A DNA stretch of 64,000 nucleotides from Salinibacterium amurskyense (lineage in GTDB: Bacteria; Actinomycetota; Actinomycetes; Actinomycetales; Microbacteriaceae), in NCBI RefSeq assembly GCF_002797685.1, contig NZ_PGFH01000002.1, positions 1 to 64,000 of the forward strand, read 5' to 3'. Shown here in pieces: positions 1-64,000 of this stretch (position 1 is the first letter of the stretch; every line of letters begins with the position of its first letter). Both the position numbers and the translations under genes were made by a program. The notes beneath the pieces were generated by a model. It did no database searches. It was not told the DNA's origin and worked only from the letters and a program-made list of their open reading frames with translations.

Positions 1-85
1 TACATTCCGAACCCGGAAGCTAAGACTCTCTGCGCCGATGGTACTGCAAGGGGGACCTTGTGGGAGAGTAGGACACCGCCGGACT
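1..85 (+). rRNA. rrf: 5S ribosomal RNA, 3' part
   Basis: The first 85 bases carry the conserved 3' half of bacterial 5S rRNA: a CCGAACxCGGAAGCTAAG block, then GCGCCGATGGTACTGC and GGGAGAGTAGGACxxCGCC. The 5' part lies outside the window, so this is the downstream end of an rRNA operon. A strong terminator follows immediately. Confidence 0.95.
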
Positions 86-96
86 TAAATTGTGAG

Positions 97-127
97 AAAG
101 CCACACCCTTCGGGGTGTGGCTTTTTT
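97..127 (+). terminator. Rho-independent terminator of the rRNA operon
   Basis: A perfect GC-rich stem (AAGCCACACCC pairing with GGGTGTGGCTT) with a TTCG-type loop is followed by a run of T. It starts 12 bases after the 5S rRNA end and closes the rRNA operon. Confidence 0.95.
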
Positions 128-257
128 GCGTTAACCACCCACCCGCCAAACCGTGAGTTTGTCGCCGATGCTTCCTGCACGCGTCACTCAGGACTACATT
201 CATCGTGTGGTTCAACGCGAACCTCTGTGTCACAACTCTTTAGACCGGCGGTGCGTC

Positions 258-1085
258 GTGAGTGTCCAGGATCAAGGCTCGTTTGCCCAGCAGGCCATCG
301 CGGAAAATTACCGCCGGTACCTTCAGCCCTATCTTTTCGACCCGTGGGCGCAGCTCCTTGTAAGTTCAGTAGACCTGGAGCGCGGGCAGACGGTGTTCGA
401 CGTGGCAGCCGGCACCGGTGCAGTGACGCGCGCCGCAGCATCCGCCGTCGGGCAAGCGGGCAGAGTGATCGCCTGCGACATCAGCGGCCCGATGCTGGCT
501 GCATTGACCGAGGCTCAGCCGAGCGGGTCGGGCGCGGCAATAGAAACTCTCGTGTGCTCGGCCACCGCAATCGACCTGCCGGACTCATCCGTGGATGTCG
601 CCTTCTGTCATCAAGGCTTACCCTTCATGCCCGATCGCGTGGCGGTGGCTCAAGAAGTGTTGCGTGTGCTGCGGCCGGCGGGAACTGTCGCGGTCGCCGT
701 CTGGGCTCTCGGCGCTCCGCTCTACCCCTTTGACCGGTATGCCGAGTTCATGCTGAGCCGGATGCCGGAGTCACCTTTTGCGCGAATTATGGCCAGCGGC
801 GCACTCTCGATGACAGCGCTCTCGGTGGAGTCAGCGCTGAAGGACGGCGGGTTCCGGGAGGTTAGTGCTCACGACGAGAAGCTCACGGTTCGTTGGGACT
901 CGGCGGCGGCTGAAGCTCGCGGGATCACCGGGACGCCATTTGCTGCGGAACTTGCTCTTCTCCCCGCGGATGATCGATCTAGCTTTCTGAAGGATCTCGC
1001 AAAGTGGCTCGCTGACGACGAAGGAGAACCGGTTTCGTACTCCACGACGGCTGTGTTCGGATTCGGTGTTGCGCCGAGCAAGTAG
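258..1085 (+). CDS. Class I SAM-dependent methyltransferase
   Basis: About 275 residues. The N-terminal half has the class I Rossmann motif VFDVAAGTGAVTRAAA (motif I), then the acidic strand end VIACDIS (motif II) and a DVAFCHQGL stretch (motif IV). This is the UbiE/Methyltransf_11 type; the substrate cannot be read. The frame is open from a GTG at 153, but I chose the GTG at 258 because the family usually begins with an SxQDQGSFAQ-like N-terminus. The gene stands alone and converges on the histidine kinase gene. Confidence 0.8.
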   Translation: MSVQDQGSFAQQAIAENYRRYLQPYLFDPWAQLLVSSVDLERGQTVFDVAAGTGAVTRAAASAVGQAGRVIACDISGPMLAALTEAQPSGSGAAIETLVCSATAIDLPDSSVDVAFCHQGLPFMPDRVAVAQEVLRVLRPAGTVAVAVWALGAPLYPFDRYAEFMLSRMPESPFARIMASGALSMTALSVESALKDGGFREVSAHDEKLTVRWDSAAAEARGITGTPFAAELALLPADDRSSFLKDLAKWLADDEGEPVSYSTTAVFGFGVAPSK

Positions 1086-1102
1086 CGTCAGCGCTTAGGT
1101 CG

Positions 1103-2542
1103 TCAGGGCGCTACGGGGGCGAGGGGGAGGTGCAGCGCGAAGGTCGCACCGCCTCCGGGGGTAGGCCGCAATTGCACCGAGCCGTGATGCTGGATCGCGA
1201 TCTCCAGAGTGACGGCGAGCCCGAGACCGGCGCCGTCGTGACTGCTCCGTACGCGAGACGGGTCTGAGCGATAGAAGGGCTGGAAGATCTTGTCGCGTTC
1301 GTCTTCAGGGATGCCGGGGCCATAATCCACGATGCTGACTATGGCTTCGGCCTCGGTGAGGCTCGCCATGAAAGAGACTGCAGTGTCGTCGGGGGTGTGG
1401 CGGCACGCGTTCGCGCCCAGGTTGAGCAGTGCCTGATGCAACTGGGCCGCGTTGCCCGCCAACGAAGCGTGGGAGATGGCGGTGAGGTCGGCGTCGATGG
1501 CGCGGGAGGGGAACGCGACCCGCAGGTCGTCGATGACATTTTCTGCCACGGTGACAAGGTCTACGCGTTCATGTTGAATCTCGAGCGGCTTGCCGTCCCG
1601 CACGAGTTGCAACATCGAGTTGACCAGCACGTTGAGGCGGATGCTCTCGTCGCCGACACGGGACATCGCCCGGTCGAGTGCTCCGGGAGTGGACAGCATG
1701 TCTTGCGCGTAGAGGTCGCTGTAACCCTTCAGGGCGGTTAGTGGGGTGCGGATCTCGTGAGCGACATCCGCAAGCAGACGACGCATGTCATCCCGGGCAC
1801 GAGTGGCATCGGCGGCGGACTGCTCGCGTTCGGCTAGAGCGTCGCGCAGGCGGTTCACCATGCGATCAATGTCGGTGGTCAGTTCGGCGATCTCACGGGA
1901 TCCGCCTGCCGGAACGATGGGGATCTCTAGCTCGCCATCGGCAATGCGCGTGACGCTGCGAGCGACTCCAGCGATCGGGCGAGCAATCTGGCGGGCCAAG
2001 AACCACGCCATTGCCGCTTCGAGCAGAGCGATCGTGACACCGCCGGCGACGAGGGTGCCGCGCAGGCTGGCGAGAGCCGCGTTGTAGGTGTCGAGCGATA
2101 GTGCGGTGATGCGTACGACACCTTCCGGACTCGGCGAGAGGAGTACGCGGTAGTTATCGACCGTCACGGTGGCGCTCGACGTCACGGCGCCGAAGTACGT
2201 GAGGTCTTCTGCAGTGAAGGGGTGCGTGATTCCCTGATTGTCGAGCAGGGTGCCGTCGAGCGAGATAGTGAACTGAACTGGAAGGGTCGAGTCATCCACT
2301 CCGGAAGTAGGCGGCTGCTCGGTCTCCGCATCGGGTGCCGGGCGAACGCCAGAGGGCTCGGGCGCGTCAACGGCGGGCGGCGGAAGGTTGGATACTTCGG
2401 CACGGGCGAGTTCGGCATCCACTTCGGCTAGGCGAAGCGAGCGTTCACTGACATCCACAGCGACGGCGAAGGCGAGGAATCCGACCAGGATTGTCGCAAG
2501 AACGGGGAGCAGCAGCATCCACCGCAGAGAGAGGCGCCTCAC
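1103..2542 (-). CDS. Two-component sensor histidine kinase, HAMP/HisKA
   Basis: 479 residues. TM1 is about residues 9-29. An extracytoplasmic region to about 160 has a Pro/Glu-rich start, followed by TM2 (about 163-183), HAMP, and a HisKA domain with phosphoacceptor H262 in DVAHEIRTPL. The HATPase shows the N box (NLGANACRHT), DYGPGIP and GAGLGLAV. It starts with a GTG that overlaps the response-regulator stop as GTGA, so the two are translationally coupled. The sensed signal is unknown. The divergent neighbours (YHYH lipoproteins and HupE) are the obvious candidate targets. Confidence 0.92.
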   Translation of the reverse strand: MRRLSLRWMLLLPVLATILVGFLAFAVAVDVSERSLRLAEVDAELARAEVSNLPPPAVDAPEPSGVRPAPDAETEQPPTSGVDDSTLPVQFTISLDGTLLDNQGITHPFTAEDLTYFGAVTSSATVTVDNYRVLLSPSPEGVVRITALSLDTYNAALASLRGTLVAGGVTIALLEAAMAWFLARQIARPIAGVARSVTRIADGELEIPIVPAGGSREIAELTTDIDRMVNRLRDALAEREQSAADATRARDDMRRLLADVAHEIRTPLTALKGYSDLYAQDMLSTPGALDRAMSRVGDESIRLNVLVNSMLQLVRDGKPLEIQHERVDLVTVAENVIDDLRVAFPSRAIDADLTAISHASLAGNAAQLHQALLNLGANACRHTPDDTAVSFMASLTEAEAIVSIVDYGPGIPEDERDKIFQPFYRSDPSRVRSSHDGAGLGLAVTLEIAIQHHGSVQLRPTPGGGATFALHLPLAPVAP

Positions 2543-3243
2543 GGAGCATCCTCGCGCAGAACATAACCTATGCCGCGACGAGTATGTATAAGTGGCGGAT
2601 GCCCGTCGTCGAGTTTTCGGCGAAGATACCCGATGTACAACTCGACAACATTCTCACTGCCGGTGAAGTCGTCTTGCCAGACCTCAAGCAGAATTTGGGC
2701 CTTCGAAAGCACGACCCCGCGATTGCTCATCAAGTAGTGAAGGAGGCGAAACTCGGTGGCCGAGAGATCGACAGGTTTTCCGGCACGACGTGCTTGATGG
2801 CCGGCGAGATCAAGAGTAAGCGAGCCAACCTGCAGCATCGAGGGTGCCGCGGTGGGGTTGGTGCGACGCAAGATGGCCGCAACGCGAAACACCAGCTCGT
2901 CGACGGTGAACGGTTTGGTCAGATAGTCGTCGCCGCCCGTAGCAAAGCCGCGGATGCGATCTTCGGGTTCTGCCAGCGCAGTGAGAAACAGGATGGGGGT
3001 TGTTGACCCGGTCGCGCGCAGGCGGCGGCACACTTCGAGGCCATCGATGCCGGGGAGCATGACGTCGAGAACGATGAGATCAGCGGGCTGGGCGAGCGCC
3101 GAGGTGAGCGCCTGATGGCCATCGGCGACGCTCGTGACAGCATGCCCCTGAAAGCTCAAGGCGGTGGTGACGACATCGCTAATAGCCTCGCTATCCTCGG
3201 CGACGAGGATGCGGTGGGCGGGAGACTGCGGTGTGTTCGACAC
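2539..3243 (-). CDS. OmpR/PhoB-family response regulator
   Basis: 234 residues. The receiver domain has the acidic pair at E16/D17, phosphoacceptor D60 in LIVLDVMLPG, and the conserved Lys in YLTKPF. The C-terminal winged helix ends with the usual RRKLDDG...RRGIGYVLR recognition region. It is the first gene of the pair with the kinase and is transcribed away from the YHYH genes, with only 84 bp between the start codons. Regulation of that divergent set is therefore plausible but unproven. Confidence 0.93.
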   Translation of the reverse strand: MSNTPQSPAHRILVAEDSEAISDVVTTALSFQGHAVTSVADGHQALTSALAQPADLIVLDVMLPGIDGLEVCRRLRATGSTTPILFLTALAEPEDRIRGFATGGDDYLTKPFTVDELVFRVAAILRRTNPTAAPSMLQVGSLTLDLAGHQARRAGKPVDLSATEFRLLHYLMSNRGVVLSKAQILLEVWQDDFTGSENVVELYIGYLRRKLDDGHPPLIHTRRGIGYVLREDAP

Positions 3244-3277
3244 TCGCCGAATCTAGCAAGAAAAACTGTGCCAAAGT

Positions 3278-3293
3278 TGTGGCGAATTCCACA
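3278..3293. promoter_or_regulatory. Inverted repeat between the response regulator and YHYH genes
   Basis: TGTGG-CGAATT-CCACA is a perfect 5-bp inverted repeat around a self-complementary centre. It lies in the 84-bp divergent region, 35 bp before the first YHYH lipoprotein. It could be a regulator site, but one occurrence is weak evidence. Confidence 0.3.
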
Positions 3294-3327
3294 GCGTGAC
3301 CACAGCAACCGCGCTGAGGGTGTCACT

Positions 3328-4395
3328 ATGAACACAACTGTACGGCGCGACATCCGCCTCAAACGTCCCCCGCTGTTCGCGGGCGTGCTCGTCCTGTCAG
3401 CCCTCGCGCTGGCTGCGTGCGCTTCAGCTGACACCACCAGCTCGACCTCAACCGACGATGCCACGACTGCCGTTGCCGCGGGTCTCGACCTCGACCTCTT
3501 TGTCGATGGCGCCATTGTTGGCGACCCTGCAACCGTTGACTGCACTCTCAATGGTGGAGCCGAAACGACCTGTTACGAGATCACGATCTCGGGCTACCCC
3601 ACTGATCATGAGATCGGGCCCTTCTGCCCCGACACGACTTCTACTTCAGCTGACGACGCTGGCATCTGGTTCGACGGCGAAGCTGTCTACGACCTCGATG
3701 GGGAGTTCATCGCGAACCTCGCCGAGACCTACGGCGACGACGGTTGGCACATGTACGACGAAGACGGCAACGTCTACGTCACCGATACCGCTGAGGCTTT
3801 CGAAGCCGCTGCGCGACCGGATGTCGACCCCGAGTACCAGAACTACTGCATCGAGGGTAGCTACGACTTCCTCGACAACGGTGAGCCGATTGAGTCGACC
3901 GTGCTGATCCCCACGACCCCCGTCGCTGCTGACGCTTCAGCGGCACCGCAGGGCAACCAGGGCATCACGCTTGACGGCGTGGTCATCGCCGAGTCCGCTC
4001 CCGTTGACGCCATCCTCGGCGCCTACACGATCGCCTCATTCGACGACTGCGGTGGACACTTCAACCCCTTCGAGGGCTACCACCTGCACGGTGCAACCGG
4101 ATGCTCCGAGAACGGTGAAGCCACTGACGGCGAGACCGCAATCTTCGGTTACGCCATGGACGGCTACGCCGTGCACAGCCCCTACAGCGAAGAAGAACTC
4201 GCGAACGTAGAACTCGACGACTGCAACGGTCACTCGACCGAAGAACTCGGATACCACTACCACGCGAACTCTGCTGAAAAGAACCAGGTCATCCAGTGCC
4301 TCGTTGGCCAAACAGTAGCCAGTGACGACGCCGCCGGCGGCGCTCCGGCTGGTGGGCCGCCCGCAGGTGGGCCTCCGGCAGAACCCAACGAGTAG
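3328..4395 (+). CDS. YHYH-domain secreted lipoprotein (first paralogue)
   Basis: 355 residues. A lipoprotein signal peptide has its lipobox at LALAAC31, so the protein is probably anchored outside the membrane. After a Ser/Thr/Asp linker comes a Cys-containing domain, then the YHYH region. This holds CGGHFNP, a YHLH at 251-254 and the family-defining YHYH at 309-312; paired His residues suggest metal binding (inference). The tail is GGAPAGGPPAGGPPA, a flexible Gly/Pro/Ala run. The ATG at 3328 gives the signal peptide directly; the frame is open further upstream without reason. It is the first gene of a three-gene run with its paralogue and HupE. Function unknown. Confidence 0.85.
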   Translation: MNTTVRRDIRLKRPPLFAGVLVLSALALAACASADTTSSTSTDDATTAVAAGLDLDLFVDGAIVGDPATVDCTLNGGAETTCYEITISGYPTDHEIGPFCPDTTSTSADDAGIWFDGEAVYDLDGEFIANLAETYGDDGWHMYDEDGNVYVTDTAEAFEAAARPDVDPEYQNYCIEGSYDFLDNGEPIESTVLIPTTPVAADASAAPQGNQGITLDGVVIAESAPVDAILGAYTIASFDDCGGHFNPFEGYHLHGATGCSENGEATDGETAIFGYAMDGYAVHSPYSEEELANVELDDCNGHSTEELGYHYHANSAEKNQVIQCLVGQTVASDDAAGGAPAGGPPAGGPPAEPNE

Positions 4396-4449
4396 CCCTC
4401 ACTGCGACTGCAACTGATCATCTCTGACTGAAACCTCAGGAGAACTATC

Positions 4450-5526
4450 GTGACTACATCCGCTCGGCTCGTGCTCGTGCCATTGGCCTGTCTGGTGTTG
4501 CTGGCCAGCGCCTGCGCTTCGGCTGACACCGCAACCGACGGCGACAGCAGCAGCTCAGCAACGTCGGCCACCGACGTTGAGGTTGCCGCACTGTTCGCTG
4601 ACGGGGCGCTCACCGCAGACCCCATCACGGTGGACTGCACCCTCGAAAATGGCAGCGAGACAACCTGCTACCAATTCGAGGTGGACAGCCTGTCGACGGC
4701 CGTTGATTCTGACGGACCGTACTGCCCGGCGACGACATCGGATGTCGGCGGTATTTGGGTGTGGGACGGCGAAGACCCCGGGCTGTATGCGCTCGATGAG
4801 GACTTCTGGGATCTCATGTCGGCTCAGGGATATGAGTTTGCAGACGAGAACGGCGACGTGACGATCGTGGACCCTGCGGGCGGAGCTCCGTCGTCATCGA
4901 CGACAGAGAACTCCTGCCTGCAGGCCACGCCGGATGACAGCTACCACCTGCAGGTGCTGATCCCGACGACTCCCGAGCTTCTCGATGAAGCCACGGATCT
5001 GTCGACGATCTCGCAGGTCGGCCTCGCCTTTGACGGCGTGACGATCTTCGGCGATGCTCCCTCGGTGGGAGACACCGGCGGACTGCCAGCACTTGATGCC
5101 TGCGGTGGCCACATTGACCCCTCGGGGTACTACCACTGGCACTTCGGTGCCGAGTCGATCCAGTCGAACTTGGATGCCGCGGGCGCGAACGTATCGTGCG
5201 CGATCGAGCAAGACAACGAAGCTGCCGTCGCATTCTCCTATGACGGCTACGTGATCTACGGCTCGGAAGAGGACGGCGCAGTACCCACCGACCTCGATGA
5301 GTGTGGTGGACACGTCTCCGACACTGAAGAATTCGGTGAGGTCTACCACTACCACCTCAGCACCGACTCGCCCAACCTGCCCGTCTGCCGCGTGGGAGCC
5401 AGCGCGACCGGCAACCTCACGAGCCCGGATGGCGAAGGAATTTCCTTGCCGAACGGTAGCGGTGGCGGCAATGGTGCACCCGCGGGTGGACCGCCCGCCG
5501 GTGGCCAGCCTGGACGAGACGAGTAG
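4450..5526 (+). CDS. YHYH-domain secreted lipoprotein (second paralogue)
   Basis: 358 residues, paralogous to the preceding gene. It shares the lipobox (LLASAC22ASAD), the CTLENGSETTCY stretch, a YCPATTS block, CGGHIDP, a YHWH at 228-231, the YHYH at 299-302 and a GGPPAGG-type tail. An AGGAGA ribosome-binding site precedes the GTG start. The gap to the first paralogue is 54 bp. The two copies have diverged through the central region, so the duplication is old and both copies look functional. Role unknown; the conserved HxH pairs point to a metal ligand. Confidence 0.85.
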   Translation: MTTSARLVLVPLACLVLLASACASADTATDGDSSSSATSATDVEVAALFADGALTADPITVDCTLENGSETTCYQFEVDSLSTAVDSDGPYCPATTSDVGGIWVWDGEDPGLYALDEDFWDLMSAQGYEFADENGDVTIVDPAGGAPSSSTTENSCLQATPDDSYHLQVLIPTTPELLDEATDLSTISQVGLAFDGVTIFGDAPSVGDTGGLPALDACGGHIDPSGYYHWHFGAESIQSNLDAAGANVSCAIEQDNEAAVAFSYDGYVIYGSEEDGAVPTDLDECGGHVSDTEEFGEVYHYHLSTDSPNLPVCRVGASATGNLTSPDGEGISLPNGSGGGNGAPAGGPPAGGQPGRDE

Positions 5527-5530
5527 TTAG

Positions 5531-6685
5531 TTGCACCATTTAGCAACCGCGGCACCCCAGCGCGGTGGGCTCTCGCTTCGAGCGAGACTCATCGCGCTGG
5601 CGGTGCTTGCCGCAACAGTTGTTGCCGTGATTGTGCCAACAGCAGCGTGGGCCCATGACGGTACGAGCGAAGCGCTCACGCTGACCGTCGATCAAGGGCG
5701 GGCAGTCGGTACCGGGCTCGTTGAATTCGCCGAACTGGGTCTCGAAGACACCAACGGTGACGGACTGATCGATGCCACCGAACTGAGTGAGCAAGAAGCC
5801 ACGGTCGCCGCGACTCTCGTGGAGACGTTGCGCGACAACGTCACCCTCGCGGTCAACGGCGAAGAGCTCTCGATCATCGGGGCTGGGCTGTCGTTTCGCA
5901 ACACCGACAGCAGCACCGACAGCGAGCTCGAGGCATCCGAATATGTTGGAGTCGCGTTCGCGTCTTCTGAGTTTGAGGGCGACCTCAACGAACTGACGGT
6001 GTCGTGGTCGTTCACGTCGCCCAGCAACGCCATCCTGTTCTCGGATGCCGACAGCGCGATTCTGGGACACCTGAGCGACGACGGCGTTGTCTCCTTCGCT
6101 CTCGGCACCTGGGCCACTGCCACATCCTTTCTTATGCAGGGCATCGACCACATCCAGTTCGGCCCCGACCACCTTCTCTTCTTGATCGTGCTTGCTCTCG
6201 GCGTCGTCGGAGTGAAAAAAGGCCGCGCCGTCTGGTGGCCAGCAGTGAAGCTCGTAACCGCGTTCACCCTCGGGCACGCCATTAGTCTGTGCCTCGCCTA
6301 CTTCGGTCTCGTGAACATTCCTGCCGGTGTCGTTGAGCCGCTCATTGCGCTCTCGATTGTGGCCGCCGCCGTGCTCGCCCTGCGCCGCAAAGCCGCAGAG
6401 TACCGCTGGTGGATCGCCGGCGTCGTAGGCCTCGTTCATGGGCTCGGCTTCGCCTCGAGCCTGTCGAGCCTGGGCCTCGTCACCTCAGATCATGTGATCG
6501 CGCTTATCACCTTCAACCTCGGCATCGATATCGCTCAGACCGTCGTGGTGCTGATCGTGCTCGCCGTCGCCCTGCTGCTGATGCGCTGGGTGCCGAAACG
6601 GTTCGAGATCCTGCGAATCATCGTCTGTGTCGCCATCGGAATCATGGGGTTGTTCTGGACGATTACGCGGGTGCTGCCGCTCTAA
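5531..6685 (+). CDS. HupE/UreJ-type membrane protein with EF-hand loop
   Basis: About 384 residues. A signal peptide (cleavage near AAWA-HD) leads into an extracytoplasmic domain. That domain has a textbook 12-residue EF-hand loop at 73-84 (DTNGDGLIDATE), with Asp/Asn/Asp/Asp/Glu at ligand positions 1, 3, 5, 9 and 12. The C-terminal half is the HupE/UreJ-2 membrane domain with GIDHIQFGPDHLLF, FTLGHAISL and GLVHGLGFAS, whose His residues fit metal handling. The start is a TTG 4 bp after the previous stop; a later start would cut the signal peptide. Transport of nickel, cobalt or copper is family-based inference only. Confidence 0.85.
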   Translation: MHHLATAAPQRGGLSLRARLIALAVLAATVVAVIVPTAAWAHDGTSEALTLTVDQGRAVGTGLVEFAELGLEDTNGDGLIDATELSEQEATVAATLVETLRDNVTLAVNGEELSIIGAGLSFRNTDSSTDSELEASEYVGVAFASSEFEGDLNELTVSWSFTSPSNAILFSDADSAILGHLSDDGVVSFALGTWATATSFLMQGIDHIQFGPDHLLFLIVLALGVVGVKKGRAVWWPAVKLVTAFTLGHAISLCLAYFGLVNIPAGVVEPLIALSIVAAAVLALRRKAAEYRWWIAGVVGLVHGLGFASSLSSLGLVTSDHVIALITFNLGIDIAQTVVVLIVLAVALLLMRWVPKRFEILRIIVCVAIGIMGLFWTITRVLPL

Positions 6686-6796
6686 GCGTCAATCTGTCGC
6701 GGCCCGCCGCCATAGTGGTGGACGTAAAATGGAGACACAACTTCTGTCGCCGGGCGCACCGCCGACAGCCAGTTCTCTGCTTCGAAAGGCTGCGCC

Positions 6797-8257
6797 ATGC
6801 ACTCGACTTCTGACTCCCACCCGCACACCGCTCCGGCAGCGTCAGTGCCGCACCCTGATCGTGGCGACCCGCGCTTGCCGCACTTGCGCAACGCAACCGG
6901 GTTCATCGAGTACATGGAAACCGGGTGGGCTACTCCCGATCGCACGCCCGACACCGTGCCGGGCATCGCCGCGGCCACGGCAGCGCACCGCGAGCGGTTG
7001 AGCCCCGCGTTTGCCGGCCGCACGATCGTGGTGGTCGGCGGCGTCGCGCCCGTGCGCGTGAACGACAACTATTACGGGTTCCGCCCCGACAGCAATTTCT
7101 TCTGGTTGAGCGGATGCTCGGCCGAAGACGCCGTGCTCGTGATGAGCCCCACAGCCGGCGGCCACGACGCGACGCTCTTTATTCCCGCTCCGGCATATCC
7201 CGGTGAGGCAGACTTCTTTGCGGATGCCGCCCACGGTGAACTCTGGGTCGGCTCCGCCCCCGGGATGCCCGAGTGGACTGCCGCGCTGCAGATTGAGACG
7301 CGTCCGCTCTCGGAACTCGATGCGGCTTTGGCCCGCGCGAGCGATATCGCGCTGACGGGATCGCTGCACGGCGCCCGTTCGCTGTTGCGCGACATCCCGG
7401 TCTCGCACGATCTTGGTCGGGTGCTCTCGGAAATCCGCATGATCAAAGACGAGTGGGAAATCGCCGAACTGCGCGGTGCCGTGAATCACACCATCGAGGG
7501 CTTCAAGGCGGTCGCTCGCGAGATTCCGCAAGCCATCGAGTTCGGCGGCGAACGCTGGTTGCAGGGCACCTTCGACCGGTACGCGCGCACCGTCGGCAAT
7601 AGCACCGGGTACACGACGATCGTCGGCAGCGGAAAGAATGCACCCGTGCTGCACTGGGTGCGCTGCGACGGCCCCGTGAATCCCGACGCTGCCGTGCTGC
7701 TCGACATGGGAGTGGAAGCCCGCTCCTTATATACGGCGGATGTCACGCGCACGCTTCCGGCATCCGGAACGTTCTCGCCCGCCCAGCGCCAAGCGCACGA
7801 CCTGGTTGAGAAGGCGCACCGTGCGGGGCTCGCGGCGGTTGGCCCCGGCAAGATCTTCAGCGACTTTCATCTCGCGGCGCTCGAAGTGATTGCGACCGGT
7901 CTGCACGACTGGGGCATGCTTCCCGTCTCGGTCGACGAAGCGTTGAGCCCGCAGGGCCAGCACCACCGCCGCTACATTGTCTGCGGCATCGGTCACCACC
8001 TCGGCCTCGATGTTCACGACTGCGCACAGTCGAGCTATTCCGCCTACCAGAGCGGCGAACTCGTGCCTGGAATGGTCATGGCTGTCGAGCCCGGACTGTA
8101 CTTCCACGAGTGGGATAACACGGTGCCACCCGAGCTGCGGGGCCTCGGCGTGCGCATCGAAGACAACGTGATGGTCACCCCGACCGGCCACGAAGTTCTC
8201 TCCGAAGCACTGCCAATCACGGCGGATGGCATTGAAGGGTGGATGCGCGGCCTCTAA
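6797..8257 (+). CDS. Xaa-Pro aminopeptidase (M24B)
   Basis: 486 residues. It has an N-terminal AMP_N domain with the NDNYYGFRPDSNFFWLSG signature, and a C-terminal pita-bread metallopeptidase fold. Metal ligands are visible in LLDMGVE...YTADVTRT (two Asp), GIGHHLGLDVHD (His) and the Glu residues of MAVEPGLYF and VRIEDNVMV. It removes N-terminal residues before proline, using two Mn/Co ions in the cytoplasm. It starts at ATG with AAAGG about 10 bases upstream. The length is normal for the family. Confidence 0.93.
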   Translation: MHSTSDSHPHTAPAASVPHPDRGDPRLPHLRNATGFIEYMETGWATPDRTPDTVPGIAAATAAHRERLSPAFAGRTIVVVGGVAPVRVNDNYYGFRPDSNFFWLSGCSAEDAVLVMSPTAGGHDATLFIPAPAYPGEADFFADAAHGELWVGSAPGMPEWTAALQIETRPLSELDAALARASDIALTGSLHGARSLLRDIPVSHDLGRVLSEIRMIKDEWEIAELRGAVNHTIEGFKAVAREIPQAIEFGGERWLQGTFDRYARTVGNSTGYTTIVGSGKNAPVLHWVRCDGPVNPDAAVLLDMGVEARSLYTADVTRTLPASGTFSPAQRQAHDLVEKAHRAGLAAVGPGKIFSDFHLAALEVIATGLHDWGMLPVSVDEALSPQGQHHRRYIVCGIGHHLGLDVHDCAQSSYSAYQSGELVPGMVMAVEPGLYFHEWDNTVPPELRGLGVRIEDNVMVTPTGHEVLSEALPITADGIEGWMRGL

Positions 8258-8304
8258 CCAAGGACAATGGGGAGAGATCGCTCATTTTTTTGAAAGGTGC
8301 ATAC

Positions 8305-9762
8305 ATGGAAATCTTCGCCACTGGCGGACTCGTCCTCCTCATCGGAATCGGGGTGGTCATCCTTGTTGTACTTTTCTTGGTCATGTTGCTGATCGCTCGC
8401 GCCTGGTTCAAGGTCGCCCGAGCCGACGAGGCTCTCGTCGTTTCGGGACGTTCGCAAAAGGACTCCTCGGGTAAAGACTCCGCCGTCACGGTTATCGTCA
8501 ACGGCAAGGCGTTGGTCAACCCGATCACGCAGCGCCACGAGACAATCTCGCTGCGTTCGCGTCAGGTATCGATGACCGCTGAAGCGCAGTCGGCCGACAA
8601 CGTGACGTTGCAGGTTGAAGCGGTTGCGATCGTGAAGATCGGTTCGGACCCGATGCTGGTTCGTCGCGCTGCTGAGCGTTTCGCCTCGCAAGACCAGGCC
8701 ATCGAGCAGTTCACGACAGAGCAGCTCGAAGGTGCTCTTCGTGGTGTTGTTGCCACGCTGTCTGTTGTTGAACTCATGCGTGAGCGCAAGAAGTTCTCTG
8801 ACCAGATCGCAACGGATGTCTCAACTGAGCTTGCCGAGCAGGGCCTCATTCTTGACTCCTTCCAGATCAAGGGCATCGGCGACAAGGTTGGCTACATCCA
8901 GTCGCTCGGAACCCCGCAGATCGAGTCGAAGCGTCGCGAAGCTGAGTTGGCTACTGCCGACGCAAACCGCGAAATCTCCAAGCGCAACATCACCGTTGCC
9001 GAGGCGAACCTGATCGAGCAGACCGCGCTCGACAAGAACACCGCAGACTCCAAGGCCGAGGTCGGTAAGGCTAACGCTGAAGCCGAGCAGGCCGAAGCTC
9101 TCGCTCGTGCCCGTGCCGAGCAGGGCGTTCTACAGCAGCGTGCTGAGAACCGTCAGGCGGAGCTCGACGCTGACGTGAAGCGTCTTGCTGACGCCAACCT
9201 GTACAAGGCGCAGAAGGATGCCGACTCCGACGCTTACCGTCTCGTCAAGGGTGCAGAAGCTCAGGCTCAGATCGCCGCCGTCGAAGCTGAAGCAGTGCGC
9301 GTTCGCGCCGCTGCCGACGCGGATGCCACCCGCCTTGCCGGTGAAGCAAAAGCTGCGAGCATCGAAGCTGAAGCCGCGGCTCTCGCCAAGCACCAAGACG
9401 CGCTTCTCGCTCAGCGCGCCCTCGAAACCCTGCCGCAGGTTATGGAGCAGTGGGCCAAGGGTTACGGCCAGATCGGTTCTGTCACCGTTATCGGCGGCAG
9501 CGGAGCCAGCGGTGGAGACACCGTCGGCACCGAAAGTGCTGTTGCGCTGCGTGGAACGTTCGAGTCGATCAAGGCTGCAACCGGCCTTGACCTCGCGTCG
9601 ATCATCCAGGGCCGCACCGTTGGTCAGGCTGTTGGTGAAGGCGCTCGTGGAGAGTCGAACGACAGCACTCGCGGCGCCACGCTCGCGCAGGCAGCAAACA
9701 CCGTCGCGAATGCGGCACCTCAGTCGGTTCCGGCCGCTACCGAGGGCGACACGGCTGAGTAG
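8305..9762 (+). CDS. Flotillin / SPFH-domain membrane scaffold protein
   Basis: 485 residues from the ATG at 8305, which has GAAAGG upstream. One N-terminal TM helix (about 8-30) is followed by an SPFH/band 7 domain, then a long coiled coil rich in Ala, Glu and Arg (many EAEA and RAEQ repeats). The C-terminal part has a Gly/Ser-rich stretch. Flotillins form membrane-edge oligomers that organise lipid domains. The gene has its own terminator and appears monocistronic. No NfeD partner is visible beside it. Confidence 0.93.
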   Translation: MEIFATGGLVLLIGIGVVILVVLFLVMLLIARAWFKVARADEALVVSGRSQKDSSGKDSAVTVIVNGKALVNPITQRHETISLRSRQVSMTAEAQSADNVTLQVEAVAIVKIGSDPMLVRRAAERFASQDQAIEQFTTEQLEGALRGVVATLSVVELMRERKKFSDQIATDVSTELAEQGLILDSFQIKGIGDKVGYIQSLGTPQIESKRREAELATADANREISKRNITVAEANLIEQTALDKNTADSKAEVGKANAEAEQAEALARARAEQGVLQQRAENRQAELDADVKRLADANLYKAQKDADSDAYRLVKGAEAQAQIAAVEAEAVRVRAAADADATRLAGEAKAASIEAEAAALAKHQDALLAQRALETLPQVMEQWAKGYGQIGSVTVIGGSGASGGDTVGTESAVALRGTFESIKAATGLDLASIIQGRTVGQAVGEGARGESNDSTRGATLAQAANTVANAAPQSVPAATEGDTAE

Positions 9763-9785
9763 CGTTTCGCACCTCAACTAGAACG

Positions 9786-9830
9786 GCAATGGCCGGGCAT
9801 CCTCACGGATTCCCGGCCATCGTTGTTTTT
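9786..9830 (+). terminator. Rho-independent terminator after flotillin
   Basis: ATGGCCGGG pairs with CCCGGCCAT around a 14-base loop, and a GTTGTTTTT tract follows. It lies 24 bp after the flotillin stop codon. Confidence 0.85.
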
Positions 9831-9874
9831 GCCGTTAGGGGCGACGGGGGCGCGTGCCAGTCGCGCCTCGAGCG

Positions 9875-10018
9875 CTAGTCGTCGTCGCTCACGAGTTCTG
9901 AGCCCTCGGGATATACGTCGAGCTGGGGCTTGCGGGCGAGGAAGACGATGCTCGCGATGAGGCCGCCCCACACGAGCACGGCGGCGATGATGAAGAACGT
10001 GATGGCGATGCCGCTCAT
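9875..10018 (-). CDS. metS: MetS-like small subunit of the NSS methionine/alanine importer
   Basis: 47 residues, easily missed because of its size. One TM helix covers about residues 5-28 (AITFFIIAAVLVWGGLIASI). A short acidic tail follows, with RKPQLDVYPEG and DDD at the end. The ATG overlaps the stop of the upstream transporter gene as ATGA, so the two are translationally coupled. In Corynebacterium glutamicum MetP needs the tiny membrane protein MetS; this protein matches that family in size, topology and position. It is the last gene of the unit. Confidence 0.88.
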   Translation of the reverse strand: MSGIAITFFIIAAVLVWGGLIASIVFLARKPQLDVYPEGSELVSDDD

Positions 10019-11598
10019 TTCTTGAGCTCCTTCAATGCTTGGGCGCTAGGCCACGGGGTGAAGTCATCCGGATCGTGCTTCCAGCGCAAGGCGGTCATGG
10101 TGATCGCGCCGATCAGGATCACCGCGATGGTGCCCCAACCCGCAATCGCGAGGTACCAGAGCGGGTAGCCCTCGTAGCCTTCCGTGACGAGCACGATGAT
10201 GCGTTGGATGAGCATGTAGAGCAGCACGGCGGGCGCCAGAATTCCGACGAGAAGCTGCCAGATTCGCCCGACCTTGAAGGTGGAGACGGCGTTGAGGTGG
10301 CCGGCCAACTCTGGCCCCTTGCGGAAGACCCAGATCACGAGGATTGTCGCCGCAATTGCCGCACCGACGATTCCAACGTTGTTGGCCCACTGGTCGACGG
10401 TGTCGAGCGTAATCAAACCGGTGGTGGTCGAGAACAGCAGTACCGAAACAATGGCCAGCACTAAGCCGACCCGCAGCGATGCCTGGCGGGCGGTAATGCC
10501 GAACTTGTCTTGGAACGCGGATGACACGACCTGCAGTACTGACAACAGCGAGGTGAACCCGGCCATCACAAGCGAGCCGAAGAACAGTGCCCCGAAGAGT
10601 GGCCCGCCGGGCATTTGCGAGACGATCGCGGGGAACGTGATGAACGAGAGACCGACGCCGGTGAGCCCCTCGAGCTCGTCGACACCGACGCCCTGTTGGA
10701 ACGCAAAGAAGCCGAGCGTCGCGAAGACACCAATGCCGGCAATGATCTCGAACGACGAATTGGCGAACGCAACAACGAGAGCGGGCGCCGTGACGTTTGC
10801 CTTGCGGCTGCGGTACGAGGAGTACGTGATCATGATGCCGAACGCGATCGACAGCGAGAAGAAGATCTGGCTGTAGGCCGCGATCCACACGCCGGGGTCG
10901 CTCAGGGCGGAGAAGTCAGGAGTGAAGAGAGCATCCAACCCGGTCATCGCGCCATCGAGGAACAGAGCGCGAACCACGAGGATGAGGAAGGCCACGACGA
11001 GCAGCGGCAAGAAGATCACGTTGGCGCGCTGTACGCCCTTGGCAATGCCGGACCCGAGAACGGCGAGCACCGCAACCCACACGAGCACGAGGGGGATGAG
11101 CACGGCAGGCACGAACTGCGCGCTAAAACCGGGGTCTGAACGTTGCAAGAACTCCGTGATGAAGAACCCGGCAGGGTCGTCACCCCAACGCAGGTCAAAG
11201 CTGAAGGTGAAGTAGCTGGCGGCCCACGCGACGACGGCGGCGTAGTAGACGGCGATGACGATGCAGATCCAGACTTGGAACCAGCCAAGCGACTCTAGCC
11301 ACTTGCCCGCCTTGCCGCCGAGGCGACGGAAGGCGGTCGGTGCTGAACCGCGAAAACGGTGCCCGATCGCATAGTCAAGAAAGAGAATCGGGATGCCGGC
11401 CGTGACCAGTGCGATCAGGTACGGAATCAGGAATGCCCCGCCGCCGTTCTCGTAGGCGACACCGGGGAAGCGCCAAATGTTGCCGAGACCCACGGCGGAG
11501 CCGATGGCCGACAGGATGAAACCCAGCTGGCCCGACCACTGCTCACGAGGCCGTGAGGCGACCGTTCCGTGTGCTCCCGAATGCTGTTGCGCTGACAC
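10015..11598 (-). CDS. metP: Neurotransmitter:sodium symporter family transporter (MetP-like)
   Basis: 527 residues with about 12 TM helices. The N-terminus has the NSS signature WSGQLGFILSAIGSAVGLGN followed by WRFPG, the unwound TM1 that binds Na+ and the amino acid. It is coupled to a MetS-type small subunit, so methionine/alanine uptake is the best prediction. It starts with GTG, with GAGGAG upstream. The 180-bp leader contains three abutting hairpins, which suggests RNA-level control. Confidence 0.92.
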   Translation of the reverse strand: MSAQQHSGAHGTVASRPREQWSGQLGFILSAIGSAVGLGNIWRFPGVAYENGGGAFLIPYLIALVTAGIPILFLDYAIGHRFRGSAPTAFRRLGGKAGKWLESLGWFQVWICIVIAVYYAAVVAWAASYFTFSFDLRWGDDPAGFFITEFLQRSDPGFSAQFVPAVLIPLVLVWVAVLAVLGSGIAKGVQRANVIFLPLLVVAFLILVVRALFLDGAMTGLDALFTPDFSALSDPGVWIAAYSQIFFSLSIAFGIMITYSSYRSRKANVTAPALVVAFANSSFEIIAGIGVFATLGFFAFQQGVGVDELEGLTGVGLSFITFPAIVSQMPGGPLFGALFFGSLVMAGFTSLLSVLQVVSSAFQDKFGITARQASLRVGLVLAIVSVLLFSTTTGLITLDTVDQWANNVGIVGAAIAATILVIWVFRKGPELAGHLNAVSTFKVGRIWQLLVGILAPAVLLYMLIQRIIVLVTEGYEGYPLWYLAIAGWGTIAVILIGAITMTALRWKHDPDDFTPWPSAQALKELKK

Positions 11599-11617
11599 AG
11601 TTGCTCCTCTGCGTGAT

Positions 11618-11680
11618 GGTCACCCGAATGACCGTCGCTGGGGCCGCCCCGAAATAGCGACCCGCTACCCCCGAAGGAGT
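11618..11680 (-). promoter_or_regulatory. Structured 5' leader of metPS with three hairpins
   Basis: On the minus strand, ACTCC-TTCG-GGGGT (11667-11680) is followed by a GTCGCT...AGCGAC stem (11634-11661) with an inner GGGGC/GCCCC. GGTCA-TTCGGG-TGACC (11618-11633) comes next, abutting the second. The last hairpin ends about 20 bases before the GTG start of metP. Known SAM riboswitch motifs were not recognised. Confidence 0.4.
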
Positions 11681-11777
11681 GTTCTCACGTTAACACCGTG
11701 GGGTGCCAGATGGCGACATGTGACGGCGGCAGGAAGGCGGCGTCTGCGCGAATAGTGGTGGGCCAGCAGTCTGAAAG

Positions 11778-12854
11778 TTAGGCGCTCGCCGCCACCAATC
11801 GCACGGTCGTTGCGGTGCCGACATCCTTTGGCGAACCGGCCGAGACGGTCATGGTGCGGGCAACGGCATCCAGCGTCACGGTGGCGAGCGTGGCCCAGCG
11901 GTCGCCGAACACGGAACCGGGAGCCGGCACGCAGCACAGTTGAGCGGCATCGCCGGGCTCCGACAGCATGTACGGAATAAGGTCGAGCGCCACCTCCGGT
12001 AGCGGCTTTGCGGCGACCCGTTCGACGAGCACGTCGTAGCGCGCTTGAGTGTCGGGGTCGTACAGGCCGAGCTTTTCGCCGGTGCTGAGCACGGGATCCA
12101 AGAAGTGGTTGGTGTGCAGCAGTACGCCATCGGAGGGCTGCAGCACGGCAGCGCCTTCGGGGTTCAGCTCCACAATCACGGCACCCTCGGGGCTGACGAC
12201 CGTGATCGCACTTGAGGTGCTGACCGGGGCCGTGCGCAGAATCTCCACGGCCTCGGCGAGAGTGGATGCTTCGGCAAGCACGCGGGCGCCGACCAGATGA
12301 ACGGGCACGCCATCCGGGCGGTCAGAGGTGTGGCCGAGGATGTTGAGCATGATCCCGACGCCGGCATCGTTGATGCCGATCTTGCTGAGGATGCCGTGCT
12401 CCGTGAGGCCCACAAAGTTGCGGGGAGTGCCCGAGACTTCGTGCAGGTGCCAGAACGCGGAGAGCTCTTCGTGCCAGTCCCACGTCTGAGCGCTCACCGG
12501 GTTGCCGGCGGCGTTCACGATGGTGGAGCATTCACCAGGCTTCGCGCCGACCGAGCGCGACAAGATCTCGGTACGCGCATTGAGCGCTGCGATCTTCCAC
12601 AGCGGAATCTTGCTGCCTTCGGCAACACCGCGCATCTCGTTCGCGAGATCGGCACTCCACTCGGCGGTCGCAACAACAGCCTGCTCACCATGCTTCTGCA
12701 CATCGGCGCGGCTGATGCCCGACGTCTCAAAGAGGTCGAGGTAAATCTCGATTCCCTGGCGCAGAGCGTCGGCGGTCGCGAGTCCGCGTGAGAGGCCGCG
12801 GTGAAAAGCATCTGCCGAATCAATGCGGATGATGGTGGGTGTCGTGCCGGTCAT
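11778..12854 (-). CDS. C45-family autoproteolytic acyltransferase/hydrolase
   Basis: 358 residues of the acyl-CoA:6-aminopenicillanate acyltransferase-like (peptidase C45) NTN-hydrolase family. The probable nucleophile is C109 in KPGECSTIV; family members cleave just before this Cys to expose it. TWDWH and the VGLTEHGILSKIGIND block also fit. It is the last gene of a peptide-type ABC operon and overlaps the ATPase gene as ATGA. Hydrolysis or transfer of an N-acyl group on the imported compound is therefore likely. The actual substrate is unknown. Confidence 0.85.
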   Translation of the reverse strand: MTGTTPTIIRIDSADAFHRGLSRGLATADALRQGIEIYLDLFETSGISRADVQKHGEQAVVATAEWSADLANEMRGVAEGSKIPLWKIAALNARTEILSRSVGAKPGECSTIVNAAGNPVSAQTWDWHEELSAFWHLHEVSGTPRNFVGLTEHGILSKIGINDAGVGIMLNILGHTSDRPDGVPVHLVGARVLAEASTLAEAVEILRTAPVSTSSAITVVSPEGAVIVELNPEGAAVLQPSDGVLLHTNHFLDPVLSTGEKLGLYDPDTQARYDVLVERVAAKPLPEVALDLIPYMLSEPGDAAQLCCVPAPGSVFGDRWATLATVTLDAVARTMTVSAGSPKDVGTATTVRLVAASA

Positions 12855-13678
12855 GAAGCGATCTCTTCTCGAAGCTTGGCGATCATTCCGCGTTGCGGCT
12901 TCCAGCCTGGGCGCGGAGCGCAGGCAAGCAACAGGCGGGTGTACGGATGCTGGGGTGCGGTCAGTACCTCGGTGGTCGTTCCGCGCTCAACGATGGCTCC
13001 CTTGCGCATCACCACCACCTGGTCGGCGATCATCTGCACGACCGAAAGGTCGTGAGTGATGAAGAGATAGGTGAGGCCCTGCGAGATGCGCAACTCAGCC
13101 AAGAGCTCCAAGATCTGCGCTTGCACCGTCACATCGAGAGCCGCGACCGACTCATCGAGCACGATGACGGCGGGGTTCGCGGCCAGCGCGCGAGCGATAG
13201 CAACGCGCTGTTTCTGGCCACCGGAAAGTTCGCTCGGCAGGGCATCCAAGAACCGTGTCTCGAGGCCGACCAGAGTGAACAGTTCGGCGCAGCGTTCGCG
13301 GCGAGCAGCTCCGCTGAGCTTGGAGTGCGCTCGCAGAACTTCGTCGACGGCCACGCGAACGGGCAGGCGACGGTTCAGCGAGCTTTGCGGATCTTGAAAC
13401 ACCATCTGGATGTCACGGGCTCGGCGCCGAAGCTCCTTGCGATTCGCGCGCGCTGCCACGGGTTCACCGTTGACGGCCACCTCGCCGGAGTCGGGTGTTT
13501 CGAGCCCGACGATGATGCGCGCGAGGGTTGTCTTGCCCGAACCGGATTCGCCCACGACGGCGAGGCACGAGCCTTGGTCGATCGTGAGGGAGACGGCATC
13601 GAGCGCCGTCATCCGCTTCTTGGGCCCGGTGGGGAACGTCTTGGTTAGGTTGGTGACGATGATTCCTGGTGTGGTCAT
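12851..13678 (-). CDS. Oligopeptide-type ABC transporter ATP-binding protein (DppF/OppF-like)
   Basis: 275 residues. Walker A is GESGSGKT, the signature motif is LSGGQKQRVAIARAL, Walker B is VIVLDES, and the switch His is in LFITHDLSV. It is the second ATPase of the importer. It overlaps the upstream ATPase gene and the downstream C45 gene by 4 bp each, so the operon is tightly coupled. Confidence 0.93.
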   Translation of the reverse strand: MTTPGIIVTNLTKTFPTGPKKRMTALDAVSLTIDQGSCLAVVGESGSGKTTLARIIVGLETPDSGEVAVNGEPVAARANRKELRRRARDIQMVFQDPQSSLNRRLPVRVAVDEVLRAHSKLSGAARRERCAELFTLVGLETRFLDALPSELSGGQKQRVAIARALAANPAVIVLDESVAALDVTVQAQILELLAELRISQGLTYLFITHDLSVVQMIADQVVVMRKGAIVERGTTTEVLTAPQHPYTRLLLACAPRPGWKPQRGMIAKLREEIAS

Positions 13679-14472
13679 GGTGTGGTGTCGCCTTCCAAAG
13701 TCCAGGTGATTCCTGCGGGGCGTGATTCCATCAGCGTGCGCGTGTACGGATGCTGGGGGTTGTCACGAAGCTGCTCGGGCAATCCGATTTCCACAATTTC
13801 GCCATCTTTCATGACGGCGATCCGGTCGCACACTGCGGCGGCGAGGTCGAGGTCGTGGGTGACGAAGAGCATGGCCATGCCGAGTTCGTGGCGGCATTCG
13901 TCGAGGATCGCCATCACTTCGGCTTGCGTGGTGACGTCGAGGGCGGTGGTGGGTTCGTCGGCGAGCATGAGTCGCGGCTTGCCGGCAATCGCGCCGGCAA
14001 TGACGACGCGCTGCAGCATCCCGCCCGACAACTGGTGGGGGTAGGAACGCAGCACGCGATCGACGGCGTCAATGCCGACCTGCTCGAGCAGTTCGCCGGC
14101 CCGCAGCCTCGCGGTGCGAGTGGGCTGGCCCTGAGCGTCGTGCATTCCCTCAATGAGGTAGCGCTCAACGGGCAGTACGGGGTTGAGAACCGCGTGCGGA
14201 TTCTGGGCGATCATCGACACATCGTTGGCCCGCATCCGTCGCAATTCTTCGCCGCGAAGGGCGCGAACGTCGACGTCGTCGAGAGTGATGGAACCGGTGA
14301 CTTCGGAGCCGGTGGGTTCGATCTGCAGAATCGAGCGTAGTGTCATCGACTTACCGCTGCCCGATTCGCCAACGAGGCCGACAGCTTCGCCCGCCGCAAC
14401 GGAGAGGGAGACGTCGCGCAGAATCTGGCGGTCGGGGCCAATGGTGAGCGAGAGGGTGGTGATATCGAGCAT
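13675..14472 (-). CDS. Oligopeptide-type ABC transporter ATP-binding protein (DppD/OppD-like)
   Basis: 265 residues. Walker A is GESGSGKS, the signature motif is LSGGMLQRVVIAGAI, Walker B is LMLADEPTTALD, and the switch His is in FVTHDLDL. Its start overlaps the permease stop as TGATG. It is somewhat shorter than classical DppD, which usually carries a C-terminal oligopeptide extension. Confidence 0.93.
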   Translation of the reverse strand: MLDITTLSLTIGPDRQILRDVSLSVAAGEAVGLVGESGSGKSMTLRSILQIEPTGSEVTGSITLDDVDVRALRGEELRRMRANDVSMIAQNPHAVLNPVLPVERYLIEGMHDAQGQPTRTARLRAGELLEQVGIDAVDRVLRSYPHQLSGGMLQRVVIAGAIAGKPRLMLADEPTTALDVTTQAEVMAILDECRHELGMAMLFVTHDLDLAAAVCDRIAVMKDGEIVEIGLPEQLRDNPQHPYTRTLMESRPAGITWTLEGDTTP

Positions 14473-15299
14473 CAGGCTTTCCTCCCTGCGGCGGCACGGC
14501 CGCCGAGTCGTTCGCCGACATAACCTACAGCGGCGACGGTGATGACGATGCTGAGGCCAGCGAGCACGCTCTCAGCGGGGTAGCCGTTGAGCAGCGATTG
14601 TTGGCCGTTCGACACCATGAGCCCCCAGTCAGCTTCGGGTGGTTGAACACCCAAGCCGAGGAACGACAGTGCGGCGAGCTCGATCATGGCGAAACCAAAG
14701 TTGATCGTGGCGCCCGTAACGATGAGCGGGGCAACGTTGGGTAGCAGGTGCCGCACCGTGATGACGGCGCCGGGGATTCCCTGCAGTTCAGGCGAGCGGA
14801 TGTACGGCAAGTTGCGTTCGCGCATCGCCATGCTGCGCACTACTCGCGCCGAGTACGGGATGTACGCGACGGCAAGAGCGAGCGCTGCGGTGGTGAGGCT
14901 CGGGCCGAAGACCGCAATCGCGAGCATCGCGAGCAGCAGGTTCGGAAAGGCGAAGAGCAGGTCGAGAACGCGGCTGAGCGCCGAGTCAACGAAGCCGCCG
15001 AACCAGACCGCGGTGAGCGCGATAGTGGTGCCGAAAATGGCGGTGATGACCACCACGATGAGCGGCCCGGTCAAGCTGGAGCGAGCTCCCCACACCAGGC
15101 GCGAGAAGATGTCGCGGCCGGCTTGGTCGGTGCCAAACCAGTGCTCGGCAGACATGCCCTGGTAGCGCTGGGTGACCGATCCGATGGTCGGATCGTAGGG
15201 GGCAATGATGGGGGCGAGGAGCGCACCCAGAACCACCACGAGGATGATTCCGCAGGCGATGAGGCCCAGCGTGCCCATTCGTTCAGCGAATTGTTTCAT
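14472..15299 (-). CDS. Oligopeptide-type ABC transporter permease (DppC/OppC-like)
   Basis: 275 residues with about six TM helices. It has the EHWFGTDQAGRDIFSR motif characteristic of DppC/OppC N-termini, and a BPD_transp_1 domain with the ATPase-contacting EAA-like loop near the middle. It overlaps the DppB-like gene by 4 bp. It forms the heteromeric channel with the next permease. Confidence 0.93.
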   Translation of the reverse strand: MKQFAERMGTLGLIACGIILVVVLGALLAPIIAPYDPTIGSVTQRYQGMSAEHWFGTDQAGRDIFSRLVWGARSSLTGPLIVVVITAIFGTTIALTAVWFGGFVDSALSRVLDLLFAFPNLLLAMLAIAVFGPSLTTAALALAVAYIPYSARVVRSMAMRERNLPYIRSPELQGIPGAVITVRHLLPNVAPLIVTGATINFGFAMIELAALSFLGLGVQPPEADWGLMVSNGQQSLLNGYPAESVLAGLSIVITVAAVGYVGERLGGRAAAGRKA

Positions 15300-16237
15300 C
15301 GGGTCTGCTGCACTTTCACTCGCGGATCGATGGAGGCATAAAGGAGGTCAACCAGAAGGTTGATCACACCGAAGGCGGCAACAAGCACAATCGCGATGGC
15401 TTGAACAACCGCGAAGTCTTTACGCTGCACCGCGTTGACGAGAAGGGTTCCGATGCCATCGAGCGTGAAGGCGTATTCGACGACGAACGAGCCGGCAATG
15501 AGGCCCGCGATGTGAACGCCGACAATCGTGCTGACCGGCAGCATCGAGTTGCGGATGACGTGGCGGCGCATCACGAGACCTTCCGCTACGCCGCGAGCTC
15601 GTGCCATGACCGAATGTTCGGAGTCGCGCTCTTCGCGAATGGACGTGCGAGTGATGCGCGCCACGACCGCCGACGACGGCAGAGCGAGCGCGAGAGCAGG
15701 GAGGGAGAGGTGCCAGATGCGGTCGAAGAAACCGTCACCCGAACCAAAGACCGGGAACCAGCCAAGGCCGACGCTGAAGATGCTCATCAGGATGAGGGCG
15801 GCGAAGAAGGTGGGGATGGCGAAGCCGAGGTTGGAGCCGAGCAGCACTACCTTGTCGACGATTCCACCCTTGGTACCGGCGAGGATGCCGAGACCGACAC
15901 CCAACACGACGATGATGATGGCGGCAAGCGAGACCAGCATGAGCGTGGTCGGCAGACGGCCAGCGAGCAGATCTCCGACATCCTGCTGATTGGCGAGCGA
16001 GCGGCCGAAGTCGCCCTGAAGAACGTTGATCAGCCAGTTCCAGAAACGAACGAGGAACGGATCATCGAGAGAGTACTGGGCGCGAATAGCGGCGAGCACG
16101 TCGGGACTAACGGTTCGCCCTTGAACCAGAAAGTTCTCCGGGCTGCCCGGCGCCGCATACATGGCGGCGAAAACAAGAAAGCTGGAGGCTATGAGGACCC
16201 CGATGAGGGCCGCCAGTCGTCGAAGGATGAAAGTCAC
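15296..16237 (-). CDS. Oligopeptide-type ABC transporter permease (DppB/OppB-like)
   Basis: 313 residues. It has the DppB N-terminal pattern (ILRRLAALIGVLIASS...APGSPENF), a periplasmic-side loop, and a BPD_transp_1 domain with ARARGVAEGLVMRRHVIRN as the EAA loop. It follows the substrate-binding gene after a 69-bp gap that contains a strong hairpin. A long antisense open frame here is a composition artefact. Confidence 0.93.
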   Translation of the reverse strand: MTFILRRLAALIGVLIASSFLVFAAMYAAPGSPENFLVQGRTVSPDVLAAIRAQYSLDDPFLVRFWNWLINVLQGDFGRSLANQQDVGDLLAGRLPTTLMLVSLAAIIIVVLGVGLGILAGTKGGIVDKVVLLGSNLGFAIPTFFAALILMSIFSVGLGWFPVFGSGDGFFDRIWHLSLPALALALPSSAVVARITRTSIREERDSEHSVMARARGVAEGLVMRRHVIRNSMLPVSTIVGVHIAGLIAGSFVVEYAFTLDGIGTLLVNAVQRKDFAVVQAIAIVLVAAFGVINLLVDLLYASIDPRVKVQQTR

Positions 16238-16267
16238 TGCAGTGTCTACTTCCGTGGGGATGAAACC

Positions 16268-16298
16268 CGGGGGCTGCCAGCCGAAGCGGCAGCCCCCG
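16268..16298 (-). terminator. Intercistronic hairpin after the substrate-binding protein gene
   Basis: CGGGGGCTGCC pairs perfectly with GGCAGCCCCCG over 11 bp around a 9-base loop. It lies between the binding-protein stop and the first permease. There is no long U tract, so it probably protects the upstream mRNA or attenuates read-through. That would give more binding protein than permease, as is common in ABC operons. Confidence 0.7.
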
Positions 16299-16306
16299 AG
16301 CGTGGA

Positions 16307-17941
16307 TTATTCGCCCGAAGCGCCGAGGTCGGCAGCCCAGGGGTAGTACAGGTAGACGAACGATGCCGGAGCACCCGTTACGCCATCCGCCATGAAGAGT
16401 CGAACGGCGGGGTCAACGATCGGGATCCACGGAAGGTCTTCCATGGCAGCTTCCTGAACCTGGTTGACGAGCAGTGCGCGCTCGCTTTCGTCGGTGGCTG
16501 CTGCGGCTTCGCTCAGGAGCGAGTCGATCTCGGGGTTGCTGTATTCGCTGTAGTTCTGCGAACCGTCGCTGCCGACAATGGCACGGAGGAACGAGAGCGG
16601 GTCAGGCACATCCATGTAGTTGTAGGTGACGAAGGCGTCGTGACCTTCACGTGCGGCGGGGTCGGAGAAGAACGCGCCGAACTGCGCGCTGGGAACACCT
16701 TCGGGTTCAACCGTGAGCCCGATTTCGCGAGCACCGTTGGCGATTTCCGAAATGATGTCGGCGTAGTAGGTGCGCTCCGAGGGGTACACAATCGAGATCG
16801 GCTGAGTGATGTCAACCGTGGCACTCTCGAGAACCTTCTTGGCTCCTTCGATGTCGATCGCGGTTTCGGCGAGGTCATCGCGACCTGCCGTGAACTCGCT
16901 GTCGCCGTAAGCCCAGCCGTTGTTGGGTACGAGCGAGCGGGAGGCGGTAGCCGTGCCCTCGAAGACCGTTGCGGCGATGGCATCCCGGTCGGTGGCCATC
17001 ATGAGAGCCTGGCGAACAGCGGGGTCAGCAAAGGCGCCGTTTCCGGTGCCGATGATGGCGACGAGCTGAAGCGAGTTGCCGAGGTAGAGCGTTCCGGCTT
17101 CGGAATTCTCCAGTGTCGGCAGCGCTCCGAGCGGCACATCGTACGAACCGTCGATGGCGCCGGTGTCGAGCGCGGTAGCGATCGAGGCGGAGTCAACGAT
17201 GAAGTTGATGTCGACCTGAGTGGTCTTAGCCTGCTTGGCGGTGTTCCAGTAGTTTTCGTTCTTGATGAGCGAGATCGACTGACCCTGATCCCATTCGCCT
17301 ACCGAGTAAGGGCCGGTGCACATGACCTGCCCGGTGGGGTTTCCGTAGCTGTCGCCGGCCGCTTCGCGGTGCGCTTGCTGCACGATGGTTCCCGCGGGAG
17401 TGACCATGTAGGAGTTGAAAGTGGCGTCAGGTTCCGTGAGTGTGACGGTGACTTCCCAGTCATCCGTCTTTTCGATCGAAGCGATGTTGCTGATGAGGCC
17501 GCCGGCCCAATAGCTGCCTTCGTTGGCATCCGCGTGGCGACCCAAGCTGAACACGACGTCGTCGGCGGTCATTTCGGCGCCATCCCAGAACTCGACGCCC
17601 TGGCGGATTGTGTAGATGTAGGTGAGGTCATCGGGGGTGTCGACCTTTTCGGCCAGCCCCGGCTCAATCGAGAAGTCGGGCTGCAACTGCATGAGGCCCT
17701 CACACAGGTTGGCCACCACGGTGTTCTCGGGATAGTTGAACGACTTGATCGGGTCGATCGACGCTGGCTCACCGAACGGGAGGTTCCAGGTCACCAGATC
17801 GAGCTCGCCGGTTGCCGCGGGAGTCGTAGTGAGAAGGTCGTCGGTGTCGATGCTGGATGAGGTGTCGCTGCTGGTGCCTGCGGCACAGCCGGTGAGCGCG
17901 ATGGCAAGAATGCTGCCGATCGCTATTGCTTGTTTCTTCAT
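16307..17941 (-). CDS. ABC transporter substrate-binding lipoprotein, SBP family 5
   Basis: 544 residues. The signal peptide has its lipobox at IALTGC19. The body is a family 5 extracellular solute-binding protein (DppA/OppA type), with the VANLCEGLMQLQ and YTIRQGVEFWDGAEMTADDVVFSL signatures. The ATG at 17941 has TAGGAG 8 bases upstream; the frame is open beyond it without a signal sequence. It is first in the six-gene operon, and LacI-type operators lie upstream. The ligand may be a peptide or another amide-containing compound; a sugar is possible because a LacI regulator is divergent. Confidence 0.92.
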   Translation of the reverse strand: MKKQAIAIGSILAIALTGCAAGTSSDTSSSIDTDDLLTTTPAATGELDLVTWNLPFGEPASIDPIKSFNYPENTVVANLCEGLMQLQPDFSIEPGLAEKVDTPDDLTYIYTIRQGVEFWDGAEMTADDVVFSLGRHADANEGSYWAGGLISNIASIEKTDDWEVTVTLTEPDATFNSYMVTPAGTIVQQAHREAAGDSYGNPTGQVMCTGPYSVGEWDQGQSISLIKNENYWNTAKQAKTTQVDINFIVDSASIATALDTGAIDGSYDVPLGALPTLENSEAGTLYLGNSLQLVAIIGTGNGAFADPAVRQALMMATDRDAIAATVFEGTATASRSLVPNNGWAYGDSEFTAGRDDLAETAIDIEGAKKVLESATVDITQPISIVYPSERTYYADIISEIANGAREIGLTVEPEGVPSAQFGAFFSDPAAREGHDAFVTYNYMDVPDPLSFLRAIVGSDGSQNYSEYSNPEIDSLLSEAAAATDESERALLVNQVQEAAMEDLPWIPIVDPAVRLFMADGVTGAPASFVYLYYPWAADLGASGE

Positions 17942-18007
17942 TGAATTGCTCCTAGGTAGATAGAACCTGAACGCTAAGACGCTTGATGTGTGTGAAAACC
18001 TAGTCGA

Positions 18008-18044
18008 CCAAAACGTTTTGGGGGAGATATTGCCAAAACGTTTT
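18008..18044. promoter_or_regulatory. Two LacI-family operator palindromes
   Basis: CCAAAACGTTTTGG (18008-18021) is a perfect 14-bp palindrome with a central CG, as expected of LacI/PurR-type regulators. A second copy with core AAAACGTTTT lies at 18035-18044. The centres are 25 bp apart. Both sit in the region shared by the divergent binding-protein and regulator genes, so the LacI protein probably represses both. Confidence 0.8.
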
Positions 18045-18075
18045 ACATTCCGGAAATGAGCGCTAACCTGCCAGA

Positions 18076-19113
18076 GTGAGTACTGCGCGAGGACGTCGAC
18101 GATCAACCATCCACGATGTGGCGAGGCACGCCGGGGTCTCCATCACCACGGTTTCGCACTCCCTCAACGGCAAAGGAGTGGTCGCGAAAGCCACGCGCCA
18201 ACGCGTGATCGAGGTCGCCGCCGAGCTGGGGTATAGCGCGGATGCCATCGCTCGCGGGCTGCGCAGCAACCGGCTCGGATTGCTCGGCCTCGTCATCCGC
18301 CCGCTCGATACTCTCGGCTCGTATCAACCCGAAGGTGTCGACTACTTTCTGCGGTTCGCCGGCGCTGCAGCGGTAGAAGCTTTGGACTGCGGTTACGGTC
18401 TTGTGCTCATGCGCGACCCCACCGCCGGCAACGCCCCCGGCATCGCGCTCGCGGCCGACGGCTTCATCATTTCTGACCCGCTCGCGGGCGACCCGGTGAT
18501 CGATTTGCTCACCCGAAACGCGATCCCACTTGTTGCGGTGGGGCGCGATGTTGAGCGACCCGACTTCACCGCCTGGCTTGGCGGCGGCACGCTGCGCAAC
18601 GTCGATAGCGTCATCGCGCATCTGCACGAACGTGGGGCCAAGCGCATCGCTCTCGTCACGGGAACCGACGACAACTCGTGGAACGCCGACAGCGAGAATT
18701 CGTACCGCGAGTGGGCTGCCGAGAACGACCAATCGCCGATCGTCTACAACCAAGACGAGCGACTGGGCGAAGAGGGCGGTCGTGAGATCGCCGACCAACT
18801 GCTGGCCTCGGATGCGCCGCTGCCGGATGCGATCTATTGCCTCACGGGGCGGCATGCGGCCGGCATCCAAGCCGGCCTGCAAGCCGCGGGCTGCCGGATT
18901 CCGGATGACGTGATGATCGTTGCCGGCTCCGACTCCGAACAGACCCGCAACAGCACCCCGCCGATTACCTCGGTTGACCTCGCGCCGGAAGCGACCGCGA
19001 AGGCCGCCGTCGCGTACCTCGTGGCGCTTCTTGAAGCCGCCGAAGACGACCAGCCGGCGCCGCCCGAGATCGAATACGACATTCGAGACCGGGCGTCGAC
19101 CCGACGGGGTTAG
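18076..19113 (+). CDS. LacI-family transcriptional regulator
   Basis: 345 residues. The N-terminal HTH reads TIHDVARHAGVSITTVSHSLNGKG, followed by the hinge helix ARGLRSNR. The periplasmic-binding-like effector domain ends in RNSTPPITSVDLAP. It starts with GTG. It is divergent from the peptide-type ABC operon and 32 bp from the second operator palindrome, so local autoregulation and operon control are likely. The effector is unknown. Confidence 0.92.
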   Translation: MSTARGRRRSTIHDVARHAGVSITTVSHSLNGKGVVAKATRQRVIEVAAELGYSADAIARGLRSNRLGLLGLVIRPLDTLGSYQPEGVDYFLRFAGAAAVEALDCGYGLVLMRDPTAGNAPGIALAADGFIISDPLAGDPVIDLLTRNAIPLVAVGRDVERPDFTAWLGGGTLRNVDSVIAHLHERGAKRIALVTGTDDNSWNADSENSYREWAAENDQSPIVYNQDERLGEEGGREIADQLLASDAPLPDAIYCLTGRHAAGIQAGLQAAGCRIPDDVMIVAGSDSEQTRNSTPPITSVDLAPEATAKAAVAYLVALLEAAEDDQPAPPEIEYDIRDRASTRRG

Positions 19114-19127
19114 GGCTGCGCTGCTGG

Positions 19128-19152
19128 GTTAGAGCGCAGTGTTAGAGCGCAG
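19128..19152. repeat. Tandem 12-bp direct repeat at the amine oxidase stop codon
   Basis: GTTAGAGCGCAG occurs twice (19128-19139 and 19141-19152) with a single T between. The second copy contains the TAA stop of the amine oxidase on the minus strand. It looks like a small slippage duplication between two convergent genes. Confidence 0.75.
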
Positions 19153-20509
19153 CGGTGAGGGCGTCAAAGGGGAGTGCGACCCCGAGAATGTTTTCGGCCG
19201 CGCGGTGACCGGAGCGTAGAGCCGCGGTGACGGTGGCTGGGTCATCCGTCCACGTTGCTTCGCCCGCAAAGTGCAGCACGTTCTCGACCGGCGTGGCCAT
19301 CAGGTCGTGGTCGTCGGGCGTGGATCCCGGGCGCATGTACGCGTACGACCCGTACGAGTAGGGGTCGTCTTGCCAGCGCGTCACGAGCACTTGGTCGGGG
19401 TGCTCGACGCGCTCGCCGTAGAGCCCGCGCAGAGCATCGAGAACCGACGAGCTGATCTGCTCATCGCTCCACTCGCGCGCCTCGATAGCGCTAGGGCCGG
19501 CCGCGAACGTGAGCAGGGTGGGAACGCCGTGCAGGTCGGTGAGGTCGTACCAGGAGTGCCACCACTTGCCCGCCTCGCCCTGTTGGCGAATCGCGTAGAC
19601 GCTCTCATCCCAGAATCGAGTGGGAAAGCGCAGAAAAACCTTCTCGAAATTGTTCATCTCGAAGCCGTCGATGGCGTGAGTGAGCCATTCGGGCAGCGCC
19701 GGCTCGAATGTGAGATCGCCGCTCTTGAGCACCCCAATCGGAACTGTCACGACCACTCGGTCTGCCGTGAAATCGCCCTGCGCGGTCGACACCGTTGCAC
19801 CCTGCTTCGACCAGCGGATGCCGGTGACCACATGCTCGAGACGCACGTCGAGTCCCTGCGCGAGATTGCTTGCCAGCTCGTCGTAACCGTCGGGGAACAC
19901 CACCTCGTCGCCCTCAACAGTGTCATCGTCGAGACCGTGCGCATCGAGCAACCCGGCGTGCACGCCGTACTGCTCCTCGGAGCGGTGCAGCACGAACTCG
20001 CGCACGCGCTCCGCCCGATCGGGGTTCCAGCCGAGGGCGGAAAGCGCGGCGTCCATTGCCTGCTCATACGACGAGCCGAGAGTGGACGCCTGCACCGCCG
20101 TCGCAAGATGGGCGTCGAAGGTGCGTACGTCATCCGCGAACTGGGCGACAGCGTCGTCGCTGAGGCGCTCGCCGGTGGGGCTGTAATAGGCGATGGGGCG
20201 ACCTGTGGGTTGGTAGCTGCCAACCGTGAACTCGGCCGTGCGCATGCCGAAGGCGTTGACGATAGCGGTGAGGGGGTTGTCGTCGATGCCGTGAATCCAG
20301 GATGCTCCGCGGTCGGTGGCGACGTCGCCGGAGCGTTCGGTGAAGGTGCGGCCGCCCGTGCGGTCGCGGGCTTCGAGCACGAGCACGCGTTGGCCCGATT
20401 GGGCGAGAAAGCGTGCCGCCGTGAGTCCGGAGACTCCGGCGCCGACGACGATCGTGTCGAAGGTTGTCGCAGCCGGGTCGGCGGTGGGCGCGCTAGCGAA
20501 GTCGGTCAT
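19142..20509 (-). CDS. Flavin monoamine oxidase family protein
   Basis: 455 residues. The N-terminal FAD-binding Rossmann motif is VVGAGVSGLTAARFLAQSG, followed by LEARDRTGGRTFT. The C-terminal FAD motif is VLHFAGEATW, preceded by YGSYAYMRPG. The family oxidises amines or polyamines to aldehyde, H2O2 and NH3; the substrate cannot be read. No signal peptide is seen, so it acts in the cytoplasm. A truncated copy of its 5' end is present 0.85-0.97 kb upstream. It converges on the LacI gene. Confidence 0.92.
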   Translation of the reverse strand: MTDFASAPTADPAATTFDTIVVGAGVSGLTAARFLAQSGQRVLVLEARDRTGGRTFTERSGDVATDRGASWIHGIDDNPLTAIVNAFGMRTAEFTVGSYQPTGRPIAYYSPTGERLSDDAVAQFADDVRTFDAHLATAVQASTLGSSYEQAMDAALSALGWNPDRAERVREFVLHRSEEQYGVHAGLLDAHGLDDDTVEGDEVVFPDGYDELASNLAQGLDVRLEHVVTGIRWSKQGATVSTAQGDFTADRVVVTVPIGVLKSGDLTFEPALPEWLTHAIDGFEMNNFEKVFLRFPTRFWDESVYAIRQQGEAGKWWHSWYDLTDLHGVPTLLTFAAGPSAIEAREWSDEQISSSVLDALRGLYGERVEHPDQVLVTRWQDDPYSYGSYAYMRPGSTPDDHDLMATPVENVLHFAGEATWTDDPATVTAALRSGHRAAENILGVALPFDALTAAL

Positions 20510-20711
20510 GAGGTCACAATAGCAATGTGGCGCCGGGTTCGGTTTCCCGAAACCGCGTCAGTCTCAAGCTGAGAGAGTAGACAGGTCAGCAAAATGTGAG
20601 AGATCATTGATTTCAGTGCATCTCGGTGTGGTGAGCCCGTGTCTGGGATACACAACATCTGCGCACCTGCTTCCACGGTTCGCTGAAGCCGCAACTTGTT
20701 GGAGGAATATC

Positions 20712-21167
20712 ATGAGACGTTTGCTGCCTGCGGCCCTGTGTGCCGGAATGCTGATATCTGTTTCTGCGTGCACCCAAGTCGAGCCGCCATCGCCCACCGA
20801 ATCTTCGTCAAGCGCAGCGTCAACCTCAGCGGAGGACGGCAACGTTGGGCTGTGCCATTCACTCTCAATCGAACTCATGACGGTATACGGCGTGGTCTCG
20901 GGGTATGAGGCCGGCGAGTTGAATAGGGAATCGTTCGACTACATGATTGCCACTATTGCCGACGGCTTCCCGATCCTCGGAATCTTGCACAAGGACGCCC
21001 TTTTGAGCAGCCAAGTCGACGACCTGCGTTCGGCAATTACGGAGCTGGCCGCCGACGGTGCCGAACCAACCGTGGGGGACGCGTCAGCGTTGGGAGAAGC
21101 GACGACGGCCCTCGCTGTCGAATGCGATGCAGTCGGCGCACCTTTGAGCTTCTACCAGCAGCCATAG
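20712..21167 (+). CDS. Small putative lipoprotein, unknown function
   Basis: 151 residues. A lipobox at ISVSAC20 and a Ser/Thr-rich linker (PTESSSSAASTSAE) mark it as a surface lipoprotein. The remaining 105 residues are largely helical with no family I recognise. The ATG at 20712 is preceded by GGAGGA. It lies between the amine oxidase gene and that gene's truncated copy, so its position may date from the duplication event. Confidence 0.75.
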   Translation: MRRLLPAALCAGMLISVSACTQVEPPSPTESSSSAASTSAEDGNVGLCHSLSIELMTVYGVVSGYEAGELNRESFDYMIATIADGFPILGILHKDALLSSQVDDLRSAITELAADGAEPTVGDASALGEATTALAVECDAVGAPLSFYQQP

Positions 21168-21256
21168 GCGAGTCGCCTTCGTGTGACTCAGTGAGGCGAC
21201 CAAGCGACACCTAGCTCGGGCCGCGTTGGGCGTCGTTCTTTTTGGTCCGCCCCAAC

Positions 21257-21390
21257 GCCGTGAATCCAGGATGCTCCGCGGTCGGTGGCGACGTCGCCGG
21301 AGCGTTCGGTGAAGGTGCGGCCACCCGTGTGGGCGCGCTAGCGCTGTCGGTCATGAGGTCACAGCAGCAACGCGGTGTTGGGTTCGGCTG
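21257..21390 (-). pseudogene. Truncated duplicate of the amine oxidase 5' end
   Basis: 21257-21329 matches 20288-20360 at 72 of 73 bases. 21330-21390 matches 20485-20545 (start codon and upstream region) with scattered changes. The intervening 124 bp of the parent (20361-20484) are deleted, which shifts the frame. The copy keeps the start (MTD-ASAPT) but then reads out of frame, so it is a non-functional remnant. The copy preserves the parent's orientation. Confidence 0.85.
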
Positions 21391-21461
21391 ACCTTGACGT
21401 CGGTTTGGGGTGGACCCCACGTGGACGGTTCGTGACCACGACGGTCCGTAAGGGGAACCTG

Positions 21462-21611
21462 TTACGGTCGGTAGTCTTCGCGGTCTTCGTAGAGTGCGCG
21501 AGCGCTGGGATCCGCGCTTCGGCCACCGTTGGCCGCTCCGCCTAACTGGGTAAACACGAATGCCAGGCGCTTAGCGACCCGACCCATCACATTGAGAAAC
21601 CGTGTGAACAT
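21462..21611 (-). CDS. Small hypothetical protein (49 residues)
   Basis: ATG at 21611 with GAAGGG about 7 bases upstream. The N-terminus is basic and amphipathic (MFTRFLNVMGRVAKRLAF), followed by a Gly/Asn-rich turn and a charged end ALYEDREDYRP. I do not recognise the family. Codon use is like its neighbours, and the good ribosome-binding site favours a real gene. No partner is evident. Confidence 0.5.
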   Translation of the reverse strand: MFTRFLNVMGRVAKRLAFVFTQLGGAANGGRSADPSARALYEDREDYRP

Positions 21612-21863
21612 CGTTGGTCCCTTCTGGTGACCTCAACTGTATTCGGCAACGCAGTTCGACTGCAATGCTCCCCTCCGCATCCCGGAGTTCCAACGGTGTC
21701 ACAAGCGGAGCGCCGAACGCGCTGATGTCGTCGCACACGCTTCGGCCACTCACCCAGAAGCTTCGGGGCGACCATCTCGGCGAACTCATGCACCGGAAGA
21801 TCGTGCGTGCACTTGAGGCCACGAAAGAATCGCAACTCTTGCTGGTTCACCGCATTTTCGAGG
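21612..21863. other. Non-coding stretch before the metal ABC operon
   Basis: About 250 bp with no convincing gene. Frames are open on both strands (for example 21614-21889 on the plus strand), but they lack a good start, ribosome-binding site or recognisable domain. It probably carries decayed sequence plus the start of the promoter region for the metal importer. Confidence 0.4.
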
Positions 21864-21883
21864 AACTACGTCTTGACGTAGTT
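21864..21883. promoter_or_regulatory. 20-bp palindrome, putative DtxR/MntR-family operator
   Basis: AACTACGTCTTGACGTAGTT is a perfect inverted repeat of 9-bp arms around TT. It lies 34 bp upstream of the start of the metal-binding lipoprotein gene. A related site (second arm identical, first arm 6 of 9) lies in front of the DtxR-family gene at 25306. The shared site suggests metal-dependent repression. Confidence 0.7.
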
Positions 21884-21917
21884 TCCTAACGAGGCTCTCC
21901 CAACATAGGATCAGAAC

Positions 21918-22880
21918 ATGGGAACGAGAGCCGCAACAGGTCGCACGCACGCTGTGCGCACGGCGCTGATTGCTGCTGCGGCATCCGCTCTTCTGCTCGG
22001 TCTTGCTGGCTGCATGGCGGCTTCGGAAGCGGGCGCAACGACTGACCCGAACGACGACCGCCCCGTCGTGCTCACGACCTTTACGGTGCTCGCCGATATC
22101 GCCGAGAACGTGGCCGGCGACAACCTGCGGGTGGAATCGATCACGAAGGTGGGGGCCGAGATCCACGGCTATGAACCCACGCCCGGCGACATCGCCAAGG
22201 CGGCCGAAGCTGACCTGATTCTCGACAATGGGCTCAACCTTGAAGCGTGGTTCGCGCAGTTCGTCGATGGTCTCGACGTGCCGCACGTTGTCGTTTCTGA
22301 CGGTGTCGACACCATCAACATTGCCGAAGATGCCTATGAGGGGCTGCCCAATCCGCACGCGTGGATGAGCCCGCTCAATGCGCAGATCTACGTCGACAAT
22401 ATGGAGGCCGCGTTCGCTGAGCTCGACCCCGAAAACGCTGCCGACTACGCCGCGAATGCTGAGGCGTACAAGGCGGAGTTGCAGCTTGTGCATGATGAGC
22501 TCACCGCAGAACTGGCCGAACTTCCCGCAACGCAGCGGGCGCTCGTCACCTGCGAAGGAGCGTTCTCGTACCTCGCGCGCGACTCCGGCCTGACCGAGCA
22601 ATACCTGTGGGCGGTCAACGCCGAGCAGCAGTCGACGCCGCGCCAGATCGCATCCGTTATTGAGTTCGTGCGTGCCAACGACGTGCCCGCGGTGTTCTGC
22701 GAATCCACTGTCTCCGACCGCGCGATGCAGCAGGTTGTCGAAGCAACCGACGCTAGCTTCGGCGGAACCCTCTACGTCGACTCGCTCTCGGAGGAAGGCG
22801 GCCCGGTGCCCACGTACCTCGAGCTGCTGCGCCACGATGCCGACATCATCATCGCCGGGCTGACCGGAGCATCCCAGTGA
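21918..22880 (+). CDS. Metal ABC transporter substrate-binding lipoprotein (Mn/Zn type)
   Basis: 320 residues. The lipobox is GLAGC32. The cluster A-I fold shows HGYEPTPGDIAKAAEADLIL, PNPHAWMSP, and a later Glu/Asp set (CEGAFSYLARD). The His-rich loop common in Zn-specific ZnuA is absent, so Mn (or Fe) is more likely than Zn. It is first in a three-gene operon, with a GTGA overlap to the ATPase. The upstream palindrome suggests repression by the DtxR-family protein encoded downstream. Confidence 0.9.
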   Translation: MGTRAATGRTHAVRTALIAAAASALLLGLAGCMAASEAGATTDPNDDRPVVLTTFTVLADIAENVAGDNLRVESITKVGAEIHGYEPTPGDIAKAAEADLILDNGLNLEAWFAQFVDGLDVPHVVVSDGVDTINIAEDAYEGLPNPHAWMSPLNAQIYVDNMEAAFAELDPENAADYAANAEAYKAELQLVHDELTAELAELPATQRALVTCEGAFSYLARDSGLTEQYLWAVNAEQQSTPRQIASVIEFVRANDVPAVFCESTVSDRAMQQVVEATDASFGGTLYVDSLSEEGGPVPTYLELLRHDADIIIAGLTGASQ

Positions 22881-23617
22881 GCGCGCCTGCCATCGAAGTG
22901 CGCAACGTCACCGTTCATTACGGCGATGTGCTCGCGCTCGACAACGTGAGCCTCAGCCTCGCGCCGGGCCGCATCTACGGCCTCATCGGCATGAATGGTT
23001 CGGGAAAGTCCACGCTCTTCAAGACCATTACCGGGATGCTGCGCCCCGACCACGGAACCGTCACGTTGGCCGGTCAGCAGCCCGCGCTCGCGCGCAAGGC
23101 CGGAGCGGTCGGCTACGTTCCGCAGAGCGAAGACGTCGACTGGGCGTTCCCGCTCTCCGTGCGCGACGTCGTGATGATGGGCCGCTACGGGCACATGGGT
23201 ATTGCCCGCCGCCCAAAGGCCGCTGATAAGGCTGCCGTCGCGGAGGCCCTCGCCCGCGTAGAGCTCACCGACCTCGCTGACCGCCAAATTGGCCAACTCT
23301 CGGGCGGCCAGAAGAAGCGCGCATTTGTGGCGCGCGGCATCGCCCAGGGCGCGACGATCCTGCTTCTCGACGAGCCCTTTGCCGGGGTCGACAAGCGCTC
23401 CGAGGGAACGATCACGAAACTCTTGCGCGAGCTCGCCGCCGAGGGCGCCACGGTTCTCGTCTCGACCCACGACCTCAATGCGCTGCCGAAACTCGCCGAC
23501 GAAGCGATCTTGCTGATGCGCACGGTACTGCTGCAATCCACTCCCGCCGAGGTGCTGAAGCCCGAAAACCTTGCGCGGGCCTTTGGCCTCGATGTCACGG
23601 TGGGAGACGCAGAATGA
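22877..23617 (+). CDS. Metal ABC transporter ATP-binding protein
   Basis: 246 residues. Walker A is GMNGSGKST, the signature is LSGGQKKRAFVARGIA, Walker B is ILLLDEPFAGVD, and the switch His is in VSTHDLNAL. It powers import by the Mn/Zn-type transporter. It overlaps both neighbours by 4 bp. Confidence 0.93.
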   Translation: MSAPAIEVRNVTVHYGDVLALDNVSLSLAPGRIYGLIGMNGSGKSTLFKTITGMLRPDHGTVTLAGQQPALARKAGAVGYVPQSEDVDWAFPLSVRDVVMMGRYGHMGIARRPKAADKAAVAEALARVELTDLADRQIGQLSGGQKKRAFVARGIAQGATILLLDEPFAGVDKRSEGTITKLLRELAAEGATVLVSTHDLNALPKLADEAILLMRTVLLQSTPAEVLKPENLARAFGLDVTVGDAE

Positions 23618-24486
23618 ACCCTCTCGACTTCCTTCTCGAACCCCTGAGCTACGACTTCATGGTGCGGGCGCTCGCCACGAGTGTGACCGCGGCAATCGTG
23701 TGCGCGGTGCTGTCGTGCTGGCTGGTCCTCATCGGCTGGTCGCTCATGGGCGACGCCGTCTCGCATGCGGTGCTCCCGGGTGTCGTGCTCGCCTACGTCG
23801 TGGGCGCGCCCTTCGCACTCGGTGCTGTCATCTTCGGCTTCCTTGCCGTCGCCCTCATCGGCATCGTGCGAAACACGAGCCGCATCAAAGAGGATGCCGC
23901 GATCGGCATCGTCTTCACCACCCTGTTCGCGCTCGGAATCGTGCTCATCTCCGTCACGCCCTCGCAGACCGACCTCAACCACATTATCTTCGGCAACCTC
24001 CTCGGAGTCTCCTGGGCCGACCTCGCGCAAGTGCTCATCCTCGGCGCGATCACGCTCACGATCCTGCTCGTGAAGCGCCGCGACTTCACCCTCTACGCCT
24101 TCGACGCCACCCACGCCCACGCGATCGGCCTCAACCCCAAGGTGCTCGGCGCTGCCCTCCTCGGGCTCCTCGCCCTTACCGCGGTCGTCGCGCTCCAGGC
24201 CGTCGGCGTCGTTCTCGTCGTGGCGCTGCTCATCATCCCCGGCGCCACCGCGTACCTACTCACCGATCGCTTCTCGCGCATGCTCGTGATCGCCCCGGTA
24301 ATGTCGGCGCTCGCGGCCATCACCGGGCTGTACCTCAGCTACTACCTCGACACGGCATCCGGCGGCATGATCGTGCTCGTCGAGGGCTGCATCTTCGCGC
24401 TCGTTTACCTGTTCAGCCCCACGCAGGGCGTGATCGGCAAGCGACTCGGTGCGATGAAGCGGCAGCGGATGCTCGCCGCCCAGTAA
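23614..24486 (+). CDS. Metal ABC transporter permease (ABC-3 family)
   Basis: 290 residues with 8-9 TM helices. ABC-3 motifs are GDAVSHAVLPGVVLAYVVG near the N-terminus, then FDATHAHAIGLNP and VGVVLVVALLIIPGATAYLL. It forms the channel for the binding protein and ATPase just upstream. It converges on the DtxR-family regulator. Confidence 0.93.
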   Translation: MNPLDFLLEPLSYDFMVRALATSVTAAIVCAVLSCWLVLIGWSLMGDAVSHAVLPGVVLAYVVGAPFALGAVIFGFLAVALIGIVRNTSRIKEDAAIGIVFTTLFALGIVLISVTPSQTDLNHIIFGNLLGVSWADLAQVLILGAITLTILLVKRRDFTLYAFDATHAHAIGLNPKVLGAALLGLLALTAVVALQAVGVVLVVALLIIPGATAYLLTDRFSRMLVIAPVMSALAAITGLYLSYYLDTASGGMIVLVEGCIFALVYLFSPTQGVIGKRLGAMKRQRMLAAQ

Positions 24487-24533
24487 GCGCGAAGACACCG
24501 CCTGCGCGCAGAACCCGCGCGGTGCGCCTCAGG

Positions 24534-25280
24534 TCATTCCGTGAGGGTGCCGCCCGATACGTAGAGTGCGTCGGTCGCGCTCCGGCCCAAGCTAATCGGC
24601 ACAGCGGATTGGCGCACTGCACCGTCATTCGCCTCGCCCCGCGCCTCACCGCTCGCGCCGCCGGCGTCACCGACCACAACAACCTCAAGCGCATCCGAAT
24701 ACGGCGCCCCGGCATTCACGCTGAGGGTCGCTTCGAACACGATGCCGCGCTCTTCGAAGAACTTGAGCAGCTCGGGGTCGTCGTCAGAGATGCGTTCGAC
24801 GATGACAGTGCTGCCGGGGGCGATGCGGGAGAGCTGCACGGCATCCGGGATTGTGATCACGCCGTCGGCGCTGGGGATGGGGTCGCCGTGCGGGTCGCGG
24901 GTGGGGTGTTCGAGAAACTCATCGATGCGTTCGACCATGAAGTCAGAAACAGCGTGCTCAAGGTTTTCGGCTTCGTCGTGCACTTGGTCCCAGCCGTAGC
25001 CGAGCACGCTCACGAGAAACGATTCGATGAGGCGGTGGCGGCGAACCATCGCCACGGCGTGGGCGCGACCCACGTCGGTGAGGGCGATGGAACCGTAGCG
25101 AGCATGATCGAGGAAGCCTTGATCGGTGAGGCGACGCACGGCATCCGAGACGCTCGAAAGCGTGTAGCCGGTGCGTTCAGCGATCACGGTGGCGGTGACG
25201 GGGGCATCTGACCATTCGGAAAGACTCCACACGGTCTTCAGATAGTTCTGGGTGCTGACCGAGAGCTCTGTGACCGACAT
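24534..25280 (-). CDS. DtxR/MntR-family metal-dependent regulator
   Basis: 248 residues. The N-terminal winged helix (STQNYLKTVWSLSEW...SVSDAVRRLTDQGFL) is followed by the dimerisation and metal-binding region with MVRRHRLIESFL, VHDEAENLEHAVSD and ERIDEFL. The C-terminal FeoA/SH3-like domain follows. The family represses metal uptake when Mn(II) or Fe(II) is bound. It lies next to the metal importer and has a related palindrome in its own promoter region, so it probably controls both. Confidence 0.92.
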   Translation of the reverse strand: MSVTELSVSTQNYLKTVWSLSEWSDAPVTATVIAERTGYTLSSVSDAVRRLTDQGFLDHARYGSIALTDVGRAHAVAMVRRHRLIESFLVSVLGYGWDQVHDEAENLEHAVSDFMVERIDEFLEHPTRDPHGDPIPSADGVITIPDAVQLSRIAPGSTVIVERISDDDPELLKFFEERGIVFEATLSVNAGAPYSDALEVVVVGDAGGASGEARGEANDGAVRQSAVPISLGRSATDALYVSGGTLTE

Positions 25281-25305
25281 GCGCCCAGTCTAAAGCCGAA
25301 GATTC

Positions 25306-25325
25306 AAGTACGGGTAGACGTAGTT
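25306..25325. promoter_or_regulatory. Related palindrome upstream of the DtxR-family gene
   Basis: AAGTACGGGTAGACGTAGTT matches the 20-bp palindrome at 21864 in 9 of 9 bases of the right arm and 6 of 9 of the left. It lies 25 bp upstream of the regulator start, where an autoregulatory operator would sit. Confidence 0.55.
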
Positions 25326-25330
25326 AAAGG

Positions 25331-25370
25331 CGTTTGCCCCCGCCCGGAGAACATCAGGCGGGGGCAAACG
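25331..25370. terminator. Hairpin terminator after the repetitive secreted protein
   Basis: CGTTTGCCCCCGCC pairs perfectly with GGCGGGGGCAAACG over 14 bp around a 12-base loop. It lies 11 bp after the stop of the minus-strand gene at 25382. The U tract is weak (CCTTTAAC). Confidence 0.65.
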
Positions 25371-25381
25371 AGTGAAGAAAG

Positions 25382-25924
25382 TTAGTTGAACATTCCGTCG
25401 AGACCAAGGTCACCGGTGATGCCACCGATGAGGTCGTCGGTGTCGATAACACCGTCGAGGATGTCGTCAACGTCCACTACGTCAGTCACGTCGGTGACCA
25501 CGTCGGTCGCGTTGTCTACAACGTCGGTTACCTGAGTGGCGTTATCTACAACGTCAGAGACGTTGGCGTCGTTCGCTACGTCAGACACGTTCGCGGAGTC
25601 GCTCACGTTGCCGACTGCAGTGTCGTTACCGGATGCCACGGGTGCGTTGACCTCGTTGCCGGAAGCAACAGCGTTGCCGTTGAGGAGGTCACCGTTGAGG
25701 ATGCCGCCGCCGAGGATGTCTCCACCCAGAAGGTCAACGTCGCCGACCTCGGGTGCGACGACGACGGGGATGTCGGTCTGCTTGGGCGAGGAGTAGGAGT
25801 ATGACTTCGTGGAGGTGTAGCTGTCACCGGTGGCGGCCATGGCGGGAGCAGCGGCTCCCACAGCGATCAGGGCTACTGCGGTAGCGGTCGCGCCGAGCGT
25901 GGTCTTATTCGTGAATGCGTTCAT
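25382..25924 (-). CDS. Secreted Val/Asp/Asn-rich repetitive protein, unknown
   Basis: 180 residues. A signal peptide ends near APAMAAT. After a short Ser/Tyr-rich segment, the rest consists of imperfect short repeats: first Gly/Leu/Asn (LLGGDILGGGILNGDLLNG), then many VSDVAND, VVDNAT and VTDVVD units. There are no Cys. The bias to Asp and Asn with regularly spaced Val suggests a secreted, possibly Ca-binding or surface-associated fibrous protein; this is inference. The ATG at 25924 has AAGGAG 9 bases upstream. Its 5' leader is long and hairpin-rich. Confidence 0.75.
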   Translation of the reverse strand: MNAFTNKTTLGATATAVALIAVGAAAPAMAATGDSYTSTKSYSYSSPKQTDIPVVVAPEVGDVDLLGGDILGGGILNGDLLNGNAVASGNEVNAPVASGNDTAVGNVSDSANVSDVANDANVSDVVDNATQVTDVVDNATDVVTDVTDVVDVDDILDGVIDTDDLIGGITGDLGLDGMFN

Positions 25925-26258
25925 AACTGAACTCCTTCTTACGTTGTCAGCCTCCGTAGAGGCCCTGCGTCTCGAGGCTTTCCCGAGCCGCAATGAGTAC
26001 TCCGGAGCGAGACTGTGACCGGTTTGGGGGTCATTTCGAAAAAGTGTGAAATCGGGCAATCTGGGCTGCGGATGCGGGGTGTCGGGGGCCTCGGATCCGT
26101 ATGTTTCTGGGGCAGAAGTCAGAAGCTGGCAGTCAACTGAGTGGAGTCTGGCGAACTGCCCAGTGCTGCATCCAGCGGGCTATTCGGGTTCGCCGGGCGC
26201 GCCAAGGACGGCCGCCGTGTGGCTGCGGTGAGCCTGCCACGCCGACCGCGGGGAGTCC
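25925..26258. other. Promoter and hairpin-rich leader region
   Basis: 334 bp between the photolyase stop and the start of the secreted repetitive protein. On the minus strand it holds nested stems, such as GCCTC-TACG-GAGGC and a CTCGGG...CCTCGAG stem just before the ribosome-binding site. The photolyase-proximal half shows nothing recognisable. I tested by eye for a cyclic-di-AMP (ydaO) riboswitch and did not find its core. Confidence 0.4.
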
Positions 26259-27728
26259 TTATTCGGCCGCTGCAGCTTTCACTGCCGTGTACGCCTCGAG
26301 GGCTTCGCGGCGGGTTTCGGCGAGATCCACGATGGGCTCGGGATACGCGTCGGTACCGAGTTCGGGAATCCAATACGAGACGTAGTCGCCCGTGGGGTCG
26401 AACTTTTTCTGCTGCAAGACCGGGTTGAACACCCGGAAGTACGGGGCGGCATCCGCACCGGATCCGGCAACCCACTGCCAGTTGGCGGGGTTGCTGGCCT
26501 CGTCGGCGTCAACGAGGGTGTCCCAGAACCACTGTTCGCCGGCTCGCCAGTCGATGAGTAGGTTCTTGATGAGGAAGCTCGCGACGACCATGCGCACGCG
26601 GTTGTGCATCGTGCCGGTGTGCCAGAGCTCACGCATCCCAGCATCGACGAGGGGGATGCCGGTGCGGCCGCGGCGCCACGCGTCGACTTCGCTGACTCCC
26701 GCGGGTTCGTCCACGGCACCGAGTTGGTCGACGGTGTAGCCCCAGGGGAACGCGTTGTAGGCGGGGCGGTAGCTGTCGGTCGCGAGGCGCGGGTTGTCGA
26801 AAAGCAGGGCGGTGGAGAATTCGCGCCAACCGATTTCGCTGAGGAACTTGGCGACGTTCTTGCGGGCGGCGGCGGGCACGTCGGCGGAGCCGTTGCCGCT
26901 GCCGGAGTCGCTGTCGTTGCCAGCTCCGCTACCGTTGCCGCGCAGCCGGTTCCAGATCTGGGTGGGGCTGATCTCGCCGAACCGCAGGTGCGGGCTGAGC
27001 CCACTCGTGGCGTCCACGGCAGGTTCGTCGCGGCGGTGATAGTCGGCGAGGCGTTCGGCGACGAAACTCTCAAGGCGAGCGTGGGCGCCGTCTTCGCCGG
27101 GAGTCCAGGTCTCGCGCAGTCCTTCGGCCCAGTCGGGGCGGGTGGGCAGCAGATCCCAGTCGGCGAGGTCGTCGCTCGCAGGGGAGTCGGCGGGCCAGCT
27201 CAGCTCACCCTCGGTCGGCGCCGGCAGTGCATCCCGCACCGGACGATCTTGTGCCGCACGCCAATACGGAGTGAAAACCTTGTACGGCTCGCCCTGCCCA
27301 TTGCGGATGTGCCACGGCTCGTTCAGCAGATTGCCCTGATGACTTTCGACCGTGAGCCCCTGCTCGCGCAGGCTCGTTTTGAGGCCCGCGTCGATATCGC
27401 GGGCGGCCGTGTAGCGACGGTTCCAGTGCACCGAGGCGGCGCCGAGCTCGTCCACGAGCGCCGGCAGCACCTGCGCGGCCGGGCCGTGACGCAGAGTCAG
27501 TTGGCCGCCTAGATTCTGTAGGGCGGCATCCAGAGCAGTGAGGCTGTGATGCAGCCACCACTTGCTTGCTGCACCAAGCGGGCGGATGCCGTCGCCGGTT
27601 TCATCATGAATGTAGACGACAACAAGCGGTCGGCCTTCGCTCGCGGCCGCCGTTAGCGCAGGGTTGTCGGCTAGTCGCAGGTCGTTGCGCAGCCACACGA
27701 TGGAGGGCTGATTCTGGTTTCCGCTCAC
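26259..27728 (-). CDS. phrB: Deoxyribodipyrimidine photolyase
   Basis: 489 residues. The N-terminal antenna domain starts IVWLRNDLRLADNPAL. The C-terminal FAD domain has TSGLSPHLRFGEISPTQIW, DAGMRELWHTGTMHNRVRMVVASFL and a VFNPVLQQKKFDP block. It repairs UV-induced cyclobutane pyrimidine dimers with blue light. Residues about 264-282 are an unusual Gly/Ser/Asn/Asp-rich insertion within the FAD domain, between the SPTQIW helix and the KNVAKFLSEIGWREF helix. It starts with GTG. Confidence 0.93.
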   Translation of the reverse strand: MSGNQNQPSIVWLRNDLRLADNPALTAAASEGRPLVVVYIHDETGDGIRPLGAASKWWLHHSLTALDAALQNLGGQLTLRHGPAAQVLPALVDELGAASVHWNRRYTAARDIDAGLKTSLREQGLTVESHQGNLLNEPWHIRNGQGEPYKVFTPYWRAAQDRPVRDALPAPTEGELSWPADSPASDDLADWDLLPTRPDWAEGLRETWTPGEDGAHARLESFVAERLADYHRRDEPAVDATSGLSPHLRFGEISPTQIWNRLRGNGSGAGNDSDSGSGNGSADVPAAARKNVAKFLSEIGWREFSTALLFDNPRLATDSYRPAYNAFPWGYTVDQLGAVDEPAGVSEVDAWRRGRTGIPLVDAGMRELWHTGTMHNRVRMVVASFLIKNLLIDWRAGEQWFWDTLVDADEASNPANWQWVAGSGADAAPYFRVFNPVLQQKKFDPTGDYVSYWIPELGTDAYPEPIVDLAETRREALEAYTAVKAAAAE

Positions 27729-27758
27729 GGCTCAACTCTACGATTGGAGGCTGACTAT

Positions 27759-28214
27759 TTAGCTGAACGGGTGAAAATGCTCACACTGCCAGCGCTGGGT
27801 GTTCTGGGCTTGACGATTGCGGGTATCAGCCCAGGGTGGGTACACGCGAAATCCGCGCTTGCCGCCGCGGCCGCCATCCGAAACGATGCCGCGGACGATC
27901 AGGACGCTGAGCGGAAAGATGAAGGCGCCGAAGCCGTTGCTGTCGCGGGTGACGACAACGAGGTGCTGGGTGCCATCGTCGCTGGGGAATGGTTGCGTGG
28001 TGCCGTCAGTGTCTCGCCGCCAAACGGTGACGAAAAAACCCGGCTTAGTGGGGGTGAGTTTTGCGACCCGAAACCGGGTTGCAGCAGGAAGCGTGGTGAC
28101 GGCCCCGTACTCGGCGTTGTCGGGCTCGGCCACGAGCTGATCGTGCTCGGGCAGTACGTCACCGAGAGCATGGATGGCGCGGGCTACATCCGGATGCAGC
28201 GGGGCGATGGTCAC
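27759..28214 (-). CDS. MepB-family protein
   Basis: 151 residues. The MepB domain is recognisable from TRFRVAKLTPTKPGFFVTVWRRD, FIFPLSVLIVRGIVSDGGRGGKRGFRVYPPW and TQRWQ near the C-terminus. The type protein lies in a Staphylococcus aureus multidrug-resistance operon; its biochemical role is not established. I chose the GTG at 28214; the frame is open to a GTG at 28277, adding 21 residues without homology. Confidence 0.75.
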   Translation of the reverse strand: MTIAPLHPDVARAIHALGDVLPEHDQLVAEPDNAEYGAVTTLPAATRFRVAKLTPTKPGFFVTVWRRDTDGTTQPFPSDDGTQHLVVVTRDSNGFGAFIFPLSVLIVRGIVSDGGRGGKRGFRVYPPWADTRNRQAQNTQRWQCEHFHPFS

Positions 28215-28577
28215 GGTCGTCCGTTCGATTCGGTGGTCGTGCCAGCCTAGGCCGTGCTTTCCCAAGAAGTTGCGCACCGGTTAAATAGTTCGAGGGCCGG
28301 TTTCAGAGGCATGAAACCGACCCTCTCCCTTTGCACCAAGAGTGTCCTGCAATCACATTCCGCAGTAGCTGCCACAGCAAACAACTTCTGCTCTATGAAT
28401 GTATAACGGAAAGATAACGCTGTCTAGTTACCGTTCCGTTATTTTTGGGAAATTTCCAGAAAAGTCTGTCTACCCCCTGCGTTTCTGGGCAAAACAGGCC
28501 GAAATCGCATGCGTTCCGCGCAGATGAGCAGCGACATTCGGCTGCCGCTCGATGTGCCGCTCGCCCCGGCAGGAAAG
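28215..28577. other. AT-richer intergenic region with two hairpins
   Basis: No gene is seen. GAGGGCCGGTTTCA pairs with TGAAACCGACCCTC at 28292-28325, a likely terminator for the membrane-protein gene on the minus strand. ATAACGGAA...TTCCGTTAT at 28403-28442 is a second stem followed by TTTTTGGG. The stretch is visibly lower in GC than its surroundings. Confidence 0.5.
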
Positions 28578-29417
28578 CTAGTTCAGTGCCACGATCTGGC
28601 CGACCGCGGTGTCGAGCTGCACCATGCTGCCAAAGGTTGCACCCTTAAGCGTCATGACGTAATTGGAGCCATCTGCCGAGAGGGCATAGTTGACCACGGT
28701 GCCTTCGGGCAAGATCGTGAGCGCGTGGCCGTCCGGTGTCGAGAGGGTGCCGCCGGGGGTGGCAAGGCTGAGGCTGGCGGGCTTGCTCTGCGGCGCGATC
28801 TGCTTCAGCACGAACTGCACGGTGCCAAGATGTTGAATGAGCGCCATCCGCTCTTCGTCGGCGGATGCGAAGGACGCAGGCGCGGCGACCGGCGCTGGCG
28901 TGATGATCTCGGTGGTCTGGCCAGTCCTGCCCGTAGCCGCGCTTTCGGCGGGCGTCGACAGGGCTAAGCCTTCCGAATCAAACGTGAATTCTGTCTGCGC
29001 GACCTGAAATGTCAGGGGAGAGTTGAGGGCCGACCCGTTGAGATAGAAGTTGGCGACAAGTGCGGTCATGAGAAGCGTTCCGAAAGCTCCCAGAAGGATG
29101 CCAATGATCGGACTTAGCCGGGCGGTGGCCTCCCGGTAGTGGCGAAGTCTGAGGGCGTAGAAGCCGTAGGCGATCGCGGTGATTCCCACCGTGGACGCAA
29201 TGTATCCGTTCCCTGCTCCCGCCGAAGCGATGGGGAACAGGGCAAGCCCGGCAGCGACGATGCCGAAGACCAGTGAGAGTCGTCCAGGCCCATTGCGCAC
29301 CAACTTCCGCGGGGCGAAAGTGGTCGTCGATCGATTCGACGAGTAACGGTAGCTATCTGCCGGACGATAGGTGTTGTTTTCGGGCGGCGACCAATCCCGT
29401 GGTCCAGCTTGCTTCAT
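28578..29417 (-). CDS. Hypothetical membrane protein
   Basis: 279 residues. A polar, Tyr/Ser/Arg-rich N-terminus to about 40 is followed by three TM helices (about 48-66, 72-90 and 102-125). The rest is a soluble domain. The TM arrangement resembles DUF4190-type membrane modules, but I cannot name the family. It is the next minus-strand gene after the guanidinium exporter, separated by 163 bp. Confidence 0.65.
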   Translation of the reverse strand: MKQAGPRDWSPPENNTYRPADSYRYSSNRSTTTFAPRKLVRNGPGRLSLVFGIVAAGLALFPIASAGAGNGYIASTVGITAIAYGFYALRLRHYREATARLSPIIGILLGAFGTLLMTALVANFYLNGSALNSPLTFQVAQTEFTFDSEGLALSTPAESAATGRTGQTTEIITPAPVAAPASFASADEERMALIQHLGTVQFVLKQIAPQSKPASLSLATPGGTLSTPDGHALTILPEGTVVNYALSADGSNYVMTLKGATFGSMVQLDTAVGQIVALN

Positions 29418-29580
29418 CGATTCCCCTCGACTCGCACCCCCGCGCGAGCATCACTCAATTCTTGCAGCCGGAGGCACCCCGGCGGCTACCCCAGAAGGGG
29501 TGGATGGCACATCCGGTTCCGATGCTCACCATCGTTTCGGCGCTATGAGCGCGGCAGGGAGTTCGCGCCGCTCGCAGCCC

Positions 29581-29904
29581 CTAGTGCGCCGAGTCGACGA
29601 GCTTGAGCCCGACGATGCAGCCGACGAGGCCCATGAGCAGCAGAATCTTGACCCACGAGACGGGTTCGCCGCCGAAGATCATGGCGTAGGCCACGGTCAG
29701 TGCGGCGCCGATTCCTACCCAGATGGCGTAGGCGGTGCCGATGGGAATCTCGCGCATCGCGTAGCCGAGGCCACCCATACTCGCGAGAATCGCGACGCCG
29801 AAGACGACGGTCGGCCAGAGCTTCGTGAAGCCCTCCGACTTGCCGAGGGCGGTAGCCCACACGGCTTCGAGCACGCCAGAAAGAATCAGAATAAGCCAGT
29901 ACAC
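29581..29904 (-). CDS. gdx: Guanidinium exporter, SMR family (Gdx/SugE)
   Basis: 107 residues with four TM helices. The essential Glu is E13 in the Gdx-type sequence SGVLEAVWATALGKSEGF. Gdx proteins export guanidinium in exchange for protons, unlike the EmrE multidrug branch. A guanidine-III riboswitch in the leader supports this assignment strongly. The start is GTG, with AAGGAG just upstream and adjacent to the riboswitch. Confidence 0.93.
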   Translation of the reverse strand: MYWLILILSGVLEAVWATALGKSEGFTKLWPTVVFGVAILASMGGLGYAMREIPIGTAYAIWVGIGAALTVAYAMIFGGEPVSWVKILLLMGLVGCIVGLKLVDSAH

Positions 29905-29914
29905 AACAGTCTCC

Positions 29915-29960
29915 TTGGCCAGTCTTGTCGCATACCCGGTACTGATCCGTCGTCGGGAGC
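29915..29960 (-). promoter_or_regulatory. Guanidine-III riboswitch
   Basis: On the minus strand, CCCGACGA, then GTACCGGGT (29942-29934), then GACAAGAC (29929-29922) and TGGCC occur in the order and spacing of the class III (ykkC-III) guanidine aptamer. CCCG/CGGG form P1, and GGATCAGT pairs with ACTGGCC for P2, in the expected pseudoknot. The Shine-Dalgarno AAGGAG follows directly, so ligand binding likely frees or masks ribosome access. The downstream gene is gdx, the canonical target. Recognised by eye against the published Thermobifida aptamer. Confidence 0.88.
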
Positions 29961-30058
29961 CGTCGATTGCGGCTACTCGTTCAGCGTAGCAAAGTGGGCG
30001 CGGCTTGGCAGGGCTGTGGGCGGTTGCTCAGCTGCGTAATTCGTCCGCGCCTAGCCCT

Positions 30059-32089
30059 CTAGCGCCCGAGCGTGCGCCGCGCAGCGTCGAGCACGGCCTC
30101 GAGCGTGATGCCGCGGCGAGCCATGACCTCGGCGCCCGATCCGGATTCGCCGAACTCTTCCACGCTCACCACTTCGCCGTTGAGGCCGACCCAGCGGTAC
30201 CAGCCATCTCCGCGTCCTGCCTCGACGGCAACACGGGCGGTGATCGCCGCCGGCAGCACCGACTCGCGATAGGCAGCAGCGCTCGCCGCAAACCATTCCA
30301 CGCTCGGCATCGAAATCACGCGGGCAGCAACGCCATCCGCGGCGAGTGCTTCCGCTGCCTCAACGGCAAGAGCAACCTCGCTGCCGGTGGCGATGAGTGC
30401 GAGATCGAGGCCCTCGCCGCTCTGCCACGCAACATAACCGCCGTGGGCGACTTTGGCATCCAAGTCATCGCGGGCGGCAAGAACGGGAACGTCCTGGCGT
30501 GAAAACACGAGAGCCGTGGGGCCTGCGGGCTGCGCGATCAGGCGTTTCCATACCGAAACCACTTCAGCGGCATCCGCGGGGCGCACCACATCTAGCCCGG
30601 GCAGGGTGCGCAGCGACGCAACTTGCTCAACCGGTTGATGCGTTGGCCCATCCTCGCCGACAGCAACGCTGTCGTGCGTGAAGACATAGATCACCGGCAA
30701 TTGCATCAGGGCAGCGAGGCGGATGCTCGGTCGCATGTAATCGCTGAACACAAGGTAGGTCGACGCAAACGGTCGCCATGGCCCTTGAATCGCGACGCCG
30801 TTGAGTATCGCCGCCATGGCGTGCTCACGAATCCCAAAGCGGATGAATTCGCCGCCGGGGTTACTCGCGGTCACGGCGGAGCCGGGCACCTCCACCCCGG
30901 TCGACCCTGCGAGGTCGGCTGATCCACCCCAGAGGGAGGAGACGTTCTGCAGGGCTTTGATGGCGACGCTGTTGAGCTTGCGAGTGGCAGACGGGGTCCC
31001 GACGGCGGGAACCTCAATGCCGTTCAGCGCGCTGAGGGCTGCGGCGGCATCCGGATTGCGGAAGGCGTGCCAGGCGCTCGCCGCGTCGGGGTGTGCTGCC
31101 TTCCAGCACGCGACGGAACCGTTCCACTCTTCTTCGAGGGCCTGGCCTCGGGCGAGAGCGCCGCGGCTGAAGCCGAGGGCGTCATCGGTGACGAGGTCGT
31201 TGAGCGGAGCATCCGCAGCGAAACCAAGTGACGTCTTGATGGCGGCAACTTCGTCGTCGCCAAAGCCTCCGGAGTGGGCGGCGGGCTTTCCCGAGAAAGC
31301 GGCCGAGGGGGCGCCGATCACGCTGCGCACGGCCACGAACGTGGGGCGGCCATCGCGAGACTGCGCCTCAGTGAGCACCGCTTCGATCTGGTCGAGGTTG
31401 CTCGCGTCGTTGATCTCGAGAACTCGCCAGCCGTAGGCGGCGTAGCGAGCGCGAACGTCTTCGCTGAAGGCCGCCTCGCCGGTGGAGTCAATGGTGACGT
31501 TGTTGTCGTCCCAGATCACGACAAGGTTGTCGAGGCCGAGGGTGCCCGCCAAGCTTGAGGCTTCACCGCTCACGCCCTCTTGCATGCAGCCGTCACCCGC
31601 AATGGCCCAGATCGTGGGGTTGAGAATTTCGCTATCGGGGGCGAAAAGTGCGCGCTCGCGGCGGGCGGCCAGCGCCATGCCCACGGCCGAGGCGACTCCT
31701 TGCCCGAGCGGGCCGGTGCTCATTTCAACGCCGGGGGTGTGCCCGAGCTCCGGATGCCCGGGGGTGCGGCTATCGAGGGTGCGGCTCTTGGCCAACTCGT
31801 CGAGCTCAAGCCCGTAGCCCGTCAGGAATAACTGCACGTAGAGCAGCAGGCTCGCGTGGCCGGCGGAAAGCACGAGGCGGTCACGGCCCAGCCAGTCAGG
31901 GTTGCCGGGGTTGTGGCGCAGAATCCGCTGGTAGAGCACGTGGGCGAGGGGTGCCAGTGCCATGGCGGTTCCGCCGTGGCCGTGCCCCTTCGCCTGCACG
32001 ACGTGGGCGGGAATGGCGATCGCGGCGCGCAGCGAATCCGCTTCGGCGGGAGTGACGTTACCTGAGAAAGGGAGGCCGGTATCTGACAT
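30059..32089 (-). CDS. tkt: Transketolase
   Basis: About 676 residues. The thiamine-diphosphate motif GDGCMQEGVSGEASSLAGTL...DNN and the central pyrimidine-binding FGIREHAMAAILNG are clear, and the C-terminal transketolase domain follows. It moves two-carbon units between sugar phosphates in the non-oxidative pentose phosphate pathway. The usual actinobacterial tkt sits in a tal-zwf cluster; this one sits alone, divergent from a ROK regulator and an ascorbate-type PTS. It may therefore be a pathway-linked copy. I chose the ATG at 32089: the -10 ends 8 bases upstream, giving a nearly leaderless transcript. Confidence 0.92.
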   Translation of the reverse strand: MSDTGLPFSGNVTPAEADSLRAAIAIPAHVVQAKGHGHGGTAMALAPLAHVLYQRILRHNPGNPDWLGRDRLVLSAGHASLLLYVQLFLTGYGLELDELAKSRTLDSRTPGHPELGHTPGVEMSTGPLGQGVASAVGMALAARRERALFAPDSEILNPTIWAIAGDGCMQEGVSGEASSLAGTLGLDNLVVIWDDNNVTIDSTGEAAFSEDVRARYAAYGWRVLEINDASNLDQIEAVLTEAQSRDGRPTFVAVRSVIGAPSAAFSGKPAAHSGGFGDDEVAAIKTSLGFAADAPLNDLVTDDALGFSRGALARGQALEEEWNGSVACWKAAHPDAASAWHAFRNPDAAAALSALNGIEVPAVGTPSATRKLNSVAIKALQNVSSLWGGSADLAGSTGVEVPGSAVTASNPGGEFIRFGIREHAMAAILNGVAIQGPWRPFASTYLVFSDYMRPSIRLAALMQLPVIYVFTHDSVAVGEDGPTHQPVEQVASLRTLPGLDVVRPADAAEVVSVWKRLIAQPAGPTALVFSRQDVPVLAARDDLDAKVAHGGYVAWQSGEGLDLALIATGSEVALAVEAAEALAADGVAARVISMPSVEWFAASAAAYRESVLPAAITARVAVEAGRGDGWYRWVGLNGEVVSVEEFGESGSGAEVMARRGITLEAVLDAARRTLGR

Positions 32090-32096
32090 ACCTGAC

Positions 32097-32125
32097 ACTT
32101 TGGTCTACTTGTGTACTAAAGTCAA
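32097..32125 (-). promoter_or_regulatory. tkt promoter with overlapping quasi-palindrome
   Basis: TTGACT (-35, 32125-32120) and CAAAGT (-10, 32102-32097) on the minus strand are 17 bp apart. Transcription would start at about 32090, next to the ATG. The quasi-palindrome 32098-32121 (CTTTGGTCTAC, then GTGTACTAAAG, 8 of 11 paired) fills the spacer between the two boxes. A regulator bound there would block tkt. The ROK protein encoded 78 bp away is the natural candidate. Confidence 0.6.
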
Positions 32126-32198
32126 TGCGAGCGGAAAGATCCGCTCAGTCACGAAGTAGACTTCCTTGAAGGCTGGTCACAATGCGGAGGACAAAGCT

Positions 32199-33395
32199 AT
32201 GGCGCACGTGATCTCCACCGGTTCCGGCGTCGTGCTCGACCTCATCCGTTCGGGTCAGGCCACAACGCGCACCGATCTCATCTCCCAGCTCGGCTGGTCG
32301 CGCATCACTCTCGCTCGTCGCCTCGACGAGCTGCTGAACGCCGCGATTATCGTCAGCGCCGGCCAATCCGATTCGCGTGGTGGGCGCCCGCCCGAAGAGT
32401 TCGTCGTCAACAAAGACGCTGGCCTGCTGCTCGCGATGGATATCGGCGGCTCGCACTCTCGGCTCGCCATCACCGACCTTGTTTCCACGATCCTGCTCGA
32501 AGACGAAGCAGACATCGGGCTCGGTCACGGCCCCAACGACATCTTTGACTGGAGCTGCCAGGTCTTCGACCACATGCTCGCTCAGCTCGGCAAGTCTCGC
32601 GCCGACGTGCGCGGAATCGGCGTCGGCGTTCCCGGCCCGGTTGACTCGGCCAGTGGCCGCATCGCCTCGCCGCAGATCAATGCCCAGTGGGCGGATGTCG
32701 TGGTCAAGGACTACTTCCCCGACGATTACCGTGCGGTCTTCGCCGTCGATCGCGACGTCAACATTCTCGCGGTGGGCGAGCATCGCTTGGGCTGGCCGGA
32801 ATACGACGACGCCATCGTTCTGAAGGTGGGAATGGGCATCGGTTGTGGTCTCGTGCTCAATGGTCGGGTCTATCACGGCGGTCGTGGTGGGGCCGGCGAT
32901 CTGGCCCACTCGCCCTCCGGCGGCGACGATGAGTGTCTGTGTGGTCGCGTTGGCTGTCTCGATACGGTGGCCAGCGGTCGGGCGATCGCGCGCGAATTGT
33001 TGGTGAGTGGCGCTGCTGTGCGCACGAGTGCCGACATCGTGGCGCTCAGCAACTCTGGGCATGAGGGTGTCGCAGCCCTATTGAAGGCAGCGGGGGAGCA
33101 CATCGCGGATTCACTCGTCGACCCCGTGGCGCTCTTGAATCCTTCCGCCGTCGTGGTCGGCGGCAATATCGCGCACGCGGGCGACGTCTTTCTTGAGCCC
33201 ATCCGGGAGCGATTGCTGCAGAACGCAACGGCGTTCTCGCGGCGCGACCTGGTGGTGATTCCGGCCAAGCTGGGTCATCAGGCTGGCGTGATTGGGGCAT
33301 CCCTCATCGTGCAAGATGCGCTGTTCGAGGCGGATCGCATCAGTCGCCTCACCCGTGAGAATGGCGCTTCTCTCGCCCACTATGGCGAGAAGTAG
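32199..33395 (+). CDS. ROK-family transcriptional regulator
   Basis: 398 residues. The N-terminal winged helix (ATTRTDLISQLGWSRITLARRLDELL) is followed by a ROK domain with MDIGGSHSRLAIT (ATP/Mg loop), GVGVPGPVD and the zinc motif CLCGRVGCLD. The last position is Asp where Glu is usual. It starts at ATG with GGAGGA upstream. It precedes a PTS operon on the same strand and is divergent from transketolase, so it probably senses the sugar derived from the PTS substrate and controls both. Confidence 0.9.
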   Translation: MAHVISTGSGVVLDLIRSGQATTRTDLISQLGWSRITLARRLDELLNAAIIVSAGQSDSRGGRPPEEFVVNKDAGLLLAMDIGGSHSRLAITDLVSTILLEDEADIGLGHGPNDIFDWSCQVFDHMLAQLGKSRADVRGIGVGVPGPVDSASGRIASPQINAQWADVVVKDYFPDDYRAVFAVDRDVNILAVGEHRLGWPEYDDAIVLKVGMGIGCGLVLNGRVYHGGRGGAGDLAHSPSGGDDECLCGRVGCLDTVASGRAIARELLVSGAAVRTSADIVALSNSGHEGVAALLKAAGEHIADSLVDPVALLNPSAVVVGGNIAHAGDVFLEPIRERLLQNATAFSRRDLVVIPAKLGHQAGVIGASLIVQDALFEADRISRLTRENGASLAHYGEK

Positions 33396-33506
33396 CCACT
33401 TAGGGTTACTCGTAGACATAAGTCCCTCTTTGGCGCTAGGCTCGCAATCGCCCAGAGCATTCACTCACGGTGAAAGCTCAACGGACGAGCGAGAGAGCAG
33501 GATGCA

Positions 33507-33959
33507 GTGAGCGCGACCTTGGCAGACGAACTCAGCGATGACGCGATTGTCCTCGGTGCTGAGGCGAGCGACTGGCGTGGTGCCGTGCGGCTCGCGGGCG
33601 CTGCTCTCACCGCCACTGGCTCGACGACTGACGAGTACACCGCCGAAATGATTCGCGCGGTGGAGGACCTTGGCCCCTACATCGTGATCGCGCCGGGAAT
33701 CGCTCTCGCGCACTCGCGGCCATCACCCGCTGTGGTGAAGACGGGGATCAGCTGGGTAAGCCTGACAGAGCCGATCGAATTCGGCCACGCCGCAAACGAT
33801 CCCGTTCGACTGGTTGTGGGCTTAGCGGCCACCGACCACGATTCCCACCTCGCCACCATGTCGAATCTCGCTGGCGTTCTCAGCGGCGATCTCGACCGCC
33901 TCCTTGAGGCGACCGATCCAGAACAACTCCGGGCAATCATCCGAGAGAACACGCAGTAA
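33507..33959 (+). CDS. PTS sugar transporter EIIA, fructose/mannitol-ascorbate type
   Basis: 150 residues. The PTS_EIIA_2 fold carries the phosphorylated His at H69 in GIALAHSRP. It receives phosphate from HPr and passes it to the EIIB encoded downstream. It starts with GTG. It is first in the IIA-IIB-IIC order of UlaC-B-A-like systems. Confidence 0.9.
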   Translation: MSATLADELSDDAIVLGAEASDWRGAVRLAGAALTATGSTTDEYTAEMIRAVEDLGPYIVIAPGIALAHSRPSPAVVKTGISWVSLTEPIEFGHAANDPVRLVVGLAATDHDSHLATMSNLAGVLSGDLDRLLEATDPEQLRAIIRENTQ

Positions 33960-33987
33960 ATCACTCTCGAAATCGAAAGGCACACTC

Positions 33988-34263
33988 ATGAAGATCGTTG
34001 CGGTTTGTGGAATGGGAATCGGCACCTCGGTTCTCCTCAAAATGAACGCGGAAAAGGTGCTTCGCACGCTCGGGGTCGACGCCGAGGTGGAGGCAGCTGA
34101 CATCGGAGTCGCGCGCGGAATGTCGCGAGACGCCCAGATCGTGCTGACCTCTGAAGAACTCGCTCCGGAAATCGGAGATGTCAGCGCCGAAGTCATCATC
34201 ATCGACAACTTCTTTGATCTCGAAGAGATCACCACCAAGCTCAAGGCCGCGCTACCCGAATAG
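33988..34263 (+). CDS. PTS sugar transporter EIIB, ascorbate type (UlaB/SgaB-like)
   Basis: 91 residues. The phosphocysteine is C7 in VAVCGMGIGTS, the loop typical of lactose/ascorbate EIIB. The ATG at 33988 gives a normal full-length domain; AAAGG is upstream. It passes phosphate to the sugar as it moves through the EIIC. Confidence 0.92.
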   Translation: MKIVAVCGMGIGTSVLLKMNAEKVLRTLGVDAEVEAADIGVARGMSRDAQIVLTSEELAPEIGDVSAEVIIIDNFFDLEEITTKLKAALPE

Positions 34264-34307
34264 TGCACCGCCTTCTCGACTAACTAACCAATACAAGGGA
34301 GAACACA

Positions 34308-35798
34308 ATGGAGTGGCTTGTTGTAGTCCTGAATTTCATCGGACAACAGATCCTCAATGTGCCGGCATATCTCGTCGGCATCATCACCGCGGTCGGGCTC
34401 ATCGCCCTCAAGCGGCCAGCCGGAGCCGTTATCGGTGGCGGTCTTAAGGCGGCACTCGGCTTCCTGATCCTGGGCGCCGGTGCCGGAGTCGTCGTCGGTT
34501 CGCTAACTCCGCTCGGCAACCTCATCCTTCTGGTCACGGGCGCGCAGGGCGTTATCCCGACCAACGAGGTCATCACGGCTCTTGCCTCGGTGGAGTACGG
34601 CGCCACCAGCGCCTACGTGCTCACCCTCGGTTTCATCGTGATGCTCGCGCTTGCTCGGTTCACACCGCTCAAGTACGTGTTCCTCACGGGTCACCACATG
34701 GTGTTCATGGCGCTGCTTCTCAGCGTGGTGCTCTCTGTTGGTTTCGGCCCCGACCTCAACTGGCTCGTCGTTCTCATCGGAGCGCTGCTGCTCGGTGTGA
34801 TCATGGTCGTGATGCCGGCGTTCGCTCACCCGTGGACAAAGAAGATCACCGGTGACGACACGATCGCTATCGGACACTTCGGAACCCTCGGCTACATCGC
34901 CGCAGGTGCCGCTGGTCAGGCAACGGGTCAAAAGAGCCACTCCACGGAGAAGATCAACTTCCCGCAGGGCCTCAAGTTCTTGCGCGACTCCATGGTTGCT
35001 ACCGCCATCTCGATGGTTCTCATCTACCTGGTCTTCGCCGTGTGGGGCCTCATCGCCCTGCCGCAGCAGGAAGCGCTCGACGTCTTCGGTGCTGCTGACA
35101 ACGGCGCGTACATCATGGCTGCGTTCGCTCAGGCTCTGCAGTTCGGTGTCGGTGTCGCGATCATCCTCTACGGTGTGCGCACCATCCTCGGTGAACTCGT
35201 TCCCGCCTTCCAGGGCATCGCCGAAAAGGTAGTTCCCGGAGCCAAGCCGGCGCTCGACATCCCGCTGGTCTTCCCCTTCGCAGCTAACGCTGTACTCATC
35301 GGATTCCTCGCATCGTTCCTCGGCGGACTCATCTCGCTCGCGCTGCTGGCAACATGGCTCGGACCGGTCTTCGGCCTCGCGCTCATCCTCCCCGGCATGG
35401 TTCCCCACTTCTTCACGGGTGGTGGCGCCGGTGTCTACGGCAACGCAACCGGTGGTCGCATGGGTGCCGTCGTCGGTGGCTTCGTCAACGGTGTTCTCAT
35501 CACGATCCTTCCCGCCATCCTGCTCCTCGTTCTCGGTGAGCTCGGCTTCGCGAACAGCACGTTTGGCGATGCAGACTTCGGTTGGTTCGGAACCCTGATC
35601 GGTGTCAGCCTGCTCAGTGGAGTGCCGGCAGTGGGAGTCGTGCTCACGATTCTTATTGCCGTCGTACTCGTGGTGGCGGCATCCATTTTCCAGATTCGTG
35701 TCGTCAACAAGGGCTGGCTGCCTGGCGCTAAGAGGGACGCATGGCTCGCCAGCGAGACTGAAAAGGCTGACGCTGAGAAGGCAGCAGCAAAGGTCTAA
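34308..35798 (+). CDS. PTS ascorbate-type EIIC membrane component (UlaA/SgaT-like)
   Basis: 496 residues with about 11-12 TM helices. UlaA-type signatures include GHHMVFMA, HFGTLGYIAAGAAGQATGQKS and FFTGGGAGVYGNATGGRMGA. Classic UlaA imports L-ascorbate. UlaD, E, F and G are absent here and transketolase is divergent instead, so the substrate may be another pentose-like compound. It ends with a charged Glu/Lys/Ala tail. A terminator follows. Confidence 0.92.
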   Translation: MEWLVVVLNFIGQQILNVPAYLVGIITAVGLIALKRPAGAVIGGGLKAALGFLILGAGAGVVVGSLTPLGNLILLVTGAQGVIPTNEVITALASVEYGATSAYVLTLGFIVMLALARFTPLKYVFLTGHHMVFMALLLSVVLSVGFGPDLNWLVVLIGALLLGVIMVVMPAFAHPWTKKITGDDTIAIGHFGTLGYIAAGAAGQATGQKSHSTEKINFPQGLKFLRDSMVATAISMVLIYLVFAVWGLIALPQQEALDVFGAADNGAYIMAAFAQALQFGVGVAIILYGVRTILGELVPAFQGIAEKVVPGAKPALDIPLVFPFAANAVLIGFLASFLGGLISLALLATWLGPVFGLALILPGMVPHFFTGGGAGVYGNATGGRMGAVVGGFVNGVLITILPAILLLVLGELGFANSTFGDADFGWFGTLIGVSLLSGVPAVGVVLTILIAVVLVVAASIFQIRVVNKGWLPGAKRDAWLASETEKADAEKAAAKV

Positions 35799-35829
35799 CT
35801 CACAGAACCAGGCATCGGGTGCCTTGGTC

Positions 35830-35867
35830 GGGCGTCATCCCACGGGGGATGGCGCCCTTTCTGTTTC
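35830..35867 (+). terminator. Rho-independent terminator of the PTS operon
   Basis: GGGCGTCATCCC pairs with GGGATGGCGCCC, and a TTTCTGTTT tract follows. A smaller AGGCA/TGCCT hairpin lies just upstream. It ends the IIA-IIB-IIC operon. Confidence 0.8.
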
Positions 35868-35947
35868 GCGCTGGCAGAACGCCGCCTGCACGCTCAACAC
35901 CCATTAGAGGGCTAGCGCTCGCTCAATTAGTCAGCAATGCTCAGTTG

Positions 35948-36640
35948 GTGAGAATTAATTCGTTCGTCGATGCGAGGCCAGTCCAGATTGGCTACGTCGT
36001 CGGTGCGGGGCTCTTCGCCGCTGTCGCTGTCTATTTTCCGGATGATTTCCGCGTCACTCTCTGGATGCTGGGAGCTCTGCTTCTTCTTTTTCTTGGGCCC
36101 TTGGCGCTCGCGATAGTGCTCACGCTCGGCGTCGCACTTTACGCGGCCGCTCTTTTTCTCGGGGATGCTGGACCACTCCTGGTAGTCGTCATCGCGGTCG
36201 CGCTGGCGGTCGTTAACGTGCTGATCGTGCGACGCTGGCGAAGAAGGGCGGCGATTGACGTGGCCGGCCTCGACCACCTCACGCCTCAACAGATGCGGCA
36301 GCAAGTGCTGGGTTTCATCGTGTTCGCGTACGCGGGCTGTGCCTTCATCGTTCTCTGCTACGTTGCTGGGTTCGCCGCGATAGACGGTCTTTCGTCTGGC
36401 TCCCACAGCTGGTGGATTGCTGAAATCAGCCAGCACACCCTGAGTTCGGACTTTCTTGCTTTCTCCACAATCGTGATCTGGCTGAACGCGCTCGGGGTCG
36501 CCCTTGTCGGCCTCACGGCGTGGGCGTGGTGCGGATGGAAGCGCACACCGCTCCTGCGGTGGGCGATCGTCGATTTCGCTGTCATGCTCGCGTCTATTGC
36601 GAGCATCTCTTTGGCTCGCGCGCTGTGGAGCGTCAACTAG
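35948..36640 (+). CDS. Hypothetical multi-pass membrane protein
   Basis: About 230 residues with six predicted TM helices in three pairs, a basic RRWRRR loop near the middle, and no family I recognise. The frame is open from 35819. The GTG at 35948 was chosen because the upstream part is Arg/Pro-rich shadow sequence overlapping the PTS terminator; the start is uncertain. Confidence 0.6.
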   Translation: MRINSFVDARPVQIGYVVGAGLFAAVAVYFPDDFRVTLWMLGALLLLFLGPLALAIVLTLGVALYAAALFLGDAGPLLVVVIAVALAVVNVLIVRRWRRRAAIDVAGLDHLTPQQMRQQVLGFIVFAYAGCAFIVLCYVAGFAAIDGLSSGSHSWWIAEISQHTLSSDFLAFSTIVIWLNALGVALVGLTAWAWCGWKRTPLLRWAIVDFAVMLASIASISLARALWSVN

Positions 36641-36717
36641 TCCGGCAGTTCGACGATTCCGCGGCGACCTGGCTCGCGCGCTTGAGATGGCGCCCTTCGA
36701 CGAGCCCGCGAAACGGC

Positions 36718-37344
36718 TTACTCGAATGCCCGCACAGAATCAGGCACGCGGATGCCGGAGCGCAGGTCAGGCGTGGCAACAATCTCAACGGCTCGAGCTC
36801 CGAACCGCACTTGCCCGCCCCACGCCTCGCCCGCGATATCGGCGTCGGTGTCATCGGGCCAGCCGTCGGAGGTGCGCAACGACCATTCCGCGATCGGCAG
36901 CGCCAGCACGAGCGTCGCTGCGAGTTCTTTCTTGCTGTTCGGGCGCACCTCGGCCAGGCGGCCGGGGATCAGCTTCTCGGTGATGGCATTGACGGCGGCG
37001 GACTTTTCCTCGCCCTCGAGCACCCGAAATGATCCAAACAGTACGGCGCTGCTGTAAACCAACGACGACTCGAAGGCGGAGCGGGCGACCACGATGCCAC
37101 CGACGGCAGTGACCGAGATCGCGACTGGCGCACCAGAAACGAGCCGCATCCAGCGTGAGCCACTGGAGCCGTGCACGATCAGCTCATCCCCGAGGCGTGC
37201 AACTGCGGTCGGCAGAACTCCGGGGGTGCCGTCGTCATGAACGTAGGCGACGTTCCCGACGATCTCCGAGTCGAGAAGTGCGTCGAGGGCGGCGCGATCG
37301 CGCGACATCTTCTCGGGCATCCGGGTGGCATCAGTCCTTGTCAT
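36718..37344 (-). CDS. Pyridoxamine 5'-phosphate oxidase family protein (FMN split barrel)
   Basis: 208 residues. The N-terminal split barrel has VGNVAYVHDDGTPGVLPTAVAR, a SSGSRWMR loop, and VARSAFESSLVYSSAVLFGSFRVLEG. These are typical of the FMN-binding Pyridox_ox_2 group. It probably uses FMN or F420 and is not true PdxH. It stands alone, divergent from the XRE pair. Confidence 0.85.
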   Translation of the reverse strand: MTRTDATRMPEKMSRDRAALDALLDSEIVGNVAYVHDDGTPGVLPTAVARLGDELIVHGSSGSRWMRLVSGAPVAISVTAVGGIVVARSAFESSLVYSSAVLFGSFRVLEGEEKSAAVNAITEKLIPGRLAEVRPNSKKELAATLVLALPIAEWSLRTSDGWPDDTDADIAGEAWGGQVRFGARAVEIVATPDLRSGIRVPDSVRAFE

Positions 37345-37393
37345 CCCGCCAGTGTGGCATGCGGGATCGCGGTCTGCGGGCCGAACGACGATA

Positions 37394-37440
37394 TGACAAG
37401 CGCACTTGACACATCACAGATATGTAAAGCATGCTTGTCA
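37394..37440. promoter_or_regulatory. Inverted repeat at the XRE gene start
   Basis: TGACAAGC (37394-37401) and GCTTGTCA (37433-37440) are perfect 8-bp inverted arms 31 bp apart. A TTGACA at 37406 lies between them. The second arm ends one base before the ATG. This could be an autoregulatory site for the small XRE regulator. Confidence 0.4.
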
Positions 37441-37441
37441 C

Positions 37442-37642
37442 ATGGAATCTGAAGTAAGAGACAGACGTCAGGCCGCAGGGCTTTCCCAAGCGGCCTTGGG
37501 CGCAGCGCTAGGCGTTTCTCGCCAGACCATTAATGCAATCGAGACGGGGCGTTACGACCCATCCCTGATTCTCGCGGTGCGGCTTGCCCGGTTCTTTGGG
37601 TCGACGATTGAGGAAGTGTTTCACATTGAAGACAACGACTAG
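37442..37642 (+). CDS. Small XRE-family HTH regulator
   Basis: 66 residues, essentially one HTH domain: RRQAAGLSQAALGAALGVSRQTINAIETGRYDPSLILAVRLARFF, then EEVFHI. It belongs to the YozG/Cro-like group commonly paired with a small membrane protein. It overlaps the next gene by 17 bp, so it likely controls its own two-gene operon. Confidence 0.9.
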   Translation: MESEVRDRRQAAGLSQAALGAALGVSRQTINAIETGRYDPSLILAVRLARFFGSTIEEVFHIEDND

Positions 37643-38024
37643 TTTCAAAGTTTCGACGATCAACGTGGTGCTGTTGGGCCTTCTGCTCGCCGGCGCGGTT
37701 GTCACGGGGCTCTTCGCCAACTGGTTCGAGATGGCGCTGTTGCTCGCCGCGGCCGTGTTCATCTTCGTCAGTGCCGTGTATGCGCGGGGTCAGAAAGCGA
37801 GCGACGTCACTCGGCTCAACGCCATCGAATACCGTGACGAACGCGACCGCCTTCTCGCAAAGAGCGGTTTCGCCGTTGTGGGAGTCGTCGCGCTCGTTCT
37901 TGCCATCGTAGAGTTCGTGCTCGCGGCGGTGTTCCAACACCTGGTGTTGCTCGCTTCGGCCCAAGTGCTCGTGCTCTGCGCCGTGTGGGGTATCGCTAAC
38001 TCGGTCGCGGCAAAGCGCGGCTAA
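37626..38024 (+). CDS. Small membrane protein paired with the XRE regulator
   Basis: About 132 residues with four TM helices and a central RLNAIEYRDERDRLLAKSG segment typical of the DUF2178-like proteins found next to YozG-type regulators. It starts with TTG, with GAGGAAG upstream, overlapping the regulator gene. Function unknown. Confidence 0.8.
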   Translation: MKTTTSFKVSTINVVLLGLLLAGAVVTGLFANWFEMALLLAAAVFIFVSAVYARGQKASDVTRLNAIEYRDERDRLLAKSGFAVVGVVALVLAIVEFVLAAVFQHLVLLASAQVLVLCAVWGIANSVAAKRG

Positions 38025-38085
38025 CCTGCCGCAGGGCTCGCCGCATCCAGACTCTTGAAGCGCCTCCAGCGGGGTGCGCGCGCTC

Positions 38086-38880
38086 CTAGATGAAGTCCGG
38101 GCTGGGCGTCGAGGCGAAGCGTACCGAGACATCCGGATGACGGTCGTAGCGGTAGCCAATGCCACGAACAGTACGAACAACATCTTCGTACGCTCCGAGC
38201 TTGGAACGCAGGCGACGGATGTGAACGTCGATGGTGCGCTCGTTGGGAGCCTCGTCATCTTCGGCCGACCAGAGCGTCGCGATGAGCTGGGCGCGGTCGA
38301 TGGTCTGCGATTCGCGCAAGATAAGGAACTGCAGCAACTCGAACTCTTTGTAGGTGAGGGCTGCGGGGGAGTCATCGATGAGCACGCGCTTGCGGGAGAG
38401 GTCAACGACTACGCCGCTCGCGGGCTTCTCCTCGGGCTCTTCAACTTGGCGGTGCTTGGCAAGAGCAGAAGGATCCTGCAGGGCGAGGCGCACGACGTCA
38501 ACATCGCGTCCACCAGCGCCGACGGGGGCGAGCGCCACGGCGGCGTGAGTTTCGGAGTTCGGCACGAGCTGCTGCGTGAGCTGCTTGAGCTGCTCCACAA
38601 TAGCGCTCAGGTCGGTGCCAGCAGCGGCGGCCTTCAGCTCGTCGATGCCGACGTAAAGCACAAAGCCGCGGGCTTCAGTTCCCTGAGGAACAGCGCGCAG
38701 GTGCGGCGCTTCGGTCGGTGCGGCCGGAGCCGGTGCTGCGGCTGGGCGGGTGTCCCGCGCAGGCTGCACAGCGAGCGACAGTTCGCGCGTGGTGCGCGGT
38801 GCTGCGTGCGGTGCGCTGTGAGCGGGAGCCGCGGGAGCGAAAGAGGTGCGAGGGGTACGTTCGATTGTTGCAATTGACAT
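38086..38880 (-). CDS. Orphan winged-helix (OmpR-type) DNA-binding protein without receiver
   Basis: 264 residues. The C-terminal third is a full OmpR/PhoB winged helix (YKEFELLQFLILRESQTIDR, then NERTIDVHIRRLRSKLG and VRGIGYRYD). The N-terminal two thirds are Ala/Pro-rich and then a short alpha/beta region; no receiver-domain Asp is present. The regulator cannot be phosphorylated in the normal way and must be controlled otherwise. It is preceded by a TTGACA promoter and, further up, a Cys-rich leader ORF. Confidence 0.88.
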   Translation of the reverse strand: MSIATIERTPRTSFAPAAPAHSAPHAAPRTTRELSLAVQPARDTRPAAAPAPAAPTEAPHLRAVPQGTEARGFVLYVGIDELKAAAAGTDLSAIVEQLKQLTQQLVPNSETHAAVALAPVGAGGRDVDVVRLALQDPSALAKHRQVEEPEEKPASGVVVDLSRKRVLIDDSPAALTYKEFELLQFLILRESQTIDRAQLIATLWSAEDDEAPNERTIDVHIRRLRSKLGAYEDVVRTVRGIGYRYDRHPDVSVRFASTPSPDFI

Positions 38881-38932
38881 GGGTCCAGAAATCCTTGGAT
38901 AAGGGTGAAGGGCCTCTGATGATGAGGGTGTG

Positions 38933-38960
38933 ATCCTTCGAAATAAAACAGGTGTGTCAA
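38933..38960 (-). promoter_or_regulatory. Putative promoter of the winged-helix gene
   Basis: TTGACA (38960-38955) and AAGGAT (38938-38933) on the minus strand with a 16-bp spacer. The -35 matches the consensus exactly. The leader to the ATG would be about 45 nt. Confidence 0.5.
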
Positions 38961-38995
38961 GTCAGAAAGTCGCCGTTATGAGGACGAAGATCTGG

Positions 38996-39021
38996 GGGCG
39001 TTCATTCTGGTGAGAACGCCC
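38996..39021 (-). terminator. Hairpin downstream of the Cys-rich leader ORF
   Basis: GGGCGTTC pairs with GAACGCCC (8 bp, loop 10). It starts 18 bases after the leader stop codon and 115 bases before the winged-helix gene. There is no U tract after it. It could act as an attenuator that responds to ribosome position, or as a plain end for the short transcript. Confidence 0.45.
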
Positions 39022-39038
39022 GGCTCAAGGTTGGCCTA

Positions 39039-39152
39039 CTAGGCACACATTCGACAACACAGCATCGCGCTTGCCGGCACGGTGCTCGAAAGCAGTGCGC
39101 CAGCGGTCCTGGAAGCCACGGGGGCGGTCAGGTCGCGAGTGTGTACGGTCAT
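39039..39152 (-). CDS. Putative leader peptide with clustered Cys codons
   Basis: 37 residues. The body has no recognisable domain; the end is AMLCCRMCA, with three Cys in five residues just before the stop. The ATG falls at the predicted transcription start of a strong promoter, so the mRNA would be leaderless. Mycobacterial cysteine-responsive attenuators share this layout: leaderless, short, poly-Cys at the end, regulated gene downstream. A regulatory rather than a structural product is therefore likely. The size makes chance occurrence possible. Confidence 0.6.
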   Translation of the reverse strand: MTVHTRDLTAPVASRTAGALLSSTVPASAMLCCRMCA

Positions 39153-39159
39153 GACTGCA

Positions 39160-39189
39160 ACTATGTTTCATGCAGCGCGCGTCTGTCAA
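39160..39189 (-). promoter_or_regulatory. Promoter giving a leaderless transcript
   Basis: TTGACA (39189-39184) and CATAGT (39165-39160) on the minus strand with an 18-bp spacer. Transcription should start about 7 bases further, at or next to the leader-peptide ATG at 39152. Confidence 0.65.
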
Positions 39190-39213
39190 GTTACGCGCGC
39201 GAAAAATGTGCGG

Positions 39214-39846
39214 CTAGACGAGGCCGTACAGGCGGTCGCCGGCGTCGCCGAGACCGGGAACGATGTAGCCGTTCTCGTTGAGGCGCTCATCGAGTGCTCC
39301 GAGCACGATCGTGACATCTTGGTCGCCCATGGCCTTCTCGAGCGCAGCAAGGCCTTCGGGGGCGCCGAGGATGCAGACAGCCGTGACGTCGGTAGCACCG
39401 CGGTCAAGCAGGTACTGAATAGCCGCGATGAGCGAGCCACCGGTAGCGAGCATGGGGTCGAGTACGAAGCACTGGCGGTTCGAGAGGTCGTCGGGCAGAC
39501 GCTCGGCGTAGGTGTCGGGCTGCAGAGTTTCTTCGTTGCGCACCATGCCCAAGAATCCAACTTCGGCAGTGGGAACGAGCTTGACCATTCCTTCGAGCAT
39601 TCCGAGACCGGCACGAAGAATCGGCACGACGAGCGGCTTGGGCGAGCTGATGGCCACACCCTTCGTCGCGGTGACGGGGGTCTCGATGTCGACCTCTTCA
39701 ACGCGCACTGAACGGGTGGCTTCGTACGCCAAAAGCGTGACGAGCTCTTCCGTTAGCGCCCGGAAAGTGGGGGCGGCGGTGTTCTTGTCGCGCAGCACGG
39801 TGAGCTTGTGCGTGATGAGCGGGTGGTCGGCAACGTGAACTCGCAT
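39214..39846 (-). CDS. upp: Uracil phosphoribosyltransferase
   Basis: 210 residues. The PRPP-binding motif is [16 protein letters not shown], and the start [23 protein letters not shown] is typical of the family. The uracil-binding end [15 protein letters not shown] is present. It makes UMP from uracil and PRPP (salvage). It is divergent from tadA, a common actinobacterial arrangement. Confidence 0.95.
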
Positions 39847-39889
39847 AGGCTAAATCTACTTGAGGTACGGACCACTTGGAGAACCGATC

Positions 39890-40342
39890 GTGACAAAGTT
39901 CGATCAATGGATGACACGGGCCATCGCTGAGGCCATGCTCACGGCCGATTCTGCCGACGTTCCGGTCGCTGCTCTGGTCTTCGATCAGAACGACAATCTC
40001 GTCTCCATCGGGCGCAATGAGCGGGAGCTCACGGGCGACCCCACGGCGCACGCCGAGGTAGTGGCAATCCGAGCAGCTGCCGCGGCCACCGGTTCGTGGC
40101 GGCTCGACTCCATGACTCTCGTGGTCACACTGGAGCCGTGCACGATGTGTGCTGGCGCGATTCTGCAGGCGCGCATCCCGCGCGTGGTGTTTGGGGCGTG
40201 GGACGAAAAAGCCGGCGCATCAGGCAGCGTTAACGATTTGCTGCGTGACCGCCGGCTTCCGCACAAGGTCGAGGTTGTGGCGGGCATCCAAGAGGCTGAA
40301 TGTGCTGCGCTGCTGACGGACTTTTTCGAAGCCCGACGCTAG
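39890..40342 (+). CDS. tadA: tRNA-specific adenosine deaminase
   Basis: 150 residues. The zinc site is PTAHAEVVAIR (His and catalytic Glu) with EPCTMCAGAIL (two Cys). It converts A34 to inosine in tRNA-Arg(ACG). The GTG at 39890 has GGAGA upstream. The family is essential and single-copy in most bacteria. Confidence 0.93.
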   Translation: MTKFDQWMTRAIAEAMLTADSADVPVAALVFDQNDNLVSIGRNERELTGDPTAHAEVVAIRAAAAATGSWRLDSMTLVVTLEPCTMCAGAILQARIPRVVFGAWDEKAGASGSVNDLLRDRRLPHKVEVVAGIQEAECAALLTDFFEARR

Positions 40343-40378
40343 CGCCCGCTCGCTCGCGAGGCGCTTGTTGCTAGTTAC

Positions 40379-40762
40379 CTAGTGCCAGAGCACCGCAACG
40401 AATACGTTGATGAGCGCGCCCATGCCCGCAAGATGCAGGAACGGTAGCGCCGCCTTCTCGTTGCCGCCATTCGCCAGAGCCTTGGCCTGGCGCGCTCGAG
40501 CAACCAACACGGCGACGAGTACAACAACGGCAAAGGCCGTCTTCACTGCAATCTTCGCGTTGTTCACGTCGGCGTCGCTGGCCTGCAGAACGCCGACAAG
40601 GGCGAGACCCGTGACGAGCTGAGTAATTGCACCGATCAGCATGGTGCCGAACTCGAAGCTCTTCTTGCGACGCATCTGCAAGAAGAACGATCCCAGAATC
40701 AGCGCGAGTCCGAGGATGTGAGTAATGAGCAGCAGGGACCGAACGAGGTCAAGGGTTTCCAT
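40379..40762 (-). CDS. Small hypothetical membrane protein
   Basis: 127 residues with four TM helices, a Met/Arg-rich loop after TM1 (QMRRKKS) and a cytoplasmic ARARQAKALANGGNEKA loop. No family was recognised. It is 15 bp downstream of the CDF transporter gene on the same strand and probably co-transcribed. Confidence 0.7.
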   Translation of the reverse strand: METLDLVRSLLLITHILGLALILGSFFLQMRRKKSFEFGTMLIGAITQLVTGLALVGVLQASDADVNNAKIAVKTAFAVVVLVAVLVARARQAKALANGGNEKAALPFLHLAGMGALINVFVAVLWH

Positions 40763-40777
40763 GAAAAGCGATCTTTC

Positions 40778-41740
40778 TTAGTCGTTGCCCACGATGACGA
40801 TGGTGTCCGTGGGCGGAGCGGCTTCGGGTGGGCGGCGGTAGACGTCGGGTTCGATGTAAATAACGCGGGCCATGGGCTCGGCCTCGCGGATCTCTTTCTC
40901 CACGCTATCGATGCTGGCAGCAACATCCACCAGTCGGGTCTGAGCGCCGAAGTCGACCTTGGCGGCGACCATGAGCTCTTCGGGGCCGAGGTAGAGCGTC
41001 TTCATGTGGATGAGCGAGCGAACGTCGGGGTGCGCGTTGATGGCGTCGCGGATGGTGTTGCGCTGCTTCACCGTCGCGCCTTCGCCCACGAGCAAACTCT
41101 TGGTCTCGATACCGAGGATGATCGCGACGATGATCAGCAGAATACCGATGGCGATCGTGCCGATGGCATCCCAGGTTGAGTCGCCCGTAATGACCGTGAG
41201 ACCGACGCCGAAGAGGGCGAGCACGAGACCGATTTCAGCGGCAACGTCTTCGAGCAGCACTACGGGAAGCTCGGGAGCTTTCGCGTGACGGACAAACGAA
41301 ATCCAGCTCTGCTTACCGCGCACGAGGTTCGACTCTTTCACGGCGGTGCGCAGCGAGAAACCTTCGAGCACAATCGCGATGAGCAGCACCGTGATGGGCA
41401 GCCAGGCTTGCTCAAGCGGGTGGGGATCTTGCAGCTTGTGAATGCCCTCGTAGAGCGAGAACACGCCACCGACGGAGAACAGGATGATCGAAACGACGAA
41501 GGCGTAGACGTAGCGCTCGCGGCCGTAACCGAACGGATGCTCGGCATCCGCATGCTTCTTCGCTTGCTTGCCACCGAGCAGCAGGAGGGCCTGATTGCTG
41601 GTGTCTGCAACGGAGTGCACGCTCTCCGCGAGCATCGAACTGGACCCCGAAATCAAGAAGGCAATGAATTTGGTCACGGCAATTCCGCCGTTCGCCGCCA
41701 TCGCCGCGAGGATTGCTTTGGTTCCGCCTGACGCGCTCAT
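40778..41740 (-). CDS. Cation diffusion facilitator family transporter
   Basis: 320 residues. A CDF fold with six TM helices includes AESVHSVADTSNQALLLLG, whose His/Asp site in TM2 binds the cation, and a second site in TM5. The cytoplasmic C-terminal domain ends with PPEAAPPTDTIVIVGND. It exports Zn, Co, Fe or Mn with proton antiport; the metal is not determinable from sequence. Confidence 0.9.
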   Translation of the reverse strand: MSASGGTKAILAAMAANGGIAVTKFIAFLISGSSSMLAESVHSVADTSNQALLLLGGKQAKKHADAEHPFGYGRERYVYAFVVSIILFSVGGVFSLYEGIHKLQDPHPLEQAWLPITVLLIAIVLEGFSLRTAVKESNLVRGKQSWISFVRHAKAPELPVVLLEDVAAEIGLVLALFGVGLTVITGDSTWDAIGTIAIGILLIIVAIILGIETKSLLVGEGATVKQRNTIRDAINAHPDVRSLIHMKTLYLGPEELMVAAKVDFGAQTRLVDVAASIDSVEKEIREAEPMARVIYIEPDVYRRPPEAAPPTDTIVIVGND

Positions 41741-41763
41741 GCGATCAATCCTAGGATGTTCAC

Positions 41764-42591
41764 GTGACTACTTCCCTTCCTAGCATTGCAATTGTCGGCG
41801 CCGGATCAATGGGAGGTGCCATCCTGTCGGGTTTACTTGACCCTTCAGTGACCGTCAGTGGGGGCATCCGCGTCACGAACCGCACGGAAGCGAAGGCTGC
41901 CGCGGTGCGCTCGGACGGTGTCGAATCGTTTGCCTTGGAGAATACTCCGGATGGCAATGCTCGCGCCGTGAAGGGCGCCAAGGTCGTCATGTTGGGCGTG
42001 AAGCCCGCGATGATCCCCGACACTCTCGCCGAGCTCAAGCCTTTCTTGGAACCCGATGCGATCGTCATCAGCGTTGCCGCTGGTGTCACGACGGCGCGGA
42101 TGGAAGCCATCGTCGACAACGTCGTGTTGCGGGCCATGCCCAACACTCCCGCCATCGTCGGTAAGGCCGTGACGGGGGTGAGTGCTGGGTCGCGCGCCAC
42201 CGAAGATGACCTCGCGATTGGTCGCGCCGTGTTCGAGACAGTCGGCACTGTCATTGAAACTCCCGAATCTCAGATTGATGCGCTCAGCACCATCTCGGGA
42301 TCCGGCCCCGCCTACGTGTTCTTGATTCTCGAAGAGTTCGCTCGCACCGCCGAAGACATGGGGTTCACGCCCGAGCAGGCACTGACGTTGGTGGCGGGAA
42401 CGTTCGAGGGTTCTCTTGCTCTGCTGGCGTCATCCGACAGCTCTCCGGCGCAACTGCGTAAGCAGGTTACGAGCCCCAAGGGAACGACCGAGCGCGCTGT
42501 GGAGCAACTGCAGGCCGCCGACCTCAAGGCGATCTTCGACCGCGCTACCGCTGCGGCTCTGGCTCGCGCCAAGGAGCTCGCTGCGGGCTAG
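41764..42591 (+). CDS. proC: Pyrroline-5-carboxylate reductase
   Basis: 275 residues. The N-terminal NAD(P) fold is AIVGAGSMGGAILSGLL, and the middle has MPNTPAIVGKAVTGVSAG. The C-terminal dimer domain is SGSGPAYVFLILEEF and TSPKGTTERAVEQL. It performs the last step of proline synthesis. It is divergent from the CDF gene, 23 bp apart. Confidence 0.95.
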   Translation: MTTSLPSIAIVGAGSMGGAILSGLLDPSVTVSGGIRVTNRTEAKAAAVRSDGVESFALENTPDGNARAVKGAKVVMLGVKPAMIPDTLAELKPFLEPDAIVISVAAGVTTARMEAIVDNVVLRAMPNTPAIVGKAVTGVSAGSRATEDDLAIGRAVFETVGTVIETPESQIDALSTISGSGPAYVFLILEEFARTAEDMGFTPEQALTLVAGTFEGSLALLASSDSSPAQLRKQVTSPKGTTERAVEQLQAADLKAIFDRATAAALARAKELAAG

Positions 42592-42634
42592 CGCAGCTAC
42601 TTCCACAAGCGACCGCGAGCGGGCACGGGTGCGT

Positions 42635-43882
42635 TTAGAAGCGGCCGTGCAGCGCGCGCGAGCGTCGTGACATCGAATCGATGATCACGGCGAGCAGCAG
42701 CACTGCGCCCGTGACCATGTAGCGCACCGAGGAGTCGAGGCTGAGTAGCGTGAGGCCACTTGAGATCGATTGAATGACGACGATTCCCAGCAGGGCCGAC
42801 CACGCACTTCCGCGACCGCCGAAGAGGCTGGCACCGCCGATGACGGCTGCCGCGATGGCGGTGAGGTTCGTGTCTCCGCCACCACTGCTCTGGTTGGCGG
42901 CGGCCAGGCGTGATGCCGCCAAGATGCCACCGAGTGCGGCGAGCGTCGCGCTGACCATGAAGACAGAAATGTAGACCCGATCAACGCGGATGCCGGCACG
43001 CCGGGCTGCTTCGACGTTGCCGCCGACCGCATAGATGGAGCGCCCCCAGCGCGTGCGCTTGAGCGCGAAGTCCATCGCGATCACGAGCACGATGAAGAGC
43101 AGGAACATGAGCCCGATGCCGCGATCGGTATTGAGGTACCACGCACCGAAGAGTAGGGCGACGATCATCAGGGCGCCGCGGAGCAGGATCGCGGTTCGTG
43201 ACTCGGGCAACAGCCCCGCGCGGCTGCGACGATTCGCGAGCGAGAGATGGGCGCCCACGTAGGCGAGCGTCGCGACTCCGGCGAGCACGTACGAGAGCCA
43301 CGCGGGCAAGAACATGAGCTGGGCGAATTGCACGATCCACGAATCGAAGGGGATGTTGATCGAGCCGAGCTTGCCCAGTACCCAGAGCTGCAGGCCGAGA
43401 ACACCGAGAAGGCCGGCGAGAGTGATGACGAAACTCGGAACGCCGAAGCGCGTCAGTAAGAAGCCATAAAACCATCCGAAGATCGCGCCAGCGGCGAGCG
43501 CCGCAGCGATGGCAGCGATGAGCGGCCAGCCCAGTTGGGTGAAGGTGACAGCGAGAATCGCGGCGGCGAGGCCGGAGAGCGAGCCAACCGAGAGGTCGAT
43601 CTGGGCGAGCAACAGAACGAGCACGACACCGAGGGCAATCGTGCCCAAGGCGGCTGACTGCATGGCGAGGTTCACGAGGTTGGCGCTCGACAAAAAGGTT
43701 GGGTTCAGAATCTGGAAGATCGTCCAGATGAGCGCAAGGCCGACCACGACGGGAATAGCTCCGAGGTCGCCACCGCGCACCCGCGAGCGGAACGCCGCCC
43801 AGGACTCGGCGATTCCCGTAGCGGGCGGAAGGTCAACGGCAGGCGTGTTGTTCGTTGGCGGGCGGTTCTCAGAAGTGCTCAT
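42635..43882 (-). CDS. Sugar ABC transporter permease (XylH/RbsC-like)
   Basis: 415 residues with 10-11 TM helices of the BPD_transp_2 group. QIDLSVGSLSGLAAAI and GGNVEAARRAGIRVDRVYISVF are its signatures. It is last in the ROK-SBP-ATPase-permease operon and overlaps the ATPase gene by 4 bp. The long size and DLSVGS loop resemble XylH more than RbsC. Confidence 0.92.
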   Translation of the reverse strand: MSTSENRPPTNNTPAVDLPPATGIAESWAAFRSRVRGGDLGAIPVVVGLALIWTIFQILNPTFLSSANLVNLAMQSAALGTIALGVVLVLLLAQIDLSVGSLSGLAAAILAVTFTQLGWPLIAAIAAALAAGAIFGWFYGFLLTRFGVPSFVITLAGLLGVLGLQLWVLGKLGSINIPFDSWIVQFAQLMFLPAWLSYVLAGVATLAYVGAHLSLANRRSRAGLLPESRTAILLRGALMIVALLFGAWYLNTDRGIGLMFLLFIVLVIAMDFALKRTRWGRSIYAVGGNVEAARRAGIRVDRVYISVFMVSATLAALGGILAASRLAAANQSSGGGDTNLTAIAAAVIGGASLFGGRGSAWSALLGIVVIQSISSGLTLLSLDSSVRYMVTGAVLLLAVIIDSMSRRSRALHGRF

Positions 43883-44703
43883 GAGCTGAGTCCCTCCTTC
43901 ACGCGAGTAAACGTCGCCCCGGTCATCCCGGCCCGCCGGCTCACAGCATTATCGGTGGCGCCGGTGATCGCCGCGATGATGTCTTCGTAAGTCACGTCGG
44001 CGACGGCGAAGTCGCCATTGTTGCGACCGAGTCGCAGCACGACCACGCGGTCGGCGACAGCCTGCACGTCCGCCATGTTGTGGCTCACGAGCACAATGCC
44101 GTGACCGCGCTCGCGGAGGTGCTCAATAAGGTTCAGCACCTCAGCAGTCTGCGCAACGCCGAGGGCGGCGGTGGGCTCATCCAACACCACAATCGACGGG
44201 TTACCGATGAGCGAGCGCGCAATGGCAACGGTCTGCCGCTGCCCGCCCGAGAGACCCGCGACCGGAGTGCGCACCGACGGAATCTTGGCGGACAACTGAC
44301 GGAGCAGCGCCCACGTCTGCTGTTCCATCTCAACTTCATCGAGAGCACTGCGGCCCAACTCGCGCCCCAAGAACAGGTTGGAGACAACGTCGAGGTTGTC
44401 GCAGAGGGCTAAGTCTTGAAACACCGTGGCGATACCGAGGTCGCGGGCGTCGGTGGGGTTCGCCAGCGACACTTCGTCACCGCGGTACGTAATAGTGCCC
44501 GAGCTGGCCGGATGCACGCCCGCCAGTACCTTCACGAGCGTCGACTTTCCCGCACCGTTGTCGCCCACGATCGCAACAACCTCGCCGGGGTAGATGTCGA
44601 GCGACACGTCGTTTAGGGCGTTGATGGCGCCAAACTGCTTGCTGATTCCGCGCAGCGACAGGATCGGTTCATCGTCTGAACTGGCCGGGGTGACCTCGGT
44701 CAT
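43879..44703 (-). CDS. Sugar ABC transporter ATP-binding protein, single domain
   Basis: 274 residues with one nucleotide-binding domain. Walker A is GDNGAGKSTLVK, the signature is LSGGQRQTVAIARSL, Walker B is IVVLDEPTAALG, and the switch His is in LVSHNMADV. RbsA and XylG usually carry two such domains; single-domain forms are common in actinobacteria. It lies between the binding protein and the permease. Confidence 0.93.
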   Translation of the reverse strand: MTEVTPASSDDEPILSLRGISKQFGAINALNDVSLDIYPGEVVAIVGDNGAGKSTLVKVLAGVHPASSGTITYRGDEVSLANPTDARDLGIATVFQDLALCDNLDVVSNLFLGRELGRSALDEVEMEQQTWALLRQLSAKIPSVRTPVAGLSGGQRQTVAIARSLIGNPSIVVLDEPTAALGVAQTAEVLNLIEHLRERGHGIVLVSHNMADVQAVADRVVVLRLGRNNGDFAVADVTYEDIIAAITGATDNAVSRRAGMTGATFTRVKEGLSS

Positions 44704-44729
44704 AAGATGCTCTCTTCCTTGAGTTCATG

Positions 44730-44766
44730 CGTGGGTGTGGGTGTGGGTGTGGGGGTGCGTGTGGGC
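44730..44766 (+). repeat. GTGGGT-type microsatellite / G-quadruplex motif
   Basis: The plus strand reads repeated GTGGGT units from 44731 on, with four GGG runs spaced by TGT (44733-44755). This is an ideal G-quadruplex pattern. It sits in the 91-bp gap between the binding protein and the ATPase on their template strand. Slippage length variation is likely. Confidence 0.8.
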
Positions 44767-44794
44767 GAGTGTTCACTGGCGCTGCCGTGGATCA

Positions 44795-45871
44795 TCATTG
44801 AATCCCCGCCGCCGCACACGCAGCCGCATACTCCGCCGTGCAAATTTGCTCGACCGTGTAAAAACCGTCGGCCACTACGGTCTCCATGATGTTGTCGATT
44901 GTCACGATCACGGGCGTCAGCAACGTGGTCGGGATGCCGTTGGTCTCGGGGCTCTGACCGATCAACTGTTCGCCGTTGAGGAGAGCAACCGCGTGGGTGG
45001 CCGCAATCTCGGCCTCACGCTTGAGGTCCTTGTAGATGGTCATGTACTGGTCGCCGCTCACGATGCGCTGAATCGCGGTGAGTTCGGCATCCTGGCCCGT
45101 GACGGGAGGCAGCGGGGTCACTCCGCCCGCTTTGAGCGCTGCGATCGCTCCGCCGGCCGTGGCGTCGTTGGCGGCGTAGACCCCCACCAGGCTGTCGCCG
45201 TACTGCGTGACTTGGCTCGCCATCCACTCTTGGGCTTTGTCGGGACTCCAGTCGGGGGTGTCGAACTCGGCGACGACGGTGAAGGCGCTGCCGTCGATCA
45301 CGTTGTGGGCGCCGCGCTTGAAGAGTCGTGAGTTGTTGTCGGTGGGGGAACCGTTGATCATCACGATGTTGCCAGACGACAGGCCCTGGTCGGCGAGGCG
45401 TTCGACGAGGGCCTTGCCCTGCAGTGCGCCGACTTTCTCGTTGTCGAAGGACACCCAAAAGGCTAGCTCGGGGCTGCCGATCAGGCGGTCGTATGAGATC
45501 ACGGGCACCTTGTACGACTGAGCAGTGGCCACGATTGTCACTGCTGCCGAGGAGTCGACGGGGTCGAGCACGAGCACGCTAATGCCTTGAGCAAAAGCCG
45601 ATTCTGCCTGCTGCTGTTGCTTGGCCGGGTCTTGGTCGGCGTTGGCATAAATCACGTCGCACTCGGGGCACAGTTCGGCCACCTTCGCCTCAAAGAACGG
45701 GCGATCGTACGCCTCGTAGCGCGCCGTCTTCGATTCGGGCAGCAGCAGGGCAATCGTGCGCGACCCATCTGAGCCAGTGTTCGGCATCACGAGCCCGCAG
45801 CCGCTCAGGGCGAGCATCACGAGCACGGCGGAGGCGATCACGCGCAGCAGGCGCGAGCGGGTGCGGATCAT
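44795..45871 (-). CDS. Sugar ABC transporter substrate-binding lipoprotein
   Basis: 358 residues. The lipobox is LALSGC25. The type I sugar-binding (peripla_BP_4) fold has LLPESKTARYEAYDRPFF, VLVLDPVDSS, PVISYDRLIG and VYAANDATAGGAIAALK, which resemble XylF. Its ATG overlaps the ROK gene stop. Xylose or a related pentose is the best guess. Confidence 0.9.
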   Translation of the reverse strand: MIRTRSRLLRVIASAVLVMLALSGCGLVMPNTGSDGSRTIALLLPESKTARYEAYDRPFFEAKVAELCPECDVIYANADQDPAKQQQQAESAFAQGISVLVLDPVDSSAAVTIVATAQSYKVPVISYDRLIGSPELAFWVSFDNEKVGALQGKALVERLADQGLSSGNIVMINGSPTDNNSRLFKRGAHNVIDGSAFTVVAEFDTPDWSPDKAQEWMASQVTQYGDSLVGVYAANDATAGGAIAALKAGGVTPLPPVTGQDAELTAIQRIVSGDQYMTIYKDLKREAEIAATHAVALLNGEQLIGQSPETNGIPTTLLTPVIVTIDNIMETVVADGFYTVEQICTAEYAAACAAAGIQ

Positions 45872-47076
45872 GAGTCGTCCGAGTCCGAGGTGTCTGCCGA
45901 GAGAGTGGTTCCGGATCCGATGGAGAGTTGGTCAATTGCGAACGCAATTGAGCCCAGCAGTTCGCTGCGCGGCCCGAGTTGGCTCTGTACGAGGTCGGCG
46001 GCCTGCCCCGAACCCACGATCACCGAGCGTTCCATCGCGTGGCGCATGGGGCCGAGTAGGAGCTCGCCCGCCTGCGAGAGTTCGCCGCCGACCGCGATGC
46101 GTTCGGGGTCGAAGACATTGCTGAGGTTGCCCGCGGCGATGCCGAGGTGGCGTCCCGCGTCGGCGATGGCCCGGATGCACGCGCTATCCCCGGCGATTGC
46201 CCGCACCACAACATCGTGCAGCTTGAGACCGCGACGGCCCGTGCGCACCGACTCGACGATGGCTTGACCGCCGGCGAGAGTTTCGAGGCATCCGCGATTG
46301 CCACACCGGCACAGGGCACCGTCTTCATCGAGCACCATATGCCCAAATTCGCCGGCTGCGCCGTGATGGCCACGGAATACTGCACCGTTGAGGATGAGGC
46401 CGGCACCGATACCGTCGTCGATGCTCACATAGAGCGAGTTGGGCTTGCCGCGCAGGGCACCCGAGCGGAACTCGGCCAGCGCCCCCAGATTGGCGTTGTT
46501 GTCAACGTACACCGGGCTGTTCAGGCGGATGCCGAGTGATTCCGCGACCGGAACACCGTCCCAGCCGCGCATGATCCCGGTGCGCGAGATGATGCCCGTC
46601 GCGGCATCCATCGGAGCGGGCATCGCGAGTCCCACCGCCAGAATCTCGTCATGGGTGGCATCGACAGACTCGAGCATGTCGGTGATGAGCTGGGCAGCAC
46701 GGTTGAGTTCGTTGTCGGCGCGATGGTCTTTCGCGAGCGGCATGTGATGTTCGGCGACAACCGTGTGGGCGACGTCCGAAAGCGCTACTCGCATGTGGCG
46801 CTCGGAGAAATGCACGCCAACCACCAGACCGAGTGCGCGAGCAAGAGTGACTTGATGGGCGCGTCGACCGCTGCGCGTGCTCATTGTTGTGGCGAGCACG
46901 CCAGCAGTGACGAGCTCTTTCACAATGTTGGAGACGGTGGCGGGGGAGAGCCCGGTGACACCGGCCAGTTCGATCTGCGTGAGGCCACCATGGTGCTTCA
47001 CCGCGTCGATGATGCGAGCGCGGTTAGCTTCGCGGAGCGAAGTCTGCGACCCCGGGGTCGCCCGTTTTTTGCTCAC
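45868..47076 (-). CDS. ROK-family transcriptional regulator (sugar ABC operon)
   Basis: 402 residues. The N-terminal HTH is GGLTQIELAGVTGLSPATVSNIVKEL. The ROK domain has YVDNNANLGALAEF and the canonical zinc motif CRCGNRGCLE. It is first in the same operon as the XylF/G/H-like genes, so it is likely a xylose-responsive XylR-type repressor. It starts with GTG. Confidence 0.92.
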   Translation of the reverse strand: MSKKRATPGSQTSLREANRARIIDAVKHHGGLTQIELAGVTGLSPATVSNIVKELVTAGVLATTMSTRSGRRAHQVTLARALGLVVGVHFSERHMRVALSDVAHTVVAEHHMPLAKDHRADNELNRAAQLITDMLESVDATHDEILAVGLAMPAPMDAATGIISRTGIMRGWDGVPVAESLGIRLNSPVYVDNNANLGALAEFRSGALRGKPNSLYVSIDDGIGAGLILNGAVFRGHHGAAGEFGHMVLDEDGALCRCGNRGCLETLAGGQAIVESVRTGRRGLKLHDVVVRAIAGDSACIRAIADAGRHLGIAAGNLSNVFDPERIAVGGELSQAGELLLGPMRHAMERSVIVGSGQAADLVQSQLGPRSELLGSIAFAIDQLSIGSGTTLSADTSDSDDS

Positions 47077-47126
47077 GGAATCAAGATACAGGTAGCGGGC
47101 GGCCGCAGATCAGTCCACGAACGGGG

Positions 47127-47798
47127 CTAGGTTGCGAGAGTCGCAAACTTTTCGATGTCTTCGGAATTGCCGCTGACGATCACGAGGTCGTGGTTGGAGA
47201 TCACGGTCTCGGGCGTTGCGTAGGTGAATTCCTTGCCCGGAGACTTCACACCGACCACGGTGATGCCGTACTTGCGGCGCACTTGCGACTCGCTCAACGG
47301 CAGGCCGCGGATGGGCTTCGGGGGATACATCTTCACGATGGCGAAGTCATCATCGAACTCGATGAAGTCGATCATCCGGCCCGATACCAAGTGAGCTACG
47401 CGCTCGCCGGCTTCGGCTTCGGGGTAGATCACGTGGTTGGCGCCGATGCGGTTCAAGATCTTGCCGTGCGATCGGCTGATGGCCTTGGCCCAAATCTGGG
47501 GAATCTTGAGGTCAACGAGGTTGGCGGTGATGAGCACGCTTGCTTCGATCGAGGAACCGACGGCGACCACCGCGATGGAGAAGTCCTGCGCGCCGATCTG
47601 CTGAAGAGCATCCAGGCTGCGGGCGTCGGTCTGCACGGCGTGAGTGACGCGCTCCGACCACTTCTGCACGAGGCTGAGGTCGGCATCGACGGCGAGAACT
47701 TCGCGGTCGAGGCGCTGCAGCTGACCGGCGGTTGCCGCTCCGAAGCGGCCGAGTCCGATCACTAGGACCGGCGCATTGTGCGGAATCTTGTCAACCAA
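47127..47798 (-). CDS. ktrA: Potassium uptake regulatory subunit (KtrA/TrkA-like)
   Basis: 223 residues. The RCK N-domain has PVLVIGLGRFGAATAGQLQ (nucleotide-binding GxGxxG) and VVAVGSSIEASVLITANL. The RCK C-domain ends at IVSGNSEDIEKFATLAT. It gates the membrane subunit in response to ATP/ADP or NAD. The TTG start at 47798 overlaps the ktrB stop by 8 bp; the ORF runs further upstream inside ktrB without homology. Confidence 0.9.
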   Translation of the reverse strand: MVDKIPHNAPVLVIGLGRFGAATAGQLQRLDREVLAVDADLSLVQKWSERVTHAVQTDARSLDALQQIGAQDFSIAVVAVGSSIEASVLITANLVDLKIPQIWAKAISRSHGKILNRIGANHVIYPEAEAGERVAHLVSGRMIDFIEFDDDFAIVKMYPPKPIRGLPLSESQVRRKYGITVVGVKSPGKEFTYATPETVISNHDLVIVSGNSEDIEKFATLAT

Positions 47799-49230
47799 CG
47801 ATGGGCCTCTCTTCTGCTCTCGTGAACAATTGACGGCGCTGACTGGCCGCAAGGGCTGCCGCCAGAGTAACTGTTCCCACTCGTCCGGCCCACATTGTGG
47901 CGGCAAGGATGTACTTGCCGCTATCGGGCAGCGACTCGGTAAGGCCGGTAGAGAGCCCACAGGTGGCAAAGGCTGAAATGACGTCAAAGAGCACCCTGTC
48001 GAGCGGCTCTTTCGTGATTTGCAGAATCGCGATCGTCGACACCGCGACAATCGTTGCTCCCCACAGCGTCACGCTGACGGCCAAGCGAAGCACGTCGGTC
48101 GGGATGCGGCGCTCGAAGGCGTGCATGTCGTTGTCACCGCGCGCTTCTGCCAGCGCGGCCAAGAACAGCACGGCCAGGGTCGTGACTTTGATCCCGCCGG
48201 CGGTCGAGGCAGAACCGCCACCGACGAACATCAGCATGTCGAAAACGAGCAGAGTCGACCCGTTGAGCTCATCGATGTCGATCGTGGAGAATCCACCCGA
48301 GCGCGTCATGGTCGACAAGAAAGTGGATGTCAGGGGCCGAGAAATCAGACTCTGCCCACCGATGGTGTTGGTGTTGTTCCACTCGAGCACCAGCACGGCC
48401 AGTGCCCCGATAAAGATCAATAACACCGTGGTGAAGAGGGTGAGGCGAGCGTGAACCGAGAGACGCGCGCCGTCCTTGAGGTTACGAACTACCGCGAAGA
48501 TCACCGGAAAGCCGAGGCTGCCGAGGAACACGCCAGTTCCGATCGCGCCGAGCATCCACGGGTCTTGCGCGAATGCTTCCATGCCGCTTGCCGCAGGAAC
48601 GAAGCCGGTGTTGGTGAAGGCGGATGCTGCGAAGTAGAAGCCCTGCCAGATGGCGGGCCACACGTCGAACCCTTCGACCAGCAAGCGGGGGATGATCACG
48701 AGGGCGAGAACGAACTCGATCGCGAGAGCGCTGATGGCGACGGTAGCCAGCAGTCCGCCGATTTCACCGAGGCGGATGGCTTGAGACTCGGAGACGGGGC
48801 CGACGTGGATGCGCGAGGGGTTGGTGTCGCTCGCGGCGATGAGGCGCTGGCGCAAGCCGAGCCGGCGTGAGACCACAAGGCCCAGCATGCTCGCGAGGGT
48901 GAGGACGCCGATACCGCCCACCTGCAGGCCGATCAGGATCGCCGTATTTCCGAAGGCGGACCAGTGCGTTGCCATGTCGACGGTCGTGAGCCCGGTGACA
49001 CAAATGGCAGAGACAGCGGTAAATAGGGCGTCAACGAGGGGAGTGGCTTGACCGTCGCGAGCCGAGATGGGCAGTACGAGCAGCGTGGTCAGAACGACAA
49101 CGAGTGCGGAGAAGATGGCGATCGCGAAACGCGCGGGAGTGGCAGCGGCGAAACGATCGATCACATCGCGAATGCGAGCAAGGAGGCTGCGTTCACGAGG
49201 GTGTGCACGCATGGGTGCCCAAGAACTCAT
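47791..49230 (-). CDS. ktrB: Potassium uptake membrane subunit (KtrB/TrkH-like)
   Basis: 479 residues with about ten TM helices in four M-P-M repeats. Selectivity-filter-like loops are TAVSAICVTGLT, SAFTNTGFV, TRSGGFSTIDI and ISAFATCGLSTG. It imports K+ (often with Na+) together with the ktrA product. It starts at ATG 49230; an in-frame ATG at 49212 is an alternative. Confidence 0.92.
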   Translation of the reverse strand: MSSWAPMRAHPRERSLLARIRDVIDRFAAATPARFAIAIFSALVVVLTTLLVLPISARDGQATPLVDALFTAVSAICVTGLTTVDMATHWSAFGNTAILIGLQVGGIGVLTLASMLGLVVSRRLGLRQRLIAASDTNPSRIHVGPVSESQAIRLGEIGGLLATVAISALAIEFVLALVIIPRLLVEGFDVWPAIWQGFYFAASAFTNTGFVPAASGMEAFAQDPWMLGAIGTGVFLGSLGFPVIFAVVRNLKDGARLSVHARLTLFTTVLLIFIGALAVLVLEWNNTNTIGGQSLISRPLTSTFLSTMTRSGGFSTIDIDELNGSTLLVFDMLMFVGGGSASTAGGIKVTTLAVLFLAALAEARGDNDMHAFERRIPTDVLRLAVSVTLWGATIVAVSTIAILQITKEPLDRVLFDVISAFATCGLSTGLTESLPDSGKYILAATMWAGRVGTVTLAAALAASQRRQLFTRAEERPIVG

Positions 49231-49295
49231 CTAATTATCTCCCCACGCACAGGAGGCAATGGTACTCCTCAGCAAGCCCCGGTACCCTGTCTCTC

Positions 49296-49778
49296 ATGGC
49301 CGACATCTTTGACGTAGTAGCCGATTCAACCCGGCGTAGCCTTTTGACGGTACTGCTTGAGCAGTACATCGCCTCGGAATCTCCGAGTGGCGAGCTCAGC
49401 GTAAGTGAGATTGTCGAGAAGCTCGATTTGAGCCAACCGACCGTATCCAAGCATCTGAAGGTGCTGCGCGACCACGGGTTGGTGTCGGTGCGTGAAGACG
49501 GCCAGCACCGCTATTACCGCCTCGACTCGTCTCCTCTCGAAGAGGTCGAAGACTGGTTGATCCCGTTCTTGAGCGCGGACTTCCACGACGACTTCGACGA
49601 CGAGCTTCGCGAATCGACCGGCGCGTTCGCTGCCTGGTCGGGGGCGGATGTCGGAGACAACTTCGGTCGCCGTGTCGCCGAGCGCACGCACCAGGCTCGC
49701 TCCGCGCTGCACGATGTCACGGAGGCCGCTAAGCACCTCCCGGGCACCGTGCGCTCTCGCATCTTCGGCAAGGATTAG
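49296..49778 (+). CDS. ArsR-family transcriptional regulator
   Basis: 160 residues. The winged helix is FDVVADSTRRSLLTVLLE...LSQPTVSKHLKVLRDHGLVSVREDGQHRYYRL. There is no Cys, so metal sensing through a CxC site is excluded. The C-terminus is acidic and then amphipathic. ATG 49296; the frame is open further upstream without reason. It is divergent from the Ktr potassium operon. Confidence 0.9.
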   Translation: MADIFDVVADSTRRSLLTVLLEQYIASESPSGELSVSEIVEKLDLSQPTVSKHLKVLRDHGLVSVREDGQHRYYRLDSSPLEEVEDWLIPFLSADFHDDFDDELRESTGAFAAWSGADVGDNFGRRVAERTHQARSALHDVTEAAKHLPGTVRSRIFGKD

Positions 49779-49946
49779 CCCTCAGGCGCGCCGCGTAGGC
49801 GTTATTAGGGGTGGACAGCGAGTCACACCAGCCTCTATTCTTACCGATTAGCACTCCAGTCACATGCTGGGTGCGTCGTTTAGTTATTGAGGGCGCTGCG
49901 CAGTTGGTGAAAATCGCGCGGTAGCCAAACCAAAGGGGCTGGTCCG

Positions 49947-50141
49947 ATGTCGCGGGATCTTTCTGAGATGCGCTTTCTCACCGTCGCTGAGGTGGCGGAC
50001 ATGATGCGTGTTTCGAACATGACCGTGTATCGACTCGTTCACTCTGGTGAACTGCCTGCCGTTCGCTTCGGTCGCTCGTTCCGCATCCCGGAATCGGCTG
50101 TAGCAACTGCTGTTGCACCCCCAATTTCTGAGGTCGGTTAG
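49947..50141 (+). CDS. BldC-like helix-turn-helix protein
   Basis: 64 residues, one excisionase/MerR-type HTH: RFLTVAEVADMMRVSNMTVYRLVHSGELPAVRFGRSFRIPESAV. It matches the actinobacterial BldC family. It binds DNA repeats cooperatively and influences development or stress genes in Streptomyces; its role here is unknown. AAAGGGG lies upstream of the ATG. Confidence 0.92.
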   Translation: MSRDLSEMRFLTVAEVADMMRVSNMTVYRLVHSGELPAVRFGRSFRIPESAVATAVAPPISEVG

Positions 50142-50218
50142 CGGCAAACGTTCGCTCTGGGTTGGTTCCCAGTTCACCGAGACTTTAAAACCCGCCCGGT
50201 GCGGTAAACTCTTCCGGT

Positions 50219-50272
50219 ATGTCTTTCCGCGGTTCTGAATCGGACCGGGTCGGTTCGTTCAGAAATCAGTGA
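50219..50272 (+). CDS. Possible 17-codon upstream ORF of bS22
   Basis: An ATG 9 bases after a TAAACT -10 box (50205-50210) opens a 17-residue Ser/Arg-rich ORF that stops 7 bases before the bS22 start. The GAGG ribosome-binding site of bS22 overlaps its stop region, as expected for translational coupling. It may be a leaderless regulatory ORF or chance. Confidence 0.35.
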   Translation: MSFRGSESDRVGSFRNQ

Positions 50273-50279
50273 GGTTCCT

Positions 50280-50378
50280 ATGGGTTCAGTCATCAAAAAG
50301 CGTCGCAAGCGTATGGCAAAGAAGAAGCACCGCAAGCTGCTTCGTAAGACTCGCCACCAGCGTCGCAACAAGAAGTAA
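50280..50378 (+). CDS. Ribosomal protein bS22 (AURKAIP1/COX24 domain)
   Basis: 32 residues, extremely basic: MGSVIKKRRKRMAKKKHRKL, then LRKTRHQRRNKK. It is nearly identical to the actinobacterial small-subunit protein bS22 seen in mycobacterial ribosome structures. It is too short for most gene finders. Weak RBS GAGG 6 bases upstream. Confidence 0.95.
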   Translation: MGSVIKKRRKRMAKKKHRKLLRKTRHQRRNKK

Positions 50379-50395
50379 CTAGTCCCAATGACTAG

Positions 50396-50463
50396 GTGAC
50401 CGTCTTTCTAGACGGTCACAGCTCAAACACCCGAGCGTTCATCTGAACGATCGGGTGTTTGAG
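50396..50463. terminator. Double hairpin terminators between bS22 and the HAD gene
   Basis: GTGACCGTC-TTTCTA-GACGGTCAC (50396-50419) is a perfect 9-bp stem. CTCAAACACCCGA pairs with TCGGGTGTTTGAG (50422-50463) over 13 bp, with GTTC/GAAC inside. The second also ends the convergent HAD gene (stop at 50465), so it is bidirectional. Confidence 0.85.
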
Positions 50464-50464
50464 G

Positions 50465-51235
50465 TTAACGGGAGCTTTTTCGAACGCTCTTGGCTTGCCG
50501 CTTCACGCGTTTGCGCGCCTCTTTGAGGCCGGCGCGGTTGAGGGGCATGATTTGCCACCCCATTGTTTGTGCATGGTGGGTGAGCTTGACATCCGCATTC
50601 ACGGCAACACGATTGCCGACGGCGCTCAGCAGCGGGATGTCGTTGCTGGAGTCTGAATATGCCCAGCACTCTGCCAGGTCGGCTCCCACGCGCTCAGCGA
50701 GCTCTGTGGCAACAGTGGCTTTTTCGGGGCCGTGAAGCACGTGGCCCTCGAGTTCGCCCGTGAGAAGGCCGTCTTCGGCGCGCACGCGCGTGCCCAGCGC
50801 TCCGGTGAGGCCCAGGCGCTCGGCAATTACTTGCGCCACAAACTGAGGCGTTGCGGTGATGAGCCACACTTCGTGGCCTTTCGCGAGGTGCTCCTTAGCG
50901 AGGTCGACGGTCTCGGGCCACAGGTTCGGCAGAATGTCGCGTTCGTAGATTGTCTCGGCAAGCTCAATGAGCGTCTGCATCGAGTGGCCGCCCACAATCT
51001 CGAGAGCGCGCTCGCGGGCGTTCATCATGTGCTTGTGGTTTTCACCGACCGCTACGAAACGAAACTGGTGCCAGGCGAAGCGCGCAATGTCTCGCCAGCC
51101 CACGATTCCTCGTCGCCACGCTTCCTTGCTGAGGTAGTAAGCACTCGCGCCGCGCATCAGCGTGTTGTCCACGTCGAAGAAAGCCACAACCGCGTTATGG
51201 CTCGATGGGGGCGCCGTTACCTCGTGCATTCGCAT
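50465..51235 (-). CDS. HAD-IB family phosphatase
   Basis: 256 residues. Motif I is FFDVDNTLM with D21 (nucleophile) and D23. Motif II is LITATPQFVAQ, and motif III/IV is CWAYSDSSNDIPLLSAVG. It resembles SerB-like/HAD-IB hydrolases of actinobacteria; the substrate is unknown. The C-terminus is basic (RKRVKRQAKSVRKSSR), which may help nucleic acid or membrane contact. Confidence 0.9.
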   Translation of the reverse strand: MRMHEVTAPPSSHNAVVAFFDVDNTLMRGASAYYLSKEAWRRGIVGWRDIARFAWHQFRFVAVGENHKHMMNARERALEIVGGHSMQTLIELAETIYERDILPNLWPETVDLAKEHLAKGHEVWLITATPQFVAQVIAERLGLTGALGTRVRAEDGLLTGELEGHVLHGPEKATVATELAERVGADLAECWAYSDSSNDIPLLSAVGNRVAVNADVKLTHHAQTMGWQIMPLNRAGLKEARKRVKRQAKSVRKSSR

Positions 51236-51247
51236 TATTCTAAGACC

Positions 51248-51511
51248 GTGCCCACGAAACGTCTCACATTAATTGGAAAACCGGGTTGTCATCTCTGCGA
51301 TGACGCCCGCGAAACGATTAATGCTGTCATCGCGGAACTGCCCGCAGAGTGCTCGGTCGAGCTCATTGAGCAGTCGATTCTGGATGACGAAGCGCTTCAC
51401 GCCCAGTATTGGGATGAGATTCCCGTGGTGCTCATCAACGACCGCGTACACACCATTTGGCGTGTCGAACCGCAGCGCTTGAGCGCCGCACTACTGGAGG
51501 AAACCGAATGA
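51248..51511 (+). CDS. Glutaredoxin-family protein (DUF836-like)
   Basis: 87 residues from the GTG at 51248. Thioredoxin fold with a redox motif CHLC in GKPGCHLCDDA, and the cis-Pro in DEIPVVLIND. The larger open frame upstream is antisense shadow of the HAD gene. It overlaps the next gene as ATGA. Confidence 0.85.
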   Translation: MPTKRLTLIGKPGCHLCDDARETINAVIAELPAECSVELIEQSILDDEALHAQYWDEIPVVLINDRVHTIWRVEPQRLSAALLEETE

Positions 51512-51807
51512 TCCGTCACGTTGTTATGTGGAAGCTCATCGCTGAAGATCCCGAAGGACAGAAGGCTGCTGTGGATGCCATGGCCGCCGCCCTTGAGCCC
51601 CTAGCCGGTCAGATCGAGGGTCTCGAAAGCCTGATCGTGCGCCACGATGCGGGCAGCGTTGAGAAGAACTGGGACGTCGTGCTCATCTCTGAGCACACAT
51701 CGCCCGAGGCGCTCGTTGCGTACGGAACACACCCGCTGCACGACGGTCCAGCGGCGATCGTGGGAGCACACACTCGCGACCGCGTCTGCGTCGACTTCGA
51801 ATTCTAG
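51508..51807 (+). CDS. Dabb (stress-responsive A/B barrel) family protein
   Basis: 99 residues. The Dabb signature is MIRHVVMWKL at the N-terminus and HPLHDGPAAIV near the end, with a dimeric alpha+beta barrel fold. GGAGGA precedes the ATG, which overlaps the glutaredoxin-like gene stop. Function unknown; family members are stress-related or act on small ligands. Confidence 0.9.
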   Translation: MIRHVVMWKLIAEDPEGQKAAVDAMAAALEPLAGQIEGLESLIVRHDAGSVEKNWDVVLISEHTSPEALVAYGTHPLHDGPAAIVGAHTRDRVCVDFEF

Positions 51808-51884
51808 AAATTCGACCCCACTAGGCTGTGGGGCACTGGCCGCGCTGTGGTGCGGTGCCGAAACGAGGATCGAAAGAGGAAACG

Positions 51885-52064
51885 ATGAAGTTTCAAATCG
51901 TCAAAGGTAAAAGTGAATCGCAGCCGTTCTTCTGGCGCATCGTTGCCAGCAACGGTCAAACTCTCGCGGTGAGCGAGAACTACGTCGCGAAGGCCTCCGC
52001 CAAGAGCGCCGTCGAGTCAGTCATCAAGAGCGCTGGCGGGGCCAGCATCGAAGACCTGACCTAG
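51885..52064 (+). CDS. YegP-family (DUF1508) protein
   Basis: 59 residues with one YegP domain (KFQIVKG...FFWRIVASNGQTLAVSENY, then KSAVESVIK). AGAGGA precedes the ATG. Small and cytoplasmic; function unknown. Confidence 0.9.
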   Translation: MKFQIVKGKSESQPFFWRIVASNGQTLAVSENYVAKASAKSAVESVIKSAGGASIEDLT

Positions 52065-52069
52065 AACAA

Positions 52070-52360
52070 CTACTTGCTGACGCTGATCGGGCCGGTCATG
52101 TGATTCTTGATCGAGTCCCGTTCAGCGGCTAGCGACGCGAGCGTTCCGCTGTCGAGACCCGGCTGGAGCATGTCGTCGAATGGGTTTCCCATGCCGCTCT
52201 TGGAGTGCACAACTTCGGCGTAAGCGGTTGCGGCCGCAGCCACCTTCGCACTTGCTCGCTGCGCCTTCTTGAGCGAAACAGCAGAACTGCCCACTATCTC
52301 GGCGTGTTTGTTGAGTGCCTTCTTGAGATCCTTGAGTGCAGCATCAATTTTCTTTGACAT
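52070..52360 (-). CDS. Conserved hypothetical small protein
   Basis: 96 residues, almost wholly helical: KIDAALKDLKKALNKHAEIV, then a long Ala/Lys helix and a C-terminal helix. It resembles the actinobacterial proteins of similar size next to aspS; I do not recognise a named family. It converges on the YegP gene 5 bp away. Confidence 0.65.
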   Translation of the reverse strand: MSKKIDAALKDLKKALNKHAEIVGSSAVSLKKAQRASAKVAAAATAYAEVVHSKSGMGNPFDDMLQPGLDSGTLASLAAERDSIKNHMTGPISVSK

Positions 52361-52445
52361 GACGTCATCCTGCCTTAGTGAGCTATGCGCTGGCTATGGG
52401 TTCGGTGTGTTGAACTGTGAGGCCCTCGCGAGCTCCACAGGGCGG

Positions 52446-53774
52446 CTACGGAGTGAGGCGGGTTGGTCCGCGGAACAGGTAGGTTGCTTCGCGCAGGTTC
52501 GGTAGCCCGAGCAGCAGCATCAGTACGCGACCGAGGCCCATGCCGAATCCACCGTGCGGCGGTACGCCGTAGCGGAAGAAATCGAGGTAGAAGTCGAGCT
52601 CCTCCGGGTCCATTCCCTTGTCGCGAATCTGCGCCTCCAACACGTCAACGCGGTGCTCACGCTGGGCGCCAGTGGAAATCTCGACGCCGTTGAACACGAG
52701 GTCGTAGCTGTTCGTGAGACCTGCATCATCCGCGTGACGCATGTGGTAAAACGGGCGGATGCTGGCGGCGTAGTCGGTCAAGAACACGAAGTCGTGATCG
52801 AACGTTTCTTTCACGTACGCGGCGATCTGGCGCTCACCCTCCGGGTCCATGTCGGCGTCGGCGCGCGGCACGGTGTAGCCACGGTCGCTGACGATCTGCT
52901 TGGCCTCAGCCAGCGGGATGCGGGGGAACGGGCGAGTAGGCACCGTCATCTCGATGCCGAACAGCTTCTCGATCTCGTCGCCGTGCTTGTCTTTAACAGC
53001 CTGGAAGCCGGCAACCATGAGCTCTTCGTGCAAGTTCATGACGTCTTCGTGGCTCGAGATCCAGCTGATCTCGCTGTCAACCATCGTGAACTCGGTGGCG
53101 TGACGCGAGGTGAAGCTGGGGTCGGCACGGAAGCTCGGGGCGATCTCGAAGATCTTGCCGAAGCCGGCGGACTGAGCCATCTGCTTGAAGAACTGGGGGC
53201 TTTGCGCCAAGTAAGCCTTGGTGTCGAAGTAGTCGACCTCGAACAGCTCAGCCTTCGATTCGCTCGCGCTGGCCATGAGCTTGGGGGTGTGAACCTCGAT
53301 GAAGTCGTTCTCGACCCAGTAGGTGCGCCACGCGTGCTCGAGCGTGGTCTGGATGCGGAAGATCAGGTTGTTGCGCGGTACACGAAGGTCGAGGAAGCGC
53401 CAGTCCATGCGCTTGTCAACGCTGGTGTCTTCCGCAATCGGCGTCTCGGGGATGGCCTCAGCGGCGATCTCGATAGCGGCAAGCTTGATTTCAACGCCGC
53501 CGAGTTTCACGCGCTCGTCGTGCTTCAACTCACCGCTCGCGGTGAGGAAGGTGCCCTGAGCGAGCCCCGAGATGATCTCGGCGAGGGGGTCCTCGGCCGG
53601 GGTGCCGTCTTCGTTGAACGAGCGGGGGTGAACAAGCTGCACCGCACCCGACTCATCGCGCAGTACGACGAACTGCACCTTCTTTTGATCTCGAACAGTG
53701 TCGACCCAACCTGAAACGGAGGTCTCTCCATCGCTTGCGGCGGCCAAGTTCTTAATAAGGGTGCGTGTAGTCAC
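52446..53774 (-). CDS. aspS: Aspartate--tRNA ligase, archaeal/non-discriminating type
   Basis: 442 residues. An N-terminal OB-fold anticodon domain (SVSGWVDTVRDQKKVQFVVLRD) is followed by the class II core. Motif 2 is FRADPSFTSRHATEFTMVDSEI, and motif 3 is GFGMGLGRVLMLLLGLPNLREA. It lacks the GAD insertion of the long bacterial enzyme, so it belongs to the short, often non-discriminating type that also charges tRNA-Asn and needs GatCAB. I chose the GTG at 53774; the frame extends 42 codons upstream without homology. Confidence 0.9.
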   Translation of the reverse strand: MTTRTLIKNLAAASDGETSVSGWVDTVRDQKKVQFVVLRDESGAVQLVHPRSFNEDGTPAEDPLAEIISGLAQGTFLTASGELKHDERVKLGGVEIKLAAIEIAAEAIPETPIAEDTSVDKRMDWRFLDLRVPRNNLIFRIQTTLEHAWRTYWVENDFIEVHTPKLMASASESKAELFEVDYFDTKAYLAQSPQFFKQMAQSAGFGKIFEIAPSFRADPSFTSRHATEFTMVDSEISWISSHEDVMNLHEELMVAGFQAVKDKHGDEIEKLFGIEMTVPTRPFPRIPLAEAKQIVSDRGYTVPRADADMDPEGERQIAAYVKETFDHDFVFLTDYAASIRPFYHMRHADDAGLTNSYDLVFNGVEISTGAQREHRVDVLEAQIRDKGMDPEELDFYLDFFRYGVPPHGGFGMGLGRVLMLLLGLPNLREATYLFRGPTRLTP

Positions 53775-53841
53775 AGCGCCGAGTTTACAAGGGATAACGC
53801 GAGAGAAAGTGCGGCAGGGCTGCCAACGTAGACTGAATACC

Positions 53842-54477
53842 GTGCCAGCAGACCTCATCCATCTCGTCCGCCATGGTGAAGTGCACAATCCAGACCGCAT
53901 TCTCTATGGCCGTCTTCCCGGGTATCACCTCAGTGAACTCGGTCACACGATGGCGGATGTCGCCGCCGCAAGCTTCGCCGATCGGCCGCTCACGGCGCTC
54001 TACGCGAGCCCTCTGCAGCGCGCGCAAGAGTCGGCGCAACCGTGGTCGGAACGCTACGGATTGCCCATCACGACCGAAGAACGCATCATCGAGCCGGCTA
54101 ACTGGTTCGAGGGCGGTCGCCTGCAATTTCCGAAGGTTCTCACGCAGCCGCGGGCCTGGCCGCACCTCGTCAACCCGCTCAAGCCCAGTTGGGGCGAGGC
54201 GTACGTGAGCATCGAAGCGCGCATGCTCGCCGCTATCGATGACGCGTGGGCCGCTGCCGAGGGTGGCGAAGTGATCATGGTCAGCCACCAGTTGCCTATC
54301 GTGATGGTCGCTCGTTCCGTCAAAAAGATGCGCTTGGCGCACGACCCTCGCAACCGTCGCTGCACGCTGTCGAGCGTCACGACGCTCGCTCGCGAGGGTG
54401 ACCATTTCGTCGAGGTTGACTATCAGGAACCTGCGGGAGAATTGCTCGCAGCATCCATCGATCTAGGAGCAGTGTGA
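53842..54477 (+). CDS. Histidine phosphatase family protein
   Basis: 211 residues. The phosphohistidine motif is HLVRHGEVHNP; the second His is in MVSHQLPIVMV. It is first in the cytochrome c maturation operon and overlaps the TlpA-like gene as GTGA. Start GTG 53842. The substrate is unknown; phosphoglycerate-mutase-like proteins are often placed in such operons in Microbacteriaceae. Confidence 0.9.
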   Translation: MPADLIHLVRHGEVHNPDRILYGRLPGYHLSELGHTMADVAAASFADRPLTALYASPLQRAQESAQPWSERYGLPITTEERIIEPANWFEGGRLQFPKVLTQPRAWPHLVNPLKPSWGEAYVSIEARMLAAIDDAWAAAEGGEVIMVSHQLPIVMVARSVKKMRLAHDPRNRRCTLSSVTTLAREGDHFVEVDYQEPAGELLAASIDLGAV

Positions 54478-55064
54478 ACCGCCGTCTCATCGCCGTTGTT
54501 GTGGCGTTCGCCGCACTCACGACGGTTTCGTGTTCCAGCGCGAACGAGTCCCTTGCCGAGCAATACCAGAACGGTTCGGAGGAAGGCTACATTTCGGGCG
54601 ACGGTTCGACCGTAGAGATCCCCGCCGACAATCGCGACGAACCCATCACGTACGACGCCACTCTCGACACCGGCGATACAGTATCCAGCAGCGACTTCGC
54701 TGGCTCGGTGTACGTGGTCAATTTCTGGTACTCCAGCTGCCCGCCGTGCCGCCTCGAAGCTCCCGACCTCGCTCAGCTCAGCGAGGAGTACACCGAGGTT
54801 CCGTTCTTGGGCGTCAACGTCTTAGATACCGCGGAGACCTCCCTTACCTTCGCCGACGAGTTCGGCATCCCTTACCCCTCTGTCGTGGATGCCACGACCG
54901 CGGGCGTGCAGTTGGCGTTTGCCGGCTCCGTGCCTCCCAACGCGGTGCCGACCACTCTCGTGGTGGACCGCGAGGGTCGCGTCGCCGCCCGCATCAGCGG
55001 CCTCGTGCGTGACCCGAGCATCCTCGCAGCGATGATCGACTCTGTCATCGCCGAGGAACAGTAA
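54474..55064 (+). CDS. TlpA/ResA-like thioredoxin lipoprotein
   Basis: 196 residues. The lipobox is LTTVSC20. The thioredoxin domain has the redox motif CPPC at 89-92 in NFWYSSCPPCRLEAPDL. It reduces the haem-binding Cys of apocytochrome c outside the membrane. Its electrons would come from the CcdA protein encoded next. Confidence 0.93.
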   Translation: MNRRLIAVVVAFAALTTVSCSSANESLAEQYQNGSEEGYISGDGSTVEIPADNRDEPITYDATLDTGDTVSSSDFAGSVYVVNFWYSSCPPCRLEAPDLAQLSEEYTEVPFLGVNVLDTAETSLTFADEFGIPYPSVVDATTAGVQLAFAGSVPPNAVPTTLVVDREGRVAARISGLVRDPSILAAMIDSVIAEEQ

Positions 55065-55808
55065 GTGTCTAATCCCGTCGGCGAGCTCATTCTCGGCGGC
55101 AACCTTCTTATCGCGATTCCGATCGCGCTGCTCGCGGGCCTCGTTTCGTTCGCGTCGCCTTGCGTTCTCCCGCTCGTTCCGGGCTACCTCGGCTACATCG
55201 GCGGCTTCACTAGCAACGAGGAAAAAGGCAGCACGAAGCGCCTTGTCCTTGGCGTCGGCCTATTCATTCTGGGCTTCACCGTGGTGTTTGTGGCGTTCAC
55301 CGTGCTCTTCGGCACAGCTGGCCTTTTGCTGCGGCCCTGGCTCGACCTGATCACCCGCATCGCCGGTGCTCTCGTGATCGTGATGGGTGTCGTGTTCATC
55401 GGGCAAGTCACTTTCGCGCAGCGCACGATCAAGCCGAAGTTCAAGGTCGCAACCGGCCTCGCGGGTGCACCGCTGCTCGGCGTCGTCTTCGCCCTCGGCT
55501 GGACTCCGTGCGTTGGCCCCACTCTCATCGCTGTCGGCAGCATGGTTTTGGATGGTGGCGACCCCGGCCGGGCCGCTATCGTCGGTGTTGCTTACAGTCT
55601 CGGTCTCGGCATCCCGTTCCTCTTGGTGGCCCTCGGCCTCAACTGGGCGACCGGATCGGTGGCGTGGATGCGCCGTCACATTCGTCTTATTAACCTGATT
55701 GGTGGAGCACTGCTCGTACTGATCGGTCTCCTCATGGTCACCGGCGTGTGGCGTGCAATCGTGACAAGTTTGGGAGCGGTAATCGGTGGCTTCGACACAC
55801 TCCTCTGA
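55065..55808 (+). CDS. ccdA: Cytochrome c biogenesis protein CcdA
   Basis: 247 residues with six TM helices. The redox Cys residues are in FASPCVLPLVPGYLGYIGG and GWTPCVGPTLIAV, spaced as in CcdA. It carries reducing power across the membrane from cytoplasmic thioredoxin to the TlpA-like protein. The start follows the previous stop directly. Confidence 0.93.
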   Translation: MSNPVGELILGGNLLIAIPIALLAGLVSFASPCVLPLVPGYLGYIGGFTSNEEKGSTKRLVLGVGLFILGFTVVFVAFTVLFGTAGLLLRPWLDLITRIAGALVIVMGVVFIGQVTFAQRTIKPKFKVATGLAGAPLLGVVFALGWTPCVGPTLIAVGSMVLDGGDPGRAAIVGVAYSLGLGIPFLLVALGLNWATGSVAWMRRHIRLINLIGGALLVLIGLLMVTGVWRAIVTSLGAVIGGFDTLL

Positions 55809-57453
55809 TCCAACGAACGGCGACTCGGCCGCGGATAACTCGATGACTGAGGGCGATGCAACGCGTCCGAGCGACCACATGGATGCTCCGGCGCCCGCAC
55901 CGCAAAGCAAAGTTCAGCAACCGCGACTGAATCTCGCGGGCTACGCGCGGTTCTTCTGGCGTCAGCTCACGAGCATGCGCACCGCGCTGTTCCTGCTGTT
56001 GCTGCTGGCTGTCGCGGCGATCCCGGGCTCGCTTGTTCCGCAGATCACCTCGGACCCCAACGGCGTTATCGCATACCGCACCAACTACCCCGACACCGCT
56101 GCGGTGCTCGATTTCTTCCAAGTTTTCAACACCTATACCTCGGTGTGGTTCTCGTCGATCTACCTGTTGCTCTTCATCTCGTTGATCGGCTGTGTGCTGC
56201 CGCGCACCAAGCACCACTTCGATGCTCTGCGTGCCAGCCCGCCCAAAACCCCCGCTCGACTCTCGCGCCTGCAGGGCTTCACGACGCGCACCACCGAAGC
56301 GGATGTCGACACGACCATCGCCTCCGCCCGCCGACTGCTGCGCTCGCAGCGCTACCGCACCGAGCTCTACGGTGACTCGGTCAGCGCCGAACGCGGCTAC
56401 CTGCGCGAAACCGGAAACCTCGTGTTCCACGCCGCGCTCGTGGGCGTTCTGGTCACGGTTGGAATCGGTGGTGGCTTCGGCTACACCGGCCAGCGCGTTG
56501 TTGTCGAGGGCTACGCCTTTAGCAATTCGCTCGCCAGCTACGACTCGTTCAACCCAGGCCGCTTCTTCACGGATGAGGCGCTCGATCCGTATACCGTCGC
56601 GCTGGACTCGTTCGAGCCCGTGTACGAGCAGAACAACCGCCAAGCGATCGGTCAAGCGATCGACTTCACGGCCAACGTCACAACCACCGTGCGTGGCGAA
56701 GAACCGCAGCAGTCGCAAATCAAGGTCAACGAGCCGCTCAGCCTCAGCGGAACTAACCTGTACCTCCTCGGTAATGGCTATGCGCCCGTGCTCACCGTGC
56801 GTGACGCCGATGAGAAGGTCATCTGGTCGCAACCAACGCCGTGCCTTCCGTTCGATGCCAACCTCGGCAGCACGTGCGTCATCAAAATTCCGGATGGTCT
56901 CGACCAGCAAATCGGAATGCTCGGTTTTCTTTACCCGACCACCGGCACTCTCAGCTCGGGAGCGCTCGCGTCTGTCTATCCCGACCTCATCTCACCCGTG
57001 CTCACGTTGGAGGTGTACGAGGGCGATCTCGGCCTCGACAACGGCCAAGGCTCCAACGCCTATGCGCTCAACACCGACTCTCTTGAGCAAGTAGCGGGGC
57101 GCACCTCCGAGGCAGAAACACTGCGGTTGACTCCCGGCGATCGGCTCGAGCTGCCCAACGACCTCGGCAGCGTCGAGTTGACGAGCATCCCGCGCTTCGT
57201 GTCGCTCGATGTTCACCACGACCCCTCGCAACTGCCCGTGCTCTTGTTCTCCGTCTTGCTCTTCGCCGGACTCATCACCAGCCTCTTTGTGCCGCGTCGC
57301 CGCATGTGGGTTTCAGCCCGCACCGACGCTTCGGGAACCACAACAATCGAGTACGCCGCACTGGCTCGCGGCGATGACCCCAACCTCGAAGCTGCGGTCA
57401 CAGACTTTGCCGAGAAACATTCCCAGCAACTCGGGGTTAGGGTGGATTCGTGA
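55786..57453 (+). CDS. resB: Cytochrome c biogenesis protein ResB
   Basis: 555 residues. After a polar N-terminus, TM1 includes RTALFLLLLLAVAAIPGSLVPQ and TM2 SIYLLLFISLIGCVLPR. A third TM is near 200 (NLVFHAALVGVLVTVG), then a large extracytoplasmic domain and a last TM near the end. ResB works with CcsB in system II haem attachment. The GTG start overlaps ccdA by 23 bp. Confidence 0.92.
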   Translation: MASTHSSDPTNGDSAADNSMTEGDATRPSDHMDAPAPAPQSKVQQPRLNLAGYARFFWRQLTSMRTALFLLLLLAVAAIPGSLVPQITSDPNGVIAYRTNYPDTAAVLDFFQVFNTYTSVWFSSIYLLLFISLIGCVLPRTKHHFDALRASPPKTPARLSRLQGFTTRTTEADVDTTIASARRLLRSQRYRTELYGDSVSAERGYLRETGNLVFHAALVGVLVTVGIGGGFGYTGQRVVVEGYAFSNSLASYDSFNPGRFFTDEALDPYTVALDSFEPVYEQNNRQAIGQAIDFTANVTTTVRGEEPQQSQIKVNEPLSLSGTNLYLLGNGYAPVLTVRDADEKVIWSQPTPCLPFDANLGSTCVIKIPDGLDQQIGMLGFLYPTTGTLSSGALASVYPDLISPVLTLEVYEGDLGLDNGQGSNAYALNTDSLEQVAGRTSEAETLRLTPGDRLELPNDLGSVELTSIPRFVSLDVHHDPSQLPVLLFSVLLFAGLITSLFVPRRRMWVSARTDASGTTTIEYAALARGDDPNLEAAVTDFAEKHSQQLGVRVDS

Positions 57454-58451
57454 CTGAGACCTTCGTGTCGTATTCGCTGATTGCGGTCTATTCAGCGATG
57501 GCGATCTACACCCTTGCGTTCGTGATGTTTGCTGTCGACTTGGCGCGCCGTTCGGCAGAGTCGAGCGACGCTTCCGCAGCGCGTGCGACCGGTCTTGCTT
57601 CGGCATCCGCCCAGCAGGCCAGCGTGATGGTGAACGGCTCCAGTGTGGGCGGCACCGACACCCTGACGACGGCAGGGGCATCCGAGTCGAAGATTGTCGC
57701 GCACTCGCCCAAGTCACTCAAGCTCGCGATGGCGATGACGGTGCTCGCCTGGGTGCTGCACGTCGGTGCGGTCATCTTCCGCGGCGTTGCTGCAAACCGT
57801 GTGCCGTGGGCCAACATGTTCGAATTCACGCTCACCGCCACCGCGCTTATCGTCGGTGTCTTTCTCATCGTTCAGTTCTGGCAAGACCTGCGCTTCCTCG
57901 GTTCGTTTATCACGGGCTTCGTGCTGATCGCCTTGGGCGTTGGCACCTCCAGCTTCTACGTGGATGTCGTACCCCTGCCGCCTGCGCTGCAGTCGGCCTG
58001 GCTGGTCATCCACGTGTTCGTCGCCAGTCTCAGTACGGGGTTCTTTGCCCTCGCTGCCAGCCTCTCGATCGTGCAGCTCATGCAAGCACGCCGCGAAGCC
58101 GGCAAGGCGCTCAAGCTGCGCTTCCTCGACACCTTGCCCGCTGCTGACCGCCTCGAAACCTTGGCGTACCGCCTTACGGTTGTCGGCTTTGTCATGTGGA
58201 CCTTCACGCTTATCGCCGGCGCTGTCTGGGCTGAGCGTGCGTGGGGCCGTTACTGGGGCTGGGACACGAAAGAGGTCTGGACCTTCATCATCTGGACCCT
58301 CTACGCCGGTTACATTCATGCCCGGGCAACTCGCGGCTGGCGCGGCTCGCGTTCAGCGTGGCTCGCGATCGTCGGCTTCCTCGCGATCGTCTTCAACTTC
58401 ACGGTCGTGAACCTCTTCTTCAAGGGACTTCACGCCTACTCAGGCCTGTAA
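57450..58451 (+). CDS. ccsB: Cytochrome c biogenesis protein CcsB (CcsA/ResC-like)
   Basis: 333 residues with eight TM helices. The haem-handling WWD-type motif includes W269-G-W-D272 in RYWGWDTKEVWTFIIW, and conserved His residues lie in VLHVGAV, VIHVFVAS and AGYIHARA. A Ser/Ala-rich loop separates TM1 and TM2. It overlaps resB as GTGA and ends the operon. Confidence 0.93.
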   Translation: MTETFVSYSLIAVYSAMAIYTLAFVMFAVDLARRSAESSDASAARATGLASASAQQASVMVNGSSVGGTDTLTTAGASESKIVAHSPKSLKLAMAMTVLAWVLHVGAVIFRGVAANRVPWANMFEFTLTATALIVGVFLIVQFWQDLRFLGSFITGFVLIALGVGTSSFYVDVVPLPPALQSAWLVIHVFVASLSTGFFALAASLSIVQLMQARREAGKALKLRFLDTLPAADRLETLAYRLTVVGFVMWTFTLIAGAVWAERAWGRYWGWDTKEVWTFIIWTLYAGYIHARATRGWRGSRSAWLAIVGFLAIVFNFTVVNLFFKGLHAYSGL

Positions 58452-58547
58452 ACAGTATTTGCAACTTCGGCCTCGGCTACGGCTTCGGCTGGAGCTGCGG
58501 CGCCGCAACGGCAGCCGCAGCCGCTACCCACATCGCCGAGGCAAAGA

Positions 58548-58586
58548 AAAACGCTGGGGCCGCACCGAGCAGCACCCCAGCGTTTG
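58548..58586. terminator. Bidirectional terminator between ccsB and a lipoprotein gene
   Basis: AAACGCTGGGG pairs with CCCCAGCGTTT around a 15-base loop. It lies between two convergent genes, with A-rich sequence before it and T after it. Confidence 0.8.
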
Positions 58587-58622
58587 CTTGGGAGAGCCGA
58601 AAGCGGCTCAGGGTTGTCGAGC

Positions 58623-59237
58623 CTAGCTGGCGGGAGTCAGCTGCATGGCCACCGTCGGGCTGTCGTCGCCCGTCGAGAATTGGATGATCGGGCCATCGGT
58701 GCCGCACTCGTAGGGCGCCGAGTTGATCGGGGCGCTATTGAGGAATCCCTCGGTGAGGTCGGTGCCGTCAACGCTGACCCCGCCAACAGTTACCGTCATT
58801 GCAATATCGCTCTCGTCGTGCGAAGTGGTGATGACGGTGTCGCTTGCTTCGTAATCGCCGTCAATAGCGCCAGTAATCGAGCCAACGCCTTCGCTGCCAG
58901 CCACCTCAAGAAGGATCGTGAAGTCGGGCGTGTAGGTGTACGTCGTGTCGGTGAACGAGAGCCCTGTTCCGCCCTCCACGCTGATGTTGAGTCCCTCGGT
59001 GGTGCCGCTGACGGCGCTGTAGAAGCCCTGCATCTGGTCTTCGGCAATGTACCAATCGCCGATAAGGCACTCGGGGCCGCTCACCATCTCTTCTTCGGGC
59101 TCAGCAGGAGCCGAGGCATCCGTCTCCGAAGCCACGGGCTCTTCAGAATCCGCGGGCGCACTGCACGCGGTCAACGCGCCCAAGCTGAGAACGCTGACGG
59201 CGGCTAGTGCACGCAGGCGGCGCAACTCAGTAGACAT
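58623..59237 (-). CDS. Hypothetical lipoprotein
   Basis: 204 residues. The lipobox is GALTAC25, followed by an acidic Ser/Glu/Ala linker. The remaining domain (about 60-204) is beta-rich and contains two Cys (SGPECLIGDWYIAEDQ and PYECGTDG). No named family. It is placed alone between two operons. Confidence 0.75.
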   Translation of the reverse strand: MSTELRRLRALAAVSVLSLGALTACSAPADSEEPVASETDASAPAEPEEEMVSGPECLIGDWYIAEDQMQGFYSAVSGTTEGLNISVEGGTGLSFTDTTYTYTPDFTILLEVAGSEGVGSITGAIDGDYEASDTVITTSHDESDIAMTVTVGGVSVDGTDLTEGFLNSAPINSAPYECGTDGPIIQFSTGDDSPTVAMQLTPAS

Positions 59238-59303
59238 CTGTACTCCTCGAAACCAGACCGCCCTCGGTGGCGACCAACGGAGCCAGCCTACTGAGCGGCC
59301 TCG

Positions 59304-60296
59304 CTACTGCTGTGAGTAGTTTTTACCTAGTTCGTGACAGCGCGTCAGGCGGTCGAGCCACCACTGCGTTCGTTCGGGATTGGCGGCCCACCGCGTGAGC
59401 AGCGCTTCGTCGGCATCAACGCGGCGCACTTCGAGCTGGCCATCGCGGGCCCGCAGGGGAGAGGCCGTCACGTCAGCGGCGAGTAGGGATGCCGTGGCAA
59501 GTCCGCAGTCATAGTCGAGGGGCTCGATGGCGGCGGCGAGGTGCGCGCCCATTGCGAGGCCCACCGAGGTCTCTAAGGCGCTGGAAACGATGACGGGCAG
59601 CCCGGCATCGTTGACGATCGCCAGTGCGCGAGAGATGCCACCCAGCGGCTGAGCCTTGATCACCAGCAGGTCGGCGGCACCCGCTCTCGCCACAGCGAGT
59701 GGGTCGGCGGCTTTGCGCACACTTTCGTCTGCGGCGACCGGGATTCCCATGTACTTGATGCGGGTGCGCAGCTCGCCCAGTTCTTCCACGGTGGCACAGG
59801 GCTGTTCGACGTACTCGAGGTCGAATTCGGCGAAGGCGTGCACGGCGCGCTCGGCCTCATCCACTGTCCACGCGCCGTTGGCATCGACGCGAATGCGACC
59901 CGCCGGGCCCATCACGCGACGCACTTCGGCGACGCGAGCAATGTCATCCGCCAAGGTCTGGCCAGGCTCGGCGACTTTCACTTTCGCGGTGCGGCAACCG
60001 TGGAAGCGCTCGAGCACCGCCTCGACGAGGTCGGCGGGTACAGCAGGCACGGTGGCATTGACCCACACGTGATCGCGCACGAGCGGCGGCTGCTCGTTGA
60101 AGGCGTAGTCGATCGCGGCCACGAGCCACGGGGTCGCTTCGGCGTCGTCGTACTCAACGAAGGGGGAGAACTCGCTCCACCCCTGCGGGCCGCGAAAGAG
60201 CAGAGCTTCACGCTGATCGATGCCGCGAAAGCGCGACGTCATGGGCAACGACACGACATGGGCGGTGTCAAGAATTTCGTTCACTGAAGGGAACAT
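59304..60296 (-). CDS. menC: o-Succinylbenzoate synthase
   Basis: 330 residues, enolase superfamily. The base Lys is in TAKVKVAEPG, and metal ligands lie in RVDANGAW, EQPCATVEEL and ADESVRKA, with the second Lys in LLVIKAQPLGG. It makes o-succinylbenzoate in menaquinone synthesis. It is divergent from the next membrane protein gene, with menB and menE beyond. Confidence 0.93.
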   Translation of the reverse strand: MFPSVNEILDTAHVVSLPMTSRFRGIDQREALLFRGPQGWSEFSPFVEYDDAEATPWLVAAIDYAFNEQPPLVRDHVWVNATVPAVPADLVEAVLERFHGCRTAKVKVAEPGQTLADDIARVAEVRRVMGPAGRIRVDANGAWTVDEAERAVHAFAEFDLEYVEQPCATVEELGELRTRIKYMGIPVAADESVRKAADPLAVARAGAADLLVIKAQPLGGISRALAIVNDAGLPVIVSSALETSVGLAMGAHLAAAIEPLDYDCGLATASLLAADVTASPLRARDGQLEVRRVDADEALLTRWAANPERTQWWLDRLTRCHELGKNYSQQ

Positions 60297-60338
60297 GTTC
60301 CCAGTCTGACAAGTTCCACTGTCAGTTAGGGTAATTGC

Positions 60339-60764
60339 GTGACTAATCCGGGTGATATCGAGCGCGTTGCGACCAAAGTCGTGCCGTATTACGTCGTCGG
60401 CGTTGTCGATGACGAAGAAACTGATGCGCCCGTTGATGGCGAGTCAGACGAGACCGTCGAACCCGAAGAGACTCCAGTAGCGCGTCGCCCGCGACCACGC
60501 TGGGTTGGATTCATCGCCGCGGCGCTGGGCTTTGCAACACTCGTGCTCTTCATCGTCGCCATGATCGTCTCGGCAGGAGGCGATTACCCCACCGGCACGG
60601 CGCTCGCTTACGCCACGATCATCACCTCGATTTCGGCGGCGATTACCGCAGTGATCTCGCTCATTCTTGGTCTGCAGCGGCGCTGGGCGGCGTTCGGTCT
60701 TGCGCTCGCAGTGCTGGCCAATCCACTCATCGTGCTTACCGTCTTTCGGTTCTTCGACCGCTAA
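60339..60764 (+). CDS. Hypothetical membrane protein in the men cluster
   Basis: 141 residues. An acidic Asp/Glu/Val-rich N-terminus (about 20-48) is followed by a basic ARRPRPRW anchor and three TM helices. No family was recognised. Starts with GTG. It is placed between menC and menB and could be co-transcribed with menB. Confidence 0.65.
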   Translation: MTNPGDIERVATKVVPYYVVGVVDDEETDAPVDGESDETVEPEETPVARRPRPRWVGFIAAALGFATLVLFIVAMIVSAGGDYPTGTALAYATIITSISAAITAVISLILGLQRRWAAFGLALAVLANPLIVLTVFRFFDR

Positions 60765-60845
60765 CGGCTCTCGGCGGAGAAGAGAAGCTCGGCCCCAACG
60801 GTTCGGCATCAGCCCGCTCGGCGCCGCGATGGTTATGGTGGAGCC

Positions 60846-61817
60846 ATGGCGCCTGTTTCCGAAATCTTTGACGAGAAGTTGTGGCGATCAGTCGCCGGGT
60901 TTGATGACCTCACCGACATCACCTATCACCACGATGTAACGGGCACGATTGCCCGCATCGCGTTCGACCGCCCTGAAGTGCGCAACGCCTTCCGGCCGCA
61001 CACCGTCGACGAGCTGTACCAAACTCTGGATGACGTGCGCCAGAACCCGCGCATCGGTGTCGTTCTCCTCACCGGCAACGGGCCGAGCGAGAAGGATGGC
61101 GGCTGGGCGTTCTGCTCCGGCGGCGACCAGCGCATCCGTGGCCGGGCTGGCTATGAATACGAAGGCCAAGAGGGCGCCACAAACCCCACCGCCGCTGCAG
61201 GGCTCTCCGAAGCGGAAGCCGAGGCCGAAGCTGCTGCAGCCGCGGGCAAGCGCCGTGCCGCAGCCGGCCGCCTGCACATTCTTGAAGTGCAGCGCCTCAT
61301 CCGCTTCATGCCCAAGGTCGTTATCGCCGTCGTTCCGGGCTGGGCTGCCGGGGGAGGGCACTCGCTTCATGTGGTCTGTGACCTCACGATTGCCAGCACC
61401 GAGCACGCCCGCTTCAAGCAGACGGATGTCGACGTCGGGTCGTTCGACGCCGGCTACGGCAGCGCCTACTTCGCCCGCCAGGTCGGCCAAAAGTTTGCCC
61501 GCGAGGTGTTCTTCCTTGCCCGCGAGTACGACGCGCAGCGCGCCCTCGACGCGGGAGCGATCAACGCCTCCGTGCCCCACGCCGAGCTCGAAGCCACGGC
61601 CTACGACTGGGCGACCACGATCATGACCAAGTCGCCCACCGCCATCCGCATGGTCAAATTCGCCCTCAACGCTGTCGACGACGGTCTTGTGGGCCAGCAG
61701 GTCTTCGCCGGCGAAGCCACCCGCCTGGCGTACGGCACCGATGAGGCTGTGGAAGGCCGCGACTCATTCCTGCAGAAGCGCGAACCCGACTGGTCGCCCT
61801 TCCCCTGGCAGTACTAA
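60846..61817 (+). CDS. menB: 1,4-Dihydroxy-2-naphthoyl-CoA synthase
   Basis: 323 residues of the crotonase fold. Key segments are FDRPEVRNAFRPHTVDELY, FCSGGDQRIRGRAGY, VVPGWAAGGGHSLHVVCDL and VDVGSFDAGYGSAYFARQVG. The length and an Ala/Glu-rich insert (near 125-145) fit actinobacterial MenB. It closes the second ring in menaquinone synthesis. Confidence 0.95.
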   Translation: MAPVSEIFDEKLWRSVAGFDDLTDITYHHDVTGTIARIAFDRPEVRNAFRPHTVDELYQTLDDVRQNPRIGVVLLTGNGPSEKDGGWAFCSGGDQRIRGRAGYEYEGQEGATNPTAAAGLSEAEAEAEAAAAAGKRRAAAGRLHILEVQRLIRFMPKVVIAVVPGWAAGGGHSLHVVCDLTIASTEHARFKQTDVDVGSFDAGYGSAYFARQVGQKFAREVFFLAREYDAQRALDAGAINASVPHAELEATAYDWATTIMTKSPTAIRMVKFALNAVDDGLVGQQVFAGEATRLAYGTDEAVEGRDSFLQKREPDWSPFPWQY

Positions 61818-61900
61818 CGCTCCTTCTGTACTAAAGCCCCGAGCCGCTAGTGCTCCCGCAGTTCTAACGCACCGACAACTCAACGCAGAGAGGTTTACCC

Positions 61901-63031
61901 GTGACCGCTGAAAACACTCCGACCCGAGAACTCTGGTCTGTTGACGCCCGCGATCCCCGCAAGGTGTGGGCGGCGCTGAAGCCAGCACTCGATGGATCGG
62001 GAGCCGCGATTTTGCCGCACCCGACCTCCCCCTCTGGCCTACCCGAGACCGTGCCCGCGAACGTTGCGGTCATTGTGGAAACGAGCGGATCGACCGGCCG
62101 CCCCAAGCGCGTGATGCTCAGTGCTGCGGCGTTGAAGGCGAGTGCTGCGGCATCCGACGAACTTCTGGGTGGGCCTGGCCAGTGGCTGCTGGCCGTTCCG
62201 GCGCACTACATCGCGGGCATCAACGTGATGGCGCGCTCGTACTTTGCCGGCACCGAACCCGCACTCATGCCTCCGAAGGGGTTCACGGCGGAGACCTTCG
62301 TGGCTGCTGCGGCCGAACTCACTGCCGAGCGTCGCTTTGTCTCGCTCGTGCCCGTACAACTCTCGCGACTGCTCGAGTCGGATGAAGCTGTCGCGGCCCT
62401 CTCTCGTTTCACTCGGATTTTGGTCGGCGGCCAGTCGACACCGATCGCTCTGCTGGCGGCGGCTCGCGCTCGCGGCCTCGCCGTCTCGACGACGTATGGG
62501 TCAAGCGAGACCAGCGGTGGTGCTGTCTGGGACGGTAAACCGCTGCCCGGTGTGGGCCTACGACTCGTGGATGACCGCATCGAACTTTCGGGGCCGATGC
62601 TCGCTGAGGGCTACCTCGACGATCCGCGCCGCAGCGCCTTCTCGTTCCGCCTGCACGAGGGCGTGCGCTGGTACCGCACCGACGATGTCGGGGAGGTCGT
62701 GGACGGCGTGCTGAGGGTTCGCGGCCGCGCCGACGACATGATCATTTCGGGCGGGGTGAAGGTTTCCCTCGCCGAGGTGGAGACCGCTGTTCGGGCGCTT
62801 CCCGGGCAGAGTGCCGCGGTAGTGGTGGCGGCTCCGCATCCAGAGTGGGGCGAAGCTCCCGTCGTCATCACGACGACAGCCATCGAGCTGGATGTGCTGC
62901 GCCAGTCGGTCGCTGCCCAGCTGTCTTCGACGGCAGCGGCTCCCGCTCGCGTCATCCTGATCGATGAGATTCCTATGCTTTCGACGGGAAAACCCGACAA
63001 ACTCGCCTTAGCGTCAGTCGTGCTTAAGTAG
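61901..63031 (+). CDS. menE: o-Succinylbenzoate--CoA ligase
   Basis: 376 residues of the ANL family. The phosphate-binding loop is VETSGSTGRPKRVMLS, A5 is TTYGSSETSGG, and the hinge and A8 are VRGRADDMIISGGVKVSLAEVE. The catalytic Lys is in STGKPDKLAL near the end. It is shorter than E. coli MenE but typical of actinobacteria. GTG start, 83 bp after menB. Confidence 0.93.
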   Translation: MTAENTPTRELWSVDARDPRKVWAALKPALDGSGAAILPHPTSPSGLPETVPANVAVIVETSGSTGRPKRVMLSAAALKASAAASDELLGGPGQWLLAVPAHYIAGINVMARSYFAGTEPALMPPKGFTAETFVAAAAELTAERRFVSLVPVQLSRLLESDEAVAALSRFTRILVGGQSTPIALLAAARARGLAVSTTYGSSETSGGAVWDGKPLPGVGLRLVDDRIELSGPMLAEGYLDDPRRSAFSFRLHEGVRWYRTDDVGEVVDGVLRVRGRADDMIISGGVKVSLAEVETAVRALPGQSAAVVVAAPHPEWGEAPVVITTTAIELDVLRQSVAAQLSSTAAAPARVILIDEIPMLSTGKPDKLALASVVLK

Positions 63032-63040
63032 AATCCCTCC

Positions 63041-64000
63041 GTGGCCTCTCCCAAACAGCAACGCATCGATCCGAAGACCGTCTCGCCGAAGGCGGGCTCG
63101 AAGTCGAGTTCGGCGGCGGGCAAGAACGCCAACAAGAATGCCGGCGCCGGAAAGAACAAGAGTGGCCGCCCCGGTGGGCGCCCGCCGAAAGCACCCAAGA
63201 TTGCCAAGGCAACGGCACGCGACTGGATCAGCGGCGCTCGCATCCAGACGCTTCCCCTCGCTTTTGCTCCCGTAGCGCTCGGCACCGCTGCCGCCTATGT
63301 GCTGCCGCATGAAGAAGACGGTGCTGGTTGGCACTGGCTGCGCGCCCTGCTCTGCCTCGTGGTCGCGGTCTCGCTGCAGATCGGTGTGAACTTCGCCAAC
63401 GACTACTCCGACGGAGTGCGGGGAACGGATGATCACCGCGTTGGTCCTCGTCGGCTCACCGCCTCGGGTGCCGCTCGCCCGCGCACCGTCATCACGGTCG
63501 CGTTCGTCTGGTTCGGCATTGCCGCTGTTGCAGGGCTCATCATTGTCGTGCGCAGCGAGCACTGGTGGCTACTTGCGGTGGGAGCGGCCGCGATCGTCGC
63601 CGCCTACTTCTACACCGGCGGCAAGCGCCCGTACGGTTATCTCGGCCTCGGCGAGATCTTTGTCTTCATCTTCTTCGGCCTCGTTGCCACGGCGGGAACC
63701 ACCTACGTGCTCGCGGATACCGTGAACCTAGAGTCGTGGCTGGCCGCCGTCGCCGTGGGGCTGTTCGCGGTCGCGACGCTCATGGTCAACAACATCCGGG
63801 ATATCGCTCAAGACAAGATCGCGGGCAAGCGCACGCTGGCTGTTCGAATGGGCAATCTGCCGTCGCGAATCTTCTACGTCGTCGCGATGCTCGTACCGTT
63901 CGGCATTCTGGGCGTCTACACCCTGCTCTACTTCAACGCCTACCTCGTGTACTTCGTGCTGCTGGCAGCACTCCCGGCCTGCGTGATCGTGCTCACCGGC
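63041..64000 (+). CDS. menA: 1,4-Dihydroxy-2-naphthoate polyprenyltransferase (partial)
   Basis: At least 320 residues; the gene runs off the right edge. The N-terminus (about 1-60) is a long Lys/Ser/Gly/Asn-rich cytoplasmic tail, unusual for the family. UbiA-type motifs follow: NFANDYSDGVRGTD (N120/D121/D124), GLGEIFVFIFFG and NNIRDIAQDKIAGKRTLAV. It attaches the prenyl chain. Start GTG 63041, 9 bp after menE. Confidence 0.92.
   Translation, partial: MASPKQQRIDPKTVSPKAGSKSSSAAGKNANKNAGAGKNKSGRPGGRPPKAPKIAKATARDWISGARIQTLPLAFAPVALGTAAAYVLPHEEDGAGWHWLRALLCLVVAVSLQIGVNFANDYSDGVRGTDDHRVGPRRLTASGAARPRTVITVAFVWFGIAAVAGLIIVVRSEHWWLLAVGAAAIVAAYFYTGGKRPYGYLGLGEIFVFIFFGLVATAGTTYVLADTVNLESWLAAVAVGLFAVATLMVNNIRDIAQDKIAGKRTLAVRMGNLPSRIFYVVAMLVPFGILGVYTLLYFNAYLVYFVLLAALPACVIVLTG

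Follow-up and report, generated by a model that had tools for sequence, protein, structure and literature searches.

The 64,000-nt stretch of the Salinibacterium amurskyense genome analysed here (the window) carries a five-gene locus in which a histidine kinase/response regulator pair (HK and RR) on the minus strand is divergent from three plus-strand genes encoding two YHYH-domain lipoproteins (Y1 and Y2) and a HupE/UreJ-type permease (HupE), as determined by ORF calls and Pfam assignment (Table 1). We propose, with about as much confidence as doubt, that the locus specifies a surface module that captures copper, or a comparable metal, on the extracytoplasmic side, probably passes it on to HupE, and is under a two-component system of its own. 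According to this proposal, Y1 and Y2 would be lipoproteins at the outer face of the membrane, where residues H244, H252, H254, D278, and D297 (Y1 numbering) would form a transition-metal site. HupE would mature with an N-terminal histidine on its EF-hand-bearing outer domain, which would take the metal and deliver it to a His/Asp path in the membrane domain, presumably for uptake rather than efflux. The divergent HK/RR pair would govern the module via the 11-bp-spaced repeats in the divergent gap. On this reading the YHYH family, functionless so far, would have a role open to experiment and a genetic system to study it in, and the anglerase permeases (see below) would gain an EF-hand class. 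The arrangement also suggests how metal may be retained and transferred at the surface of Gram-positive bacteria without a periplasm, controlled by a regulator of their own.

Gene content and organization

Table 1. Features of the YHYH-HupE locus (positions in the window).
Feature	Position	Strand	Basis or remarks
HK, sensor histidine kinase	1103-2542	-	Pfam HAMP + HisKA + HATPase_c
RR, OmpR-type response regulator	2539-3243	-	Pfam Response_reg + Trans_reg_C
RR-Y1 divergent gap	3244-3327		84 bp
Operator-like element	3266-3305	none	CTGTGc-N5-tTGTGG-N6-CCACAG-N5-CCACAG; two 11-bp-spaced direct repeats in inverted orientation; exact right half 3289-3305
Y1, YHYH lipoprotein	3328-4395	+	PF14240; YHLH + YHYH; Cys31 lipobox by eye; Gly/Pro-rich tail
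Y2, paralogous YHYH lipoprotein	4450-5526	+	PF14240; YHWH + YHYH; lipobox by eye; Gly/Pro-rich tail
HupE, HupE_UreJ_2 permease with extracytoplasmic domain	5531-6685	+	PF13795; TTG start
His42 codon of HupE	5654-5656	+	predicted mature N-terminus (AWA|HDGTS)
EF-hand loop of HupE, residues 73-84	5747-5782	+	DTNGDGLIDATE

The gene set is the one recognized in the first-pass annotation of this DNA and is borne out by the ORFs and Pfam scores, although the span given there (2539-6685) encloses RR, Y1, Y2, and HupE and leaves the HK gene almost wholly outside. The description of Y1 and Y2 as paralogous YHYH lipoproteins with paired motifs and Gly/Pro-rich tails was likewise upheld: they score 42.6 and 46.6 bits, respectively, against PF14240 (cut-off 25), and their profiles align with each other across 308 columns. 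Only 4 bp separate the Y2 stop from the HupE start codon, a TTG at the same residue that begins the sister proteins, and the module is probably expressed as a single transcript; promoter and terminator scans gave no result. An M24 peptidase gene directly follows HupE.

The divergence of the two gene groups over 84 bp and the presence of an inverted repeat were also correctly noted, but the repeat is richer than a single inverted repeat, consisting of two direct repeats that face each other. Its right half, CCACAG-N5-CCACAG, is exact in 5/5 cassette genomes and occurs as a single exact copy in the 2.78-Mb genome of the window. The same pattern read backwards, used as a control, has no copies in this genome and 0 to 3 in seven others, the chance level of such patterns thus being 0 to 3 per genome. 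Judged by its sequence, the element is a putative operator.

Conservation of the cassette and association of the two families

The complete cassette, including the divergent HK/RR, is present in 5 of 27 Salinibacterium genomes, and the Y1-Y2-HupE order recurs in G837, from another class of Actinomycetota (L224: HupE 50%, Y2 64%, and Y1 67%). The arrangement is therefore more than chance, and the neighbourhood is conserved in relatives. YHYH-HupE gene pairs were also found in a Burkholderiaceae metagenome-assembled genome and on a Deinococcus plasmid, such related pairs thus occurring in three bacterial phyla. An EF-hand HupE is preceded by a YHYH gene 3 bp upstream in L081 and 4 bp upstream in the Deinococcus plasmid locus L317. 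When plasmids were searched with HupE from the window, the result was three distant rhizobial matches.

The co-occurrence of YHYH and HupE_UreJ_2, which the first-pass annotation had suggested checking, was found at the level of gene adjacency but not at that of whole genomes. PF13795 exceeded its cut-off in 5/18 YHYH-positive versus 11/54 YHYH-negative Pseudomonadota (the latter drawn from 281), in 2/16 versus 1/15 Actinomycetota outside the family, and in 0/10 versus 1/3 of the genomes tried within the family outside Salinibacterium, and no genome-level co-occurrence emerged in these three sets. Of the 15 genomes outside Salinibacterium in which both families were detected in this analysis, 13 keep them apart and two have them no more than 5 kb from each other, against an expectation of 0.077 (P = 0.0026). 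In a set of 80 HupE loci, with Salinibacterium counted once, an adjacent YHYH gene was seen in 2/5 loci judged to have an EF-hand versus 0/74 others (p = 0.003). The PF14240 search covered the genomes behind 50 of these loci, and our own profile was scanned over all 80. The EF-hand regular expression matched 9 of the 80 loci, of which 6 were kept; L065, L100, and L116 were judged by eye not to be EF-hands, their loop having no glycine and ending in D. If these three are counted as EF-hands, the figures become 2/8 versus 0/71.

Sequence features of the permease and the YHYH proteins

HupE scores 126.3 bits against PF13795 (cut-off 24.5), the membrane domain of the anglerase-HupE/UreJ-2 permeases Ang-1 and Ang-2. 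According to the accessible part of the 2025 report on these copper-binding proteins, their hallmark is an N-terminal histidine after the signal peptide, and two of their outer domains bind Cu(II) in vitro at 74 and 62 nM (PMC12537917). The first-pass annotation knew of no described system with the present gene set; none was found in the literature searched, but the permease half has a described counterpart in the anglerases. HupE shares with them an extracytoplasmic domain joined to the permease and may also share the histidine immediately behind the signal peptide, a predicted feature absent from the first-pass annotation. Cleavage at AWA|H, read from the sequence alone, would expose His42, which is invariant in 14/14 aligned HupE proteins. 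By an automatic rule an N-terminal histidine is present in 68/80 HupE loci, a count in which one locus or more is truncated (L110) and some reading frames are doubtful; by eye, seven of the 12 misses have a histidine after the signal peptide, two have Asp, and three are unclear.

Besides its gene set with YHYH and HK/RR, HupE differs from Ang-1, and probably from Ang-2, in the sequence of its outer domain. In a sequence comparison with the PDB, the Ang-1 structure 9GCE was absent from its matches at E ≤ 1, whereas L101, the positive control, finds 9GCE at 7e-31. Against L040, L230, and L231, which are Ang-2-like by eye and do not include the published M. maritypicum Ang-2, hhalign gave a probability of 0.5%. 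The domain carries the perfect EF-hand loop reported in the first-pass annotation, a canonical 12-residue loop in a single EF-hand with no paired second. A profile of eight EF-hand HupE domains, a set partly chosen by the loop regular expression, matches calmodulin EF-hands (E = 1.7e-6), while the window domain by itself matches polcalcins only (E = 0.7). Paenibacillus L058, with the loop DSNDNKMLEPEE, was omitted from this alignment; had it been included, EF-hand loop positions 5 and 6 would no longer be invariant. A weak NCBIfam match of HupE to an MbnH-type model (15.6 of 362.85 bits) was taken as chance.

For the YHYH family, 86 stretches were read, 67 passed a 230-420 aa filter, and 62 diverse rows were kept after five divergent Pseudomonadota rows (L248, L251, L252, L253, and L255) were removed by hand. 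In these 62 rows, for which alone the result is valid, three His and two Asp are invariant, namely the five residues listed above as the putative metal site; the second histidine of the YHYH motif is not among them. Y1 and Y2 share this set, and a score over the Pfam cut-off, with other PF14240 proteins but differ in having their own Cys-containing N-terminal region and in being tandem lipoproteins.

The same residues could serve an enzyme, the YHYH proteins being metal-dependent hydrolases of a cell-wall or surface polymer to which HupE supplies metal or is merely co-regulated. In a survey of jumbo phages, a Zn site made up of three His and one Asp was predicted, together with a hydrolase function associated with the tail (PMC7824862); the invariant His/Asp set of the YHYH rows agrees with this site. 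L047, a YHYH protein of the classical type, has matches among PHROGs for phage baseplate and virion structure. However, neither Y1 nor Y2 has a PHROG match, the conserved partner is a permease, and PDB sequence searches found no credible YHYH relative, so that no hydrolase fold is supported. We regard this alternative as unlikely, although the YHYH proteins may be enzymes that use captured metal, which is compatible with these objections. A phage origin of Y1 and Y2 was discarded, a phage search with Y1 also giving zero matches.

Candidate metals and regulation

Copper is the most likely metal. DUF305 genes lie near YHYH genes in eight loci, three of them Salinibacterium orthologues, suggesting a copper link by analogy with CopM (PMC4335983, as far as accessible). 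Genes for a multicopper oxidase (L228), SCO1/SenC (L273), a heavy-metal P-type ATPase (L299), and a CusB-type adaptor (L300) were found near other YHYH genes. Neighbours with no evident metal link comprise PEBP, amidohydrolase, and sugar kinase genes. A broader reading, which we offer tentatively and consider doubtful, is that YHYH proteins are a widespread, unrecognized class of extracytoplasmic carriers for copper or transition metals more broadly, serving a range of transporters and regulators (EF-hand HupE, NicO, DUF305, SCO1, multicopper oxidase, and CusB-type efflux), and that EF-hand HupE proteins, gated by calcium and receiving their metal from YHYH proteins, make up a third class of anglerases.

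NicO genes beside other YHYH genes (L039 and L275; G197 and G948) point to Ni/Co and not Cu. Together with the naming of HupE/UreJ-2 domains as known nickel permeases and the binding of Ni by the Ang-1 domain at 220 nM (PMC12537917, accessible part), they would fit a module that feeds nickel or cobalt to a nickel enzyme, like classical HupE. This is rather improbable given that both characterised outer domains prefer Cu in the same source and that copper-linked cases make up the larger share of metal-linked YHYH neighbours. Least probable is a role in redox chemistry outside the cytoplasm, either metal reduction or electron transfer by flavins, instead of metal supply: the four sister cassettes do carry, after HupE and on the opposite strand, an ApbE/FMN-binding/ferric-reductase-like block with a second HK/RR pair, and on two plasmids Y2-like genes adjoin genes for cytochrome oxidase and a di-haem oxidoreductase, but a search of the first 16 kb of the window did not detect this block; there the M24 peptidase gene directly follows HupE, and the cassette is still intact.

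The sensor region of HK has zero conserved His, Cys, or Met across six aligned orthologues, and direct metal sensing is therefore unsupported. The first-pass reading, in which a two-component system would control the capture and transfer of metal outside the cytoplasm, is partly supported and remains the preferred one; it is strengthened by the predicted N-terminal histidine, the invariant His/Asp residues, the gene order, the operator-like repeat, the metal-handling neighbours, and the HK/RR orthologues beside Y1 in another class. Assignment to the CopRS/CusRS type was rejected, as RR reaches 191.5 of the 279.2 bits required by the heavy-metal subfamily model TIGR01387 and HK 155 of the 292.55 bits required by TIGR01386. 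HK orthologues are found in the four sister genomes (65-84%), and an orthologous HK/RR pair adjoins Y1 in G1290, from another class (L312; HK 44-45%), the RR of which clusters with that of the window in a 20-row tree (support 96/94). Kinship with an Acaryochloris regulator in the same tree is not claimed because of its very long branch (7.4). At L081 no HK/RR genes were seen, and in G837 one has to go about 5 kb to reach the nearest HK/RR-like DNA, whose similarity is weak (35% and 24%). A general enrichment of HK/RR genes around YHYH genes was dismissed (10/126 near versus 5/112 far windows, p = 0.20, not significant). The copMRS operon of Synechocystis differs in that CopM is a DUF305 protein and, in the accessible description, HupE is not part of the operon (PMC4335983); as an operon in which a two-component system is dedicated to a secreted protein that binds metal, it would be a functional analogue of the Salinibacterium cassette, with no sequence kinship claimed.

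Gene set and distribution

The module of the window, a histidine kinase and OmpR-type response regulator pair (HK, RR) divergent from two tandem YHYH (PF14240) lipoprotein genes (Y1, Y2) and a HupE_UreJ_2 (PF13795) permease gene (HupE), is real and conserved, and it plausibly serves in metal capture. HupE starts with TTG 4 bp downstream of the Y2 stop, and its start residue is the same in the sister proteins. The full set was found in 5/27 Salinibacterium genomes (G000, the window's own, and G082, G197, G947, and G948). PF13795 matched in 8/27, including G954 as well as G938 and G946, whose different HupE type is closer to that of locus L040. PF14240 matched in 9/23 genomes of the genus in one search and, among the remaining four, in G000, G082, and G197 and not in G145.

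Coordinates of the module and of related gene arrangements (L, compared loci)
Feature	Locus	Positions	Strand	Remark
HK	window	1103-2542	-	kinase gene
RR	window	2539-3243	-	regulator gene
Y1	window	3328-4395	+	YHYH gene
Y2	window	4450-5526	+	YHYH gene
HupE	window	5531-6685	+	permease gene
YHYH	L317, Deinococcus sp. KNUC1210 plasmid	5953-6930
HupE	L317, Deinococcus sp. KNUC1210 plasmid	6935-8029		predicted N-terminal His + EF-hand DDDADGLLSSAE
ApbE/FMN-binding/ferric-reductase-like block + second kinase/regulator pair	L035	11888-16746
Same block	L036	9711-16509
Same block	L225	11535-18326
Same block	L226	8188-13022
YHYH-DUF305 pair	L037	14825-16401		also L038, L050, L237, L277, L280, L282, L283

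All four sister cassettes carry, 3' of HupE on the opposite strand, ApbE, FMN-binding, and ferric-reductase-like genes with a second kinase/regulator pair; this block was not found in the first 16 kb of the window. An M24 peptidase gene comes after it in three of the four, none being seen in the 20 kb of L225.

YHYH matches occurred in 13/199 genomes of the family, 17/396 of the phylum, and 18/299 of Pseudomonadota. G837, from another class of Actinomycetota, has Y1-Y2-HupE in the order and orientation of the window, the nearest kinase/regulator-like DNA, of weak similarity, lying ~5 kb from Y1. A Y2 profile run against 395 genomes of that class retrieved six at E ≤ 1e-20: a close Y2 in G837 only, and a Y1-type protein (54 to 64%) in the other five. 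One of these, G1290 (L312), has Y1, then RR (59%) and HK (44%), all on one strand, its Y1 having, by eye, an extra run DHEHDDDDDHDH downstream of the lipobox. In a 20-row tree with few background regulators, this RR and that of the window form one group (support 96/94), joined next by those of L228 and L232, both adjoining YHYH genes, at 94/90, slightly under the tool's mark.

In L081, a Burkholderiaceae MAG, the YHYH gene ends at 6633 and an EF-hand HupE gene starts at 6637. 3' of HupE in the Deinococcus plasmid, regulator DNA is open in two frames only (8076-8363, 8335-8736), followed by a kinase; the regulator is therefore broken or mis-sequenced. A Paracoccus seriniphilus plasmid has the order Y2-like, Y1-like, cytochrome b561, and heavy-metal P-type ATPase.

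The first-pass annotation had proposed checking whether YHYH and HupE/UreJ_2 co-occur next to a kinase/regulator pair. No association was apparent at the genome level, with PF13795 above cut-off in 5/18 YHYH-positive versus 11/54 YHYH-negative Pseudomonadota, 2/16 versus 1/15 Actinomycetota outside the family, and 0/10 YHYH-positive family members from other genera, but adjacency gave a signal: the two families lay ≤5 kb apart in 2 of the 15 genomes outside Salinibacterium having both (0.077 expected; P = 0.0026). In this count G221 was reached via HupE and G837 via YHYH; the Deinococcus pair was found later and lies outside it. The odds given to the module reading derive from adjacency together with conserved residues, not from genome-level co-occurrence. 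In literature searches on YHYH, with PF13795, copper, or the whole gene set, none of the papers listed dealt with such a system, judging by title or by passages, subscription journals being thinly covered; for HupE with an EF-hand, none of the matches listed was related by title, and anglerases appeared in a single paper.

Conserved residues

Over 62 rows, the YHYH invariants are H244, H252, H254, D278, G279, L296, D297, and Y311 (Y1 numbering, i.e., mature numbering plus 30), the second histidine of YHYH being variable. They fit a site of three His and one Asp, as predicted in PMC7824862.

A His at the predicted mature N terminus of HupE is invariant in 14/14 aligned proteins. Across eight EF-hand outer domains, three from Salinibacterium, the sole invariants are this His and loop positions 1, 5, 6, and 12. 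Loop invariance is partly selection, because three of the eight (L081, L088, and L060) were spotted by an EF-hand regular expression, L224 and L317 not; Paenibacillus L058, whose inclusion would break positions 5 and 6, was excluded. According to PMC12537917, two anglerase outer domains bind Cu, and His1 is a ligand in the Ang-1 crystal structure. By sequence comparison, the window outer domain has no detectable likeness to Ang-1 and appears unlike the three Ang-2-like domains that we picked; HupE would be a novel form of anglerase permease.

Repeat in the divergent gap

The 84-bp gap contains CTGTGc-N5-tTGTGG-N6-CCACAG-N5-CCACAG; its 11-bp spacing is shared by many OmpR-type regulator boxes. 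The right half (CCACAG-N5-CCACAG) is exact in 5/5 cassette genomes. Counting both strands, exact matches number one in G000, G197, and G947, two in G948 (both in the gap), and three in G082 (one in the gap); among genomes lacking the cassette, G145 has two and G941 and G949 none. The reversed control pattern gave none in G000, G197, G947, G948, and G949, one each in G082 and G941, and three in G145. Set against this control, the counts suggest that the regulator target in the window's genome is likely narrow and mostly local. No exact match turned up in L312 or L224.

Other YHYH neighborhoods

The YHYH-DUF305 pair recurs in two families of Actinomycetota. In L262, a Y1-like gene is followed by a gene (5775-6113) for a small secreted protein whose N terminus is predicted to be His and which has no Pfam match. 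L228 (6150-13258) clusters a lipoprotein, a His-rich YHYH protein, a multicopper oxidase, a second YHYH protein, and a divergent kinase/regulator pair; the lipoprotein (EVWADNW by eye) seems to come back in L311 and L229, two of this type having no Pfam match. A NicO nickel transporter gene directly adjoins a YHYH gene with a His-rich N terminus in L039 (8567-10746) and L275, and in Pseudomonadota PEBP proteins are fused to or adjoin YHYH proteins (L257, 5326-7509; L309, 5203-6485; L316, 5920-6561).
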